Shown piece after piece: positions 1-64,000 of a stretch of 64,000 bases of DNA. The DNA comes from Chitinophagales bacterium (GTDB lineage Bacteria > Bacteroidota > Bacteroidia > Chitinophagales > UBA10324). The stretch lies in assembly GCA_013816805.1 (NCBI GenBank), contig JACDDS010000004.1, positions 164,051-228,050 on the forward strand. The letters run 5' to 3'. The stretch's first letter is position 1, and each line of letters opens with the position of its first letter. The notes beneath the pieces were generated by a model, which had not been told where the DNA came from, searched no databases, and was given only the letters and a program-made list of their open reading frames with translations. A program made the position numbers and the translations under genes.

Positions 1-1
1 G

Positions 2-994
2 GACTTTGAGTTACCTCCAATAGATCAGAAAGAGTTTGAAAAAAAAGTGATACGAATTTCAGATGAAATGATAGATGAAGAAATACAGCGTATTCGATCC
101 GTATACGGTGAACGCTCTTATCCTGAAACTGCAGGACCTGATGACATTTTAAATGGTGAATGGAAGGAACTGGGTGAAGATGGCGGAATAAAAGAAAACG
201 GTATTTTATCTTCCTCCTCTTTTTCGATTACTGTTATTAAGGATGATGTAATAAAACAGGTGCTTGTTAATTTAAGAAAAGAAGAATCGACAAGCATTAA
301 TATCAGAACAGCTTTCGGTAACGATATGGAACTTATTATCCATAACATTCTGAAAATTGACCACCACCAAGCTGATCAAATGAATGACCACTTCCAATTC
401 TTGCTTAAAAATATTATACATATAGATAAAGCTGAGATTGGCCAGGCCCTTTTTGATAAGGCATTCAAAGGCAATTCAGTCACTTCTGAAGAGCAAATGA
501 AAGAGAAGATCAAGGAAGATTTACAAAAAGAATATGAGCGTTACTCTCTGGCTGATCTTGACCGAGGTGTTCAGGCATATTTAATCAGGGAGACAAATAT
601 GCAATTACCGGTTGGATTTATACGAAAGCTAATAAATACAACTAAAGAAGAGGGACAGGCAGATATTGATGATCATGAATTAGAGCACTATGTTCAACAG
701 GCAAAACGGGATCTTATTCAGGAACGCATTGCCCGGGAATCAAATATAAATGTTACAGAAGAAGAATTAAAGCATCGCGCAAAACAGGATATTTCCAATT
801 ATTATAAGCAGCCATCTGATTTAGAAAATGATGGAGGTCCTCTGGACCAGCTCGCAGATTCTTTGATAAAGGATGAAAAATATGTACATAAAATCCGCCA
901 GGAAGTCCTGAACTATAAAATATCTGATGTGTTAAAAACAAAAATCACCATTCAGGAGAAAGAAGTAGATCAGCATGATTTTTTTCACCAGTAA
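2..994 (+). CDS. tig: Trigger factor, C-terminal part (cut by window start)
   Basis: The frame is open from base 2, so the true start lies outside the window; about 330 residues are visible. Trigger factor is the ribosome-docked chaperone that meets nascent chains at the exit tunnel. What is seen is the degenerate PPIase-like middle domain followed by the long charged helical C-terminal arms (for example KEYERYSLADLDRGVQAYLI). The N-terminal ribosome-binding domain, roughly the first 115 residues judging by usual family length near 450, is missing only because of the window edge. The stop is 14 bases before clpP, and the order tig-clpP-clpX is the classic bacterial arrangement, which strongly supports the call despite weak conservation of this family in Bacteroidota. 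Confidence 0.9.
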   Translation, partial: DFELPPIDQKEFEKKVIRISDEMIDEEIQRIRSVYGERSYPETAGPDDILNGEWKELGEDGGIKENGILSSSSFSITVIKDDVIKQVLVNLRKEESTSINIRTAFGNDMELIIHNILKIDHHQADQMNDHFQFLLKNIIHIDKAEIGQALFDKAFKGNSVTSEEQMKEKIKEDLQKEYERYSLADLDRGVQAYLIRETNMQLPVGFIRKLINTTKEEGQADIDDHELEHYVQQAKRDLIQERIARESNINVTEEELKHRAKQDISNYYKQPSDLENDGGPLDQLADSLIKDEKYVHKIRQEVLNYKISDVLKTKITIQEKEVDQHDFFHQ

Positions 995-1008
995 AAGAAT
1001 ATTAGGGT

Positions 1009-1692
1009 ATGAATGACAATAATGAATTCGCGAAATATGCGGTGCATCACCGCGGTATGAGCAGTATGCATCTTGAAAAATATACTTCGCGTCAAATCTC
1101 CAATTTAACGCCATACATCATAGAAGAACGTCCAATGAACGTTGCTTCCATGGATGTTTTTTCTCGCTTAATGATGGACCGCATCATTTTTATGGGCGAC
1201 CCTATTAATGATTATGTTGCGAGCGTAATACAGGCGCAGCTGCTTTTCCTGGAGTCTACCGATGCAAAGCGCGATGTGCAACTGTATATTAACAGCCCGG
1301 GCGGTTCTGTATATGCCGGCCTTGGCATCTATGACACCATGCAAATTGTGGGTCCTAATATTGCTACTATATGTACCGGTATTGCGGCTTCCATGGCAGC
1401 GGTATTACTCAGTGCGGGAACCAAAGGCAGCCGTACTGCATTAAAACATTCACGGGTAATGATCCATCAGCCAATGGGGGGCGCAGAAGGACAGGCAAGT
1501 GATATAGAAATTACGGCAAGAGAGATTGGAAAATTGAAGCGTGAGCTGTACGATATTCTCGCTTTACACACTGGCCAGCCTTATGATAGGGTTTTAAAGG
1601 ATGCTGACCGGGATTACTGGATGCTTGCGGAAGAAGCAAAAGAATATGGAATGATAGATGAAGTTCTGGTTAAAAGCAAAAAGAGCATTTAG
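1009..1692 (+). CDS. clpP: ATP-dependent Clp protease proteolytic subunit
   Basis: ClpP is the serine peptidase that forms the double-heptamer degradation chamber used by ClpX. The 227-residue protein shows the full catalytic triad: Ser128 in GIAASMAA, His153 in MIHQPMGG and Asp202 in DADRDYW. The spacings of 25 and 49 residues equal those of E. coli ClpP. The N-terminus is about 20 residues longer than the processed form, consistent with a self-cleaved propeptide. It follows tig by 14 bases and precedes clpX by 75 bases, so the three are probably co-transcribed. The cytoplasmic location and function are secure. Confidence 0.98.
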   Translation: MNDNNEFAKYAVHHRGMSSMHLEKYTSRQISNLTPYIIEERPMNVASMDVFSRLMMDRIIFMGDPINDYVASVIQAQLLFLESTDAKRDVQLYINSPGGSVYAGLGIYDTMQIVGPNIATICTGIAASMAAVLLSAGTKGSRTALKHSRVMIHQPMGGAEGQASDIEITAREIGKLKRELYDILALHTGQPYDRVLKDADRDYWMLAEEAKEYGMIDEVLVKSKKSI

Positions 1693-1767
1693 AATTTTCT
1701 CTTTAATTTAGAAGAAACCGTCAAAAGCTTTTGTAATAATCTTTTAGAAATAGCTTACAAAACAGAA

Positions 1768-3006
1768 ATGGCTCTAAAAAAAACACCCGAAAAATGTTCG
1801 TTTTGCGGACGAAAAAAAGAAGATACGCTAATCCTGATTTCTGGGCAGGAAGCATTTATCTGTGAAAACTGCGTGGACCAGGCACTCGGCATTATAGATG
1901 AAGAGCTTGGCCACAGAAAGCATACAGGGGATTTTACATCGCATCCGCAATTTAAAACACCACAGGAAATCAAGACTTTTCTGGATCAATATGTAATAGG
2001 TCAGGATGATGCAAAAAAGGTATTGGCAGTAGCCGTCTATAATCACTATAAAAGGTTAAACCATATCGGCAAAGATGATGTGGAAATTGAAAAATCAAAT
2101 ATCCTTTTGGTGGGTGATACCGGTACTGGAAAAACATTACTTGCGCGTACCATTGCAAGATTTTTGAATGTCCCTTTTGCTATAGTTGATGCCACTGTTT
2201 TTACGGAAGCAGGTTATGTGGGCGAAGATGTGGAAAGTATTCTAACCCGGTTGCTTCAGGCTTGTGATTATAACGTATCGGCAGCTGAAAAAGGAATAAT
2301 ATACATCGATGAGATAGATAAGATTGCCCGGAAAAGTGACAACCCTTCTATCACCCGCGATGTTTCGGGAGAAGGAGTACAGCAGGGGTTGTTGAAATTA
2401 CTGGAAGGAACAGATGTGCTTGTTCCGCCTCAGGGTGGAAGAAAACATCCGGAGCAGAAAATGGTAAAAGTAAATACCACACAGATTCTCTTTCTGTGCG
2501 GTGGAGCATTTGAGGGTATCGATAAAATTATTGCAAGGCGTAACAAGGCGCATGTCATCGGGTTTAAAGCAGACGATGAACGCGAAAGACTTGACCGGAG
2601 TAACTTGATGCAATACGTTACTCCGCAGGATGTAAAACAATTCGGTCTTATTCCTGAGCTCGTGGGCCGTGTTCCGGTTGTAACATACCTGGAGCCATTG
2701 AATAAAGAATCATTGAAACGTATTCTTACGGAACCTAAAAATGCCCTTGTTAAACAATACAGGAAACTGTTTGAGATGGAAGGAGTGGAGCTTTCCTTTG
2801 AACCCGAAGCACTCGACTACATCGTGGATCGCGCGATTGAATATAAATTAGGTGCGCGCGGCTTGCGTTCCATCTGCGAAGCTATCATGACTGAAATAAT
2901 GTTTTCAATACCCTCACAAAAAGATTTAAAAAGGTATTGTTTAACCTTAGAGTTTGCAGAAGCAAGAATTACAAAATCAAAATTGCGGTTATTGAAGGTA
3001 GCTTAA
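1768..3006 (+). CDS. clpX: ATP-dependent Clp protease ATP-binding subunit ClpX
   Basis: ClpX is the hexameric AAA+ unfoldase that feeds substrates to ClpP. In its 412 residues one sees, in order: the N-terminal zinc-binding domain with Cys10, Cys13, Cys32 and Cys35; Walker A at 116-123 (GDTGTGKT); the GYVG pore loop at 149-152; Walker B at 177-184 (IIYIDEID); the RKH loop; and the IGF tripeptide (HVIGFKAD) that docks into ClpP. The Walker A reads GDTGTGKT rather than the commoner GPTGSGKT, which keeps all required residues. The gene closes the tig-clpP-clpX block and converges on the methyltransferase gene at 3024, with only 17 bases between the stops. Confidence 0.98.
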
Positions 3007-3023
3007 GCTAAAAAGATACTACC

Positions 3024-3662
3024 CTAATTCAGAATATTCCGTTGCCTTCTATACACTTTAGATTGAACAAACCCTCCGAGGAATTTCTTGTCTGCAACCT
3101 CTTTAAATTTTATGGAATTCACAATCCTGTTATAATCCGGAAGTTCACTGGCAGCAATTCTAGCAGTGATCCTGAAAAACCGGTACATAAACCACAGTAT
3201 TCCCTTCTGCAAATAATTTTGGGTCTGAAAAAAATCGGCAAAGAGCCACATCCCATTTTGCTTTAATTGCTTTGTAATAGCTTCTGCAAATTCTTCCGCG
3301 GTTTTCTGTTTCATGCAATCGATCACGAAGAAGCTGGTGACTGCATCGTACTCTGTTTTTGCAGGAATATTCCGGTGATCTCCACAGATGAAGCGGACCT
3401 GATTCCTGAAATTTATCTTTAATTTCTCTTCTGCAATTCCAACCATCTTTTCAGAAGGGTCAATAAAATCGACCATTAATTCTTCCCGCTCTGATAGCAG
3501 CTCATTTAAAATATTTCCGGTGCCGCCTCCCATGAGAAGCAGCCTTCCTTTTCTCGGAATAAAATGCAGGAAGGCACGTTTGGCATTTTTCAGATTATTT
3601 CCATAAACCAAAAAGGCAAGGGCATCATAATAGGAAGCGATATAATCAAAAGAAGAAGGCAA
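3024..3662 (-). CDS. Class I SAM-dependent methyltransferase
   Basis: The 212-residue protein carries the Rossmann SAM-binding motif I (LLLMGGGTGNIL, near residue 45), an acidic residue after strand 2 (VDFIDPSEKM) and a post-motif IV (YDAVTSFFVIDCM). The fold is therefore clear, but the substrate is not. The overall pattern recalls small-molecule or ubiquinone/menaquinone-type methyltransferases. The frame opens with TTG at 3662; an upstream stop lies at 3702-3704, no in-frame ATG lies between, and the next Met is at the SAM motif, so TTG (or an upstream ATT) must be the start. It converges on clpX. Confidence 0.8.
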   Translation of the reverse strand: MPSSFDYIASYYDALAFLVYGNNLKNAKRAFLHFIPRKGRLLLMGGGTGNILNELLSEREELMVDFIDPSEKMVGIAEEKLKINFRNQVRFICGDHRNIPAKTEYDAVTSFFVIDCMKQKTAEEFAEAITKQLKQNGMWLFADFFQTQNYLQKGILWFMYRFFRITARIAASELPDYNRIVNSIKFKEVADKKFLGGFVQSKVYRRQRNILN

Positions 3663-4270
3663 AAGTGTTTCGGAAAGCGAATTGCAAATTTCAGAATAAA
3701 CTTAACTTAAATGAAGTGAATTCAATTTATTGATAATCACTATTTCATCATTTGCAGGGCGAGAAACGAAGAACATTATTTAATTTTTTATTCAGCTAAC
3801 CATGAGCCGATATTGTTTCAGAAACTTCTAAAACTTTACAAGCTTGTATTAAAAACATTACTGTTATTCAGCAAAATGCAATGAATTCTAACGTTTAGGA
3901 TAAGGTTACAAAAAAGATAGTAGAAAAAGAATTGTGACAACCCGATCTCAGCTTAGCTCTTACAGCATGGCGTATACTTATACGGTGCTAATTCAATTGC
4001 CTATTACTTATTCAATTGCAAAAATGTTGTCACACTGAGTTAATCCAAGTGTATGGCGAGCTCAAAAAATTGTTGTCTACTACATATTGCAAATTCATTA
4101 TTAAAGAACTAAGTGACGGGATTTACGTCTTGTACTATTAGTAATTCTTTTTAACAATTATTTACTCTGCTTTTTCTTTTATTGGATTCACAGGAAAATT
4201 AATTGTCCCGAGAAATACATAAAAATGCAATAGCTCCTCTTTCCCTATCTTCGATTAACAAACCATTCCC
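3663..4270. other. Long AT-rich intergenic region
   Basis: About 600 bases without a supported gene. A 9-base inverted repeat (TGTGACAAC at 3933-3941, GTTGTCACA at 4026-4034) and two copies of TTCAATTGC are visible but have no evident role. A weak -7-like element TATCTTCG lies at 4246-4253, just before the short signal-peptide frame at 4271. Confidence 0.5.
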
Positions 4271-4333
4271 ATGAAAAATTTTTCCATCGTTACCTTTAGT
4301 TTTGCTGTTTGTTTGCAGGGCATCAGCGCTTAG
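4271..4333 (+). pseudogene. Signal-peptide stub, probable gene remnant
   Basis: An ATG-initiated 20-codon frame (begins MKNFSIVTFSFAVCL and ends in TAG at 4331-4333) has the charge and hydrophobic profile of a Bacteroidota signal peptide but nothing behind it. It sits 17 bases after a TATCTTCG element that resembles a -7 box. It may be the beginning of a deleted exported-protein gene, or a leader frame ahead of the deacetylase gene. It is not part of the deacetylase frame. Confidence 0.35.
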
Positions 4334-4392
4334 CAGGCTGTTATCAATTATTGATCAATAAATTAAACGGGTATAAAAGAAATTGTGTGCAT

Positions 4393-5322
4393 ATGAGCAG
4401 AAAATTTTTTCTGATATGGTTACTACCGATCTATTGCTTTTTATTAAAATCTAATTTTTGCTTTGCAATTTCGGGAGATACAACTTTAAGAGTGCTGGTA
4501 GTGATTGCACATCCTGATGATGAAAGCAGCGCCTCCTGTACCATCTACAAAATTACCCATCAGCTTCACAGTGTTGTGGATTTGGCCGTGATCACTAATG
4601 GTGAAGCCGGATATAAATATTCTACGCTTGCCGAAGATTATTATGGACTTAAGCTTACAGATCCAGAGGTAGGCAGGGAATATCTTCCCCGCATACGCAA
4701 AGAAGAGCTGATGAATGCAGGAAAAATTATCGGCATTAATAATTACTTTTTCTTCGACCAGAAAGATGATAAATATGGCTTGAATCCAAAATCACCTTTG
4801 GATACTTTCTGGAATACATCATGGGTAAAGCAACACCTGCATGATATAATAATCACAGCCAGGTACGATTATATTTTCTGCCTTCTTCCTGAAAGTGGTA
4901 CACACGGTGGCCATAAAGCAGCCACCATTTTGACACTTCAAGCAGTGAAAGAATTGCCGGTTAGTCAAAGACCCATCATCCTTGGTATCAGCGGACGATC
5001 TAAAGGAGATACCGCCCTTATGAAATACAGCGACTTCGACGAGCTGCAGGAATATCCTATTACAAAAATAAACCACAGTGCACCTGTTTTCTCTTTTGAC
5101 CGAACGCAAAAATTCGGATATAAAGACGCTCTTGATTATCGCATTATTTATAATTGGGAAATTGCCGAACACAAATCACAGGGCACCATGCAAACCTTCA
5201 TGAACAAAGGAGATTATGAAGATTTTTATTATTTCGATTTAAATGCCAGCGGAGGCATTCAAAAAACAAAGATGCTCTTTGAAAGGTTAAAGGTTAATCC
5301 CTATCCCACTAAAGTTTATTGA
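4393..5322 (+). CDS. PIG-L family deacetylase, exported
   Basis: The 309-residue protein belongs to the LmbE/PIG-L family of zinc-dependent deacetylases acting on N-acetylated sugars or related conjugates. The zinc-binding AHPDDE motif is intact (VVIAHPDDESSASC), and the second metal histidine is in GTHGGHKAA. The frame stays open upstream to 4309, but ATG 4393 is preferred because it begins a good signal peptide (MSRKFFLIWLLPIYCFLL...). That places the enzyme outside the cytoplasm, unlike the mycothiol and bacillithiol enzymes of the family. Its stop codon overlaps the start of the permease gene (TGATG at 5320-5324), so the two products are made together. The natural substrate is unknown. 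Confidence 0.88.
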   Translation: MSRKFFLIWLLPIYCFLLKSNFCFAISGDTTLRVLVVIAHPDDESSASCTIYKITHQLHSVVDLAVITNGEAGYKYSTLAEDYYGLKLTDPEVGREYLPRIRKEELMNAGKIIGINNYFFFDQKDDKYGLNPKSPLDTFWNTSWVKQHLHDIIITARYDYIFCLLPESGTHGGHKAATILTLQAVKELPVSQRPIILGISGRSKGDTALMKYSDFDELQEYPITKINHSAPVFSFDRTQKFGYKDALDYRIIYNWEIAEHKSQGTMQTFMNKGDYEDFYYFDLNASGGIQKTKMLFERLKVNPYPTKVY

Positions 5323-6686
5323 TGGCGGAGAAACAAAAAGAGAACCTGATCCGGGGTTTAGGGCTTATGCAGGCTACTGCAATTAATATGATCGATATGG
5401 TGGGTATCGGGCCGTTCGTCACCATTCCATTTATTATTGGAGCTATGAATGGCCCGCAATGCATCATCGCCTGGCTGCTCGGCGCCTTTCTTGCCTTCAT
5501 GGATGGCTCTGTCTGGAGCGAGATTGGAGCCGCCATGCCGATGGCTGGTGGCAGCTATAATTTTTTAAAAAAAATTTATGGTGAAAAAAAGTGGGGGCTG
5601 TTACTGTCATTTCTCTATATCTGGCAAACTATAATTCAGGCACCTCTTGTAATTGCCTCAGGCGCTATTGGATTTGCCCAATATTTTCAATACCTGGTCC
5701 CCTTAAACGATATTCAGCAAAAAATTATTTCCGGCTCGCTGGTAATCATTCTTTATTTTTTATTAAACAGGAATATTATTTCGGTGGGAAAACTTTCGGT
5801 TTTTCTTTGGGTAGGTGTTATTTTAACCATTGTATTTTTAATTGTCGCGGGACTTACACATTTCAATGCATCGCTTGCCTTTGATTATCCTGAAGGGGCT
5901 TTTAATTTGAACTCACTTTTCTTTTTGGGTTTGGGAAGTGCATCTGTCAAAACCGTTTACTCCTATCTCGGCTACTATAATGTCTGCCACCTTGGGGGAG
6001 AAATAAAAAACCCGGAAAAAAATATACCGCGCAGCATCTTCATCTCCATTGCAGGAATTGCCGTTTTGTATATTCTTATGCAATTGTGCGTGCTTGGTGT
6101 AATTCCATGGCCACAGGCAAGAGATTCAAAATTTATAGTGAGTCTATATTTTGAGACTCTTTTCGGAAGAACTGCTGCTGTAATTGCAACGATAATGATT
6201 CTATGGATCGCATTGGCGTCTTTATTTGCAGTGATGCTCGGTTATTCAAGAGTACCGTATGCCGCTGCAGTGGATGGAAATTTTTTTAAAATATTTGCTC
6301 ACGTTCATCCTAAGAAAAAAATACCACATATTTCCCTTATGATGCTTGCCGGCATTGCGTTTATATTCAGCTTGCTTTTTCGTTTAAAAGAGATCATCAC
6401 TGCGATTATAGTAATGAGAATCCTGGTGCAATTCATTGGCCAGTCTGCAGGTGTAATATATTTGCGGTTCAAAAAAGACCGGATATATTTACCATATAAG
6501 ATGTGGCTTTTTCCGATACCTGCCATTTTAGGAATAACTATCTGGCTTTTTATTTTCCTTTCTTCAGGTTGGGAATATATTTTAGGCGCAATAGGTATAA
6601 TTTTTTTAGGTATTGTTGTTTTTCTTTTCAGAGCCCGAATAAATCAATCATGGCCTTTCCTGGTTGCAACACTGAATAATATTTAA
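5322..6686 (+). CDS. APC superfamily amino acid permease
   Basis: A 454-residue protein with about twelve hydrophobic segments. It has the glycine-rich first helix of APC transporters (MVGIGPFVTIPFIIG) and the loop motif GGEIKNPEKNIPRSI typical of amino acid permeases of this superfamily. It should import an amino acid or related compound across the inner membrane. The ATG overlaps the TGA of the upstream PIG-L gene by one base (TGATG), which implies translational coupling. A TTG at 5319 is in frame, but the overlap ATG is the natural choice. The pairing suggests that the deacetylase releases a substrate for this carrier, but that is inference from context only. Confidence 0.88.
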   Translation: MAEKQKENLIRGLGLMQATAINMIDMVGIGPFVTIPFIIGAMNGPQCIIAWLLGAFLAFMDGSVWSEIGAAMPMAGGSYNFLKKIYGEKKWGLLLSFLYIWQTIIQAPLVIASGAIGFAQYFQYLVPLNDIQQKIISGSLVIILYFLLNRNIISVGKLSVFLWVGVILTIVFLIVAGLTHFNASLAFDYPEGAFNLNSLFFLGLGSASVKTVYSYLGYYNVCHLGGEIKNPEKNIPRSIFISIAGIAVLYILMQLCVLGVIPWPQARDSKFIVSLYFETLFGRTAAVIATIMILWIALASLFAVMLGYSRVPYAAAVDGNFFKIFAHVHPKKKIPHISLMMLAGIAFIFSLLFRLKEIITAIIVMRILVQFIGQSAGVIYLRFKKDRIYLPYKMWLFPIPAILGITIWLFIFLSSGWEYILGAIGIIFLGIVVFLFRARINQSWPFLVATLNNI

Positions 6687-6739
6687 GAACTGAATTTTAA
6701 ATCTTTGGTGGCAACCTTTTCGTAGATTTCTCCTTATTT

Positions 6740-7417
6740 ATGAATTCCCAAAGAATTGGTGCTCTTTCGCTGTTACTTGTTTTATTTACCTCGCTTTTAG
6801 CACAGTCACATCCGGTTGCCTATGATTTTGCCAATATGTCGAGAACGGATGTGGGTCTTGCATATTTGCTGCTTGGTTTTCAGCACATCATTCCTTATGG
6901 GACCGATCACATTTTATTCGTGACAAGCATTTACCTCCTTAATCCAAAACTTAACAAGGTAATCTGGCAGGCTACAGCTTTTACCGTAGCCCATTCCATT
7001 ACATTGGGTCTTGCTATGTATGGTGTAATAAAGCCTCCTTCAGAAATTATAGAGCCGGTGATTGCCTTATCTATTGTGCTGGTTGCTGTAGAGAACATTA
7101 TTACCCAGCAGCTTCATCCCTGGCGAATTCTTATCATTTTCATGTTCGGGCTGGTTCATGGAATGGGATTCGCGAGTGTTTTACTCGGCCTTGGGCTTCC
7201 ACAGCATGAATTTGTAACAGGTTTAGTCGCTTTTAATCTGGGAGTAGAATTTGGTCAGGTAACAGTAATATTAACCGCATTCTTTTTGTTTGGAAAATGG
7301 TTTGGCAGCAAGGAATGGTACCGCCACAGGATTGTTATCCCACTATCTGTAATTATTGCACTCATTGCATTGTATTGGACGGTTGAGCGTGTAGCAGGAA
7401 CGCTCGGTTATACCTGA
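6740..7417 (+). CDS. HupE/UreJ family membrane protein
   Basis: The 225-residue protein has a signal peptide followed by about six membrane helices. It carries the family's histidine-rich motifs: GFQHIIPYGTDHILF near residues 47-61, FTVAHSITL, and LVHGMGFASVL, and ends with a FNLGVEFGQ helix. HupE and UreJ relatives are linked to nickel or cobalt uptake for hydrogenase and urease. No such enzyme is encoded nearby, so the metal and role remain open. It starts 53 bases after the permease. The family assignment is firm, the function only general. Confidence 0.88.
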   Translation: MNSQRIGALSLLLVLFTSLLAQSHPVAYDFANMSRTDVGLAYLLLGFQHIIPYGTDHILFVTSIYLLNPKLNKVIWQATAFTVAHSITLGLAMYGVIKPPSEIIEPVIALSIVLVAVENIITQQLHPWRILIIFMFGLVHGMGFASVLLGLGLPQHEFVTGLVAFNLGVEFGQVTVILTAFFLFGKWFGSKEWYRHRIVIPLSVIIALIALYWTVERVAGTLGYT

Positions 7418-7542
7418 TAGCGTTAATTGTTGTTACTGATTTCCTTGAGCTTTTATTATTCCGGTAACCAATCAATATAATGTATACCTATACATTAAAT
7501 TAGCAGTTGTTCGCTTTCATTCCTCATCTCTATTCTCATTTC

Positions 7543-9639
7543 ATGAAAAATATATTTACGGTTCTTATTACATGCATTTTAACTGTTTCCGGAAAAGCGT
7601 ATCCACAATTTCAATTTATTGCTCCACAGCCCGGATCCCTCTATCACAATCCGGAAAGGACCATTGTTATACGTGATGGAAGGCCCATAGTTGAATCATC
7701 ACTTCATTGTAAAAATCTGTTTACTATTAGAGGATCATCGAGTGGCAACCACGAATTTGAAACAGTATTGGCGAACGATAAGAAAACAATTATTCTGAAA
7801 CCAAAAGTTTCTTTTGCTTTTGGGGAAAAAGTGACTGTTACAATTAGTCCGGGAATACAAACAACCGATGGCAGAAAGGCAGACGGCTACCTGTTTGACT
7901 TCAGCATCCATCCTGAATATACAGCAAAGCAGCAGAAGGAAATTTCTGACGCAAGGTGTAAGTCTATGGCCGAGGAGCGACCTTGTAATTTTTTATCTGC
8001 CGATATTCCGGACAATAAAATAATGCCGGACCTCACCATCTTGACGAATACCAATCCCGCGCCGGGAGATGTATTTTTTGACAACTATAGCGGAATCGAT
8101 GCCAAGACCGGGAAAAACTGGATCATTAGAAGTAATGGAGATTCTGTTTTTGAAAAGGAAAATCACAGTGCCGTAAATGATTTTAACCTCAATCACAACG
8201 GATACATTACCATGTTCAATTATTATGATGGAGGATTTGATGTAATGGATTCTTCATACCACCGGATTGGCACATACCATGCGGCTAATGGTTACCAAAC
8301 GGATGAACATGATTTTCAGATTTTTAAAAATGGTACTATGTTCCTGATAGCAGACGATTATCAGTATGTAGATTTATCTGTTTACGATTCGAGCTACAGC
8401 TCTAATGCTTTAGTGAAACAAAATATTGTTCAGGAGCTGGATCTGGATAGTAATGTAATTTTTGAATGGAGAAGTCTTGATCATATTGAAGTACCTGAAG
8501 CGTTGCACATTAACTTATCTTCCTTTTTTTTATTTGTAGACTATGTTCACGCAAATGCTATCGAAAAGGCTGCGGACGGCAATATTTTACTTTCATGCCG
8601 GCACCTTGACCAGGTGAATAAAATTGATGTAACCACTGGGCAATTTATTTGGCGATTAGGTGGTGTAAAAAATGAGTTTAGTTTCATTAATGATTCTGAT
8701 CAGTTTAATTATCAGCATGATATACGGGAGCTTCCCAATGGTCACCTTACCTTATTTGATAATGGCAATTATCACATTCCGCATATTTCTTACGCTAAAG
8801 AATACGAACTGGATACTGAAAAAATGGAAGCAACTTTGGTTTGGAACTATCAGCATCCTAAAATAGACACCAACTTTGTAGCAAGTTCTTTTATGGGAAG
8901 TGTACAGCGATTATCAAATGGTAATACGTTTATCAATTGGGGAGGAATTATATATGGCGAAAATTTGCCTAACATAACGGAGGTAGATACAGGTAAAAAT
9001 ATTGTGTGGGAAATGAGGTTTACAGATCCCTATTATGAGCTAATTTACCGGGCTCACCGCTATGAATGGGATCCCTGTGCACGACCATCCGTCAAATTAC
9101 TGAGAACGACAGATATCACTTCCACTTCTGCTAAGCTAAATTGGAGCTTCGCGACCGGTGCTAAAAAATATACAATACAATATCGTATTGCGGGAAAAAT
9201 GGATTGGCAGAAAACAAATGCCATGGGATCACTTACCTATAAAACACTGAAAAACCTTCTGCCGGCTACTAACTATGAATGGCAGGTGGCTTCCGTATGC
9301 GATATTGGCGGCAATACAAAATCCGGCTTCAGCCTCTTAAAAAAATTTACTACCTCTTCGGAAAAGGATTTTATAAATGCTCATGCAGCGTCTGGGATCA
9401 GCATTTTCCCTAATCCCGCTACGAGTCAATTATATGTACGTTTCAATTTAACCTTTCCTACATCTGTTCAGGTCCGATTTTTCAATATTCTGGGTGAAGA
9501 AAAATTATTGTTAAAGCAAAGCATAGAATCGGACCAGCAATTGATTCCTATTTCCATTCAGCAATTGCCTTCAGGAATCTATTTTGTTGAATGTATAGCA
9601 GGTTCCGAAAAAATTGTGCAACAAATAGAAGTACAATAA
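7543..9639 (+). CDS. Arylsulfotransferase-like T9SS-exported protein (copy 1)
   Basis: The 698-residue protein has a signal peptide, an Ig-like N-terminal domain (about 20-150), an arylsulfotransferase-type beta-propeller (about 160-510), a fibronectin type III domain (about 515-600) and a C-terminal T9SS sorting domain starting at ISIFPNPA. Propeller residues match the PAPS-independent ASST active site: His256 in DEHDFQIF, His336 and Asn338 in VHANAIE, Arg353 in SCRHLDQV and His392 in YQHDIREL. Sulfuryl transfer between phenolic compounds at the cell surface is therefore plausible but not proven. ATG 7543 is chosen over the upstream TTG 7507 because it starts the signal peptide. Two relatives lie at 55 and 57 kb. 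Confidence 0.85.
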   Translation: MKNIFTVLITCILTVSGKAYPQFQFIAPQPGSLYHNPERTIVIRDGRPIVESSLHCKNLFTIRGSSSGNHEFETVLANDKKTIILKPKVSFAFGEKVTVTISPGIQTTDGRKADGYLFDFSIHPEYTAKQQKEISDARCKSMAEERPCNFLSADIPDNKIMPDLTILTNTNPAPGDVFFDNYSGIDAKTGKNWIIRSNGDSVFEKENHSAVNDFNLNHNGYITMFNYYDGGFDVMDSSYHRIGTYHAANGYQTDEHDFQIFKNGTMFLIADDYQYVDLSVYDSSYSSNALVKQNIVQELDLDSNVIFEWRSLDHIEVPEALHINLSSFFLFVDYVHANAIEKAADGNILLSCRHLDQVNKIDVTTGQFIWRLGGVKNEFSFINDSDQFNYQHDIRELPNGHLTLFDNGNYHIPHISYAKEYELDTEKMEATLVWNYQHPKIDTNFVASSFMGSVQRLSNGNTFINWGGIIYGENLPNITEVDTGKNIVWEMRFTDPYYELIYRAHRYEWDPCARPSVKLLRTTDITSTSAKLNWSFATGAKKYTIQYRIAGKMDWQKTNAMGSLTYKTLKNLLPATNYEWQVASVCDIGGNTKSGFSLLKKFTTSSEKDFINAHAASGISIFPNPATSQLYVRFNLTFPTSVQVRFFNILGEEKLLLKQSIESDQQLIPISIQQLPSGIYFVECIAGSEKIVQQIEVQ

Positions 9640-9706
9640 TTTTTATTTGTGCTGAATTCCGATCTTCCAAGTCATTGCTTCTATCTCTGAAATAATTTAC
9701 CTGCCA

Positions 9707-10756
9707 ATGAGTTTATTTAAACACATTAATTTTGCGGAGAAAGAAGTGGTTTTGAAAAATAAATTTTCAATAGGTGATAAGGTCTTTCTGATACATTCGA
9801 AAGAAGAAGCCACGATAACAAAATTAGAGGGCTCTTCGATGCTGTATGTGCAGGTGGATGGTATGGAAATTCCTGTCTTTTACGATGATATTTCCAGGGA
9901 TATACCCCTGGAAAGTAAAGATTTAAAAGTTCCTGTACAGGCCACCGTAAAAAATTCTGACAACCGAGTCCTTCTCAATAAAAAGAATAGCGGTGTATTT
10001 ATCTGTTTCTTTCCTCTTAAAGAAAACATTGGTGATCTCAGGGCATTCGATATTTATTTATTGAATGATACAGAGCATGCCTTATCATTTTCGTATAATT
10101 TTTTTTTAGGTGGAAATCTTCATTTCACTCTTTCCAAAATTGCATTACCAAATCAGCCTGTTCTTATGCATCAAATAGAATATGATCTGCTGAACGACAT
10201 GCCATTTATAGATCTGACTTTCAGGGATGTCATGAATAAGTTTATAAATGGCGTTGTCAGGCAAAAGATAAAACCCCAGAATTTTTTTAATAAATTAAAT
10301 AAAGCTCCTCTGTTGGAGGGTGAGATGTATTTGTATAAAGCTGCAATATCTCAGATCGAGAGAAAGAAAGAGATCATAAAAAAAGAGGAGGTAGAGGATA
10401 TTTTTTTTGATCCTGAAATTTTAAAACAATTGATGAGTACTTCTGCTGAAAGCAAGGACCATGAAATTTCCCCTGCGGTGAGTGAGGTGGATCTGCATAT
10501 CGAGGAACTTGTGCATGACCATGCTCTAATGCCAAACTCTGATAAGATTCAGGTTCAGCTTCGCACCTTCGAACAGACACTGGAACGTGCCATCGCAAAC
10601 CATGCAAACAAGCTTTATATTATACATGGTGTGGGAAGTGGCAAATTAAAAAATGAAATTCATAGGTTGTTAAAAACTTACAGGGAAGTAAAATCTTTTA
10701 ACAATGATTATCATCCTAAGTATGGCTACGGCGCCACCGAAATTTTTTTAAGATAA
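9707..10756 (+). CDS. DUF2027/Smr domain protein
   Basis: The 349-residue protein has an N-terminal part with small SH3-like and beta-sandwich segments as in the DUF2027 proteins of Bacteroidota. It ends in an Smr domain (about 262-349). The Smr signature is complete: EVDLHIEEL at the beginning, the IIHGVGSGKLK loop, and a terminal YGYGATEIFLR. Smr domains, known from MutS2 and SmrB, bind or nick nucleic acids and act on stalled ribosomes or branched DNA. No signal peptide is seen, so it is cytoplasmic. It stands alone between the arylsulfotransferase-like gene and rnpB. The exact substrate is unknown. Confidence 0.88.
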   Translation: MSLFKHINFAEKEVVLKNKFSIGDKVFLIHSKEEATITKLEGSSMLYVQVDGMEIPVFYDDISRDIPLESKDLKVPVQATVKNSDNRVLLNKKNSGVFICFFPLKENIGDLRAFDIYLLNDTEHALSFSYNFFLGGNLHFTLSKIALPNQPVLMHQIEYDLLNDMPFIDLTFRDVMNKFINGVVRQKIKPQNFFNKLNKAPLLEGEMYLYKAAISQIERKKEIIKKEEVEDIFFDPEILKQLMSTSAESKDHEISPAVSEVDLHIEELVHDHALMPNSDKIQVQLRTFEQTLERAIANHANKLYIIHGVGSGKLKNEIHRLLKTYREVKSFNNDYHPKYGYGATEIFLR

Positions 10757-10879
10757 TCCGGTATCCAGTTATTCTTCTCCAATTTATAACTCTGTAAGAT
10801 TTGGGGATTATTACATATTCTGTAATACTACTTGTGCTACTGTTGTAACTTTAGACTTGGTTTAATTTAATGTTCATTG

Positions 10880-11291
10880 AAAAAAGGCTGCAGGTGAGGC
10901 ATTCGTTCCGAATTAATTTCGGGAAGGAAAGTCCGGACAGCACAGAGCGCCGCACCACCTAACGGGTGGCTGTTTTAATCGAAACACGAGACAGTGCCAC
11001 AGAGAATAACTTCCCTGATGCAAACCAGGGTAAAGGTGCAAACGTGAAGTAAGAGCTCACGCTTCAACGTGGTAACATTTTGAAGGGGTAAACCTTGCGG
11101 GCTGTAAGGTCAAATATGTTCTGAATTCTTTCTTTAGGGAAAGAGGTTTAGTTGCTCGCTGAACGTATTGAAAGATACCATCAGGATGGGTAGACCGCTA
11201 CATCTCTGCGGCGACGCAGAGAGCAGATAAATGAATGCCATCCAATGCAAATTGGAGACAGAATCCGGCTTATGATCCTGCAGCTTTTTTT
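10880..11291 (+). ncRNA. rnpB: RNase P RNA, bacterial class A
   Basis: The catalytic RNA that matures tRNA 5' ends. Conserved segments are visible: GGAAGGAAAGTCCGGACAGC near 10921, the cruciform-forming AACGGGTGGC region near 10970, GGTAAAGGTGCAAACGTG near 11030 and the 3' ACAGAATCCGGCTTATGATC near 11258. Helix P1 closes the molecule: GCTGCAGG at 10887-10894 pairs with CCTGCAGC at 11277-11284, and flanking A- and T-runs extend the pairing and probably terminate transcription. Length near 410 nt is usual. A possible promoter (TTG about 18 bases before TAATTTAA) lies just upstream. Confidence 0.97.
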
Positions 11292-11420
11292 AAAGATTTT
11301 ATTCGATATGAATTATTGCTTTAATCGTACTACCCGAAGAGGTATGGCCAGTAAATATCTTTTGCTGGATCAACTTTCATAAAAAGAAACACCAAAATCC
11401 GGAATATTAAACATCAACCC

Positions 11421-12932
11421 TTATTTTTCAATAATAAGCTTTTTACCGGCGACTAATTTTTCATTCACTATCAGGTCACAGATGTATATGCCACCATTCC
11501 ATTGTAACACATCTATTGTTGCTTCATGTTTGTTTGGTACAAGCTTAAGCTCTTTCACCAGTCTTCCGGCAAGATCAACTACTTGCAGCAATGCCGCTTT
11601 TGTATTTGGGGGAACATTATATAATACGGTTGCATGATCACTTGCAGGATTGGGGTAAATTATTAATTCGCTTCTTAAATCGGTTACCTCGATAATGGCT
11701 GTTGCTATGGTATCACAGCCTGGCTGCAGGCAGCCATTGCTGTCGAGCTTTACCAGCCAGATATCCTGGGTAGGGAATTTCATAGAATCGATTGCAAATC
11801 CGCAAGTGACATAACCTTTATCGAATGTTTGCTGAACATCTGTAAAATAATCAGGAAGAGGAGCACCGTCGCGGGTTTCCCGGTAATAGTATTCATGCTG
11901 CCAAACCAATCGACCATCATTGGTTATTTTGGCAATCAAACCATGAGCTGCAGCTGTTACCTCATCGCCCTGGAAACCAACAGCAATTACACTGCCGTCC
12001 TGATATTGCCTTTGGTAAAAAATTCCGTTTTCAATTGGATCGTTAAAAACTTGCTGCCAAAGTATATTAAAGTTGGTATCTAATTTGCCAATATAGCGCG
12101 GATATGGATAATCACCATATTCTATAGTGGTATCCAGACAACCATACATCAGTATCTCATTATTCAATGCGGGTGAAAATGCTGCACCGCCACACCGGTA
12201 CGCGCCCTTATCAAATAATTTTTCCTTTATTTCATTCCCATTCTTATCCGTGCGAACTAACCATGCTCCAAAGTCATATAAAATCAAGTTTCTGTCACCA
12301 CCGAAAATATATCCCGAGTCTGTTAATTGAATCACTGAAAAGAAGATATCCTCGTTAGTCGTACCGTAAACATGCTGCCATTCAAGGATACCGAGGCTAT
12401 CCGTTTTAACAACATATCCACTTCCATTAGGACCTTCCCCATAATTTAATGTTTGACCCACTAAAACAAATCCATGATCGCTTGTTTCAATGCAGCCATA
12501 AAAAGCATCAAAAGCGGTATCACCATAGGTGTGCATAAATTCAGTATCTCCAACGGCATTAAATTTTACTAATAATCCATCCGATTTAAAATTTTCAACC
12601 GGCTCGATTGAGCCTCCAAAAGCGTATCCCCCGTCATGGGTTTTGACCATGCAACCACTCAATCCCGTGTAATACTGGTAACCAGGTTTTTTATATTTTT
12701 TTTGTAAAACCAAATTTCCATAATTATCAAACTTTTGAAACAGCAAGGTTATTTCATAAGTCCGGGTATCTAATGAAGTTCCTAGTACCACGTAAGAACT
12801 GTCGCCGTCTATAAGTATAGTATAGGGTACTTCCGCACCATGGTGAAAATCATACACCTTATTGAAATATAAGGTTTGATTTTGGGCGCTGGCTACATGA
12901 GCCAGCACCCAAAAGATTAGTGTCCACCTCAT
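11421..12932 (-). CDS. T9SS-exported beta-propeller-like protein
   Basis: The 503-residue protein has a signal peptide cut after SAQ. It is followed by about seven repeats of 50-60 residues with the pattern 'DGGYAFGGS...LVKFNAVGDTEF' (e.g. SDHGFVLVGQT, QDGSVIAVGFQ, FDKGYVTCGFA), as in secreted propellers of Bacteroidota. It ends in a T9SS type A sorting domain (LIIYPNPASD near residue 428, then GGIYICDL). The product is expected at the cell surface or released. No enzyme active site was recognised. The stop of a decayed sorting-domain fragment lies 1 base upstream of its start, so its original upstream neighbour has been lost. Confidence 0.75.
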   Translation of the reverse strand: MRWTLIFWVLAHVASAQNQTLYFNKVYDFHHGAEVPYTILIDGDSSYVVLGTSLDTRTYEITLLFQKFDNYGNLVLQKKYKKPGYQYYTGLSGCMVKTHDGGYAFGGSIEPVENFKSDGLLVKFNAVGDTEFMHTYGDTAFDAFYGCIETSDHGFVLVGQTLNYGEGPNGSGYVVKTDSLGILEWQHVYGTTNEDIFFSVIQLTDSGYIFGGDRNLILYDFGAWLVRTDKNGNEIKEKLFDKGAYRCGGAAFSPALNNEILMYGCLDTTIEYGDYPYPRYIGKLDTNFNILWQQVFNDPIENGIFYQRQYQDGSVIAVGFQGDEVTAAAHGLIAKITNDGRLVWQHEYYYRETRDGAPLPDYFTDVQQTFDKGYVTCGFAIDSMKFPTQDIWLVKLDSNGCLQPGCDTIATAIIEVTDLRSELIIYPNPASDHATVLYNVPPNTKAALLQVVDLAGRLVKELKLVPNKHEATIDVLQWNGGIYICDLIVNEKLVAGKKLIIEK

Positions 12933-12933
12933 A

Positions 12934-13351
12934 TTATTTCAGAATTACAACCTTTTGATTAAATATTTGACTACCGTTTATAGTACCTACTACCAGATAA
13001 ATACCATTGGGTATAAGAGCTGCTTTATTGTCAATTTCATTTACTCCATTTAAAACTTTTGCACTATAGACTAACTCACCGAATAAATTAAATAAGCTGC
13101 ATGAGGTGTAATCGTTATCGGTTATTCCACTTACCTCAAGAACGAGAAAGCGCAAAACAATTAAAACTAGCTTCCATCTAAATATATTAAAAAAAAGCTC
13201 CCTGATAAATTCAATTCCCCTTTGCACTGAAACGGGTTGCCCAACCCAAATGTAAGTTGTTGTTGTCATTCTCGTCATACCCCGCACCGATAAATACTCC
13301 AATTTGATCTGCTTGTAAATTATAGTACCAACCCTTACGATGATCTCCGAA
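12934..13351 (-). pseudogene. Remnant of a T9SS secreted protein gene
   Basis: Two pieces in different frames are seen. The first (13351 down to 13211) reads GDHRKGWYYNLQADQIGVFI then GAGYDENDNNNLHLGWATRF and stops. The second is open from 13302 to 12934 and ends with a clear T9SS sorting domain (SCSLFNLFGELVYSAKVL, then PNGIYLVVGTINGSQ). Neither has a signal peptide, and the first 60 residues of the second frame do not look like a real protein. This is a truncated and frameshifted gene whose 5' part is gone. The origin of the first piece was not recognised. Confidence 0.7.
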
Positions 13352-13440
13352 TTAGCAATTAAATTTTATACAGTAATAAACAAAAAATTGGTTTTAACAA
13401 AAAATAACTTATAAAATATTTTAGGAAAGAAAAATTCATC

Positions 13441-15114
13441 TCAATTACTTAGTAGCCCGTTTTTTATTATCTTTTCTACAATATCCAATATCTGTTTTTC
13501 CTTTTCAACTGCTTTTGATTTCAACATTTCTGCTTCTGCTAAAAAAGCAGTTTTTAATGTTTCGTCTTTTAATGAACCTGCATTTATGCAAACATTCAGG
13601 TAAGCACCTAACGCTGCGCTGCGGGCGCATAATGCGCCCACACCTGCATCCGAAATGGAATTTTGATTGCCGGTTAATGCCATTGCTTCTATAATATCCA
13701 TGGAATTGAGGGTTAATCTCATTACTGTCAGGGGAACTTCTATGGCATTTTGGGTTGCGGTTTGTATTGCAGCACTTCTTAACTTTTTTTCTTCTTCCGA
13801 ATTTTTCGGCATTGAAAAGCTTTCCATAATGCGGTTGAAAGCATTGGTATCCTCGTCCACCAGCCGCAGCAATTCATCTTTTATCTTTTGCCCTTTCTCT
13901 GCCAAATCCGAAAATTCTTTCCAACGATCATCCCAGCCTTTTTTGTGAGAAGAAAGATTTGCAACCATAGTTGCCAGCGATATTCCCAGCGCACCGATGT
14001 AAGCAGCAATAGAACCACCACCGGGCGCAGGGGATTCGCTTGCCGTTTCATTCACAAACTCACGCAGGCTCATCTTCACTAGCTTATTTTGCTGATCGTT
14101 CCGCAACAGGTATTCAATAATTTTTTTCTGCGGATCGAAGGGAGCAAGGTCATCCAGTCCCAGTGACTTTATTGCAATATGGATCAGCTCTTCTTGGGAA
14201 ACACCAATGCTTCTCTCTTGCTTTTCTAAAAAATACTTTCCGGCATCCAGCATCGCTTTTAAAGGAATTAAACCTACAAGCTCAGAACCGGTTACGCGCA
14301 TACCGCGGGAAGCGGCACTTTTTACGCATTCCTCAAATGCAACATGAAGCGGGGTAATGTTAATATTGGTAAGGTTAATGCTGACCTGGGCAATACCGTA
14401 TTCTTTTATAAACCAGCCTATAGCTTTTACTGCTTTCAGCGAGCCCGGCTTTACAATATCTTCTCCCTTTTCATTTTTTATTTTTCTGCCGGCTTCCCTA
14501 ATATCAAAAGCAACAGCATTTGCTCTTCGCACCGAGGTAGTATTCAGGTTTATATTGTAAGCCACGAGGAAATCCCTTGCCCCAATTACAGTTGCCCCGG
14601 ATAGTAAATTAAATTCATCAGGGCCAAAATCCGGTTTCCATTCAGGCTGCTTTATTTTCTTGGAAAATCCTTCGTATTCACCTGCACGGATAACAGAAAG
14701 ATTCTTCCGGTCAGGATTTGACTGTGAAGCTTCATACAGATAAACTGGAATATTCAATTCATTACCGACACGTTCACCTAATTGTTTAGCATAAGCAGCT
14801 GTTTCTTCCATGGAAATATTAGCGATAGGAATAAGCGGGCATACATCGGTAGCTCCCATTCGCGGATGTTCCCCATGGTGCCTGGACATATCAATCAATT
14901 CAGATGCTTTTTTTATAGCGAGAAAAGCAGCTTCAACAACAGCCTCAGGACCTCCCACAAAGGTGACTACCGTTCTGTTAGTTGCCTTACCCGGATCGAC
15001 ATCCAGCAAACGAACCCCTTCCATGTTTTCAATCTGATCGGTAATCTGTTTAATAATACCTATATCATTGCCTTCGCTGAAATTAGGCACACATTCAATG
15101 AGCATATCTTTCAT
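13441..15114 (-). CDS. ftcD: Bifunctional glutamate formimidoyltransferase / formimidoyltetrahydrofolate cyclodeaminase
   Basis: The 557-residue fusion carries out the last step of histidine degradation, moving the formimino group from formiminoglutamate to tetrahydrofolate and then releasing ammonia. The N-terminal transferase part opens with IECVPNFSEG and contains the ATNRTVVTFVG and GEHPRMGATDVCP motifs. The cyclodeaminase part begins near residue 348 (MSLREFVNETASESPAPGGGS) and carries the PAPGGGS signature. The architecture is the same as in the vertebrate enzyme and is common in Bacteroidota. It lies on the same strand as hutI and DoxX, 149 bases downstream of DoxX. hutH and hutU are not in the window. 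Confidence 0.95.
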   Translation of the reverse strand: MKDMLIECVPNFSEGNDIGIIKQITDQIENMEGVRLLDVDPGKATNRTVVTFVGGPEAVVEAAFLAIKKASELIDMSRHHGEHPRMGATDVCPLIPIANISMEETAAYAKQLGERVGNELNIPVYLYEASQSNPDRKNLSVIRAGEYEGFSKKIKQPEWKPDFGPDEFNLLSGATVIGARDFLVAYNINLNTTSVRRANAVAFDIREAGRKIKNEKGEDIVKPGSLKAVKAIGWFIKEYGIAQVSINLTNINITPLHVAFEECVKSAASRGMRVTGSELVGLIPLKAMLDAGKYFLEKQERSIGVSQEELIHIAIKSLGLDDLAPFDPQKKIIEYLLRNDQQNKLVKMSLREFVNETASESPAPGGGSIAAYIGALGISLATMVANLSSHKKGWDDRWKEFSDLAEKGQKIKDELLRLVDEDTNAFNRIMESFSMPKNSEEEKKLRSAAIQTATQNAIEVPLTVMRLTLNSMDIIEAMALTGNQNSISDAGVGALCARSAALGAYLNVCINAGSLKDETLKTAFLAEAEMLKSKAVEKEKQILDIVEKIIKNGLLSN

Positions 15115-15263
15115 GTACGAAAATTTTGATAAAGGTAAAATAACCTGTTAGCCGAATGGCATTTAGATTAGGTCAAAAGCTGACTCCTTATGCTTCTGGT
15201 TTCGAAGGAAAATGGTGCTTAATACAACTGGGGAAATTAACAAAGAGTAAACAGGTGGAAAAC

Positions 15264-15671
15264 CTAACGATACTTTAAGGAATATTTTCCAGGGCCACAA
15301 ATAAACAGCGCCACCATAACCACCAGCATTTCTGCAGGCCATGCCCAGTTATAAAAATCAATACCGTCTTTCAATCCAGATAATATTGCAATGATCATAA
15401 TAAAAGCAAGCAACAGGCACGCAGGCCTGAATAAAATTCCTGTCATTAATAATAGACCACCCAATGATTCACCGAGGGCTGCGCATAATCCCCAAAAAGC
15501 CGGAGCGAACGTTATTCCAAGGTTAGACATGTTGCTGCCTATATGCGTCCAGGTTTCCGTACCTCCTTTCAATTTTAAAAATCCATGCCCTAATAAATAT
15601 GATAACCCCAGGCCAACCCGGAGAATAAGAAGACCAAGGTCCTTGTTATCTAAAAATAGTTTTTTTGCCAT
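15264..15671 (-). CDS. DoxX family membrane protein
   Basis: A 135-residue protein with four hydrophobic segments and the DoxX pattern (GLLILRVGLGLSYLLGHGFL near residue 13, GLCAALGESLGGLLL in the middle). DoxX proteins are small inner-membrane proteins of uncertain biochemical role, often tied to redox or sulfur stress. The start lies only 3 bases after the hutI stop, so it is co-transcribed with hutI and sits between two histidine-degradation genes. Whether it serves that pathway is unknown. The family call is firm. Confidence 0.88.
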   Translation of the reverse strand: MAKKLFLDNKDLGLLILRVGLGLSYLLGHGFLKLKGGTETWTHIGSNMSNLGITFAPAFWGLCAALGESLGGLLLMTGILFRPACLLLAFIMIIAILSGLKDGIDFYNWAWPAEMLVVMVALFICGPGKYSLKYR

Positions 15672-15674
15672 TGT

Positions 15675-16910
15675 TTAAATTTTTGAAATCAATACTTTTT
15701 CAATTACATCATTTCCGAAATGATAAGGAATGTTGTTGTAAGAATTAATTGGCTTTGTGATGATGAGATTTGCTTGTTTACCTACTGTAATACTCCCCAC
15801 CTCAGGCCCCATTTCCATAGCGAAAGCTCCATTTAATGTCGCTGCATTTATAGCTTCTTCCGGGGTCATTTTCATTTGTATACAGGCAAGCGAAACCACA
15901 AAACCCATTCGTCCGGAAGGAGAGGAGCCGGGATTATAGTCAGAAGCAAGGGTAACAGGCAATCCTTCATCAATCATTTTCCTTGCAGGCGGGTATTGCA
16001 TACGAAGGAAAAAAGCGGCGGAAGGAAGGAGCGTTGGAATGGTATTGGAGATTTTTAAACAATTTATTTCCTCATCACTCATTGCCTCAAGGTGATCAAC
16101 AGATATGGCACTATTCCGAACTCCCGCCTGTACACCACCCGAAAGATTTAATTGGTTGGCATGAATCTTTGGCTTCAACCCGTATTTCCATCCAGCCTTT
16201 AAAATCAGATTTGTTTCTTCTTCAGAAAAAAATCCTTTCTCACAAAATACATCACAGTAATCAGCGAGACTTTCTTCAGCAATCTTTGGCAACAGATCTT
16301 CAATCAGCAATTTGATATAATCGTTCCTTCGCCCATTATATTCAAGAGGCAAAGCATGCGCGCCAAGGAAGGTAGCCTTTACTGGGATAGGGGAAAGGTT
16401 TTTTAATTTTTTGATCACCCTGAGCATCTTCAATTCGCCATCATAAGAAAGCCCATAACCGCTTTTGATTTCCACAGCCCCGGTGCCATAATTTTTTATT
16501 TCCTCAATTCGCTCCAACGCCTTTTCCAATAAAACTTCTTCAGAAGTTTCATTTAATTTTTTAGCAGAATTTAAAATTCCACCACCTTTGGAAGCAATCT
16601 CTTCATAAGTTGCGCCCTTCAGCTTGTCTATAAATTCATTCTCACGTGTATCAGCGAAAACGAGATGGGTATGTGAATCACAGTAACAAGGCATTACGAT
16701 TCGTCCGGAGCAGTCAATAGTATCTTCTCTTGAGGAAGTTACAGATTCTAAAGTCTGCATCGTTCCGAATGAAGCAATTCTTCCCTTTACTACCTGCAGC
16801 CAGGCGTTGTCAATAGAAGGCAGCTCTTTTAATGCTGCACCTTTCAGTATTGTGGTTTCAGCCGGACGTATACCGATTAAACTTTTAATATTTTTGAGCA
16901 GGTAATCCAT
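15675..16910 (-). CDS. hutI: Imidazolonepropionase
   Basis: HutI hydrolyses imidazolonepropionate to formiminoglutamate in histidine degradation, which is then used by ftcD downstream. The 411-residue protein shows the amidohydrolase metal ligands: the HTH pair in CDSHTHLVFADTRENEF, then KIHANQ, DHLEAMSDEE and SDYNPGSSPSG. The frame is open up to 17006, but ATG 16910 gives the usual length near 410 and starts with MDYLLKNIKSLIGIRP; the extra 32 residues would overlap aroC. The start is 39 bases from the divergent aroC start, so both promoters must share or overlap this gap. Confidence 0.95.
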   Translation of the reverse strand: MDYLLKNIKSLIGIRPAETTILKGAALKELPSIDNAWLQVVKGRIASFGTMQTLESVTSSREDTIDCSGRIVMPCYCDSHTHLVFADTRENEFIDKLKGATYEEIASKGGGILNSAKKLNETSEEVLLEKALERIEEIKNYGTGAVEIKSGYGLSYDGELKMLRVIKKLKNLSPIPVKATFLGAHALPLEYNGRRNDYIKLLIEDLLPKIAEESLADYCDVFCEKGFFSEEETNLILKAGWKYGLKPKIHANQLNLSGGVQAGVRNSAISVDHLEAMSDEEINCLKISNTIPTLLPSAAFFLRMQYPPARKMIDEGLPVTLASDYNPGSSPSGRMGFVVSLACIQMKMTPEEAINAATLNGAFAMEMGPEVGSITVGKQANLIITKPINSYNNIPYHFGNDVIEKVLISKI

Positions 16911-16949
16911 TATTAAAATCGGTTGAAGATACTTTAATAAATAATTCAC

Positions 16950-18047
16950 ATGGCGGGAAATACAATTGGTAAAATTTTCAGAGTAACTACTTTTGGAGAA
17001 TCGCATGGAACCGGAATTGGAGCGGTGGTAGATGGTTGCCCTGCAGGCTTAGAAATTTCTATAGAAGACATTCAAAAAGATCTGGACCGAAGAAAACCCG
17101 GACAATCGCACATCACCACACAGCGAAAAGAGAGTGACACCGTGCAAGTGCTCTCAGGTATTTTCAATAATAAAACATTAGGTACTCCGATTGCACTTTT
17201 CATTCCTAATGAAGATCAGCGATCAAAGGATTATGATCACATTGAAGATGCCTACCGGCCTTCGCACGCCGACTTTACCTACCAGGTGAAGTATGGTTTT
17301 CGCGATCACCGGGGTGGTGGAAGGTCTTCGGCCCGCGCCACTGCGGCGGTAGTTGCAGCTGGCGGGATTGCAAAACAGGTACTGCATCAATCATCTATAT
17401 TATCAGGAGCCTTTGTATCACAGGTTGGCACAATTAAATCTGCTATAGAAAATCCACAATCAGAAAGTGATTTTAAGCTGTTAATGAATCGCTCTGAAAC
17501 CACCATTGTTCGCTGTCCTGATGAAAAAAAATCGGGAGAAATGATCGAATTGATAGAAGCAGTTCGCAAAGAAGGCGATACGGTGGGTGGAGTAGTCACT
17601 TGTATCATTAAAAACGCTCCGGTTGGCTTGGGCGAACCATTATTCGACAAGCTGCAGGCCGACCTTGCTAAAGCTATGTTCTCTATTAATGCTGTTCACG
17701 GCTTTGAATATGGAAGCGGCTTCGAAGGTGCATCGAAACGTGGCTCAGAAAATAACGATGAGTTTTATTCCGAAGGAGAAAAAATATTAACAAGAACGAA
17801 TTTTTCAGGTGGAATACAAGGTGGTATTTCGAATGGAATGGATATCTTTTTCAGGGTTGCCTTTAAGCCGGTGGCTACTATTGTAAAAGCGCAGGAATCC
17901 GTAAATATGAAAGGCGAGTCAGTGGAGGTGAAGGGGAGAGGAAGACACGATCCGTGCGTGGTCCCCAGGGCAGTGCCGATAGTAGAAGCCATGGCAGCGA
18001 TAGTGATGGCTGATTACTTGTTGAGGAACAGGGCTTCGAAGATTTAA
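16950..18047 (+). CDS. aroC: Chorismate synthase
   Basis: AroC makes chorismate from EPSP using reduced FMN and is the last common step to aromatic amino acids and menaquinone. The 365-residue protein has all family signatures: FGESHGTG at 15-22, a DRRKPGQS motif, [13 protein letters not shown] near residue 113, [10 protein letters not shown] and [11 protein letters not shown] near the C-terminus. Length is normal. It is divergent from hutI and has no close partner downstream, being followed by about 380 bases without a recognisable gene. Confidence 0.98.
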
Positions 18048-18426
18048 AATTATATTCTCCACAGTACTCTATAATTTCGCCATTAGAGAAACTATTAAGG
18101 AGGAGAAAAGCGTTTCGAAGTAATCCCTCATCATTGATGCACCCGCAACGGAGAAGCAATCCTCACCATACTAGCTATGATTAATAATTTCTTTTCCTTT
18201 TCTTTTTGGCTTGAATAAAGCGTTCGACTCAATCTTGCCGGCATTACCAGGTTCCAGGCGTTCAGGTTTAAGCAAACGATTAATTCAACATCATAATTAT
18301 TACAGAATTCTTAGTCGTTGCCTGAATATGCTTGTTTAACAAGATCATTTTCCTCTTCATGGTTATTGATTTCAGATGCAGTTCTATGCATCGTACTCTT
18401 GCATCTCACAAATAAATTTTTCAACC
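18048..18426. other. Intergenic region without recognised gene
   Basis: About 380 AT-rich bases between aroC and a lipoprotein gene. No coding frame with family resemblance, tRNA or clear terminator was seen. Confidence 0.5.
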
Positions 18427-19161
18427 ATGTTCCTCTTCAAACAAAATATTTTCCTATTAATAGCAGCAATACTGGCCTTTACCGCCTGCACTAAAAATAA
18501 TGATCTCCAACCCTCATCTCAGGAAGAAATTGCTCTTAAAGGCGGCAGCGGAGGAGGTGGTAATAATACCGGGTTCTTACAGAGTGTTGTACCGGGTGGA
18601 GCTGCTAATTTAATCAGTGGCAAAACTGACAGCATATTCGTGAGCTTCACACAGCCCGCCCCTGCAGCCGGCTGGACACTAACATTAACCAGCAGCAACG
18701 CAGCAGTAACTGTCCCTGCTACGTTTTTTGTAAAGGCAGGCCTGACTTCTGTATATGTGCCTGTATCTGCTTCCACTGTAGCGAGTGCTGTGAACGTAAC
18801 GATCACCGTGAAGCTTTCTGCGCAGTCAAAATCCACTACCATCAAATTGTTTCCTTTAACTTATTCCTCGTTCCCGGCTCCGCAGCTACAGTCACCTGGG
18901 AATGGATCTAAATTTGGCCTCCAGCTTCTGGTGACTTTTGACTGGAACGATAACAACAATGCTTACTTGTATGATTTCCAGGTAAGCAAGGATGCAAATT
19001 TTTCAGCGGTTCTGCTCGAACTTTATCTGCCTACATCCATCTATCCTACCAATTGGTTCGATGGTACCGGAACACGCTATTGGCGCGTCTGTTTCCTCGA
19101 TGCCAGCCAAAACGGCGGCCCCTGGTCACAGGTGAATAATTTTGAAATAAAGCCGCAGTAG
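18427..19161 (+). CDS. Lipoprotein with Ig/FN3-like domains, function unknown
   Basis: The 244-residue protein starts at ATG 18427 with a lipoprotein signal peptide ending in the lipobox LAFTAC. A glycine-rich linker (GGSGGGGNN) follows. The rest looks like two beta-sandwich domains: one of about 85 residues rich in Ser/Thr/Val, and a second with FN3-like features (SFPAPQLQSPGNGSKFG, WNDNNNAYLYDFQVSKD, YWRVCFLD). It should be anchored in the outer membrane and may bind a ligand or another envelope protein. It is a single transcription unit closed by a strong terminator at 19180-19221. No specific function can be assigned. Confidence 0.7.
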   Translation: MFLFKQNIFLLIAAILAFTACTKNNDLQPSSQEEIALKGGSGGGGNNTGFLQSVVPGGAANLISGKTDSIFVSFTQPAPAAGWTLTLTSSNAAVTVPATFFVKAGLTSVYVPVSASTVASAVNVTITVKLSAQSKSTTIKLFPLTYSSFPAPQLQSPGNGSKFGLQLLVTFDWNDNNNAYLYDFQVSKDANFSAVLLELYLPTSIYPTNWFDGTGTRYWRVCFLDASQNGGPWSQVNNFEIKPQ

Positions 19162-19179
19162 ATTCTATATTCTTGATAT

Positions 19180-19221
19180 ATCTGAGCCCTGTATTTTTTG
19201 CAAGGCTCAGATTTTTTTTTT
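19180..19221 (+). terminator. Rho-independent terminator
   Basis: A perfect 9-base stem, ATCTGAGCC (19180-19188) pairing with GGCTCAGAT (19204-19212), is followed by a run of T. It lies just after the lipoprotein gene ending at 19161 and before the methyltransferase remnant. Confidence 0.88.
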
Positions 19222-19286
19222 GCTGAAACTCGCCGAAGGTTAATGGTTAAATTTCAGGTGGTAGCTGTAATCGTAGCCGAATCAAT

Positions 19287-19811
19287 TTGCATGAATCTGT
19301 GGACCTTATTTACATCGATCCTCCGTTTAAAAGCAACAGGAATTATGAAGTGTTCTGGGGCGAGGCTCAGGAAGAAGCGAGCTTCCAACGACCGCTTTGG
19401 GGATGCCAAAGCATACATTCATTATATGCGCCCGCGTGTGAAGGAGCTTACCGGGTTTTGAAGAAAACAGGAAGTTTTTATTACCACTGCGACTGGCATG
19501 CATCACATTATGTGAAGGTGATGCTGGATGAGATTTTTGGAGTGAATTTTTTTCATAATGAAATAACCTGGAAGCGTTCGGATTCTCATAATGATGCCTA
19601 GAAACAGTTCGCAGTTATCAGTGATTATATTTTCTTCCATTCAAAAACTGATAAATATAGGTTCAATAAACAATACACTGAGCATAATCCAAAGACTCTT
19701 AAAGAGTGGTATTTATTTCTTGAATTACCTGATGGTTCAATTCGGAAGTTAACTAAAGATGAAATCAGGATTCAACCGCTTCGCCACATTGGTGCGCCTA
19801 GCCGGAAGTGA
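19287..19811 (+). pseudogene. Broken site-specific DNA methyltransferase (DNA methylase N-4/N-6 type)
   Basis: Pieces of an amino-methyltransferase are readable in two frames. HESVDLIYIDPPFKSNRNYE, with the catalytic DPPF motif, is at 19287. The next part, DRFGDAKAYIHYMRPRVKEL, is in frame +1 around 19395-19455. Then LKKTGSFYYHCDWHASHYVK and VMLDEIFGVNFFHNEITWKR return to the first frame. A TAG at 19599-19601 interrupts SHNDA / KQFAVISDYIFFHSKTDKYR, and the frame ends at 19811. Two frameshifts, an internal stop, a missing start and a missing 3' part (target recognition region) show the gene is dead. No restriction gene is nearby. Confidence 0.88.
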
Positions 19812-19815
19812 ATAT

Positions 19816-20343
19816 TTATTTCTTCGCCAATATGATCTCTATGGTTTTATATTCCCTTCCATTGGTCATTTTATACATCTCGATCCTTTGATGGGTATCG
19901 TCTGTAAAAGTGATGACTTCACGATATTGTATATTCTTTCCTGGAATGGCATCCCCTGCAATTCCCTTAAATTCAATGCTTTTTCCATCGGTGCTAGGTT
20001 TTCCTTCGAGGTAATTGATATTCGAATTCATATTATCTATCCATACGCTTTGAAAAGTGCCTTTCTTTAAATCATAGCCAATCGTATTTATACCATCGTA
20101 GGCCATCTCCATCACTGTGCCCGTATAGCGCGACGTCATAAAGAGATTATTCATGATCATATCACGATGAACTGTTAACGGGAAGCTCATTGATTCTGCT
20201 GTAGTATCCATCCACATAATGTACTCTGCCTGCCAGTCACCGGCATATTTTGCCATTGCCTGCATTGGGAATTGAGCACGTGCTTGAAGTACCGAAATCA
20301 AAATAATAAATGAGGTTATAAAAAGCTTTAAAGTTTTCATCAT
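19816..20343 (-). CDS. DUF1579 family exported protein
   Basis: A 175-residue protein beginning MMKTLKLFITSFIILISVLQ with a signal peptide cut after ARAQ. The rest follows the DUF1579 pattern: a lipocalin-like beta barrel with WQAEYIMWMD near the start, YDGINTIGYDLKKGTFQSVW in the middle and a charged EMYKMTNGREYKTIEI end. The family has no defined activity. The frame is open to 20400, but the Met pair at 20343/20340 starts the signal peptide and avoids overlap with the upstream lipoprotein gene. It is the last of three same-strand genes (22279-19816) separated by 24-28 bases, so probably an operon with the heme/YVTN lipoprotein. Confidence 0.8.
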   Translation of the reverse strand: MMKTLKLFITSFIILISVLQARAQFPMQAMAKYAGDWQAEYIMWMDTTAESMSFPLTVHRDMIMNNLFMTSRYTGTVMEMAYDGINTIGYDLKKGTFQSVWIDNMNSNINYLEGKPSTDGKSIEFKGIAGDAIPGKNIQYREVITFTDDTHQRIEMYKMTNGREYKTIEIILAKK

Positions 20344-20371
20344 TAATAGGTTTTCTTTTTTTTTTAAATAA

Positions 20372-20791
20372 TTATTCTGTAACTGGTACAGCCACATCAA
20401 TTTCTGAGCTGCTGTTTTCAGGAATAGTATAAGGAATGCCTCCTGTTACACGCTGGTTAAGCGTAGTATCGAAGCCACTCATGTAAAGGTAGTAATCACC
20501 ACACTTAATGTTTGGAATATGTACGTGATCTTCACCCGCCTCTCCTGCAATAACCAGGTCATAGTTTGATGCACCAGTTCCCGGAAATTGCTGCGTATTA
20601 AACTCTACAAAGGCAGTATCAAAATAATTAGTGTGACTTAAAACAGGTTTTCCATGGTGTTGAGGAAATGCGACCAATGTAATGGTTCCACCAATTCCTG
20701 CAGAACATTTATCTGATTTCTTACAGGAAACAAGGGATAATACAAAGAACATAGAGAAACAAGCAGTTGAGAATATAATTTTGTTTTTCAT
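20372..20791 (-). CDS. Small lipoprotein, function unknown
   Basis: The 139-residue protein has a lipoprotein signal peptide (MKNKIIFSTACFSMFFVLSL, lipobox LVSC) followed by KKSDKCSAG and a beta-rich domain of about 110 residues. It contains histidines suited to metal binding (PQHHGKPVLSH, EDHVHIPNIKCGDYYLY), but no family was recognised. The stop is 28 bases before the DUF1579 start and the gene begins 24 bases after the heme/YVTN lipoprotein gene. The shared operon suggests an envelope or redox context. Confidence 0.65.
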   Translation of the reverse strand: MKNKIIFSTACFSMFFVLSLVSCKKSDKCSAGIGGTITLVAFPQHHGKPVLSHTNYFDTAFVEFNTQQFPGTGASNYDLVIAGEAGEDHVHIPNIKCGDYYLYMSGFDTTLNQRVTGGIPYTIPENSSSEIDVAVPVTE

Positions 20792-20815
20792 AATAAATTA
20801 TGCCTGATTGTAAAT

Positions 20816-22279
20816 TTAATTAGAGGTGACTGAATAAGGATCTACACTCACTTCAGTGCGGTATCCCGGAAGGAATTCTAATAAATTCATATCGATAATT
20901 CTAATGAAACCATTTTTACCACCACATTCCGAAGTATGGTGTGGGGGAGGACCATTTGGATCAATATTCCTGTTAGAGATGTAGACTTTTTCGTTTTCAT
21001 CATCTACAGCTACACCATGGGGCTGGAATAATTCTGATTGAAGCACTTTCACTACTTCCAGTGTATTATAGTCCAGCACATAAACCGATCCCCGACATGC
21101 CGGCTGACCACAAGGATCTTGCATGCAGGTTACAAACAAATAAGGATGCACTTTAGAAACAGACATTTCAAGAGGATATGTGCCGACAGGAATTACCTTT
21201 ATCAGCGTATCTGTTGCGGCATCCATAACGCGCACTTCATTAGATGCCTGGCACGTTACAAAATATTTCGATTCATCCGGCGATAGTAAAATCTCATGTG
21301 GATCGTAAGTATTGGGAATGGTGTTAGGCTGTTGCCCTGGCTTTATCACTGTTTTTTGCACATCAGGAAAAAGCGGATCGGTAATGTCGATCTTGTTTAT
21401 GTAGTTGCCATATTGCGAGGTTACATAAAGCGTGGTGAAGGAACTGTTTACGGCGCTTCCGTGCGGCCATGAAAACAGATCTGAACCTGAATACGTTTTC
21501 AGAACTTTCATATTTTCCAGATCCACATAAACCACTTTGCCCTGGTCTTCCCAATCCACTGCAAATGCATATTTGCTATCAGCCGAAAAACACATGGTAT
21601 TCCATGATCCTACTCCAATATCTATGTCACCCACATGAGTATCGTCTGAAGTTCGGAATTTCTGCATGACCGTGCTTGCTACAAATATCACATACCAGTA
21701 TTGTCCATCCGGCGAAACACGTATCTGATGAGGTGTTTCAATATTATCTGAAATCCCAACTTTAATGTAGCGCATAGCAAGCAGGGTTTTAGAATCGAAA
21801 ACTGTCACTTCATCGCATCCCTGATTTGCCACATAAAATTTTTTCCGGTTGGGATCGTCAGAAAATGCAACTGTTCCTTCACTGTTTGGTGCGCCTGCAT
21901 CAATCCAGTTTTTCAGGGTATTGTATTCATCATCTGAAAGAGGAGGCCGGAGATACGGCATGGTCGGTTTAAGCGAAATGCCCCGGGTAGAATCCGTGTT
22001 TACAAAGAACATTACATAGCTTTCATCTGATCGATATGGGATTACTACAGAGCCGCCGCTTCCTCCTTCAAACAAGTGTGTCCAGGTGCTCATATCCAGG
22101 CTACCTGCACCAAGCTTTGAGGCAGTATTATGGCAGCCGGTAACTGAGCATTTTGTATCAACTATTTTAGCTACATCTGCCGGATAATCAGATGGAATTA
22201 TAGTGGAAGAATTATCTTTTTTACACGAAGAAAAAATAACAGTGCTATAAAGAATAACTGTAATAAAAAAAAATTTCAT
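20816..22279 (-). CDS. Lipoprotein with c-type heme site and YVTN beta-propeller
   Basis: The 487-residue protein is lipid-anchored at Cys19 (lipobox FSSC). Residues 33-130 form a cytochrome c-like domain with a CX4CH heme site (C44 SVTG C49 H50) and a likely axial Met in LKPTMPYLRPPLSDDEY, as in the cytochrome domains common in Bacteroidota. Residues about 140-480 carry YVTN-type propeller blades (KKFYVANQGCDEVTVFDSKT, HQIRVSPDGQYWYVIF, PHGVAVDDENEKVYISNRNI). The arrangement suggests a surface redox or sensing protein, but the partner is unknown. It heads a three-gene operon. Confidence 0.78.
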   Translation of the reverse strand: MKFFFITVILYSTVIFSSCKKDNSSTIIPSDYPADVAKIVDTKCSVTGCHNTASKLGAGSLDMSTWTHLFEGGSGGSVVIPYRSDESYVMFFVNTDSTRGISLKPTMPYLRPPLSDDEYNTLKNWIDAGAPNSEGTVAFSDDPNRKKFYVANQGCDEVTVFDSKTLLAMRYIKVGISDNIETPHQIRVSPDGQYWYVIFVASTVMQKFRTSDDTHVGDIDIGVGSWNTMCFSADSKYAFAVDWEDQGKVVYVDLENMKVLKTYSGSDLFSWPHGSAVNSSFTTLYVTSQYGNYINKIDITDPLFPDVQKTVIKPGQQPNTIPNTYDPHEILLSPDESKYFVTCQASNEVRVMDAATDTLIKVIPVGTYPLEMSVSKVHPYLFVTCMQDPCGQPACRGSVYVLDYNTLEVVKVLQSELFQPHGVAVDDENEKVYISNRNIDPNGPPPHHTSECGGKNGFIRIIDMNLLEFLPGYRTEVSVDPYSVTSN

Positions 22280-22388
22280 AGAATTTTATCATTTATTAAC
22301 GAAAGGAAGCCAAGCGAGACCTGAAACAGATAGTCTTCAACTAACTGAATGCCGGATAAAATCATTTACAGGAGGTCGAACCTAACAT

Positions 22389-22832
22389 TTACTTTTTGTC
22401 TTTGTATTTTAAACGAAGCTGCTTTTTCTTGAAATTAATAATCGCATTGTACTGGACTAATAAATCGCATCCAATTACTCCCTGAATTGACGGCAGCTTA
22501 ATAACACCGTAGGTTTCATTAACGTGTTTTAAGTCCAGCACTGCCACTATGTATGGACTAACCCGTATGCTACCTAATGTAAGACTTTTCATTCTTGTAA
22601 ACTCACTTTGGATAGTATTTGTACCAACTCCGGTGGTGAGCTGATCTGTTTGTTCCAAACGCAATTCCGGAATTTTTTCAGAAATGAAATTTTTATCAAT
22701 AACTGTTTTTGATGCACCGGTATCAATTAATAATCGAACACTGTGATTACCGATAGTTCCATTAAGAAAAATGTGATGACCATCTTCCTGCAGAGCCAGT
22801 ATTTCGAGGGGTACCTTTATTTTTTTTACCAT
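22389..22832 (-). CDS. Retropepsin-like aspartic protease family protein (clan AA)
   Basis: A 147-residue single-domain protein with the retropepsin active-site motif (VRLLIDTGASKTVID) near residue 45 and the downstream hydrophobic-Gly segment (IQGVIGCDLLVQYNAIIN) of clan AA. There is no signal peptide, so it is probably cytoplasmic; a dimer would complete the active site. ATG 22832 is preferred over an in-frame TTG at 22847. Such small proteins are widespread in Bacteroidota with unknown substrates. It is 109 bases upstream of the heme/YVTN operon on the same strand. Confidence 0.82.
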   Translation of the reverse strand: MVKKIKVPLEILALQEDGHHIFLNGTIGNHSVRLLIDTGASKTVIDKNFISEKIPELRLEQTDQLTTGVGTNTIQSEFTRMKSLTLGSIRVSPYIVAVLDLKHVNETYGVIKLPSIQGVIGCDLLVQYNAIINFKKKQLRLKYKDKK

Positions 22833-23076
22833 TTTATATGGCTTCAAAGCTACCCTGTATTTCTAATAAATGGCAATGGACGCATTAAATTACTATTCAG
22901 AATAATGCAAGTGCGGAGCATCTAATGATTCATGCTGATGGTATTTTAATTAGGTGAACCAGCTTTTACTCTTCATTAAATAAACCTGTTTCTTCATCCA
23001 TACTTGATATAGGGCACGGATATTTTTTACAATTATTTCAGGTATACCAATTGAATAATAAACCTAAAATAAAACT

Positions 23077-23327
23077 ATGGCTAAATATTCAAAGAAAGCT
23101 GGTGAAAGCGTTGAAACAGCAATGCATAAAGAAAAGGAAGGAACTTTAAAGAGCGGAAGAAGCGGAAGAAGGTAACCAACCCTAAACAAGCAATCGCTAT
23201 TGGCCTTTCTGAAGCGCGTGCAAAAGGAGAACAGGTTCCAAAGAGAAGCAGTGCTTCTGAAAATTCTTCAAAAGGCAAAGCCAAATCTACCAGTGATAAA
23301 TCAGCAAAAACTTCTTCTAAAAAGTAA
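23077..23327 (+). pseudogene. DUF6496 family protein with a frameshift
   Basis: The first part, from ATG 23077, reads MAKYSKKAGESVETAMHKEK then EGTLKSGRSGRR and stops at TAA. In the -1 frame the expected continuation follows: VTNPKQAIAIGLSEARAKGE, then a Ser/Lys-rich tail ending SAKTSSKK at 23327. Together these give a complete DUF6496 protein of about 83 residues. The break lies in a tandem AGCGGAAGA repeat near 23150-23173, where one extra base would restore the frame. It may be a slippage mutation, a sequencing error or, less likely, programmed frameshifting. Confidence 0.85.
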
Positions 23328-23405
23328 TTGTGAAGGGCTGAAGTGTGAGGAGAAGAGCAGTAAATGCACTAGTAAAACCTTGAAAAAAGCTAAACTCCTT
23401 TCCAT

Positions 23406-24380
23406 TTACTTATTGATTTTTATTCTTCCGTACGGATCTTTTGTGGCTTCATCAATCGGAGGTACTTCCCGGCCTCCCCACGTGGCATATTGGCGTGTAA
23501 ATTCTGCCCCGAAAAAAAGTATCATACTGGAATAAGAGAGCCAGAGCATGATTAAAACAATTGAACCCGCTGCCCCAAATGCGGTAGCGGGAGGGAATTT
23601 ACCGAAGAATATTCCTAAAGCTTCCTTACCAAGCGAAAAGAGAATAGCGGTAACAATGGCACCTATCCACACATCCTTCCATTGAATTTTTGCGTCTGGC
23701 AGAAACTTGAACATCAGCGCAAACAGCACTGTAACAAATCCAAAAGTGATAATGAAATTAATGATTTGCAAAAGCACAACTGCCACCTCAGGGAGGCGGG
23801 AAGTTAACCACACACCGAAGAAAGAAATTACAGTAGTAATCACTAAAGAAACCAATAATAAAAAACCGAGCGTTAACACCAACCCAAATGATAAAATACG
23901 CACTTTCAACAATTTAAGAAATGCCTTACCGGGCGAAGGTTTAACTTCCCATATCATATTTAATGATTTCTGAAGTTGAACAAAAACCCCGGTAGCTCCC
24001 ATAAGCAGAATGACAACTGCAAGAATGGTGGCAATTACAGTTTTATCACTGATAGCAGCATTTTTAATCATTTCCTCAATTTGCTTTGCCGCATCGGTAC
24101 CCATCACATTGCTAAATTGTCCTGACAATTTCCCGGTGACCGCCTCTTTACCCCAGATTTTTCCTGTTATGGCTACAATAATAACCAGCAGGGCAGGAAG
24201 AGAAATAATTGCATAATAGGCAATAACGGCACTTTGGCGCGAGGGATCCTGCGCCATCCATGCTTTTGCAGTCTTTTTTAAAATGGGCCAGGTATGCGAT
24301 AATTTAGAGAAGGGTGATTTTAATTCTTCTTGCACCTTTTTAATATCTTCTCTATCTTTTGTATGGTTATCAGTCTTCAT
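23406..24380 (-). CDS. YihY/virulence factor BrkB family membrane protein
   Basis: The 324-residue protein has about six membrane helices. It matches the YihY/BrkB family: SAVIAYYAIISLPALLVIIV at the first helix, GVFVQLQKSLNMIWEVKPSP in the middle loop, and the C-terminal TAFGAAGSIVLIMLWLSYSS motif followed by FFGAEFTRQYA. Members were once mislabelled RNase BN; the true role is an inner-membrane transporter or envelope function that remains unsettled. Its 3' end converges on the DUF6496 remnant. It lies at the edge of a region rich in stress-related genes. Confidence 0.92.
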   Translation of the reverse strand: MKTDNHTKDREDIKKVQEELKSPFSKLSHTWPILKKTAKAWMAQDPSRQSAVIAYYAIISLPALLVIIVAITGKIWGKEAVTGKLSGQFSNVMGTDAAKQIEEMIKNAAISDKTVIATILAVVILLMGATGVFVQLQKSLNMIWEVKPSPGKAFLKLLKVRILSFGLVLTLGFLLLVSLVITTVISFFGVWLTSRLPEVAVVLLQIINFIITFGFVTVLFALMFKFLPDAKIQWKDVWIGAIVTAILFSLGKEALGIFFGKFPPATAFGAAGSIVLIMLWLSYSSMILFFGAEFTRQYATWGGREVPPIDEATKDPYGRIKINK

Positions 24381-24505
24381 TATATATTGATTATGGAATT
24401 TTTCTGAACACTTAATGATATTTCTATGCCATTGTCACCATAGCAAATTAATGCTATTGCACGATGTTTTACCTTATCAACTATAACATGATATAAGCAT
24501 TAAAT

Positions 24506-25247
24506 ATGGAATCATTAAAAGAAGATGACGGAATTCATGGCCCTGCCTCAAAAAAAACGATACTCAAAAGGTCTGAATAGGTACTTACTTTGGCCATACG
24601 GCGCTTTTTCCGGCAGCTTATATTCTCTTTGGCCTGCACATGTTTCATCTTCTTGGATCGTATGAATTACTTTTTCAGAAAATAATATCAGGATGTCTCT
24701 TCTCCATCATTCTGCTGATAGTTGCCAAATTAATGGAAATGGTAATTTCAAAAAAATCACATACCGTTTCTGCCAGGTATAATTTATTGAAAGTGGTAAG
24801 ATTAGTAGAAATTTTAATTATTGCCTCCGAGGTGGCAGGATTTTACGCTTCCCGAATTCTTGCTGCAATCGCATATTTATAATTACTCCTGGAAAAAATT
24901 TCCATTTATATGGAATGAGATTCCAATACATATTGCGTATGAAAGCGAACTGGAATGTGTAGAAACTAATGAGGAAAGTCGCTTTAAAAGAACTGGGTCC
25001 TGAAATGGAACAAAATATTCGAACTTTTAAAGAACTTGCAAAGCTTACACCGATAGATGAAGTACAGATTAAGGATTAATCCTTTATCTATTTCGAACAA
25101 ATACAGATACCTGGGTTGAGGGTCTAATTACCTATTTGGTAGAACCAAAAAAGGCAGCAAGCATTCGTAGCAATCTTATTAAAAAAATCATCTCCGGCTT
25201 TTAAACAACCTGATAAGGTTATGTTTCAAAAAAGTAATTCAAGATAA
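24506..25247 (+). pseudogene. Broken MscS-family mechanosensitive channel gene
   Basis: Fragments in several frames match one MscS-type channel. A start at 24506 (MESLKEDDGIHG) stops at 24580. FHLLGSYELLFQKIISG and SARYNLLKVVRLVEILIIAS (24640-24882) are membrane helices. PFIWNEIPIHIAYESELECV is near 24900, VALKELGPEMEQNIRTFKEL near 24977 and FRTNTDTWVEGLITYLVEPK near 25090. KQPDKVMFQKSNSR ends at 25247. The pore helix and beta domain are deleted between the second and third pieces, and there are several frameshifts. The gene cannot make a channel. Confidence 0.85.
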
Positions 25248-25417
25248 TGATTTTTGGAACGCATTTACTGTTTGCAATGAGTATTTATTTCAACAACATT
25301 TGTACTATCGGAATTTATTTCCTCAACAGTTACTATTAATGTATTCTTTCTATACTTATTACTGCGGCACAATATTTATATTTATAAGATCTTATCATTC
25401 ACTTAAAAAAAACAATC

Positions 25418-26032
25418 ATGGAGAAAAAAAGCAGTCGTGGCGAATCCGCTTCTGGGAAAAAACAACCTGTCAAAAAATCATCTGGAATGGGTGAAAAATC
25501 AATGGATCAGGGCGCAATGGATGACCGTTCAATGGAACAAAAATCAATGCTTGAAGAATTTTTTGTTGATGAATTAAAAGATATTTATTGGGCAGAAAAA
25601 CATCTTTTGAAGGTGTTGCCCAGAATGGCTAAAGCAGCCACTACCGATGAATTAAAAGAACTTATGCAGGAACATCTTCAGGTTACACAAGAACAGATTT
25701 CGAGATTAGAGGAAGTATTTGAAATAATGGAAAAGAAGCCACAGGCGAAGAAATGTGAGGCAATGGAAGGAATAACGAAAGAAGGGGAAGGCATTGTTGA
25801 AGATACAGAAGCAGGCTCGCTTACCCGTGATGTTGGACTTATTATGGCTGCTCAAAAAGTAGAGCACTATGAAATTGCCACTTATGGCGGCTTAGCGCAA
25901 CTTGCAAAAACTTTAGGCCGTGAAGATGTGGCAGAACTTCTTGAAGAAACTCTTAATGAAGAAAAAGAAGCTGACGAAAAGCTTACTTCAATTGCTGAGA
26001 ACAACATAAATTTTGATGCCAGCGGGGAATAG
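25418..26032 (+). CDS. YciE/YciF ferroxidase family (DUF892) ferritin-like protein
   Basis: The 204-residue protein has a 40-residue low-complexity N-terminus rich in Lys, Ser and Met-Gln repeats (SMDQGAMDDRSMEQKSM). A four-helix ferritin-like domain of DUF892/YciE-YciF type follows. Helix 1 reads LEEFFVDELKDIYWAEKHLL, and the family's metal-site residues appear in MQEHLQVTQEQISRLEEVFE, AAQKVEHYEIATYGGLAQLA and LLEETLNEEKEADEKL. Relatives respond to osmotic and oxidative stress and may bind a di-iron centre. A hairpin terminator follows at 26051. The low-complexity head resembles the small protein at 26785. Confidence 0.92.
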   Translation: MEKKSSRGESASGKKQPVKKSSGMGEKSMDQGAMDDRSMEQKSMLEEFFVDELKDIYWAEKHLLKVLPRMAKAATTDELKELMQEHLQVTQEQISRLEEVFEIMEKKPQAKKCEAMEGITKEGEGIVEDTEAGSLTRDVGLIMAAQKVEHYEIATYGGLAQLAKTLGREDVAELLEETLNEEKEADEKLTSIAENNINFDASGE

Positions 26033-26050
26033 GTGATCAGTAATATATTT

Positions 26051-26097
26051 TACGGGATCGACAGGTAATTTAATTTATCTGCGATCCCGTAGTATTT
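26051..26097 (+). terminator. Hairpin terminator
   Basis: A perfect 10-base stem, TACGGGATCG (26051-26060) with CGATCCCGTA (26082-26091), is followed by an AT-rich stretch with TTTTATTT. It lies 18 bases after the ferritin-like gene. Confidence 0.75.
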
Positions 26098-26204
26098 TAT
26101 TTCAGCTTTAATATCTATGTCTGAAAAAGACCGTCGATAATCAAGTGCAATTTGATCTTTCTTTATAATATAATTATCGTCTTTTACAGTTATAAATTAT
26201 ACTT

Positions 26205-26690
26205 ATGAAGAAAAAACAACCGCATAAAATAACCGGGTTTTTTGACAGCTTTTCAGCAAAAGTTACTAAAGCAACTGGTCGGCCTTCCGCCTTTTTAACA
26301 GCGTTGCTTATTGTGATTATTTGGGCTGCAACAGGCCCTATTTTTAAGTTTTCAGATACTTGGCAATTAGTAATTAATACCAGCACAACAATAATTACAT
26401 TTTTAATGGTTTTTATCATTCAGCAATCACAGAATAAGGATACTATGGCGCTCCAGCTGAAGTTAAATGAATTAATAGCATCAGATACAGGTTCCAGTAA
26501 CAGACTGATCGATATTGAGGATTTGACAGAAGATGAACTTCAGGCACTGAAAAAATTTTATATTCTTCTTGCAAAAAAATCCGCTAAAGAAAATGATATT
26601 CACACTTCACACTCCCTTGGTGAAGCGGAAACCAGGCATCGTGTTAAGCAGCAGAAAACTGCTTCCCCCAAGAGAAAAGAGCAACAGTAA
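26205..26690 (+). CDS. Low-affinity iron permease family protein
   Basis: The 161-residue protein matches the small bacterial proteins assigned to the low-affinity iron permease family. There is a basic start, two membrane helices (FLTALLIVIIWAATGPIF and LVINTSTTIITFLMVFIIQQ) and the conserved SQNKDTMALQLKLNELI segment. A cytoplasmic acidic tail (IDIEDLTEDELQAL) follows. Iron transport has been shown only for the fungal relative Fet4, so transport here is inference. It sits between the ferritin-like gene and a small low-complexity protein gene, in line with a metal or stress theme. Confidence 0.85.
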   Translation: MKKKQPHKITGFFDSFSAKVTKATGRPSAFLTALLIVIIWAATGPIFKFSDTWQLVINTSTTIITFLMVFIIQQSQNKDTMALQLKLNELIASDTGSSNRLIDIEDLTEDELQALKKFYILLAKKSAKENDIHTSHSLGEAETRHRVKQQKTASPKRKEQQ

Positions 26691-26784
26691 CTCCGATATT
26701 TTGCCCATGTTTAAGTCCCGCATGTTTATTTAAAAAGTTGGTATAATATTTAACTTTAAATCATTCAAACAAAAAATATTTATT

Positions 26785-27000
26785 ATGAAACAAAACGAAA
26801 AGGACCAGCAGTCCGGTAAATCCGGAAGCGGTAAATCTTCTCAGGGCAAAGGCAATGATTCAAAAAAAGGTGGCAGCTCAAAAGGTGGGGGAAGTTCTAA
26901 AAAACAGGGATCCAATGATAGTGACGATGATGATGACTCATCGAAAAAAAAGGGTGGTGAGCGTTCAGGGTCCGGCGCTTCCGGAAACAATAGAAAATAA
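26785..27000 (+). CDS. Small Lys/Ser/Gly-rich low-complexity protein
   Basis: A 71-residue protein made almost only of Lys, Ser, Gly, Asp, Asn and Gln, with no hydrophobic core. It has a KSGSGKSSQGKG head, a SSKGGGSSKK middle, an acidic patch of six Asp (NDSDDDDDSS) and a basic GNNRK end. It is expected to be fully disordered. A well-formed terminator at 27018-27050 and a plausible leader before ATG 26785 suggest a real gene. The composition resembles the larger protein at 30666-32033 and the N-terminus of the YciE-like protein. No function is known; a DNA-binding or desiccation-protective role is only a guess. Confidence 0.65.
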   Translation: MKQNEKDQQSGKSGSGKSSQGKGNDSKKGGSSKGGGSSKKQGSNDSDDDDDSSKKKGGERSGSGASGNNRK

Positions 27001-27017
27001 CAGTTATTGTTTTTAAC

Positions 27018-27050
27018 AAGCCAGAAGAAAAGTTTTCTTTTGGCTTTTTT
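27018..27050 (+). terminator. Rho-independent terminator
   Basis: A 14-base stem with one G-T pair (AAGCCAGAAGAAAA with TTTTCTTTTGGCTT) and a one-base gap at the tip, which in practice leaves a small loop, runs straight into a T-tract ending at 27050. It follows the small low-complexity gene by 17 bases. Confidence 0.85.
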
Positions 27051-27233
27051 CGTTATATACAGAAACTCTATAGGTTTCTTTAGATATGTCGCTCTAAATT
27101 AATTGGGTATAGAAAGCCCCTTTATACGTAGAAATCTGTACCCAGAGCGTAAATATTCAATCCAGCTTAAAAAATTAATACATCGAAAAAAAGGCCGGGT
27201 GCTCTTGGCATGCGCTTAGACTACTAAACGGTT

Positions 27234-27241
27234 TAAATTTG
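27234..27241 (+). promoter_or_regulatory. Possible -7 promoter element of the glycosyltransferase operon
   Basis: TAAATTTG matches the Bacteroidota TAnnTTTG box and lies 22 bases before ATG 27264. A TTG is present about 26 bases upstream, a wider gap than usual, so support is partial. Confidence 0.4.
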
Positions 27242-27263
27242 CGCTGTTTATAAATTATAATGA

Positions 27264-28409
27264 ATGATTAATTCGTTTGAACAACTTCCATTATTATGCT
27301 TTAGCCATTTAAGATGGGATTTTGTATATCAGCGCCCTCAGCATCTTCTATCACGTTTTGCTTTACATCAACCCGTTTTTTATATTGAAGAATCAATCTG
27401 TGATAGTGATCATAATTATTTCGAGACTTACCACCGCGGTGATAATCTGAAGATAATCGTTCCCCATATAGTTAAAGAGGCAACTGTTGAGGATAGTTTA
27501 GCAATTCAAAGAGATTTGCTTGATGAATGGATGGAAAAAGAAATTGAAGATAAATATCTCTTATGGTATTATACTCCTGCTGCTTTAGCATTTACGAAAC
27601 ATCTGTCACCGGAAATAATTATTTATGACTGCATGGATGAACTCTCAGCCTTTTTACATGCACCCGCCGAACTTAAGGCTTTAGAAAATGAATTATTTGA
27701 TCGGGCAGATATCGTTTTTACCGGTGGAAAAAGTTTGTTTGAATCAAAAAGGAAGAAGCATTCGAATGTATATCTTTTTCCCAGCAGCGTGGATAGTGAA
27801 CATTTTAAACATGCCCGGGCTATAAATCAAGAACCTGCTGACCAAATTAAAATCAGCGAACCTAAAGCAGGATTTGCAGGAGTAATTGATGAACGTATGG
27901 ACCTGCATTTATTGAAGGATTTGGCTGATAAATGCCCTGAATGGAATTTTATAATGATCGGACCCGTTGTGAAAATTGATGTTGAGGCGCTTCCTAAAGC
28001 ACCTAACCTGCATTACCTTGGCATGAAAACATATAATGAGCTGCCGGCATATATGTCAGGTTGGAAATTCGGTCTGTTACCGTTTGCATTAAATAAATCA
28101 ACAGCATTTATAAGTCCTACTAAAACCCCGGAATACCTGGCGGCCGGTTTAGAGGTTATTTCTACACCAATTCAAGATGTAGTGAACATTTATGGAAAAA
28201 AGAGGTTAGTATATATAGCTACAAATGGTGAAGAATTTAAAGATTTTCTAAATAAAGAGTTAAGTTTAAAAGAATCCGAAACCTGGAAAAATGAAATAGA
28301 AATATTGCTGGAAGAAAATTCCTGGAATGGTACCTGGGAGAAAATGAACGACATTATATATAAGAAAGAGATATTTAAAACAACAAAAACTGAGCTGCAT
28401 GAAATATGA
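27264..28409 (+). CDS. Glycosyltransferase, family 1-like
   Basis: A 381-residue cytoplasmic protein with a GT-B glycosyltransferase outline. The N-terminal half begins LLCFSHLRWDFVYQRPQHLL, a motif shared by glycosyltransferases encoded beside UDP-galactopyranose mutase. The C-terminal half includes AGFAGVIDERMDLHLL, FIMIGPVVK, HYLGMKTYNELPAYMSGW and SPTKTPEYLAAGLEVI, the donor-binding part. The gene overlaps glf by 11 bases. The pairing suggests a galactofuranosyl- or related transferase working on a cell-surface glycan, but the donor is inferred from the neighbour only. Confidence 0.85.
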   Translation: MINSFEQLPLLCFSHLRWDFVYQRPQHLLSRFALHQPVFYIEESICDSDHNYFETYHRGDNLKIIVPHIVKEATVEDSLAIQRDLLDEWMEKEIEDKYLLWYYTPAALAFTKHLSPEIIIYDCMDELSAFLHAPAELKALENELFDRADIVFTGGKSLFESKRKKHSNVYLFPSSVDSEHFKHARAINQEPADQIKISEPKAGFAGVIDERMDLHLLKDLADKCPEWNFIMIGPVVKIDVEALPKAPNLHYLGMKTYNELPAYMSGWKFGLLPFALNKSTAFISPTKTPEYLAAGLEVISTPIQDVVNIYGKKRLVYIATNGEEFKDFLNKELSLKESETWKNEIEILLEENSWNGTWEKMNDIIYKKEIFKTTKTELHEI

Positions 28410-29556
28410 TTATTTAATTGTGGGAGCCGGTTTCGCCGGCAGTGTATTAGCGGAAAGGCTAGCCTCCATTGCCAATAAAAAAGTTTTATTAATTGATAAA
28501 AGAAACCATATTGGTGGTAATACTTTCGATTTTTATAATGAAGATGGAATTTTAGTTCATAAATATGGCCCTCATATTTTTCATACGAATTCCAAGGATG
28601 TGTTTGTTTATTTGTCACAATTTACCGCATGGCGTCCTTATGAACATAGAGTTCTTGCGAGTGTTGACGGGCAACTGGTTCCTGTACCAATTAATTTAAA
28701 TACCATTAATCAACTTTATGGATTACACCTTACAGGGAAACAGCTTGCAGAGTATTTTGCTTTACAGGCAGTTTCTATACCGCAGGTAAAAAATTCGGAG
28801 GATGTGGTTGTGAGCCAGGTTGGGAGAGAATTGTTTGAAAAATTTTTCCTGGGCTATACAAAAAAGCAGTGGGGTATGGAACCCAAAGATCTTGATCCAA
28901 GTGTAACTGCCCGCTTACCTGTTCGCTATAACAAAGACAACCGGTATTTCACTGATGTATATCAGGCGATGCCTTTACATGGTTTCACTGCACTGTTCAG
29001 TAAGATGCTGGATCATCCTAATATTCACCTTATGTTGAATACGGATTATAAGGATCTTGTCAATATTATTCCACACAAAAAATTAGTCTACACAGGACCT
29101 ATTGATGAATTTTTTGACTATGAATATGGAAAATTGCCTTACCGGTCTATCGATTTTCAATTTCAAACTCTTGAGACGGACCAGTATCAATCTACGGCTA
29201 CTATAAATTTTCCTAATGAACATTTGTACACCCGTATAACTGAGTTTAAGCAGCTAACAGGTCAACAGCACCATAAGACTACAATAGTTTTTGAATATCC
29301 AAACGATGAAGGAGATCCCTATTATCCTGTACCTAAACCTGAAAATACAGAATTATTGAATAAATATCGTTTACTGATTAAGGAAGTGCCTGATACTTAT
29401 TTTGTAGGAAGATTAGCCACGTATAGGTATTATAATATGGACCAGGTAGTAGCACAGGCATTAACACTTTTTAAGAAATTGTTTACGCCTCAGGAAGAAA
29501 AATTAATCTATAGCGAGCGTTTCCACATTGGAACAGTACTTACGGAACCTAAGTAA
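28399..29556 (+). CDS. glf: UDP-galactopyranose mutase
   Basis: Glf converts UDP-galactopyranose to UDP-galactofuranose with reduced FAD. The 385-residue protein has the N-terminal FAD motif DYLIVGAGFAGSVLAERL, the RNHIGGNTFDFY and KYGPHIFHTNSKDVF segments, FFLGYTKKQWGMEPKDLDPS, and the C-terminal FVGRLATYRYYNMDQV segment that completes the flavin site. Length is normal. The start overlaps the end of the glycosyltransferase gene by 11 bases, so the two are translated together and probably feed galactofuranose into a surface polysaccharide. Confidence 0.97.
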   Translation: MKYDYLIVGAGFAGSVLAERLASIANKKVLLIDKRNHIGGNTFDFYNEDGILVHKYGPHIFHTNSKDVFVYLSQFTAWRPYEHRVLASVDGQLVPVPINLNTINQLYGLHLTGKQLAEYFALQAVSIPQVKNSEDVVVSQVGRELFEKFFLGYTKKQWGMEPKDLDPSVTARLPVRYNKDNRYFTDVYQAMPLHGFTALFSKMLDHPNIHLMLNTDYKDLVNIIPHKKLVYTGPIDEFFDYEYGKLPYRSIDFQFQTLETDQYQSTATINFPNEHLYTRITEFKQLTGQQHHKTTIVFEYPNDEGDPYYPVPKPENTELLNKYRLLIKEVPDTYFVGRLATYRYYNMDQVVAQALTLFKKLFTPQEEKLIYSERFHIGTVLTEPK

Positions 29557-29685
29557 ATAGTCCGTTTGTACTCTTGAAATTATTTTGGTGTAATAAGAAA
29601 TTACTGGTGTAAATTATAGCTGTGCTATGAAGTAGTCTTGAAGAATTATTATAGTAAGCTGAGGATTATTTTATTTGCACTAATA

Positions 29686-30018
29686 TCAGTACGAAGTAAT
29701 TTTTCTGCATTCTTCCGCACAACGCTGGCATGCTTCAGAACATCGTTTACAATGCTCCATGTCAATATGATTACTGCATTCTGAAGCACAGTCGTCACAT
29801 ATTTCTGCGCAAATACTGCAGAGCACAGGAGCATATTCACTGCTTCGCATAATCATTTGTGCAGTAAGCATACATGCAGCGCTGCAGTCCTGATCAAGGC
29901 GAATACATCTTGTAAGGTTTGCCATATTACCGGATATACATGCCAAGGCGCATTCTTCGCAGCGCGCAGCACAATCAAGCAATGCTTTCAGCACGTTTTC
30001 ATAGGTCTGGTTTTCCAA
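29686..30018 (-). CDS. Four-helix bundle copper-binding protein (Csp-like)
   Basis: The 110-residue protein contains 17 cysteines in CxxxCxxC-like spacings along four helices (LLDCAARCEECALACIS, RCIRLDQDCSAAC, LCSICAEICDDCASEC, HCKRCSEACQRCAEEC). This is the layout of the copper-storage proteins, where thiolates line the inside of the bundle and hold many Cu(I) ions. No signal peptide is present, so it is a cytosolic form. The frame opens with TTG at 30018; a stop lies at 30031-30033 and no ATG lies between, so TTG is the likely start. It follows the DoxX gene by 17 bases on the same strand. Confidence 0.9.
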   Translation of the reverse strand: MENQTYENVLKALLDCAARCEECALACISGNMANLTRCIRLDQDCSAACMLTAQMIMRSSEYAPVLCSICAEICDDCASECSNHIDMEHCKRCSEACQRCAEECRKITSY

Positions 30019-30035
30019 AACGTTGGCTTTTTATA

Positions 30036-30545
30036 TTATAAAATATTTGCCTCATTATCCATTGGCGCAACGGACGAGCCTCCCTTATAATCGCCATGTG
30101 ATTCATCGGTCTGCCGTGACCTTTTGCTATTTATCAAATAGTAATAAGCTGAAAACTTTCCGGAGCCTTTAATAAATACCATAACTAAAAGAAGCAATAC
30201 TATTAATGATAGAATTAATTCACCTATTCGGGCACCTCCCGTATGCAAATTCACTAAAAAAATTGCACCCAATACAATTGGAATTTGAATAAGTGCTGCC
30301 GCACGCGATGCAAGTCCTGCAACAATTAAAAATCCGCACAGGAGATGGACAATAGATATTACATGCACCAAAACGACACTGTTTATCCCAAAGTTTGTAT
30401 TCAGAATATTTAATAAAAACGACGTATCTGCTATAAAAACAAATCCTTTAAATATTAGAATAAGACCCAAAACTATACGAAATACATCCATCCATGGAGA
30501 ATGATGCTTTTCACTCCAGCTTTCCAATCTATCAAATAGTTTCAT
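30036..30545 (-). CDS. DoxX-like membrane protein
   Basis: A 169-residue membrane protein with four helices (FRIVLGLILIFKGFVFIA, VVLVHVISIVHLLCGFLIVA, AALIQIPIVLGAIFLVN and ELILSLIVLLLLVMVFI), an outline common to DoxX relatives. ATG 30545 is chosen over the longer frame to 30605, whose extra 20 residues look non-coding and run toward a terminator. The hydrophilic tail has RSRQTDESHGDYKGG. It is encoded just upstream of the copper-binding protein, 17 bases apart, so both are probably co-expressed. The function is unknown. Confidence 0.8.
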   Translation of the reverse strand: MKLFDRLESWSEKHHSPWMDVFRIVLGLILIFKGFVFIADTSFLLNILNTNFGINSVVLVHVISIVHLLCGFLIVAGLASRAAALIQIPIVLGAIFLVNLHTGGARIGELILSLIVLLLLVMVFIKGSGKFSAYYYLINSKRSRQTDESHGDYKGGSSVAPMDNEANIL

Positions 30546-30614
30546 GCAGTTTGGTTTAGAATTAATATTGATGCCGTTGTAATAATCTGGTGTGCAAAAT
30601 ACCAAAAAAAATAC

Positions 30615-30648
30615 ATAAAAAAACCCTCTTTGAGGAGGGTTTTTTTAT
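30615..30648 (-). terminator. Bidirectional rho-independent terminator
   Basis: A hairpin CCCTC / GAGGG with a six-base loop is flanked by a run of A on one side and of T on the other (30617-30647), so it works in either direction. It separates the low-complexity gene (stop at 30666) from the DoxX gene. Confidence 0.88.
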
Positions 30649-30665
30649 TAAAGCCTTAGCTCACG

Positions 30666-32033
30666 TTATCTGTTGCGGCGGGATCTTCTGCGCTCTCTGC
30701 GTGAATTCCTATCAGAGTCATTATTATCATCATCCTTCATTCTGGAACCGGAGTTTGAAGAATGGTCATCATATGAATCCATGTCGTTGTTATTTTCATA
30801 TTCATCTTCATCATAGTCGGAAGAGCCGGAGTCTTCAAATCGGCCACTGCGATAAGAACTTTCATCATCCCAATCCTGATGTCCTCTCATTCCTGAACTA
30901 CCTTCATTTCCATAACCCCTGCTACCGTAACCGTACTCTTCACCTTGTCTTCCTCTTCCACCACTCCGTGAGCCATATCGGGATTCTTCATTTTCTCCAC
31001 CACCATAACCTCCCTGGCCGTATCCTGAACCTCCACCAAATCCACCCTGACCAGATCCGGAACCACCCCCATATCCACCTTCACTTCCCTGTCTGCGGCC
31101 GGAACCATAACCACCTTGTCCTCTTTGCGAACCATAGCCACCCTGATCGCGGCCGCCGCCTCTTTGTCCTCTATCCTGATTCCAGCTGGAACCACCACCA
31201 CCTTGCTGCCGTCCACCCTGATCTCCACTATGGCCTGATCCGTATCCACCTTGTCCGTAGCTACCGCCTCTTTCTTGCTGATGTTCGTTCCATCCACCTT
31301 GTTCTCTGCCTTGATTTGATCCTCCGCCCTGGCCATAGCTTCCACCTTGCCCGCTCTGTCCTCTTTCCTGATTCCAGCCACCTTGTTCTCCTCCGCGACC
31401 ACCTTGGCCATAGCTTCCCCCCTGGCCACTTTGACCTCTTTCCTGATTCCAACCGGAACCTCCACCACCTTGTTGCCATCCACCCTGTTCATAACCTGAA
31501 CCATATCCTCCTTGTCCAAATCCACCCCCTTGTCCTCTTTCCTGATTCCAGCCACCCTGACCCGAACCGTATCCACCTCCTTGTGAAAAACCACCTTGAC
31601 CTCTTTGCTGGCCCCATTCTGAACCACTTTCCTGGTTCCGCCCACCTTGTTGCATGCCTTGTGATCCACGTTCACCCTGACTACTTTGGCTTCCCGGCTT
31701 TTCATTCTGTTTATTTCCTGAGCCCTGATTCTTTTGCTTATTGGATTGGGTAGAACCAGAACCTTTTTCCATTTTTGAACCAGTCTCTTTTGACTGCTTG
31801 CCTAAACCAGAATTGAAAGACTGATTTTCTTTTTCAGCATTTTTAAATGGCTGATTTTCACCCTGACCCTTCATTTCATTTTCATTGCGATTTTCTGAGC
31901 TCACATCAAATGAACCTTGTTGCGAGGTAGTTTTTTGACTTTGTTCCTGTTTGTTTTTCTCAGCGCCAGGAACAGTGCTCTTTGAGGATTCATTATCATC
32001 CTCACGGCTTTTTTTGTTCTTATTGTTGCTCAT
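30666..32033 (-). CDS. Gly/Gln/Ser/Arg-rich repetitive low-complexity protein
   Basis: The 455-residue protein has three zones. Residues 1-125 are polar and charged (Lys, Glu, Gln, Ser, Asn). Residues about 128-375 are a repetitive GGYGQGG, GYGSG and GGWNQERGQ region in which WNQ[E/D]RGQ occurs four times. The rest is an acidic Asp/Tyr/Ser stretch ending in a basic tail RRERRRSRRNR. There is no signal peptide or membrane helix. Gly-Tyr-Gln-Arg composition resembles eukaryotic prion-like RNA-binding domains able to phase-separate. ATG 32033 starts a continuous frame. Other frames are also open in the repeat but lack such a coherent composition. Real expression is likely from the clean frame and terminator; function unknown. 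Confidence 0.75.
   Translation of the reverse strand: MSNNKNKKSREDDNESSKSTVPGAEKNKQEQSQKTTSQQGSFDVSSENRNENEMKGQGENQPFKNAEKENQSFNSGLGKQSKETGSKMEKGSGSTQSNKQKNQGSGNKQNEKPGSQSSQGERGSQGMQQGGRNQESGSEWGQQRGQGGFSQGGGYGSGQGGWNQERGQGGGFGQGGYGSGYEQGGWQQGGGGSGWNQERGQSGQGGSYGQGGRGGEQGGWNQERGQSGQGGSYGQGGGSNQGREQGGWNEHQQERGGSYGQGGYGSGHSGDQGGRQQGGGGSSWNQDRGQRGGGRDQGGYGSQRGQGGYGSGRRQGSEGGYGGGSGSGQGGFGGGSGYGQGGYGGGENEESRYGSRSGGRGRQGEEYGYGSRGYGNEGSSGMRGHQDWDDESSYRSGRFEDSGSSDYDEDEYENNNDMDSYDDHSSNSGSRMKDDDNNDSDRNSRRERRRSRRNR
30850..31650. repeat. Degenerate tandem repeat within the low-complexity gene
   Basis: The DNA that encodes the GGWNQERGQ/GGYGQGG region repeats with variations; for example CCTCTTTCCTGATTCCA occurs near 31370, 31437 and 31540, and a close variant near 31168. 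Units vary in length, which suggests growth and loss by slippage or recombination. The repeat keeps several frames open on both strands. Confidence 0.8.
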
Positions 32034-32211
32034 GATTTTAAAATTTTGAGTGATTTAAAATATGTAAAGAGAGTATAATCTTCTATGAATATTATGCCAA
32101 CATGCATACCATTACCATTAAATAAATCTCCTCAATAAGTGTAGAATTTTGTACTCAGGGAAGGGGAATGCTGCACCCAAAATATTAGAATATATTATAA
32201 AGCTTAACTGT

Positions 32212-33150
32212 CTATGCTACCACTTTCATATTGTCGAAAACATCCATTACTTCCTTAACAGCAGTTGCGGAGTCATTGAGCAATTTCATTTCCTCTTCAT
32301 TCAAATCGAGAGGTATAATTTGTTCAATACCATTTCGCCCAAGCTTAACCGGAACTCCGAGATATATATTTTTAAGCCCATATTCACCATTTAACAAAGC
32401 GCAACATGGGTAGATTCTTTTCTCGTCCTTAACAATAGCCTCAACCATTTGTGCTGCTGCAGCACCAGGAGCATACCATGCCGAGGTTCCTAAAAGATTT
32501 ACAATTTCGCCACCTCCCTTTTTCGTTCTATCAATTATTTCGTCCAGCTTATATTTTGCAATCATTTCGGTGACAGGAATTCCCCCTACGGTGGTATAGC
32601 GTGGGAGAGGAACCATGGTGTCTCCATGGCCTCCCATAAGCACAGCCTGTATATCTTTTGGTGAACAATCCAAAGCTTCAGCAAGAAATGCTTTATAGCG
32701 GGCAGTATCCAGGATGCCTGCCATACCAAACACTTTGCTTGATGAAACCTTAGCTGACAGGTAAGCACAGTAAGTCATTACATCCAATGGATTGGAAACA
32801 ACGATGATCACTGTGTCAGGGGAATACTTAATTACCTGCTCGGTTACGCTTTTTACAATTCCTGCATTGGTCGAGATCAAATCATCCCGGCTCATACCCG
32901 GCTTGCGGGGCAGTCCGGATGTTATTACCACAACATTGGAATTGGCAGTTGCCGAGTAATCATTTGTAGTACCCTTTACCCGGGTACCTGACATATTTAT
33001 AGGCGATGTTTGCCAGATATCAAGTGCCTTTCCTTCAGCAACATCTTTTTTTATATCAAGTAATATTACCTCGTTAACATAATCATTTCGGGCTATCACA
33101 TCGGCGCAGGTTGACCCTACATTTCCGGCACCTACTATTGTTACTTTCAT
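32212..33150 (-). CDS. mdh: Malate dehydrogenase
   Basis: This enzyme interconverts malate and oxaloacetate with NAD in the TCA cycle. The 312-residue protein has the NAD motif VTIVGAGNVGSTCADVIA, the substrate-binding loop ITSGLPRKPGMSRDDL, VVSNPLDVMTY, and the catalytic His in LMGGHGDTMVPLPRYTTV. The LDH-like form (length about 310) is standard in Bacteroidota. ATG 33150 gives the normal N-terminus; the extra 14 codons up to 33192 are not supported. It is a single gene facing no close partner. Confidence 0.97.
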   Translation of the reverse strand: MKVTIVGAGNVGSTCADVIARNDYVNEVILLDIKKDVAEGKALDIWQTSPINMSGTRVKGTTNDYSATANSNVVVITSGLPRKPGMSRDDLISTNAGIVKSVTEQVIKYSPDTVIIVVSNPLDVMTYCAYLSAKVSSSKVFGMAGILDTARYKAFLAEALDCSPKDIQAVLMGGHGDTMVPLPRYTTVGGIPVTEMIAKYKLDEIIDRTKKGGGEIVNLLGTSAWYAPGAAAAQMVEAIVKDEKRIYPCCALLNGEYGLKNIYLGVPVKLGRNGIEQIIPLDLNEEEMKLLNDSATAVKEVMDVFDNMKVVA

Positions 33151-33277
33151 GAGAGTGATTTTTTTATCAGAGTGCGTAAAAATAGAAAACAATAATTATC
33201 GGGAGGGAATAACAAATTGAATTTCTAATGTGGAATTAAGGTATAGTTCGATAAAATCAGAAGTCATTTACAGATTG

Positions 33278-34183
33278 CTAAATTCCAATTTTATCACTGA
33301 CTTCTTTCTTCAATGCATTTCGTTCAACATATTGAATAATTACTTTGGCTATATCGATGCCGGTGGCCTGCTCAATGCCTTTTAAGCCTGGAGAAGAGTT
33401 TACTTCTAAAATCATCGGACCGCGTGATGACCTTAACATATCTACCCCGGCCACCTTCAACCCCAGCACATCTGCTGCCCGGAGCACAGAAAGCTCTTCT
33501 TCTACAGAAAGTCGGATCGGAACTCCTGTACCTCCACGATGGATGTTGGATCGAAATTCACCCGGCCCTCCCTGCCTTTTCATAGCTCCGATAACTTTTC
33601 CATCCACTACAAGAGCGCGAATATCTGCACCATTAGCCTCCTTAATAAATTCCTGAATTAAAATATATATATCCTGACCAAGGAATGCTTCAATAATTGA
33701 TTTTGCACCACGGTTTGTTTCAGCAAGAACTACCCCGATTCCCTGTGTGCCTTCCAAAAGCTTAACAACAAGGGGAACGCCACCAACCATCTTGATAAGA
33801 TCATCTACCTTTCGTGAATTATCAGCAAAGATTGTTTTGGGTATGCCTAACCCGGCGCGGGAGAGCAGCTGCAAGCTCCTTAATTTATCACGGGAACGCA
33901 CAATAGCCTGCGATTCATTTGCTGAAAATATCCGCATCATTTCAAATTGCCTAACCACAGCAGTACCATAAAACGTTACGGATGCACCGATACGCGGAAT
34001 TACAGCATCCACTTCTTTAATTTCAGTGCCTTCATAATGAATGGATGGCTTGCTCTTCTCGATGGAAACATAACATTTAGTATGATCCAGCACCAGCACC
34101 TGGTGCTGTAATTCTTTTGCAGCCTGTAGGAGCCTTGCTGTGGAATAAAGCTTTGGATTACGGGAGAGGATAATAATTTTCAT
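33278..34183 (-). CDS. rimK: RimK-type ATP-grasp ligase
   Basis: The 301-residue protein belongs to the RimK family, which adds glutamate to proteins such as ribosomal S6 or to other acceptors. Visible features are the N-terminal [20 protein letters not shown] typical of RimK, the ATP-grasp lid ([20 protein letters not shown]), [20 protein letters not shown], and the metal-binding [20 protein letters not shown] at the end. ATG 34183 is chosen; the upstream TTG 34201 is not needed. It follows its frequent partner, the RimK-linked zinc protease gene, by 63 bases on the same strand. Confidence 0.93.
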
Positions 34184-34246
34184 CTGCTGAATTGCCGTCA
34201 ATAATTTATAATCACTTTAATAAAACCAATAAAATTAATATAGCCT

Positions 34247-34738
34247 TTACTGTAGCCGATCTTTTTTTGTACCCGGTTTATATGGTTTTTCAGCGTTAAC
34301 CTGCTTTTTAATTTTTTCACGGTAAGATAAGTTTTGCCTGGTAACGTCGACTATAAAATGATCTCTTAGTAATTTCCTTCCAAGCAATACCGGGAATTTC
34401 ATTGAAGAGCGGTTGGTTAACGCTAATTCTATAATGTAGTTTTCCCCAAAAAGATTAATTACAGTATTTATAGAGTACCGGTACTCTATCTGGCCAAATG
34501 AATTTTTTACCTGCTTACTCGCAAACACTTTTCCCTCTTTTGTAATCGGCATTTCCTTATCATAAATGGTAAAACTGACGTAGTGATCATTTTGCGAATA
34601 AAAAGCCATTACATTTTCACAGTGTATGGAACTGGTATAGGCACCACTATCTATTTTAGCCTCAATATTATAAAGATCCAGTTCGGGAAAATCCACTTTA
34701 TCTGTACGGCCTATAATGTGCCTGAAGTCTTTTTTCAT
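34247..34738 (-). CDS. RimK-associated ATP-dependent zinc protease family protein
   Basis: A 163-residue protein that begins MKKDFRHIIGRTDKVDFPEL. It has the retropepsin-like IEAKIDSGAYTSSIHC motif near residue 25 and the LLGRKLLRDHFIVDV segment typical of the putative ATP-dependent zinc protease family (PF05618). Members are often adjacent to rimK, as here, and may remove or regulate glutamate tails. The protease name is historical; the fold is that of an aspartic protease. The long upstream extension to 34876 is rejected because it overlaps mnmA and looks non-coding. Confidence 0.88.
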   Translation of the reverse strand: MKKDFRHIIGRTDKVDFPELDLYNIEAKIDSGAYTSSIHCENVMAFYSQNDHYVSFTIYDKEMPITKEGKVFASKQVKNSFGQIEYRYSINTVINLFGENYIIELALTNRSSMKFPVLLGRKLLRDHFIVDVTRQNLSYREKIKKQVNAEKPYKPGTKKDRLQ

Positions 34739-34794
34739 TGTATAAAGAAAAATAAATCTAAGATACGCAGAGACAGCAATAACGTTTAATGCAG

Positions 34795-34825
34795 TTGTGA
34801 AGGCTTTCATCAAATTGTATCTTTG
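34795..34825 (+). promoter_or_regulatory. Promoter of mnmA
   Basis: TTG at 34795-34797 and TATCTTTG at 34818-34825 are 20 bases apart and fit the Bacteroidota -33/-7 consensus (TTG / TAnnTTTG). The start codon at 34833 is only 7 bases after the -7 box, so the transcript would be nearly leaderless. Confidence 0.7.
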
Positions 34826-34832
34826 CATTAGC

Positions 34833-35933
34833 ATGAGCAAGCATGGAAAAGTATTGGTAGCAATGAGCGGTGGCATCGACAGTACCGTTGCAGCAGTTAT
34901 GCTGCATAATGAAGGTTATGAAGTTGTGGGCATTACCATGAAAACCTGGGACTATGCAGTAAGCGGAGGCTCTAAAAAAGAAACCGGATGCTGTAATCTT
35001 GATTCGATGAATGATGCACGGCAAGTAGCAGTAGATTTGGGATTTCCTCACTATATAGTTGATATCCGCGAAGAATTCAGTAGCGCCGTCATCCAGGATT
35101 TTGTGGATGAATACATTGCAGGTCGTACTCCAAACCCCTGCGTGCTTTGTAATACACATATAAAATGGACTGCATTGATCTGGCGTGCCAGGCAAATGGA
35201 TTGTGAATTTATTGCTACAGGACATTATGCAAGGGTTCGCGATGAGAATAACCGTTACGTTATTTCTAAGGGCATAGATGAATCGAAAGATCAGTCTTAT
35301 GTATTGTGGGGTATTACTCAGGAAAATTTAGCATTGAGCCGTTTTCCATTAGGCGGATTTCGCAAGGCAGAAATACGCAGCATGTGTATGGAGTGGGGCT
35401 ATACTGATCTGGCTAAAAAAAACGAATCTTATGAAATTTGCTTTATACCGGATAATGATTACCGTGGATTTTTGAAGCGAAAAGTTTCCGGCCTGGAAGA
35501 TAAAGTTGCCCATGGAATTTTTATCAATACTAAAGGCGAGACTATTGGAAGCCATGATGGATATCCATTCTATACAATAGGTCAGCGGAAGGGATTAGGA
35601 ACTGCTTTTGGCAAGCCTATTTTTGTGACGGATATTTTAGCCGAAACGAATACAGTGGTACTAGGGGAGGAGGAAAACTTAATCAGAAATGTAATGGAGG
35701 TAGGCAAAATAAATCTTCAGAAATATAATGATATCGAAGATGGCATGGATGCCATTGTAAAAGTCCGGTATAAAGATGCAGGCGCTCCCTGCAGGTTATA
35801 CCGTAATAAAAATAATATTCGGGTAGAGTTTAAGGAGTATGTGAAAGCAATTGCACCTGGTCAGTCCGCTGTGTTTTATGAAGGAAATGATGTAATAGGT
35901 GGAGGAATTATTTATTCAGGCCTTAAAAATTAA
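34833..35933 (+). CDS. mnmA: tRNA-specific 2-thiouridylase MnmA
   Basis: MnmA puts sulfur on U34 of Lys, Glu and Gln tRNAs. The 366-residue protein has the PP-loop VLVAMSGGIDSTVAAVML, the first catalytic Cys in PNPCVLCNTHIKW, ATGHYARV, and the second catalytic Cys in SYEICFIPDNDYRGFL, followed by the GQRKGLG motif and C-terminal barrel. ATG 34833 begins MSKHGKVLVAMSGG; the longer frame from 34797 would start inside the promoter. It is divergent from the rimK pair. Confidence 0.97.
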   Translation: MSKHGKVLVAMSGGIDSTVAAVMLHNEGYEVVGITMKTWDYAVSGGSKKETGCCNLDSMNDARQVAVDLGFPHYIVDIREEFSSAVIQDFVDEYIAGRTPNPCVLCNTHIKWTALIWRARQMDCEFIATGHYARVRDENNRYVISKGIDESKDQSYVLWGITQENLALSRFPLGGFRKAEIRSMCMEWGYTDLAKKNESYEICFIPDNDYRGFLKRKVSGLEDKVAHGIFINTKGETIGSHDGYPFYTIGQRKGLGTAFGKPIFVTDILAETNTVVLGEEENLIRNVMEVGKINLQKYNDIEDGMDAIVKVRYKDAGAPCRLYRNKNNIRVEFKEYVKAIAPGQSAVFYEGNDVIGGGIIYSGLKN

Positions 35934-35954
35934 TTCGGATAGGTAATTATAGAA

Positions 35955-36647
35955 ATGCAAAAAATCTATTTCTGTTGGATTTTATTGTTTATAGTTGCTA
36001 TGTCCTCCTGTAAAAAAAAAACATTTACGCCTGAATTAAATATATCGGATAGAAATTATTTTCCATTATGGGTTGGGAAATATATTATTTATGATGTCGA
36101 CTCAATTGTGTACAGCAGCTTTTTCAGCAGGACCGATTCCTTCCATTATCAAATTCAGGAATTAATTGATACAGCCTTCACAGATGGCTCCGCAAATACT
36201 GTTTACAGAATTGTAAGGAGCAAAAGAAATGATGAGACAAGCGCATGGAATGTTACTGATATCTGGTCAGCAAGCCTTACTGCAAATTCGGCTGAAAAGG
36301 TAGAAGAAAATTTACGGTTTATAAAGCTTGTATTTCCGATATTTTTAAATGAAAGCTGGAAAGGCAACAGTAAAATATTAATTGATAGTTCTACGGATTA
36401 CTTATCAGATTGGAATTATGAATATACTTCAGTTAATGTAACGTCAGCTATAAATTCTTTCACATTTGATTCCACGGTAACTGTGTTGCAGCATGATGAT
36501 GAAAATGCAATTCAGAAAATATTCTATGAAGAAAAATATGCGAAAGGAGTAGGATTGATTTATAAAGAAGCTGCTCACATAGAAACGCAGCCCGGTTCTT
36601 ATCCTGATGGAACGGTGTATAGAATGAGCATTAAAGAATTTAATTAG
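35955..36647 (+). CDS. Lipoprotein, function unknown
   Basis: The 230-residue protein has a lipoprotein signal peptide (MQKIYFCWILLFIVAMSSCK, lipid Cys19). The mature part starts with a DRNYFPLWVGKYIIYDVDSI motif seen in many Bacteroidota lipoproteins, then has alternating beta strands rich in Tyr, Ser and Asp and ends near YPDGTVYRMSIKEFN. It is probably held in the outer membrane. It starts 21 bases after mnmA and may be read from the same transcript. No enzymatic motif was found. Confidence 0.72.
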   Translation: MQKIYFCWILLFIVAMSSCKKKTFTPELNISDRNYFPLWVGKYIIYDVDSIVYSSFFSRTDSFHYQIQELIDTAFTDGSANTVYRIVRSKRNDETSAWNVTDIWSASLTANSAEKVEENLRFIKLVFPIFLNESWKGNSKILIDSSTDYLSDWNYEYTSVNVTSAINSFTFDSTVTVLQHDDENAIQKIFYEEKYAKGVGLIYKEAAHIETQPGSYPDGTVYRMSIKEFN

Positions 36648-36853
36648 GAAAGTTTCCAGCCAGTTAAATTTTACGTACGAACCAGCTCTTCTGTACTTGC
36701 ACCGCGACTGTATTCCTGTTTATCTTCTAACCGAAAAATATTAAAGCTTCCCGCAACGCTCTGAGTATTTGCTCGTCTATTCATATATCGGTTCAATTTT
36801 ATATCTTTTCAATTTTAGAAAATAGAGTAATTTAATTCCTTAAACTTTTTTGT

Positions 36854-38509
36854 ATGAAATGCCATATTGTATTTTTCATGCTTTTATGCTGCTGTAAAGT
36901 TGGCTTTTCACAGACCACAATTTACCATCGGTATATTATTGAATTCACTGATAAGGATAATAACCCTTTTTCCATCAGTGATCCTTTACAATATCTTTCA
37001 CAACGTGCTATCGACAGAAGGGCACGTCAGCAAATTCCTATTACCATTTCCGATCTTCCCATTAATCCCGATTATATTCAACAAGTATTAAATACAGGAG
37101 TTAAAATATTGAATAATTCGAAATGGTTAAACTCTATATCTATTGAAACATCTGATTCTATTGCTCTGAATGCAATCCGGCAATTTCCATTTGTTAAAAA
37201 CTCTAACCCTATTGCACCCCGATCGGGTAAAGGAAAAATACCTGATAAAGACAACGCTTATGATTATCCCCAGCGTGTTGAATTATTTTCGGAATCTGAT
37301 TATGGGGTTGCTTTCCATCAAATTGACATGCTCAGAGGTGAGATCCTTCATCAGAGAGGATTTCGTGGTGATGGAATCATTATTACCGTGCTTGATGCCG
37401 GTTTTTTTAATGCACCTAACATAAGTCTCTTTGACAGTTTATATGCGGATCACCGGGTGTTGGGAACCAGGAGTTTTGTTACTGGTGAAGAAGATGTTTA
37501 TGGAGGTGCAACGCACGGATGTTCCGTGCTTTCTACAATGGCAGCTAACCAACCTGGCATTATGGTGGGAACTGCCCCAAAAGCCAGTTTTTATTTATTT
37601 ATAACAGAAGATGAAAATTCTGAATATCCGATAGAAGAACACAACTGGGCGGCCGGTGCCGAAATGGCGGACAGCTTAGGGACGGATCTTATTACTTCGT
37701 CACTGGGCTACAGTGTGTTTGAGGATTCTGTTTTTAACCATACTTATGAAGAGATGGATGGTAATACTACTATGGTCACGCGGGCCGCTGATATGGCCGC
37801 AAGCAAAGGCATTATAGTATGCAGCAGTGCAGGCAATGAGGGAAACCATCCCTGGCATTATATTACCGCTCCTGGTGATGCAGACAGTATTTTAACGGTA
37901 GGTGCCACTGATTCAACGGGAACCATTACAGCATTTAGTTCATATGGGCCTGCATCCGACGGAGACCTAAAGCCAAATGTGACTGCAGAAGGTATTGGTG
38001 TATATGTAGTGGACGCTTTTTCAGGAATACCCTACAAAAGCAATGGCACTTCTTTTTCGAACCCAATTATTGCAGGAATAACTGCCTGTTTGTGGCAGGC
38101 GCATCAGGAGGAAAATAATATGGAGGTTATTGCTACCATACAAAAGAGTGCAAGCTTATATTATAATCCCAATGACTCAATGGGAAATGGCATTCCAAAT
38201 TATGAGCTGGCAGATCTGATACTTTCTAATAAGACACCGGAGAATTTAAATGTATCGAAACCAGTAATCTATCCAAACCCTTTTTCTGACCATGTAAATG
38301 TTTTGATTTCTTCCTCTGAAAATGAAAATATAACTATTGAAGGAGAGGACATTACCGGAAGAAAATTCTTTTCGAACCATTACTCCGTTCTAAGGGGCTT
38401 AAATTATTTTTCATTTCCACAAATGAGAAATCTTTCCAACGGCTATTATTTTATTCGATTCAATTACGGAGATCATGCGGACATTTTAAAAGTTCTAAAA
38501 TCGGACTAG
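36854..38509 (+). CDS. S8 family serine peptidase (subtilase) with T9SS sorting domain
   Basis: The 551-residue protein has a signal peptide ending FSQ, an N-terminal propeptide-like region to about residue 170, a subtilisin domain and a T9SS sorting domain (VIYPNPFSDHVNVLIS near residue 472). The catalytic triad is intact: Asp in IITVLDAGFF, His in GATHGCSVLSTM and Ser in SNGTSFSNPIIAG. The SSAGNEG oxyanion segment is present. The product is a surface or secreted protease. It is a single gene converging on the gene at 38517, with 7 bases between the stops. Confidence 0.93.
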   Translation: MKCHIVFFMLLCCCKVGFSQTTIYHRYIIEFTDKDNNPFSISDPLQYLSQRAIDRRARQQIPITISDLPINPDYIQQVLNTGVKILNNSKWLNSISIETSDSIALNAIRQFPFVKNSNPIAPRSGKGKIPDKDNAYDYPQRVELFSESDYGVAFHQIDMLRGEILHQRGFRGDGIIITVLDAGFFNAPNISLFDSLYADHRVLGTRSFVTGEEDVYGGATHGCSVLSTMAANQPGIMVGTAPKASFYLFITEDENSEYPIEEHNWAAGAEMADSLGTDLITSSLGYSVFEDSVFNHTYEEMDGNTTMVTRAADMAASKGIIVCSSAGNEGNHPWHYITAPGDADSILTVGATDSTGTITAFSSYGPASDGDLKPNVTAEGIGVYVVDAFSGIPYKSNGTSFSNPIIAGITACLWQAHQEENNMEVIATIQKSASLYYNPNDSMGNGIPNYELADLILSNKTPENLNVSKPVIYPNPFSDHVNVLISSSENENITIEGEDITGRKFFSNHYSVLRGLNYFSFPQMRNLSNGYYFIRFNYGDHADILKVLKSD

Positions 38510-38516
38510 TTACAAT

Positions 38517-39788
38517 TCAATCTTCCAATTTTATCCAGTTACCATTTTCATATCTCAAAATGTGTACGGTCTTATTCTCATAAAACCATACAGGTTGGTC
38601 TTCGTTTGAAGATATAACAGGCACAAATTTAAACTGATCGCCAATAAGAGTGGCAGTTTTATTAATATCCGAATCAGCAGCCATGCCGCCCAGCATTAAA
38701 TTTCCGAAGAACATCATCTGATCATAACCTCTCACAGCGTTTTCCGTTGGGCTCAGGTTAAATTTAGAAACATATTTATCCTTAAAAAATTTAGCTGCTT
38801 TTCCATCTTTATCTAGCCAAAAAGAGCTCGAGATGTTTATGTTAATTTTATCTAAAGCAGCTTGGGAAATGAATGTGCACTTATTCCAGGTAGGCATTCC
38901 ATACACCTCCACTTCATAATCTTCAGACAAATGGCTTAATTGCTTAATAACGCTGTTTGCAAACGGTTCATCAGAACTGGCCACTATAACAATGTTTTTA
39001 TCCAAAGCTGAAAGGGAATCTTTCAAATTTTTATAATTATTTACAGTACTGTCCGTAAACTCCATATATTGAATCTTTTGTGCTTCAGAAGGCCGATCAT
39101 TTTTAAAAAAACCAGCCAGTTCAAGGTCGCTTTCCCTATTTCGGTGAATTAAAAAAACTTTTTTCCCGGCGTAATTTTTTTCCAGATACGATTCAATTTT
39201 CTGACAGTGCGATTGAAGAGTCGCGTTAGCCATAAGGTAAAATGAGTTAGGCTCTTTACTGACCACCATAGCTGAGTACGGAGACAGAAGGTAAATTTTA
39301 TTTTCAGATGAAAATTTTTCTACCACCTGTAAACGATTATTTAAAACAGGTCCCATAATAAGATCTGCTGTCTTTATTTCGTCATTTTTTAATATCGATA
39401 ACAAGTGAACAGAATCTCCTGAATCATAAGCCAGAAGCTTAAGCTGGAGACCAAGAGATTTAAGTGAGTCAAGGGCAAGTAAAAGTCCCTGGTAATATTC
39501 AACAGCAAGCTGTGTTTCATCAGGTATAAAAAAGTTACCCTTTAATAAGTCCCTGATATAAATCTTACCTGATTCGAAGGGCAAAAATAAGGCTACAGTG
39601 TATTGCTTTTTTTTCTGAAAGAAATTTTGTGAAGGAGGCTTTGAAAGAATGCTGTCCGGTAATATCTGGCTGCTATCAGTCTGCGCAATGCAGCCTAATG
39701 CAAGAAAGTTTAAAAAAAATAAAAGAATAAAGAGTTTATTCCCACTCAATGGTTGACGGAGGTTTAGAACTGATATCGTACACCACAC
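38517..39788 (-). CDS. Exported periplasmic-binding-protein-like protein
   Basis: The 423-residue frame has a hydrophobic signal segment ([17 protein letters not shown]). The rest looks like the type 1 periplasmic binding fold used by amino-acid ABC transporters and by LpoA-like proteins: [56 protein letters not shown] and [18 protein letters not shown]. No permease or ATPase lies nearby. With ATG 39788 the gene overlaps the end of guaA by 53 bases; a TTG at 39749 gives a more usual signal peptide with a 14-base overlap. Which start is used is uncertain. Confidence 0.75.
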
Positions 39789-41274
39789 GATTAATACCCT
39801 TCACACTATTGATAATTTCACTTGAAACGTTTGCCAGAAAAGAATAGGGTAGATGGCTCCAATCCGCAGTCATTCCGTCTGTTGATTCTACCGCCCTGAT
39901 ACAGATTGCATTTTCATACGTACGTTCATCGCCCATCACTCCTACAGATTGCACCGGGAGTAAAATGGCACCTGCCTGCCATACCTTATCATATAAGTCA
40001 TGCTTTCGCAAAGCGTTTATCAGGATGTCATCCGCCTCCTGTACAAGGCTTATTTTTTCTGCTGTAATATCTCCGAGAATCCTTATAGCCAATCCCGGAC
40101 CAGGGAACGGGTGCCTCCTTAATATTTCTTCCGGAACATGAAGCTCCTTGCCAATGAGCCTCACTTCATCTTTAAAAAGTGATCTAACCGGCTCAACAAG
40201 TTTCAGATTAATATCCTTGGGTAATCCACCTACATTGTGATGGCTCTTTATGGTTTGCGAAGGACCATGAACAGAAATGGATTCTATCACATCCGGGTAT
40301 ATAGTTCCCTGGGCAAGCCATTTAATTTTATTAAGCTTCTGCGCTTCCTCCTCAAATATCCGAATGAATTGTTCGCCTATAACTTTTCGCTTTTTCTCAG
40401 GATCACTTATTCCCTGCAAAGCTTTTAAAAAACGATCACCTGCCTGAATACCGTCAATATTTAAACCCATTTGCTTGTAGGCGCTCATCACTTTTTGAAA
40501 TTCATTTTTACGGAGCAATCCATTATCTATAAAAAAGCAAAAAAGATTTTGCCCTATAGCATAATGAAGTATGGCAGCTGTAACAGATGAATCGACTCCG
40601 CCCGATAATGCCAGCATCACGTGCTCATTCCCGACCTTATTTTTAATGTCGTCAACTGCGGTATCAATAAAAGCTGCGGGTGTCCAGGTCTGTGCGCAGC
40701 CACAAACACCCACACAAAAATTGTAGAGTATTTTTTTTCCTTCTACCGAATGAAAAACTTCCGGATGAAACTGAAATCCATAAACCGGTTGCCCATATGA
40801 ACCATTAAGGCTGCGGAATGCAGCAACTTCCACGTTAGATGAATTGGCTAATAATTCAAATTGCCTGGAAATATGAGTAATGGTGTCTGCATGAGACATC
40901 CAGACCTGGCTGCCATCATTTACATCTTTAAGCATTACATCTTCACTGGGAAGCTTATGTAGATGAGCCCGGCCATATTCCCGTCTCGATGACCTCATAA
41001 CTTCACCGCCTGTTTTAAATGCAATAAGCTGAGCGCCATAACATACTCCAAGAACAGGAACTTTTCCCAGTAAATTATTCAGGTCTACATCAGGGAAATC
41101 TTTATCATGTACAGAAAAAGGACTGCCCGAAAGAATAATTCCTTTTACCTCAGCATCCGGATATGGAAACTTATGATACGGGTAAATCTCACAATAGATT
41201 TTTAATTCACGTACGCGGCGGGCAATAAGTTGTGTATATTGGGAACCAAAATCAATAATTAAGATTTTCTCCAT
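39736..41274 (-). CDS. guaA: GMP synthase (glutamine-hydrolysing)
   Basis: GuaA converts XMP to GMP with ammonia from glutamine. The 512-residue protein has an N-terminal class I amidotransferase domain ([20 protein letters not shown]; nucleophile Cys in [14 protein letters not shown]; His and Glu in [11 protein letters not shown]). The ATP pyrophosphatase PP-loop reads [17 protein letters not shown]. The dimerisation domain ends with the family signature [12 protein letters not shown] 41274 is the normal start. The periplasmic-binding-like gene overlaps its 3' end. Confidence 0.98.
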
Positions 41275-41437
41275 GTGCTTCAAAGTTAACTCTAAGGAAT
41301 TTTCCATCCAAAGAATTAAGCATTCTCTGGTTAAATCATATTAAATCATAACCACTTAAATTTATTTTGAATTTTTATCGGTTTCAGAAACCAATGAAAT
41401 AAGAGAAAATTGATCAGACGATTAATTCCTACCGTTA

Positions 41438-42016
41438 TCATTTCTTTTTCCAATCCTCATATAATTTAAATAATGCCGGTGTCAGAATTTTATTTCTATA
41501 GAACCCGCTTTCATTTCTTTGCCGGAAGCACTCATAAAGGGATACAGCGCATGCCACTGAAATATTCAAACTTTGGATCATGCCTGCCTGTGGAATAATA
41601 AAGTTGCCATCTGATAAAGTGGAAGCAATGTTTGAGACACCGGTATGTTCATTCCCAAAAACTAAAGCTGTGGATTGGGTTAAATCCAGGTTATAAACTG
41701 ATGTTGAAGCATTATCGAGCCGTGTAGAAAAGATGCGGGAGTACCTGTTTCTTACTTCATGCAGGCATTCCCTGGTATCGGAAAAATGGTGTATCGTTAA
41801 CCACTTGCTTGCACTGGCGGACGATTTCTTTCCAAAGTCAGATATTTTTTTTCCTTTGGGGGAAATAATAAAAACTTCCTGAATTCCAACGGCATCACAT
41901 GACCGGAGCACCGCTGAAATATTATGATGGTCCCATACATCTTCCAGAATTACCGTTAAATCCAGTTGCCTGGCCGCTAATACATCCTTCATCCGTTGAT
42001 CGCGTCTATCCGTCAT
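41438..42016 (-). CDS. TrmH/SpoU family RNA 2'-O-methyltransferase
   Basis: A 192-residue SPOUT methyltransferase. The three SpoU motifs are readable: LEDVWDHHNISAVLRSCDAV (motif 1, with Asn and Arg), ALVFGNEHTGVSNIAS (motif 2) and IPQAGMIQSLNISVACAVSL (motif 3, with the SLNxS core that binds SAM in the knot). The length and the N-terminus (RMKDVLAARQLDLTVIL) fit the tRNA Gm18 enzyme TrmH best, although other tRNA or rRNA sites cannot be excluded. It stands between guaA and gyrA, with its own upstream region shared with gyrA. Confidence 0.9.
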   Translation of the reverse strand: MTDRRDQRMKDVLAARQLDLTVILEDVWDHHNISAVLRSCDAVGIQEVFIISPKGKKISDFGKKSSASASKWLTIHHFSDTRECLHEVRNRYSRIFSTRLDNASTSVYNLDLTQSTALVFGNEHTGVSNIASTLSDGNFIIPQAGMIQSLNISVACAVSLYECFRQRNESGFYRNKILTPALFKLYEDWKKK

Positions 42017-42192
42017 GTTTTCAATTTTCGAAATTAAATAAGCTGTATCTTTTACTACTGCTGATTATTTTCATTTTTATCTAACGCAATTAGTATAACC
42101 CTGCAATAATCATTGTAATCCACAAAATATTAACTTATAAACACCCGTAGTGTTTATCCAATTTGGGCATCCCTTCTTCCTTTTATAATTTG

Positions 42193-42200
42193 TAAATTTG
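42193..42200 (+). promoter_or_regulatory. Possible -7 promoter element of gyrA
   Basis: TAAATTTG matches TAnnTTTG and lies 67 bases before the gyrA start. A TTTG at 42162-42165 could be the -33 part, but the 27-base gap is longer than the usual 19-21, so the call is tentative. Confidence 0.4.
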
Positions 42201-42267
42201 CTCTGTTCCAAGCCTCGAAATCAGGATTGGAAATTTTTAAGATTTTCTTCTAAACTAATACGCTCTG

Positions 42268-44787
42268 ATGGTAAATGGCAATAAGGTAATACCGGTTAAT
42301 ATTGAAGAGGAAATGAAGACTGCTTACATCGATTATTCGATGTCGGTGATTGTTTCCCGAGCCATTCCAGATGCCCGTGATGGCCTGAAGCCTGTACAGC
42401 GGCGAATCCTTTTTGCAATGAACGAATTGGGGCTTGGGTTTAACCGGCCCTACAAAAAGTCGGCTCGTATAGTTGGTGAGGTTTTAGGAAAATACCATCC
42501 TCATGGTGATAGCGCTGTTTATGAAGCGATGGTTCGAATGGCGCAGCCCTGGTCCCTTCGGTATCCGTTGGTGGATGGGCAGGGAAACTTTGGCTCACTG
42601 GATAATGATCCTCCCGCGGCAATGCGGTATACAGAGGCCCGCCTTCAAAGAATGGCGGAAGAGATGATGACAGATATTGATAAGGATACTGTTGACTTCC
42701 AGTTTAATTTTGACGATACCCTTAAGGAACCTACGGTACTACCCAGTCGAATCCCTAATTTGCTTATTAACGGAGCGTCCGGTATTGCAGTCGGTATGGC
42801 AACTAATATATTGCCTCATAATCTTTCCGAAGTAATTGATGGCATTGTTGCCTACATTGAAAATAAGGATATCTCTATTGAAGACCTTATAAAGTTTGTA
42901 AAGGCTCCTGATTTCCCTACGGGAGGAATTATTTATGGATACGATGGTGTGAGGCAGGGGCTATTGAGCGGCCGCGGAAAAGTAGTAGTTCGTGCCCGCA
43001 CCAATATTGAAATAATGAAAAACGGGAAGGAGCGGATTGTAATCACGGAAGTTCCTTATCAGGTAAATAAAGCGCTCATCCATGCCAAAATTCATGAACT
43101 GGCAGTAGATAAAGTCATTGATGGTATTGCAGAATCACGGGATGAATCAGACCGGCATGGAGTAAGGCTGGTAGTAGAGCTCAAGAAAGATGCTATTCCG
43201 AATGTGGTTTTAAACCAGCTTTTTAAGTTCACCCAGTTACAGAACTCTTATGGCATAAACAACATCGCGCTTGTAGCGGGCCGGCCAAAGCAAATGAATC
43301 TTAAGGATATGATTTCCGTGTTTGTTGATTTTCGCCATGAAGTACTTGTCCGCCGGACTAAGTATGAATTATCCGAAGCAGAAAAACGAGCGCATATACT
43401 TGAAGGTCTGCTTATTGCACTTGATCACCTCGATGAAGTGATTAGCTTGATCAGGTCGTCCAAAACACCTGATGATGCGCTGAAAGGTTTGATGAAACAG
43501 TTTAATCTTTCGGAAATTCAAAGCAAGGCTATCCTTGATATGCGTTTACAGCGGTTAACTGGTCTGGAGCGTGATAAAATCCGGGATGAATATAAAGAGG
43601 TGATGCGTTTGATCGATTATTACAAAGATGTGCTTTCGAATGAGACCCTTAGGTTCGAAATTATTAAGGATGAGATGCTTGAAATGAAAAAGAAGTACGG
43701 TGATGAGCGCCGTACCGAGATCGTCTATTCAGCGGAAGATATGAATATAGAGGACCTTATTGCTGATGATGAAATGGTTATCACGATCAGTCACCTGGGA
43801 TATATTAAAAGAACCAGCCTCAGCAGTTACCGAAAGCAGGGAAGAGGCGGCAAAGGCTCTATTGGGAGCGGCTCGCGGGATGAGGATTTTATTGAACATC
43901 TCTTTATAGCATCAAACCATAATTACCTGTTATTTTTTACAGAGCAGGGCAGATGCTACTGGCTGAAAGTATATGAAATACCGGAGGGAAATAAAACGGT
44001 GAAGGGAAGAGCCATTCAAAATGTAATTAATCTCCCTGCAGATGATAATGTCCGGGCAGTAATTAATGTAAAAGACCTTTCCAATGAAGAATTCCTGAAA
44101 AATAACTACCTGATATTCTGTACCAAAAAAGGAATTATCAAGAAAACAACATTAGAAGAATTCAGCCGGCCACGTGCTTCAGGTATCAATGCAATTTCCA
44201 TAAAAGAGGGTGATGAACTGCTTGAAGTAAAGATGACGAATGGAAAATGTGAAGTCCTTATGGCGGTAAGGAATGGATTTGCCATCCGTTTTAATGAAGA
44301 AAAAGTTCGCCCTATGGGCCGGGCAGCCGCAGGCGTAATCGGGATAAAATTTAAAAAGAAGGATGACGTGGTGGTAGGAATGGTTTGCGTGGATAAGAAA
44401 GATACTACCAAGACAATTCTTGTGGTATCTGAAAAGGGATATGGGAAGCGAACTGACATAGATGAATACAGGATTACAGGAAGAGGTGCCAAAGGGGTGA
44501 AAACATTAAATGTTACGCCAAAAACTGGTACGCTCGTTGCCATGAAGGCAGTTACTAATAGTGATGATCTGATGATCATTAATAAGTCAGGCGTCGTTAT
44601 CAGGATGTCTATGAGTGATATAAAAGTAATAGGCCGGGCTACCCAGGGTGTTAAGCTGATTAGACTAAATAAAGAGGATGAGATAGCTAGTGTGGCTAAA
44701 ATAGAAGTGGATAATTCAGAAATTATTGATGATATCGATAATGAAAAATCGGGTGATCCGCAGGGAGACTTGTTCAGTAAAAATTAA
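42268..44787 (+). CDS. gyrA: DNA gyrase subunit A
   Basis: GyrA cuts and rejoins DNA during supercoiling. The 839-residue protein has the catalytic Tyr121 in [11 protein letters not shown], the quinolone-resistance region with Ser82 and Glu86 ([19 protein letters not shown]), and a C-terminal beta-pinwheel. The GyrA box at 524-530 is QGRGGKG; its presence distinguishes gyrase from topoisomerase IV ParC. Ser82 and acidic Glu86 are the usual sensitive-type residues. The TPR protein gene starts 25 bases downstream and may be co-transcribed. Confidence 0.97.
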
Positions 44788-44812
44788 TTTAACACATCAT
44801 AAAAAACATTCC

Positions 44813-45973
44813 ATGAAAAAGTTCGTGTTGTTTGTAACCTCATTGGTTCTTTCATTCAATGTATTTTCCCAATCTTCTGCGGTGGTAAGTGCCTGGAATT
44901 ATATCAAAAGTGGCGAAATGGAAAATGCGCGTACTTCTATTGAAGGAGCCACGCAGGATTCAAAGACTGCCGCCTGGCCTAAAACATGGTTTTACCGTGC
45001 TACCATATACCTTTCCATGTATGATGATTCGGTAATGCGAAAAAAACATCCTGAAGCTCTTTCGGAAGCAATAAAATCATATGAAAAAGCAATGGAGCTG
45101 AACCCGAAGAATGAATTTAAGGAACAGATACAACAGGGGTTGATTGAAAGTTCGTTCCATACATTTAATAATGGTGTAATACCCTATAACAATAAGGATT
45201 ATGCGACTGCCTATGCATCTTTCAGGCAATCTGCCGATATCAACCAATATCTTAATACTACTTTTAATATGAAAAAAGTAGATACGTTATCCACATTATA
45301 TGCTGCAAATGCTGCTGCCAAAGGCAAAAAATATGACGAAGCTACCCAGCTGTATCAACAGCTTCTGGATCAAAAAATAATGATGCCTGATATTTATTCC
45401 AATTTGGGTATGATTTACCTGGCGCAGGGAGACACCACTAAAGCCACGAATATTATTTCCGAGGGTTCCAAAATGTATCCTCAGGATGAGGGGCTTATGG
45501 TTCAGGAGCTCAATGTGTATTTATTCTCAAAGAAATATGATGAAGCTATAACGAAGCTGAATGCAGCTATACAGAAAGAGCCAAAGTTCACCGCACTGTA
45601 TATTAACCTTGCTAATGTATATGAACAGCAAAAGGATACGGTCAATGCCCGAAAAACGTACATGCAGGCTTTACAGGTAGATCCTAAAAGCTTTGATGCC
45701 TTTTATCGTTTAGGTGCCATGTACTACAACCAGGCGGTGGAACTGAACAACCAAATGAATAAGCTCGATCTTAATGCACAGAAAAAATACGATGTATTAA
45801 AGGTTGATCGTGATCAATTATTTAAGGCAGCGCTGCCGTACCTGGAGCAGGCTCACCAGATTGACCTGAAAGACATGGATACGATGTCCGCCTTGAAGGA
45901 ATTGTATGCACGCCTGAATATGATGGATAAGCTTAATGACATCAAGCAGGAGATGGATGCCACGAAAGGTTAA
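44813..45973 (+). CDS. Exported tetratricopeptide repeat protein
   Basis: The 386-residue protein has a signal peptide (MKKFVLFVTSLVLSFNVFSQ) followed by TPR units. Recognisable ones include AIKSYEKAMELNPKNEFKEQ, DEATQLYQQLLDQKIMMPDI, YSNLGMIYLAQGDTTKATNI and TALYINLANVYEQQKDTVNA, ending with a coiled basic/acidic tail. TPRs usually serve protein-protein contacts in the periplasm or envelope. ATG 44813 is chosen over the open frame inside gyrA because it starts the signal peptide. The gene is 25 bases after gyrA. The specific partner is unknown. Confidence 0.85.
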   Translation: MKKFVLFVTSLVLSFNVFSQSSAVVSAWNYIKSGEMENARTSIEGATQDSKTAAWPKTWFYRATIYLSMYDDSVMRKKHPEALSEAIKSYEKAMELNPKNEFKEQIQQGLIESSFHTFNNGVIPYNNKDYATAYASFRQSADINQYLNTTFNMKKVDTLSTLYAANAAAKGKKYDEATQLYQQLLDQKIMMPDIYSNLGMIYLAQGDTTKATNIISEGSKMYPQDEGLMVQELNVYLFSKKYDEAITKLNAAIQKEPKFTALYINLANVYEQQKDTVNARKTYMQALQVDPKSFDAFYRLGAMYYNQAVELNNQMNKLDLNAQKKYDVLKVDRDQLFKAALPYLEQAHQIDLKDMDTMSALKELYARLNMMDKLNDIKQEMDATKG

Positions 45974-46166
45974 ACCACGAAGATCGATTGATGATAAAGG
46001 AGTGGGTTAAACTGTCCGCCTGAATGTATAAACAAGTAAGTTCCTACTTAACATAATATTAATTATAGGCACAAAGCAATTAAGGTTGGCTCTTTACTTA
46101 GTGAAGTGAAGCTTCGGAGAAAGAAAACAAAAAAATATTATCTTCATTTATTAAAGAATAAAAATT

Positions 46167-46560
46167 ATGAATCCAAAAATGATATGGTCAAATTTAGCCG
46201 TGAGCGATTTAGAGCGAACAACAAAATTCTATACTGAATTAGGCTTTAAGCCTAACGGTGCCAATAAAGAATTAACAAGTTTTATTGTTGGCGAAAATGA
46301 TTTTGTAATGCACTTCTTTAAGAGATATACTCAAATCCAGTATAAAAAGTGAAATAGCCGACTCACAAAACGTAAACGAAGTTTTATTTACACTTTCCGC
46401 TCAAAGCAAAGACCATGTGGATAATTGGGAAAAAGAGGTTGAAAAAGCAGGCGGGAAAATTATTTCTAGGCCGGAAGAATTTGGAAAAGGATATTATGGT
46501 TTTGTTTTTGCCGACCCGGATGGTCATAGGTTTAATGTCTTTTTTATGGAAGGCCTCTAA
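46167..46560 (+). pseudogene. VOC (glyoxalase-like) protein gene with one frameshift
   Basis: ATG 46167 begins MNPKMIWSNLAVSDLERTTK, then FYTELGFKPNG, and ends early at 46352. From about 46318 the +1 frame continues the same family: LRDILKSSIKSEIADSQNVN, EVLFTLSAQSKDHVDNWEKE, FGKGYYGFVFADPDGHRFNV, stop at 46560. Joined, these give a full VOC-superfamily protein of about 130 residues with both beta-alpha-beta halves. The break is in CACTTCTTTAAG (46311-46322), next to a T-run, where one extra base (or two missing) explains it. A sequence error or a recent mutation is possible. Confidence 0.88.
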
Positions 46561-46875
46561 TTATATAAATAAACAAAGGCGGACAGAGAATGCTCGAACT
46601 CACTATAAGGTATTAGCTAAGCTGCCTACAATGTTAACCTGCGGAAAGAGATTATACTGCCACTGAAAATTATTTTTTAAATCTCCCACCCTTCAAAAAG
46701 AAATTTCTCTTCTCCCCCAGCTTCACTCCCCGGAGATTTAAAGTGTTAGAGGAGGAAGTTGCAGAAAATAAATGAAGCAACCGTAGTTAAAAGATTAGTT
46801 TCCCTCTGTGCGGATTTTATTTCTTCTTCCCCTTTTTCTTCTTAACAAAAACATTACAAAATTTTCTCAAAAAAA
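46561..46875. other. Intergenic region without recognised gene
   Basis: About 315 bases between the broken VOC gene and the ArsR promoter. It is rich in pyrimidine tracts (CTTCTTCCCCTTTTTCTTCTT near 46830). No gene, tRNA or terminator was recognised. Confidence 0.5.
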
Positions 46876-46922
46876 TTTGCGTAGTTAAATAACTACACAT
46901 ACATTTGTAGTCAAATAGCTAC
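46876..46922 (+). promoter_or_regulatory. Promoter with two inverted-repeat operators of the arsR-type operon
   Basis: TTTG at 46876-46879 and TACATTTG at 46900-46907 are 20 bases apart, a near-ideal Bacteroidota promoter. Between them lies the perfect inverted repeat GTAGTTAAATAACTAC (46881-46896). A second, imperfect copy GTAGTCAAATAGCTAC (46907-46922) covers the likely start site and ends 3 bases before the ATG at 46926. The two centres are 26 bases apart. The layout fits autorepression by the encoded ArsR-type regulator. Confidence 0.85.
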
Positions 46923-46925
46923 GCA

Positions 46926-47249
46926 ATGAATTTAAGACGTGATGTATTTCAGGCCATAGCAGACCCTACAAGAAGGGCTATTTTGTTGTTAGTGGCTTCC
47001 CAGGCAATTACAGCCGGAGCAATAGCCTCAAACTTTATCACAGCCAGACCCACCGTTTCAAAACACCTGCAGATACTCACCGAGTGCGGATTGCTCAATC
47101 AGGAGCAAAACGGCAGGGAAATTTTCTATCTCATCAATGCAAAAAAAATGAAAGAAGTAGCCGACTTTATTGAGCCATTCCGCAAAATGTGGGATGACAG
47201 GTTTAATAAATTGGAAACAATTATGAAAAAATACAAATCAAAAAAATAG
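46926..47249 (+). CDS. ArsR family winged-helix regulator
   Basis: The 107-residue protein has the ArsR-type winged helix-turn-helix: [19 protein letters not shown] at the start, the recognition helix region [20 protein letters not shown] and the wing [14 protein letters not shown]. It has only one Cys and lacks a CxC metal motif. It is thus of the non-metal type that is commonly encoded upstream of SRPBCC and DoxX genes, as here. It probably represses its own operon through the paired operators at 46881-46922. The next gene begins 6 bases downstream. Confidence 0.93.
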
Positions 47250-47255
47250 AATAAC

Positions 47256-47723
47256 ATGGAACAAAAAACAAAAATCAATGCCGAAGACGGCAAACAGGAA
47301 TTAGTGATCACCAGGGAATTTGACCTGCCATTGGAGCTACTTTTTAAAGCGTATGTGGAACCAGAAATTGTGGAGCAATGGATGGGAACGAAAGTGCTGA
47401 AACTCGAAAGTAAAAAACACGGCAGTTACCAGATTGAAACATCCGATCCAAAAGGGAACGTCGCTTTCCGTGCCAATGGAGTGATCCATGAGTTTGTTCC
47501 CAACCGGAAAATCACCCGCACATTTGAAATGGAGAATACGCCATTTGGCGTTCAGCTTGAGATTTATGAATTTGAACAACTTACTGATGACACCAGCAAA
47601 CTCAGGATGCATGTTATATATGAATCCGTTGCTCACAGAGACCAGGTGCTGCAGCTACCCTTTGCGCAAGGCATTAATTTGGCACATAACCGGATACAAG
47701 AAATCGTAAACCGCCTTCGCTAA
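47256..47723 (+). CDS. SRPBCC (AHSA1-type) domain protein
   Basis: The 155-residue protein has the START-like AHSA1 pattern: LVITREFDLPLELLFKAYVE near the start, EIVEQWMGTKVLKLES, VIHEFVPNRKITRTFEM and a C-terminal helix (LAHNRIQEIVNRL). This fold forms a hydrophobic cavity for small molecules, but the ligand is unknown. The gene lies 6 bases after the ArsR gene and 37 bases before the DoxX gene, as in a widespread Bacteroidota operon. Confidence 0.92.
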   Translation: MEQKTKINAEDGKQELVITREFDLPLELLFKAYVEPEIVEQWMGTKVLKLESKKHGSYQIETSDPKGNVAFRANGVIHEFVPNRKITRTFEMENTPFGVQLEIYEFEQLTDDTSKLRMHVIYESVAHRDQVLQLPFAQGINLAHNRIQEIVNRLR

Positions 47724-47760
47724 AGCTATTGCGGTCGGAAGGCAAATTAAATAACACACT

Positions 47761-48150
47761 ATGGAAAAGAGAAATAAAATCATCTATTGGATTGTTACTG
47801 TCTGGCTTGCATTAGGAATGCTGTCAACCGGAGCAGTACAGTTATTCAAAGGGAAAGAGGGACAAGGTGGGGTTGATATGATAACACATCTGGGCTATCC
47901 TCTTTATTTGCTAACATTGCTCGCTATATGGAAAATCTCCGGCGTTATAGCATTGCTTATTCCTAAATTTCCACTACTAAAAGAATGGGCCTATGCAGGC
48001 TTTTTCTTTGCCATGACGGGAGCAATATTTTCGCATATTGCATCGGGCAATTCCGTAACTGAAATATTACCTTCAATACTACTTCTGATCCTGGCTTTGG
48101 TATTGTGGTATTTCAGACCTGCCGATAGAAAAATCATTACAATTAATTGA
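47761..48150 (+). CDS. DoxX-like family membrane protein
   Basis: A 129-residue protein with four membrane helices and the DoxX-like (PF13564-type) pattern: YWIVTVWLALGMLSTGAVQL, HLGYPLYLLTLLAIWKISGV, EWAYAGFFFAMTGAIFSHIA and ILPSILLLILALVLWYF. It is the third gene of the ArsR-SRPBCC-DoxX set and is probably controlled by the same operators. Its activity is unknown. Confidence 0.9.
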   Translation: MEKRNKIIYWIVTVWLALGMLSTGAVQLFKGKEGQGGVDMITHLGYPLYLLTLLAIWKISGVIALLIPKFPLLKEWAYAGFFFAMTGAIFSHIASGNSVTEILPSILLLILALVLWYFRPADRKIITIN

Positions 48151-48205
48151 GTTAATAAAAATGACTTCGTAAATAAATCGATATAACAATTCACCTCTGC
48201 ATAGT

Positions 48206-48787
<582 letters not shown>

Positions 48788-48807
48788 ATTTCTCAAAAAA
48801 AGATTTT

Positions 48808-49401
48808 ATGACAAAGAGTGAAATGAATCCTAAAGCAGACTGGTATTTTAATAAAGAGAAAAGGTGGCAGGAAGAAATCAGGAGATTGAGAATTATTGTT
48901 CTTGATTATAACCTTACTGAAGATTTGAAGTGGGGTTGCCCCTGTTACTCATTGGAGAAGAAGAACATTGTTCTAATTCATGTGTTTAAAGAATACTGTG
49001 CCCTTTTGTTTTTTAAAGGAGCACTGTTACACGATACCAATAGTATTCTTATTCAACAAACGGAAAATGTGCAGGCAGCCCGGCAGATTCGTTTTACTAA
49101 TGTGCGCGAAATAGTTAAAATGGAAAAAATAGTGAAAGCCTATATTCATGAAGCCATTGAAGTGGAAAGAGCAGGTTTGAAAGTACCCTTAAAAAAGACT
49201 AAAGAATTCAGCATGCCTGAAGAGTTTCAAAATAAATTAGATCAAGTTCCTGCTTTAAAAACTGCTTTTGAATCATTAACACCGGGACGGCAAAGAGGAT
49301 ATCTTCTTTATTTTTCCTCAGCCAAACAATCCAAAACCCGCGAGGTGAGAATTGAAAAATATGTGCAGAATATTTTTGATGGAAAGGGATTAGAGGATTA
49401 A
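48808..49401 (+). CDS. YdeI/OmpD-associated family protein (DUF1801-like)
   Basis: The 197-residue protein follows the YdeI family: an N-terminal DUF1801-like domain (MNPKADWYFNKEKRWQEEIR, LTEDLKWGCPCYSLEKKNIV, FKEYCALLFFKGALLHD) and a C-terminal helical part with the LTPGRQRGYLLYFSSAKQSK motif (the usual bacteriocin-protection YdeI signature) and TREVRIEKYVQNIFDGKG. E. coli YdeI has been linked to peptide resistance, but a direct function is not established. It is the last gene of the rightward series that begins at the ArsR promoter. Confidence 0.9.
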   Translation: MTKSEMNPKADWYFNKEKRWQEEIRRLRIIVLDYNLTEDLKWGCPCYSLEKKNIVLIHVFKEYCALLFFKGALLHDTNSILIQQTENVQAARQIRFTNVREIVKMEKIVKAYIHEAIEVERAGLKVPLKKTKEFSMPEEFQNKLDQVPALKTAFESLTPGRQRGYLLYFSSAKQSKTREVRIEKYVQNIFDGKGLED

Positions 49402-49487
49402 AACATGGATGAGAAAAGTAAATCAGTTAGTTTATAATTCCGCGCCTAAAACAGGTAAAACTAAAGATGCCATATGGAATTCTTAAA

Positions 49488-50468
49488 TTATTTAGGTACG
49501 CTGTTTTCTTCCTTTGCTTTTTTCCGGAAATACTTTCTCAATAAAAAATTGTGCTGAAGTCCTTCCAAATCTTCATTAAGCTTTTGGGAGCTGCTGTCTA
49601 AGTTCTTGATTGCAGACTTGAGATCCAGTGCAGTCTGTTCATCATGAAGCAATACACCTGCAGGGCTATTAGTGTTGTTCAAGTCTTTTGTAGCCTCTTT
49701 CATATTCGTAACAACATCGGAAGCCGAAGCAGCAACTTCCTGCAATTTCGAAGTGGTAACTTTAAGGGATTTAAAAACAGTAGTATCGGTAACCAGGTTA
49801 TTCGCAAGGCTATTTTTCTGATTTAGCTTGTTTCCATATTCCGTCAGAGAAGCAGTTAGTTGTGCGGCTTTTGATGAAGCTTTTTGCAAGGAAGCAATGG
49901 TAGTGTTGATGTTAGTATATAAAGCATCATCGTTGAGCAATTTACCAAGGCTTCCTTCTCCTGCATTAATTCTTTTGGTAATTGCCTTAAAATCGGTGGT
50001 GATCTCGAGCAGATTCTTATTATTTGCCTGGAAAGTATTCATCATAGAATCCGTGGTTAATGTATATTCTATGCCCAAAGTATCTCCTTCTACCACAGCA
50101 TCCACGGTGGATGAACCACCATAAATCACAATGATCTTATTACCGATCAGCCCATCTGTGCTTATTTTCACCTTGGCATCTTTACGGATATACTGTTGCG
50201 ATTTCTCATCTATCTTCATTTGCACTTTTACTTGTGATTTACCATAAAAGTCCAAGTCATTCACGGTACCTATTTTCACTCCGGAGAACCAGACATTATT
50301 TCCGCGTTGCAATCCGTTTACATCATTAAAAATGGTAGTAACGGTCATCTTTTTTACAAAGCTGTTATGCAGATTCCCGATGGCAAGAATACCCGCAAGC
50401 AGGAACATAAGACCCAGAAAGATGAATAGCCCTACTATTATTGCGCGTCTGTTTGGATTGGATTTCAT
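49488..50468 (-). CDS. mlaD: MlaD family (MCE domain) lipid-transport protein
   Basis: The 326-residue protein has an N-terminal membrane helix (RAIIVGLFIFLGLMFLLAGI) and one MCE domain (VTTIFNDVNGLQRGNNVWFS, GVKIGTVNDLDFYGKSQVKV, STDGLIGNKIIVIYGG). A long helical region follows that probably forms the periplasmic tube or needle. MCE proteins bind phospholipid and carry it between membranes. It begins 5 bases after the ATPase gene and is the last gene of mlaE-mlaF-mlaD. Periplasmic, anchored in the inner membrane. Confidence 0.93.
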   Translation of the reverse strand: MKSNPNRRAIIVGLFIFLGLMFLLAGILAIGNLHNSFVKKMTVTTIFNDVNGLQRGNNVWFSGVKIGTVNDLDFYGKSQVKVQMKIDEKSQQYIRKDAKVKISTDGLIGNKIIVIYGGSSTVDAVVEGDTLGIEYTLTTDSMMNTFQANNKNLLEITTDFKAITKRINAGEGSLGKLLNDDALYTNINTTIASLQKASSKAAQLTASLTEYGNKLNQKNSLANNLVTDTTVFKSLKVTTSKLQEVAASASDVVTNMKEATKDLNNTNSPAGVLLHDEQTALDLKSAIKNLDSSSQKLNEDLEGLQHNFLLRKYFRKKAKEENSVPK

Positions 50469-50473
50469 TTTTA

Positions 50474-51247
50474 TTATTGTATAAAATTGTAGTCAAAAAA
50501 ACTTTTTACCCTTTCCTCCTGGGTATCAAATACCTCTTCAAAGCTTCCCTGCCTTAAAAATTTTCCGTCTAGCAGCATGGCAAGACGATCGCCCGTAACT
50601 TTAGCACAGGTAAGATCATGGGTGATAATAATAGAACTGGTGTGGTATCTTTCTTTTACCTCATTGATTAATTCATTGATTTCTATACAGGTGATTGGAT
50701 CTAAACCTGCTGTAGGCTCATCATAGAGCATAATCTCGGGCCGCAGGATGAGTGTTCGGGCGACACCTATTCTTTTTCGCTGGCCGCCGGATAGCTCTGA
50801 AGGCATCTGGTTAATGGTCTGCTCAAGCCCGACCGCTTCCAGCACTTCCTCCACTGCATCGCTGATCTCTTTACCGGTTAGATTTTTTTGGTTCCTAACC
50901 AATGGAAATTCCAAATTTTCACGAACATTCATACTGTCGTATAATGCACTGCTCTGAAACGAAAAGCCAATTTTCATCCGGAGTTCCCGCAGTTCTTTGC
51001 CATCCAGCAGATCTACCTGGCTGCCAAGAACATTTACCATGCCTTCATCAGGTTTCAGTAACCCTGAGATAATTTTTATAAGAACTGATTTTCCGCTTCC
51101 GGAACGCCCGAGCACTACTACGTTTTCGCGCTTAAAAACATCAAGATCAATACCGCGAAGCACCTGCAGATCCCCAAAAGACTTATACAAGCCCCTGATG
51201 GAGATTACTGCCTGTTCATTATTTATATCTGGCTGACCGTTCTCCAT
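50474..51247 (-). CDS. mlaF: ABC transporter ATP-binding protein, MlaF type
   Basis: A 257-residue ATPase with Walker A (VVLGRSGSGKSVLIKIISG), Q-loop (GFSFQSSALYDSMNVRENL), signature motif (SELSGGQRKRIGVARTL), Walker B (PEIMLYDEPTAGLDPITCIE) and H-loop (SSIIITHDLTCAKVTGD). These match the MlaF/Ttg2A lipid-transport ATPases. ATG 51247 begins 7 bases after mlaE stops; the frame extending to 51307 would overlap mlaE. It drives the MlaE permease with MlaD. Confidence 0.94.
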   Translation of the reverse strand: MENGQPDINNEQAVISIRGLYKSFGDLQVLRGIDLDVFKRENVVVLGRSGSGKSVLIKIISGLLKPDEGMVNVLGSQVDLLDGKELRELRMKIGFSFQSSALYDSMNVRENLEFPLVRNQKNLTGKEISDAVEEVLEAVGLEQTINQMPSELSGGQRKRIGVARTLILRPEIMLYDEPTAGLDPITCIEINELINEVKERYHTSSIIITHDLTCAKVTGDRLAMLLDGKFLRQGSFEEVFDTQEERVKSFFDYNFIQ

Positions 51248-51254
51248 AATTAAA

Positions 51255-52022
51255 TTAAAAATAGCGAATCCAGTTAGTGAGCTGTACGATAATAATTTCC
51301 TCCACAAAGATCAGGAACATAGAAAGTACGACTGCTGCATTGGCCGCCCTCCCCACTCCTTGTGTTCCCTGAGATGCATTGAAGCCTTTATAACAGCCCA
51401 CTATTCCAATTGTAAATCCATAGGCAAAAGCCTTAAAGACAGATGAAAAAACATCGAGAAAAGTGATCTGTGCAAACGCCTCTTCAAAGAAAGTGATAAA
51501 GCTGGTTAGTTCATGTGAGTGAACATCGAGATAGGCTCCCATCAAACCCACAAAGGCGCAATACATCATTAAAATAGGTACTGTAATAGTGGTGGCTAAA
51601 ACTCGGGTAACCACCAGGAATTTAAAGGGATTAACAGCAGAAACTTCCATAGCGTCTATCTGCTCCGTCACCTTCATGGAACCCAGCTCTGCTCCTATAT
51701 TTGATCCTACCTTGCCTGCACAAATAAGCGCCGTTACCAATGGTGCAAGCGCTCTCACGAGTGCGATCGCTATCAATGAAGGCAGCCATGAGGATGCCCC
51801 GAAGGCAGCTAACGAAGGACGGGACTGTTTGGTAAAAACTATACCGGTCACAAAACCAGTAAGCGTTATGAGCGGTAACGATCTAAAACCAACTTCCAGG
51901 CATTGCTTTATTACTTCCCTCCATTCAAATGGAGCTTGAAAAGATTCTTTTATAAAACGGGTTATAAATTTATACCCGCTATAAACATCAATAAAAAGCT
52001 GATCCAGTTTTTTTGTAAACAA
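51255..52022 (-). CDS. mlaE: MlaE family lipid-transport permease
   Basis: The 255-residue protein shows the MlaE/YrbE pattern: SLPLITLTGFVTGIVFTKQS, the conserved ALVRALAPLVTALICAGKVG and IGAELGSMKVTEQIDAMEVS motifs, and FAYGFTIGIVGCYKGFNASQ near the end, with about five or six membrane segments. It is the inner-membrane permease of the Mla-type ABC transporter. The first possible start is TTG at 52022; an in-frame TAG lies just upstream and no early ATG exists, so a TTG start is the best reading. It leads the operon mlaE-mlaF-mlaD. Confidence 0.93.
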   Translation of the reverse strand: MFTKKLDQLFIDVYSGYKFITRFIKESFQAPFEWREVIKQCLEVGFRSLPLITLTGFVTGIVFTKQSRPSLAAFGASSWLPSLIAIALVRALAPLVTALICAGKVGSNIGAELGSMKVTEQIDAMEVSAVNPFKFLVVTRVLATTITVPILMMYCAFVGLMGAYLDVHSHELTSFITFFEEAFAQITFLDVFSSVFKAFAYGFTIGIVGCYKGFNASQGTQGVGRAANAAVVLSMFLIFVEEIIIVQLTNWIRYF

Positions 52023-52594
52023 ATGGGTCTATTTTAAAATTTTACTGGCTTATCTACAAAAAGAAAGATAATGGATTATGAATTAAATAGGAGCGCATAA
52101 ATACCACAATTTTTACAAACATTATATCCTTGAGGTATTAACTATTTGCAACCACTGGCGATTAGAATATCAATGTTAAGTGGAATCGGCAGCAATCTGA
52201 AAGCAAAGCCACATCCTGTGATTTTAGCGCCTCCTGAAAATTATCGAGCTAAAATTTTACTAATAAGACTACCAGTTTTCAGGCGAATCAAATAAACTTC
52301 TTTTAGCAAAAAATATTTCTAAAAATAACAGGAATAGTTACCGGGATTCTTATATTAATATATTGCATTCAGACCTGTTAACTTAAGGAATTATAAGCTG
52401 CTTTTAAAATTCCTGGGTTCTCGTTTAAAACTTTTTTTCACTCAATTCAATAGAGTTATTCTTTCTCTTTATTTTCGCCGCGTGAAAAAAGACAGTTTCA
52501 ATACTAACCAATACGTGATCAGGAGTATATAATACTGATAAGAAAGACACCATAAATATTTAATTATTAGCTCAAAAGTTAAATAATACTGCAC
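52023..52594. other. Long AT-rich intergenic region
   Basis: About 570 bases between the divergent mlaE and porin genes. Several short AT-rich tracts are present; no clear TAnnTTTG box, hairpin or gene was recognised. It must hold promoters for both flanking genes. Confidence 0.5.
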
Positions 52595-53986
52595 ATGAAA
52601 AAGCTTTTACCTATTTCGGGATACCATTTATGGGTTCTATTATTGTTTGCTTTGTTGGTTTTAAACAGTGCGATAGATGTCAGTGCCCAAACCGTGACAA
52701 TATCCGGCCTGTTCCGGCCTCGTTTGGAAGTGCAGTATGGATATAAAGTTCCTCCGGATACTTCCAGCACACCACAGTTTCTATTATCACAGCGTACCCG
52801 CCTGATGGCAGCCTATAACAGCAATCGCTTCAATGCCTTTATCAGCATTCAGGATGCCCGCATCTGGGGTGATGAGGTACAGGCAAGCGATGTGCCTTCG
52901 CTTGGCTTACACGAGGCCTGGATACAATACAACTTTTCAAACAAGATAGGCTTACGGGCAGGCCGCCAGGAATTAAAATATGATAATAAGCGGTTGCTTA
53001 CGGATGGCGATTGGCCTCAGCAAGGGCGTGCTCATGATGCAATGGTTTTAAAATTAAACCTTGATCAGGGATGGAGAGTGGATGCTGCTGCATCCTATAA
53101 CCAGCAGGCACAAACTTTTTTTGGTGATTACTACGGACTGAGCAATTACAAAACACTTGATTTTTTATGGGCTAATAAATCCAAAACAGACACAAATTAT
53201 ACGTACAGTATCTCAGGAATAATCCTGGGAGATGGTTACCAATCACCCGATACCAGCGGTATTGTGATGCGCTACACTTACGGCATAAATTCCAGCCTCG
53301 ACTACCACAGGTGGGGCGTTAATTTAGAGGGATACGGACAGAGCGGGAAAACGCGGACATTCAATCAAAGCGGAAATATTGTTCCCAGCTCTTTTCAAAA
53401 AATATCGGCGTACATGTTCTCTGTAAATCCGTGGATACAGGCAACAAAAAACCTGCAGGTTGGAGCAGGGATTGATTATTTGTCAGGCAGCAATTCAGTT
53501 GATACAGCAAATGCCATTGACCCGAATATTATCTATCCCAACCTTGATGGAACTACCCATACTTTTAACCCCGCATTTGGTGCAGGGGATAAATTTTATG
53601 GCAAGATTGATATCTTCGTAAATATTCCAACTGATACGCGTAATGGTGGGTTAATTGATGCCTATCTGAATTTAAAGTACACTTACGATAACTGGAATTT
53701 CGGAGCTGCGTATCATTATTTTGCCTTGCAGAACAAGGTGGTTGATGTAGAGAACCCCGGCAAAGGTTTAGGTAAGACTCTGGGCAGCGAATTAGATTTT
53801 GCAGCCATAAAAGACATTACCAAAGAGATCAATTTAAATACGGGTTTAGCGCTTTATTTTCCAACACGCTCCATGGAATTTGTAAAGGCAAGCGGCTTCT
53901 CACAGATTGGCGGACCTAAGGTTACTGCTGCATACTTTTACCTGATGGTCACGTTCAGGCCGGTTTTTTTCAGCAATGCCAAATAA
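52595..53986 (+). CDS. Alginate-export family outer-membrane porin
   Basis: A 463-residue protein with a signal peptide ending in VSAQ. A long beta-barrel follows whose strands match the alginate export domain: TVTISGLFRPRLEVQYGYKV, QRTRLMAAYNSNRFNAFISI, LGLHEAWIQYNFSNKIGLRA, GRQELKYDNKRLLTDGDWPQ and repeated Tyr/Phe-ended strands to the C-terminal YFYLMVTFRPVFF. The family includes AlgE, an anionic-polysaccharide porin, but members in Bacteroidota have varied or unknown substrates. It is a single gene after a long promoter region. Confidence 0.88.
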   Translation: MKKLLPISGYHLWVLLLFALLVLNSAIDVSAQTVTISGLFRPRLEVQYGYKVPPDTSSTPQFLLSQRTRLMAAYNSNRFNAFISIQDARIWGDEVQASDVPSLGLHEAWIQYNFSNKIGLRAGRQELKYDNKRLLTDGDWPQQGRAHDAMVLKLNLDQGWRVDAAASYNQQAQTFFGDYYGLSNYKTLDFLWANKSKTDTNYTYSISGIILGDGYQSPDTSGIVMRYTYGINSSLDYHRWGVNLEGYGQSGKTRTFNQSGNIVPSSFQKISAYMFSVNPWIQATKNLQVGAGIDYLSGSNSVDTANAIDPNIIYPNLDGTTHTFNPAFGAGDKFYGKIDIFVNIPTDTRNGGLIDAYLNLKYTYDNWNFGAAYHYFALQNKVVDVENPGKGLGKTLGSELDFAAIKDITKEINLNTGLALYFPTRSMEFVKASGFSQIGGPKVTAAYFYLMVTFRPVFFSNAK

Positions 53987-54068
53987 AAAATCTTTGGTGT
54001 AGCCGGAAGAAATTTCTTTTGTTATCGTTTTCAGATAGATTAATTTGCGCGCCATATAAACCTATTGA

Positions 54069-54956
54069 ATGAAAAAAAAAGGTACTCTATCGGATAAACT
54101 GAAAAATTATTCACTGTTGGCCGGTTCGGTCATGGCTTCATCCCTCGCGGCACAGGCGCAGGTAATTTATACAGATATAAGCCCTGATAAGGTATTAGGC
54201 GGATCAGTACCTTCCTCTTTTCCTGATGTGCAGATAGATTCGCTGGATTTAAATAATGATGGTGTAACTGATTTCAAAATCATCCTTAAATTCTATGGTA
54301 TTGATGACTCCATTCCAGGATATAATTTCCGTGAGCATATGGAAGGTGTTGAATTAGGCAATTCTGTCGGCTCTTATGAGGCTGGGGGTTATGCTGCTAT
54401 TGCGCTTCAATTTAAATCCGGAGACAGCATTCCTCAAAATCTATTTGCTCCTTTTTTTCACTCGGTTAATTTTGCTTTTCAATCGGGATCATCTACGGTG
54501 CCTTTTTGGAAAAATGAAAAAGATACGTATATAGGATTAAAATTAACAATAGGTGCAGATGTTCATTACGGCTGGCTTCGCCTCGATGCAAATACTGATT
54601 CACTCATTCCAGGTATTACATTAAAAGATTTTGCGTACCAGGAAACTTCTAATGTAAAGATAGCCGCAGGTGAAGGCCTGGTTAATGGAGTTTCTTCTCT
54701 ACAAAACCAAAATTCTTCGATTATTTTTCCGAATCCCTCTAACGGGCAATGCACTGTGCGACTTGGGCATATTATAAATGGACTTATGCATGCATCGGTA
54801 ACAGATCAGTTAGGCAGAATAGTATATGAAAATAACTTTACTGGGGATGTAAATGAACTTCATTTAGACTTATCCGATCTTATACCCGGAAACTATTTTA
54901 TCAGCATAAAATCAGCATCCGTTGCATTTACTCAGAACTGGATTAAGAGTTTATAG
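54069..54956 (+). CDS. T9SS-exported secreted protein, function unknown
   Basis: The 295-residue protein has a long basic signal peptide (MKKKGTLSDKLKNYSLLAGS..., cut near AQAQ). A beta-rich domain follows with an acidic calcium-type loop (DSLDLNNDGVTDFKI) and a GWLRLDANTDS segment, resembling secreted proteins that begin with an FG-GAP-like motif. A T9SS sorting domain begins at IIFPNPSNGQ near residue 222. No catalytic motif was recognised. It is 82 bases after the porin gene and 67 bases before the second arylsulfotransferase-like gene, all on one strand. Confidence 0.72.
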   Translation: MKKKGTLSDKLKNYSLLAGSVMASSLAAQAQVIYTDISPDKVLGGSVPSSFPDVQIDSLDLNNDGVTDFKIILKFYGIDDSIPGYNFREHMEGVELGNSVGSYEAGGYAAIALQFKSGDSIPQNLFAPFFHSVNFAFQSGSSTVPFWKNEKDTYIGLKLTIGADVHYGWLRLDANTDSLIPGITLKDFAYQETSNVKIAAGEGLVNGVSSLQNQNSSIIFPNPSNGQCTVRLGHIINGLMHASVTDQLGRIVYENNFTGDVNELHLDLSDLIPGNYFISIKSASVAFTQNWIKSL

Positions 54957-55023
54957 CTATCAGCATTTATATACTATTCCAAATCTACCTTAATTTAATA
55001 TTCATCACCGGAATTAAACTACC

Positions 55024-56901
55024 ATGAAAAAAACTATTCTCCTGATTACACTTGCCTGCTGCTGTTTTTTATTACAAAAGGCCTCGGCCCAATTCGAATA
55101 TGTTTATCCAAAAAATCACAGCACCAACGAATTTCCAAATACGCATCTTATCCTTAGAAATGGCGAAGCTATAGATGCACAATCCGTTACCGATGATAAG
55201 GTTGAATTAACGGGTTCTAAAAGTGGTAAAGTTTCTGCGAAGGCGGTGCTTTCTACAGATGGAAAAACGGTATGCATCACTCCTGCTGCTGCCTTTGCTT
55301 ATACTGAAACAGTTAGTGTAAAGGTGAATTATGGATTAAGGACTGTATCTGGTAAAATTATAAAAGGAACATCCTTTGATTTTTCTATCCGGCGTGAAAT
55401 GACCGATCAGGAAAAAAATCAATTGCAGGAATACCTCGATACGCATGACGATGACGGTAATTTAATTAATGACCCGAATCAGCAATCAACATATGTTCCT
55501 GCTCCACAAGTTTCGGCGAGGAGCACTGCCCTACCCTTCATACTGATCTTTACCAATAATAATCCTGCACCAGGCAGAATTTTTTTCAACAGGAACAGCG
55601 GCACTACACCGCAGACTTCTGCTGAGATCGGATACGGAATCATGGAATCCAATGGCGATTCCGTCTTTAATCAGACTTCATCGGGTGATGGAATCAATTT
55701 CCATGTAAATTATAACGGGTATCTCACTGCTCTGAGGCAAATAAATGGAATTGATACCGGAATTATCGTATTGGATTCCAGCTACAATGAGCTTGAGGAA
55801 GTTCATTGTGCAAACGGACTGGAACCCAGCCAGCACGAACAACTTTTTTTTCCTGACGGTACTAAATGGTTTTCTATCTATGACTGGGTTTCTATGAACT
55901 TAAGTGGAAATGGTGGCGGTGATGCAACCCCGGTAAATATCTGCTGGATACAGGAATTGGATGCTAATGGCAATGTGATATTCATCTGGCGATCGGATCA
56001 GTATTTTACGGTGACGGATGCTGCCCCTGATATTCTTTTAACGATCAATGCGACTACCTATGATCCCTGGCACTTAAATTCTATGTACCTCGATAATGAT
56101 GGAAATATGATCGCTTCATTCCGGAATATGGATCGCGTTGTAAAGATCAATACTACGAATGGAACAATCATGTGGCAATGGGGCGGACTAGGTTCCACCT
56201 TTAATGAGTTTGTGACGACCAACGATCCCAATGGTGGCTTCAGTCATGAGCATCACGTTCATAGAATTGAAAATGGCCATATCTTAATGTTTGATAATGG
56301 AAATCTTCAGGACCCAGTAAATAACCTTAACAATAAATCTCAGCCAAAAGAATATATTCTGGATGAAGTAAACCACACTGCAAATTGTGTGTGGTATTAC
56401 ACTCACCCGCAGGTAAATGGCTTTAACATGTTTACAAAAAACCAGGGCAGCGCCATTCGTCTTCCAAATGGAAATACCATCATTGGATATGGGCTACCAA
56501 ATAAGCAGGGTCTGCCAAATGGTGCGGAGATAGATGTAAATAAAAATATTGTTTGGGAGTTCCGTTTCAAAGATTCAACCCAGTATAGCTATCGTGTTTA
56601 TAAGACAGAATGGAATCCTGTTACCGGTATTGCAAATATTAAGAAAGGAGTACAAAATTTAGAGGTGTTTCCTAATCCGAACAATGGAATGGTGCAAATA
56701 AAGACAGAAATCCCCAGCGCAAGTAATATCACTTATACCGTACTAAATACCTTAGGCCAGGTAGTCTTTACCAGAACTGAAAATTATCATTTTCAATCCT
56801 CCCCTGCCACCTTAGATCTTACCGGTCTTCGTAAAGGTTTTTATATTCTGAAGGTTTCGGCAGGTGATGTAAAAATGGCGGGGAATGTGATGATTCAATA
56901 G
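55024..56901 (+). CDS. Arylsulfotransferase-like T9SS-exported protein (copy 2)
   Basis: The 625-residue protein has a signal peptide, an Ig-like N-terminal domain (about 22-130), an arylsulfotransferase-type propeller and a T9SS sorting domain (LEVFPNPNNGMVQIK). It lacks the fibronectin domain of the other two copies. The ASST residues are kept in modified context: EPSQHEQLFFPDG, PWHLNSMYLDNDGN (His-x-Asn), MIASFRNMDRVVKIN (Arg) and GGFSHEHHVHRIENG. It is the most divergent of the three. It is followed by a nested hairpin at 56923, and the third copy converges on it. Confidence 0.83.
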   Translation: MKKTILLITLACCCFLLQKASAQFEYVYPKNHSTNEFPNTHLILRNGEAIDAQSVTDDKVELTGSKSGKVSAKAVLSTDGKTVCITPAAAFAYTETVSVKVNYGLRTVSGKIIKGTSFDFSIRREMTDQEKNQLQEYLDTHDDDGNLINDPNQQSTYVPAPQVSARSTALPFILIFTNNNPAPGRIFFNRNSGTTPQTSAEIGYGIMESNGDSVFNQTSSGDGINFHVNYNGYLTALRQINGIDTGIIVLDSSYNELEEVHCANGLEPSQHEQLFFPDGTKWFSIYDWVSMNLSGNGGGDATPVNICWIQELDANGNVIFIWRSDQYFTVTDAAPDILLTINATTYDPWHLNSMYLDNDGNMIASFRNMDRVVKINTTNGTIMWQWGGLGSTFNEFVTTNDPNGGFSHEHHVHRIENGHILMFDNGNLQDPVNNLNNKSQPKEYILDEVNHTANCVWYYTHPQVNGFNMFTKNQGSAIRLPNGNTIIGYGLPNKQGLPNGAEIDVNKNIVWEFRFKDSTQYSYRVYKTEWNPVTGIANIKKGVQNLEVFPNPNNGMVQIKTEIPSASNITYTVLNTLGQVVFTRTENYHFQSSPATLDLTGLRKGFYILKVSAGDVKMAGNVMIQ

Positions 56902-56922
56902 ACATATTTCTTAACAAATAAT

Positions 56923-56970
56923 AATCCCTGCTTACAGCCGTAAAACACTGTTTCAGGGATTTTATATTTT
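56923..56970 (+). terminator. Nested hairpin, probable terminator
   Basis: An outer perfect 8-base stem AATCCCTG (56923-56930) with CAGGGATT (56954-56961) and an inner stem ACAG / CTGT are followed by TTATATTTT. It lies 22 bases after the copy 2 gene. Confidence 0.65.
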
Positions 56971-57144
56971 AGGGATTGTGTTCCTAAGACATCCAAGCAT
57001 TTTTATCTGAATCTGAATTGTTGGATATTTTAAAGCTCAATTACTATAGTTTATAATCTTGGCGGAACATTTTATATATCTTATTTGCAGCCTCTTGGGT
57101 AAAGCATGAAATGTTATGAACCAATTTTTATTCCTGCAAATCTC

Positions 57145-59223
57145 TTATTCAACCAATGCTTTTTTCATAAAGATCTGATGATCTGAAATCGCTTTAACCA
57201 TATACATACCGGTTGAGAGATTTTTAAGAGGTATTGTAAATCCGCCTTTTAATCCGGGAAAACTTTCATTAAACACAATTTCTCCAACAGCATTTAGAAG
57301 TTGAATAGTTGCTTTTTTAGATGATCCATCAGGTAAAGAAACGTAAATGAAATCATGCGCAGGGTTAGGAAATATTTTGAGCTCCTGAACAATTTGATTC
57401 GAAATAAATGTTCCATAGGGAGTAGTAAACGTTTTAATTGCAGAAAAGTCAGAGGCTGGTGGATTAAAGGCATTACAAACCGATTGTATTTCCCACTCAT
57501 AAGTAGTACCTGACTTCAGGCCTGTAAGCACCACAAACATTGATGAATCAGGAACTGAAACTGTAGTCCATTCTACGCTGCCGCTGTCACGGTATTGAAC
57601 AATAAAAGAAGATGCATTGGTAGCATTTCCCCAGGAAAGCCGCGCACTGGTTGAAGTAATATCTGTGGCGAGTAATGATTGATCGCTGGGTCGTGCACAA
57701 GGTGTCCAGATAAATCGGTGAGCACGATAAGACACATTATTTGAAGGCACAATCTTTCCTTCCCAAACAATTTGATTGGCAGAGTCTACTTCCGTAAAGG
57801 AAGGATCGTTAGTAGGATCGGAAATCAGTCCCCAGTCAATAAATGTTCCTCCATCGGAAAAGCGCTGAACACTACCCATAGCTCTTCCCTGTACGGGTAT
57901 GGTCCCATTGATCAATGGATGGGCGTAGCTCCACACCAGCTTAGCTGTTTTTTCCGAAAAATTCAATGCGTATTCTTTTCCAAAGCTTTGAGGCGGAAAG
58001 TGATAATTACCGTTGTCGAACATACTGATGTGACCATTTGCTAGTCTGCGTGCATCATGCTGGTAGTTAAATTTTGCAGTATCGTTCAGGAATGTAAACT
58101 CATTTTCTACTCCTCCCAGGCGCCAGATAAATTCCCCGGTATTAACATCAATTTTATCAACCTGGTCAAAATGCCGGTTAGATATTATGATATTTCCATC
58201 AGTGCTATCCTCTTCAATGGAATTGGTGTGTATATAATCAATAGAAGCCAGTGCAAAATTTTGGTGCACTGCTTCAAAGAGATCTACATGATCAAAGCTG
58301 CGCCACTCAAAAATTAGATTGTCACTATCATCAAATTCCTGGATTACAGATCCGATAACAACAGCATTGGACTGATAGTAAGGATTGAATTGCGTTAAAT
58401 CAATTATGGAATCATCAAGAGCTATCATATAATAATGACCGTCAGGGAATATCTGAAATTCATGGTTGTCGAACTTATATCCATTTGCCGGCTTGAATGA
58501 CTTAATGAAATGGTACGAAGAATCAAGCATCTTAAAATCACTGTCAGTCCGGTCGGTATAGGTAAGATATCCGTTATGATTTATTTTGAAATCGGTAACT
58601 ACACCTGTAGTCACCAAAGAAAAAATAGAATCGTCGTTGCTGGTAATAATATTGCCTCCGGTTGGGCCTATGCCGGTACTGCTTGCAAAATCATAAAATA
58701 TATCACCGGGATGCGGATTTAGATTAATCAAAACATTCACATTGCCTGTTAATGCCGTACGTGATCCGGATTCCTCAGGAGCAAAACCTTCTGCATCCAT
58801 TTTTTTTACAGCATCTTCGAAAATCTTTTGTTCTGCATCTGTATATTTCCTGTGGATAGAAAACGAAAAAGAAAGCGGCATAATCGCTGCTCCATCGTTG
58901 CGGTAAAGACCTCCCTTTATTTGAACCGTCACCTTTTCACTATATGAAAATGGAATTACAGGTTTTAGGATAATGGTGCGGCGATCATTAGAAAGATTAA
59001 TGGAAAAATCATGATTACCGCTTTTTGATCCCTCAATCTTAAAAAATGACTTTTTCTCAAGCACACTTTTATCTATTTCATGACCTTCGCGAATAATGAT
59101 ACATCTGTCAGGGTTATGAGATGAGGATCCTGGAACAGGAGCAATAAACTGGAACTGCGCATAGCTATAGGAAACATTGAAAACGAGGATAAAATAACAG
59201 GCTAATTTAATAGGGAAAGTCAT
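57145..59223 (-). CDS. Arylsulfotransferase-like T9SS-exported protein (copy 3)
   Basis: The 692-residue protein has the same plan as copy 1: signal peptide (MTFPIKLACYFILVFNVSYS), Ig-like domain, arylsulfotransferase propeller, FN3 domain (PSDQSLLATDITSTSARLSW on) and T9SS sorting domain (LKIFPNPAHD). The ASST pocket residues are kept: DNHEFQIFPDG, DYIHTNSIEEDSTDG (His-x-Asn), IISNRHFDQVDKID (Arg) and NYQHDARRLANGH (His). It resembles copy 1 at 7.5 kb more than its neighbour copy 2. It is convergent with copy 2. Sulfate transfer is possible but untested. Confidence 0.85.
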   Translation of the reverse strand: MTFPIKLACYFILVFNVSYSYAQFQFIAPVPGSSSHNPDRCIIIREGHEIDKSVLEKKSFFKIEGSKSGNHDFSINLSNDRRTIILKPVIPFSYSEKVTVQIKGGLYRNDGAAIMPLSFSFSIHRKYTDAEQKIFEDAVKKMDAEGFAPEESGSRTALTGNVNVLINLNPHPGDIFYDFASSTGIGPTGGNIITSNDDSIFSLVTTGVVTDFKINHNGYLTYTDRTDSDFKMLDSSYHFIKSFKPANGYKFDNHEFQIFPDGHYYMIALDDSIIDLTQFNPYYQSNAVVIGSVIQEFDDSDNLIFEWRSFDHVDLFEAVHQNFALASIDYIHTNSIEEDSTDGNIIISNRHFDQVDKIDVNTGEFIWRLGGVENEFTFLNDTAKFNYQHDARRLANGHISMFDNGNYHFPPQSFGKEYALNFSEKTAKLVWSYAHPLINGTIPVQGRAMGSVQRFSDGGTFIDWGLISDPTNDPSFTEVDSANQIVWEGKIVPSNNVSYRAHRFIWTPCARPSDQSLLATDITSTSARLSWGNATNASSFIVQYRDSGSVEWTTVSVPDSSMFVVLTGLKSGTTYEWEIQSVCNAFNPPASDFSAIKTFTTPYGTFISNQIVQELKIFPNPAHDFIYVSLPDGSSKKATIQLLNAVGEIVFNESFPGLKGGFTIPLKNLSTGMYMVKAISDHQIFMKKALVE

Positions 59224-59353
59224 AAGTCTGAATTAGTGAGAAAGCGTCAAAACTATAAAAAAAAATGACCGGATAATTAATGAAATACCGATTGGATAAA
59301 ATCAAGAATATTGTCTAAAGGTATTGACAGGTAAATGACCTAAAAAGAATTAA

Positions 59354-60103
59354 TTAATCTACAACCATCTGCCTTGTAATCACATTTTCACCGTTGCTAA
59401 TAACATAAAAATAAATACCGGGATTAAAGTCTGAAACATCCACCATGATTGTATTCTTGCCAGGCATTCCCTTAACAATTTTTTTGTAGATCATTGTACC
59501 CAGCATATCGAATAACCTCATCTCAATTAGGGAGGAAGCAGGAAGGTTTACCTGGATATCTGTCTTTTTTTGTGCAGGATTGGGAACATTTTGCTGAACC
59601 CGGAATATGGATTTATCAGATGGGGTAATTCCTACTCCTTCTGTTACGGTAATGCGATATCCCCCAACTGATACCGGTACAAATACACCAAGGGTCAGAT
59701 AAACTTTAGTGGCAATGGTAAGAGGATATACACCTATCGCAGAAGGAGTACCAGTAATAGTAACACAACCTACGGAGTCTGCTTTAAAGGAACAGGATGA
59801 AGGATTGCAGGCATAATTAAAAGGCATGGTAGAAGGAATGGTGCTTAAGCCGGTTACGCCGGTTAATTCTAAATGGTTAAGACTTATTGCAACGCCTGAT
59901 AAGGTATCTCTGAGAGGCACTTTAAATTGTACGGTTGCACTATATGGAGTATTCACAGTTGCAGGCGGAAGGTTTTGAGTAGTGTCAGGGGTAATACCGG
60001 AACCTTCACCTGTCCATTCCGGAGTGCAAACTTGTGCGTATAAGGCACTGAACAAAAAAAAGAAGAGACATGTAAGAATGGTACGTGCAATCATAAAGGA
60101 CAT
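59354..60103 (-). CDS. T9SS-exported Ig-like protein, function unknown
   Basis: A 249-residue protein with a signal peptide (ending LYAQ), a beta-sandwich domain of about 130 residues that looks like the putative Ig (cadherin-like) folds (PPATVNTPYSATVQFKVPLR, GCVTITGTPSAIGVYPLTIA) and a T9SS sorting domain near residue 165 (FRVQQNVPNPAQKKTDIQVN, then NPGIYFYVISNGENVITRQM). It has six Cys in the mature part, probably in disulfides. It lies 130 bases upstream of copy 3 on the same strand. The function is unknown. Confidence 0.75.
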   Translation of the reverse strand: MSFMIARTILTCLFFFLFSALYAQVCTPEWTGEGSGITPDTTQNLPPATVNTPYSATVQFKVPLRDTLSGVAISLNHLELTGVTGLSTIPSTMPFNYACNPSSCSFKADSVGCVTITGTPSAIGVYPLTIATKVYLTLGVFVPVSVGGYRITVTEGVGITPSDKSIFRVQQNVPNPAQKKTDIQVNLPASSLIEMRLFDMLGTMIYKKIVKGMPGKNTIMVDVSDFNPGIYFYVISNGENVITRQMVVD

Positions 60104-60199
60104 TTATGTAAAAATAATTTTTTATAGGATGCTAAAGAATTTTTCTGGTGCCTTTAATTTTTTAGCTTTCTGTTCCAGCCATTTATTTTTTTTCGATTT

Positions 60200-60607
60200 A
60201 TGTTAAGAAGACAAAAACAATTCTGTCTTTACTGTTCTTTTATCCATTAATGTTGCTTGTAGGCGTTGACTTATGCGAGGCGCAAACTGCATCGAAAGAT
60301 TCACCTACTATTATTTTTTATAGGAGAGATGATTTGAATTTTGCGGCTTTAACTATTCTATTTACGCTAACAACGTAAGAATCTGCAAGCTGCAACAATA
60401 AAGACCGGGTTTATAAAAAGTGCACCAGGTCACATTGCATTTTATGCAAAGCGTGGTGGTGTTGAAGTTCTGAAAAAAGAAACAGAATTATTGATGCATA
60501 TAGAAGTTAGCAAAACCTATTATGTAAACTGCAATGTAAAGCAAAGCTTTACCTATAGCAGGATAAAAATGGATGAATTCATGGAAAGCACCGGAAAAAG
60601 GGATTAA
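60200..60607 (+). pseudogene. Frameshifted DUF2846-like gene remnant
   Basis: The first piece, from about 60200, reads KKTKTILSLLFFYPLMLLVG with a signal-peptide-like profile, then SKDSPTIIFYRRDDLNFAAL, and stops at a TAA near 60379. The +1 frame carries on: KNLQAATIKTGFIKSAPGHI, EVLKKETELLMHIEVSKTYY, VNCNVKQSFTYSRIKMDEFM, stop at 60607. The joined sequence looks like a DUF2846-type lipoprotein or exported protein. The start codon and frame are also disturbed. It is broken, with at least one frameshift and probably two. Confidence 0.72.
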
Positions 60608-60704
60608 AAGATAGAAGAGAAGACAAGTGTACAGAATAATAAAGGGATCCCGTACACTTTTGTAAAGTTTATACTCTTAGGGAAATGCTGGAAAAAAGAG
60701 ATTA

Positions 60705-61709
60705 TTAAAATCTGTAGGTTACATTAACACCCTTTACTTTGCCCGTAATAGGGACGAAAGAAAAGCCTTTATCCTGGCATTGATGAAAATAAGGAACCAG
60801 TAATCCATAGGCAGAACCCAGGGAAACTCCGATTGCAAGATCAGTAGGGAAATGATCGCCGCCCCTGTATCTCAAATAGGCAGTGGTGGCCGTGGCAGCA
60901 ACCGCTATTCCATAAAACATAAACCGGTATGGTGAATTAGGATGATATGCAGAAAACACACTTGCTACGAATAAAGTAGAAGATGCAGGAACAGAAGGAT
61001 GACCCCCATAGAAACTGTCTTTTGCATGGTTACTGGTTTTTTTCTCAATCGGCACTTCAGGCACTTTAATTCCGTCTACAATCAGGCTGTCTTTATTATA
61101 TACATAGGGCCTGTATTTGTCAACACTGGCCGCGGCCAGTGAGTAAGAGGTGCCTGTTATTCCGAGGGTTTGGACATATAATAATGCAATCTTCAATGCA
61201 TCCTGCCTGATCTCCCTGTCTGCAAGAAGGATTAATCCATACAGGAAACTGCTGTAGAAAAAAACATCACTGAGATTATTTGCAGTAACACTATAATTAT
61301 GAATATCATGGCGGTTTATGCCAATTTTTATATCCCGCTCCGGATCCAGATTTAAGATTACACCAACATCTGAAGAGGTTTTTTTACTGAGAAGAGAGAA
61401 CCCGGTTATGGTTCCTGCTATACCAAGTACTGTAATAGAAATATCAATTGCTGGTTTTATGTGAAAAGGACAATTTACATGATCCCGGGATCCGGCAGAC
61501 TTTAAGTTTAATTCCGTATGAAGACTCGAAGGATTTATTATAGTATGAATACTATCTTCAACCGATGCAGGGCTGCCGGAATTTAACAGTGAATCACCTG
61601 AAACCCCCAATGTATCTTTTACAGATAAAATTGAATCAATATTGATTTGTGCCTTACAAGCATAGTCTAAACACACTAACAGCAGCAGAAAAAAAAACAC
61701 CTTATTCAT
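60705..61709 (-). CDS. PAP2 superfamily phosphatase, exported
   Basis: The 334-residue protein has a signal peptide (MNKVFFFLLLLVCLDYACKAQ) and about six membrane segments. A PAP2 phosphatase domain follows: DKYRPYVYN (motif 1), FYGGHPSVPAS (motif 2, with GGH in place of the usual SGH) and YLRYRGGDHFPTDLAIG (motif 3, R-x5-H-x3-D kept). The enzyme would dephosphorylate lipid phosphates such as undecaprenyl pyrophosphate or phosphatidic acid. The Ser-to-Gly change in motif 2 could lower activity. It is divergent from a second PAP2 gene at 61934. Confidence 0.88.
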   Translation of the reverse strand: MNKVFFFLLLLVCLDYACKAQINIDSILSVKDTLGVSGDSLLNSGSPASVEDSIHTIINPSSLHTELNLKSAGSRDHVNCPFHIKPAIDISITVLGIAGTITGFSLLSKKTSSDVGVILNLDPERDIKIGINRHDIHNYSVTANNLSDVFFYSSFLYGLILLADREIRQDALKIALLYVQTLGITGTSYSLAAASVDKYRPYVYNKDSLIVDGIKVPEVPIEKKTSNHAKDSFYGGHPSVPASSTLFVASVFSAYHPNSPYRFMFYGIAVAATATTAYLRYRGGDHFPTDLAIGVSLGSAYGLLVPYFHQCQDKGFSFVPITGKVKGVNVTYRF

Positions 61710-61933
61710 AAATTATGGGAGGATTAAGATTAAACTTCCGATAACAAATAAAGTACCATGAAATGATCTGCCTGCCTTTCCTGTATCGTATAGATTAATT
61801 AGCTCATGAAGATTATTCAGAGTATGGCAAACAGTTTAATTTCGGCTGCTGATTCTGCATGATTAAAACAAAATGGATTGAAGTCAGCATAAAAAATTAC
61901 GAATCTCCTTAAATAAATAGCTACAGTAAGCAT

Positions 61934-62653
61934 ATGATACAGAAAGTTTCAGCTCACCTAAAAAAAACATATGCAGCTATTGCACTTTTATCTGCAGAAC
62001 TTATTATAGTCTTTATATTTTTTATCATCGCCTTTGCAGGCTTTCTTTTTATTGCAGACAGGATCTTTCTTCAGCACAAATATGCTTTTGATCAAAATGC
62101 ATTTAACTTTCTGAAGACCTATGTTACTGATATGAATACCGAAATCCTGCTGTTTTTTACATTTCTCGGAACCTCAGATTTTCTTATTCCTGCAAACATC
62201 CTTTTAATCTCATATTTTGCATTTGTTCAGAAACACAAATGGTATTCTATTAAAATTCCTGCCATCTCTATCAGCAGCTTACTGCTGATGCTCGGACTAA
62301 AGGAATTATTCAATCGTCCCCGCCCGCTTATTCCCCTTTTACATCCAGCGGAAGGATTAAGCTTTCCAAGCGGACATGCACTAACCAGTGTTACATTCTA
62401 TGGCTTACTGATCTATATTATCTGGGAGCGTATAAAAAATAAGAATCTTAAATGGTTTTTGATTTTCCTGCTCGTACTCCTTATCTGCACCATCGGATTT
62501 AGCCGTGTATACTTACGGGTGCATTATGCCAGCGATGTATTAGCAGGATTTTGCGTAGGTCTCATCTGGCTTGTGATCTCCTTGTCCGTTCTGCGCAGAA
62601 TTGAACGGTATACTCACAAGGAGATAGACCCTATAGTAGATAATAATGCTTAA
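61934..62653 (+). CDS. PAP2 superfamily phosphatase
   Basis: The 239-residue integral membrane protein has all three PAP2 motifs: KELFNRPRPL (motif 1), LSFPSGHALTSVTF (motif 2) and GFSRVYLRVHYASDVLAG (motif 3). Six membrane helices surround them. Likely substrates are undecaprenyl pyrophosphate or phosphatidylglycerophosphate. It lies back to back with the divergent PAP2 gene at 60705-61709 and has canonical residues, unlike that neighbour. ATG 61934 gives a normal length. Confidence 0.93.
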   Translation: MIQKVSAHLKKTYAAIALLSAELIIVFIFFIIAFAGFLFIADRIFLQHKYAFDQNAFNFLKTYVTDMNTEILLFFTFLGTSDFLIPANILLISYFAFVQKHKWYSIKIPAISISSLLLMLGLKELFNRPRPLIPLLHPAEGLSFPSGHALTSVTFYGLLIYIIWERIKNKNLKWFLIFLLVLLICTIGFSRVYLRVHYASDVLAGFCVGLIWLVISLSVLRRIERYTHKEIDPIVDNNA

Positions 62654-62814
62654 CGACTTTTAATTGATGCTTATTTATGCTGCGGATCCTTTCTGTAAAA
62701 TGCCGCAGTTAAATAGATAGGGTCTTTTATTAAAGAAGTCTTGCTCACCCCTGTTTTTGGAAAGTTCTGATATAAAAGTGTTCAGGGCTTCTACCAAGGA
62801 GACTACTAAATTCG

Positions 62815-63125
62815 GATTAGAGGTAACAGCCAATGGTCCCCTGAATTTCTGCCAGGGTGGAAATGTTAAGCTTACGGCTAAGGGTAACGGCGAAAATACC
62901 TATCAGTGGTATAGAAAACAATGAACCCATTAGTGGAGCTACCGACAAAACGTATAAAGCTACCACTTCAGGAGGCTAGTATGTTGTTCGCACAGGAGAT
63001 CAGGGATGTGGTTCTATTTCTTTTATTACAGATGTTAATGTGAATTGTAAGGAAGGTGTTTTCACCGTAAATCAACAGGAGGGATATCCAAATCCATTCA
63101 ACAATCAATTTCTTCTATTTTTCAT
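62815..63125 (+). pseudogene. Remnant of an Ig-like/T9SS secreted protein gene
   Basis: A stretch EVTANGPLNFCQGGNVKLTA then KGNGENTYQWYRKQ stops at TGA, and the next frame continues with NEPISGATDKTYKATTSGG, a TAG, and YVVRTGDQGCGSISFITDVN. This is the 'FCxGGxVxLTA...YQWYRN...ISGAT' domain used repeatedly in large Bacteroidota secreted proteins. The end EGYPNPFNNQF is the beginning of a T9SS sorting domain that is truncated. No start is seen. It is dead: a frameshift, a stop, and missing 5' and 3' parts. Confidence 0.8.
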
Positions 63126-63172
63126 TAATCCCCAAGCATTTTTTTTATCTTCATGTTTTATCTAACTATTTT

Positions 63173-64000
63173 ATGAGAAATATTACCAGAAATAAGATTG
63201 TTAAGTTTTGTTCAATATTGAAATTCATAGCTCTTTGCTTAATACTAATTATATTTTTGTTTGGACGTGCGTTTGCTCAAAAAAATCTGAACTGCAGCAT
63301 ATATATGGATGATGCATTTACCAGCCTGAATAAAGATGAGTTTGTAGAACAAATAGCAGTGGATAAAATTAATGACCAGGAAGAGGATGTGTATATGGTG
63401 GGTTTATCTTATAGCTCACCGAAAGATGCCACTTATCAATATTGTGATACTTCAAAAAATTTAGGTAACGGAGATGCATTTTTAACTAAGTATTCTTACA
63501 ATCCGGCTGATGGTAACATAAAACATAAATGGAATGGAAAAATCAAATATTCAGGGAGTGCAGGCATTGATAAACCAACAAAAAACGTTGACAGGTACGA
63601 TTGGGCGTATTGTATTGCAGTAGATCACCAAAACACAAATACTTACGTATATGTGGCAGGTGCAAGCTTGTCTTCGGAACAAGCCATGCAATGTGAAACA
63701 TGTAATGGCTCATCAGCCTTTCAACCATTACCATCTGATAATTTTGAAGGATTTATTGCAAAATATGATGCTACTGATGGATCCCTTCTCGCCTACACCT
63801 ATTTCGGTGGTCCCAAGGGTAAAGATGAAGTGCTTGACATTGCTATAAAACCAGGGAGAGACCATGATGTGTACGTGGCAGGGTATACCGAAAGTGAAAA
63901 CCTGGGATTTCGGGCTCTTAATACGTATGATAAAAAAATAGGTGCTAACGGTGACGGATTTATTGCAGGCTTTGATAATTGCTTAACTCAATTAAAATAT
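63173..64000 (+). CDS. Secreted SBBP-type beta-propeller repeat protein (cut by window end)
   Basis: ATG 63173 begins a frame that stays open to the last base (276 codons). A signal peptide (IALCLILIIFLFGRAFAQ) is followed by repeats with the pattern VYVAGA / DGFIAG, for example DEVLDIAIKPGRDHDVYVAG then YTESENLGF, and NGDGFIAGFD at the edge. The family is the SBBP beta-propeller repeat seen in long adhesin-like secreted proteins of Bacteroidota. A T9SS sorting domain may lie beyond the window. It follows a remnant of a similar type of gene. Confidence 0.8.
   Translation, partial: MRNITRNKIVKFCSILKFIALCLILIIFLFGRAFAQKNLNCSIYMDDAFTSLNKDEFVEQIAVDKINDQEEDVYMVGLSYSSPKDATYQYCDTSKNLGNGDAFLTKYSYNPADGNIKHKWNGKIKYSGSAGIDKPTKNVDRYDWAYCIAVDHQNTNTYVYVAGASLSSEQAMQCETCNGSSAFQPLPSDNFEGFIAKYDATDGSLLAYTYFGGPKGKDEVLDIAIKPGRDHDVYVAGYTESENLGFRALNTYDKKIGANGDGFIAGFDNCLTQLKY

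Follow-up and report, generated by a model that had tools for sequence, protein, structure and literature searches.

Locus and Gene Neighbourhood

The window (i.e., the whole stretch of 64,000 nucleotides analysed here) holds on its reverse strand, at 30666–32033, a coding sequence that starts with ATG, specifies an intrinsically disordered protein of 455 residues and is present as a single copy in its own genome. This protein is dominated by a few amino acids (G 28%, S 14%, Q 12.5%, E 8%, R 8%), I, L, V and A together accounting for just five residues, and it is built of four modules, all encoded on the reverse strand: a polar and charged head (aa 1–130; 31644–32033), a core of GGYGQGG, GYGSG and GGWNQERGQ repeats (aa 131–388; 30870–31643), an acidic Asp/Tyr/Ser stretch with an NCPR of −0.28 (aa 389–435; 30729–30869) and a basic tail with nine Arg (aa 436–455; 30669–30728). 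Within the core, the motif WNQ[E/D]RGQ occurs four times, starting at residues 162, 195, 220 and 284, along with degenerate copies at 248 (WNEHQQERG) and 186 (WQQ).

This reading frame is real and read as protein, since the probability of meeting no stop in 455 codons is about 5e-13 at the local base composition, the repeat copies align in frame only, with differences concentrated at the third codon position (29/27/74 for the three positions), and the GC3 of the gene (0.33) falls within the range of its neighbours (0.28–0.37). Two other long frames overlap the gene (30590–31753 on the forward strand and 30887–31705 on the reverse strand) and are interpreted as shadows that the repeat casts. 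A eukaryotic origin by gene transfer was rejected, GC3 being that of the neighbours.

Only two orthologs were found, in MAGs of one sister genus of the same family within the Chitinophagales (records JACCZV010000257 and JACCZZ010000333), hereafter G009 and G011. The three genomes, and thus two genera, have a block of six genes in common, which in G011 is split over two contigs. In the window, it comprises the genes for a DUF892 (YciF-type ferritin-like) protein (25418–26032, forward), a previously unlisted disordered protein of 71 aa rich in Gly/Ser/Lys/Asp (26785–27000, forward; 68–72% identical in both relatives), a glycosyltransferase-like protein (27264–28409, forward) and a UDP-galactopyranose mutase-like protein (28399–29556, forward; 85% identical in both relatives), two names that we presume from sequence knowledge rather than from a family search, followed by a DoxX-family membrane protein (30036–30605, reverse; 62–66% identical and adjacent in both relatives, the ATG at 30545 being the start supported by the orthologs) and the 455-aa protein itself. 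The window also has an iron-permease-like gene after DUF892 and the gene of a Csp1-like Cys-rich copper storage protein before DoxX (29686–30018, reverse); in G009 and G011, a GH1/RmlD-type gene takes the place of the Csp1-like one. The side of mdh (32212–33192) is not conserved, the relatives having there what we take from sequence knowledge to be an AI-2E-type permease. The first-pass annotation had located the gene between a copper-binding/DoxX pair and mdh, in a stress-rich region, after describing a charged head, a repeat core with four WNQ[E/D]RGQ copies, an acidic stretch and an Arg-rich end: layout and neighbours are as described, and the stress-type neighbourhood is conserved across two genera.

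Lying outside the conserved block, the copper-storage neighbour is incidental, and a functional link to it was ruled out, as G009 and G011 have their Csp1 homologs on other contigs, the position not being conserved. As a side observation, the Csp1-like gene of the window probably uses a TTG start, and a second copy, 41% identical, lies at G000:C9:92729-93040. The glycosyltransferase–mutase pair, often with a GH1/RmlD gene, occurs, unaccompanied by the 455-aa gene, in other families of the order; clusters of glycosyltransferase, mutase and glycosidase/RmlD-type genes recur in several families (L077 2085-4328, L085 10312-12459, L086 10356-12539, L087 6796-8982), glycosyltransferase and mutase forming one long frame in L083 and L087.

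Upstream Elements and Terminator

A promoter-like element, TTGGCATAATATT (32088–32100, reverse), lies 67 bp before the ATG and is identical in G009 and G011. The 16-mer GAGTACAAAATTCTAC (32141–32156, reverse; also GAGTACNAAATTCTAC), 40 bp further upstream, is found in all three genomes with 0–1 mismatch and the same spacing to TTGGCATAATATT, the flanking DNA being otherwise diverged, and is a candidate activator site. Words of up to 13 nucleotides are common to the upstream regions of the three genes, vs. a maximum of 9 in 2000 shuffles. A sigma-54 (−24/−12) interpretation of TTGGCATAATATT was set aside, its spacing being unfit.

Sites resembling TTGGCATAATATT also precede the DUF892, small-protein and glycosyltransferase genes, at about 43–59 bp from their start codons, the one ahead of the gene of the 71-aa protein being TTGGTATAATATT (26738–26750, 47 bp upstream). 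They suggest that the gene cluster is co-regulated. Across the genome, the 13-mer TTGGCATAATATT is not in excess (22 sites vs. 20 for the reversed control), so that the case for co-regulation rests on the local sites, and GAGTACAAAATTCTAC sites do not outnumber those of the reversed-pattern control either; these counts lend no support to a genome-wide regulon marked by one or the other element. With a relaxed motif, four of the ten exact matches lie 38–67 bp before a gene, including that of a small membrane protein, vs. two among 20 control sites for which a gene begins within 130 bp, a result that is no more than suggestive. The promoter-like motif TTGGCATACTATT also precedes the genes of this 52-aa, lmo0937-like membrane protein and of a 460-aa probable lipoprotein (L024 G000:C1:194837; L029 G000:C4:255441), and a small regulon including both is possible. 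Finally, an intrinsic terminator follows the gene (30615–30648, reverse), with a like hairpin and T run in G009 and G011, and the 455-aa gene is thus probably transcribed alone.

Predicted Disorder, Conserved Head and Variable Core

The 455-aa protein is predicted to be fully disordered. AlphaFold2, run on the single sequence with no alignment, yields a mean pLDDT of 38 with 436 of the 455 residues below 50, a low-confidence helix in the basic tail (residues 440–454) being the sole predicted structure; in the charge–hydropathy analysis, mean hydropathy is 0.289 vs. a folding boundary of 0.416, with every module on the disordered side. Searches of Pfam, NCBIfam, PHROGs and PDB sequences returned no match and no folded domain, and, in Pfam and NCBIfam, no RNA-recognition, cold-shock or zinc-finger domain was found beside the low-complexity region.

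Relatives were sought in 60 related genomes, in samples of 396 genomes of the order and 395 of the class and, by pattern scan, in about 85,000 species genomes. Over the latter set, the full-length search gave no match and the search with the head alignment retrieved the G009 and G011 MAGs and nothing else; the head is absent from every other genome of the order and class samples and had no match in viral contigs. Head identity between the window and its relatives (aa 1–110) amounts to 45–48%, the runs EKNKQEQ and NAEKEN being invariant. Between G009 and G011, dN is 0.12 and dS 1.48 over the first 83 codons; for the head of the window, the values are 0.36 and 1.84 against G009 and, over both relatives, dN is about 0.36 for a dS of 1.6–1.8, which is close to saturation. 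Judging from this comparison of three sequences, with both relatives from metagenome assemblies, the head is under purifying selection, as dN stays far below dS.

The core has fared differently. In G009, the protein has 124 aa, and its head passes in frame straight into the basic tail DDRKSNQKSPQKRGGRSSPNK, the repeat core being absent. In G011, a stop comes right after the head, then GGSGSQQGFGG-type repeats in the same frame with another stop before the contig ends; a second contig carries the remaining end of the gene, beside DoxX. There, two further stops interrupt the repeat frame, and a frameshift precedes an acidic Asp/Tyr stretch (“..YSDYDEDDNSG..”), counterpart of that of the window, and a basic tail. 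The G011 gene thus carries five lesions, i.e., four in-frame stops and one frameshift. Its repeat copies still diverge mostly at synonymous sites, so the damage looks recent, which suggests either a very recent inactivation or an assembly error; since the genomes are metagenome assemblies, single lesions could be due to assembly or strain mixture. The stops in the G011 core fall at glutamine positions (L003 1501-2315, L007), amid repeats that remain synonymous-biased.

Given the five lesions of the G011 gene and the in-frame junction in G009, core loss in the relatives is the simplest reading. The Gly/Tyr/Gln/Arg core is intact in one of the three genomes only, that of the window, and, because the two relatives keep the ends with the core lost or broken, it gives the impression of an optional module gained recently by a small protein of the stress type. 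With no core in the G009 protein and a broken one in G011, the view that the conserved function of the gene resides in the core is not borne out. The first-pass annotation had named frameshifts among close relatives as what would speak against it: such decay is present in the core (broken in G011, absent from G009) and does not extend to the head.

Proposed Function and Alternative Explanations

Hydrophilins are delimited by a glycine content above 6% and a mean hydrophilicity above 1, and the window protein lies above both cut-offs (28.1% and 1.90, respectively). These values, together with the lack of a folded domain, the stress-type neighbours, the conserved polar head and the basic tail, lead us to propose, with a probability of roughly 0.5, that the gene encodes a cytoplasmic, wholly disordered, hydrophilin-like stress protectant with a conserved head, a variable core and an acidic-then-basic tail. 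The head proteins of G009 and G011, which have no intact core, contain 4.8–5.6% glycine, just below the 6% cut-off, so that the hydrophilin label suits the window protein better than its orthologs. Under the proposed mechanism, the gene would be induced by stress and transcribed from a promoter of its own, in parallel with the envelope/stress genes around it (DUF892, small disordered protein, glycosyltransferase/mutase, DoxX), and its product would provide bulk protection of proteins, nucleic acids or membranes as water or redox conditions worsen. The basic tail might make weak contacts with nucleic acid or anionic surfaces, and the core, in the window species, would add multivalent aromatic and Arg stickers that could let the protein condense or gel.

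The main function might instead be that of a condensate scaffold, the core driving FUS-type liquid or gel phase separation and the Arg-rich tail recruiting RNA. The “prion-like” label first given to the protein fits the core in part as to composition, with 73% polar or Gly residues, even aromatics and an abundance of Tyr, Trp and Arg, but not in the classical Q/N-rich sense, which calls for at least 30 Q/N in 80 residues, the maximum here being 24 per 80. Prion-like low-complexity domains are 60–70% polar and 15–20% aromatic, with evenly spaced aromatics acting as primary stickers and Arg as auxiliary ones (PMC9748015). Of the 258 residues of the core, 42% are Gly, 27 are aromatic and 21 are Arg, Lys being absent, and the protein contains 13 [GS]Y[GS] motifs and 13 RG dipeptides; the spacing of aromatics in the core is more regular than in 99.98% of shuffles, an evenness that is partly a by-product of repetition, and the repeat copies diverge in frame with a synonymous bias. 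Such features make condensation by the core plausible in the window species. Yet aromatic content is 10.5%, below the stated range, Pfam and NCBIfam reveal no RNA-binding domain, and G009 and G011 have kept the head with the core missing or broken; hence, on the sequences compared, condensation cannot be a function common to the orthologs, and we regard the scaffold as rather unlikely to be the main role.

Conversely, the core could have arisen by repeat expansion under weak or no selection, on a short functional protein of head and tail, and be bound to decay as in G011. Its intactness in one of three genomes, the four stops and the frameshift of G011 and its in-frame absence from G009 would all fit, whereas none of the 455 codons of the window gene is a stop, even though 223 of them are a single step away from one, and the repeat copies differ far less at nonsynonymous than at synonymous sites (pN 0.19 vs. 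pS 0.48). These two observations suggest that selection acts on the core in the window species, and we consider an origin by neutral or weakly selected expansion unlikely. Less likely still is a nucleic-acid-associated protein, i.e., a nucleoid or RNA protectant binding RNA or DNA through its basic tail and RG-rich core: a basic tail ends all three versions and the window protein has 13 RG and nine GR dipeptides, but its overall NCPR is −0.009 (net charge near zero), the acidic stretch sits beside the tail, and no known binding domain was found in Pfam or NCBIfam. A spurious frame or pseudogene, which low complexity and open frames overlapping on both strands might evoke, is highly improbable in view of the head homology, the dN/dS values, the codon-position bias and the conservation of both the upstream elements and the terminator.

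Significance and Comparison with Known Systems

The most useful feature of the locus is the existence of intact, missing and broken cores in orthologous genes of related bacteria, natural alleles with which the part of the core in stress survival can be tested. It also carries a caution: a low-complexity core is by itself a poor guide to function, the conserved part being here the plain hydrophilic head. Few descriptions exist, to our knowledge, of stand-alone proteins of bacteria that have a sticker-and-spacer core of the eukaryotic type. The window protein may be a stress-regulated condensate former of this stand-alone bacterial kind, having gained FUS-like aromatic/Arg repeats independently of eukaryotes, a proposal that we find improbable on present sequences; if it were true, the core-less and core-broken orthologs of the sister genus would be ready-made controls for the contribution of the core.

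Among known systems, the hydrophilins and LEA-like proteins (e.g., yeast Hsp12), a class defined by high glycine and high hydrophilicity (PMC4190154), share with the 455-aa protein a high glycine content, a very high hydrophilicity, disorder and a stress-type neighbourhood. The likeness rests on properties rather than on sequence homology, and differences exist, the aromatic/Arg core being unusual and the core-less orthologs falling slightly below 6% Gly. The prion-like domains of FUS and hnRNPA1 have the same kind of Gly/Ser/Tyr/Gln core with Arg, even aromatics and [G/S]Y[G/S] and RG motifs, whereas the 455-aa protein lacks an RNA-recognition or other folded domain, has fewer aromatics (10.5%) and no PDB match, and its core is absent or broken in the orthologs. 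The CAHS proteins of tardigrades possess a helical linker and are not known to have Gly/Tyr repeats. As gel-forming disordered stress proteins (PMC10949331), they offer an analogy, with no homology, for the way in which the 455-aa protein may work. Within Bacteroidota, the disordered region of Bacteroides thetaiotaomicron Rho offers a bacterial condensate precedent, combining a charged and a low-complexity subdomain as does the 455-aa protein, but, with its Asn/Gln-rich prion-like part, it belongs to a termination factor that is essential (PMC13269538), while the 455-aa protein stands alone.
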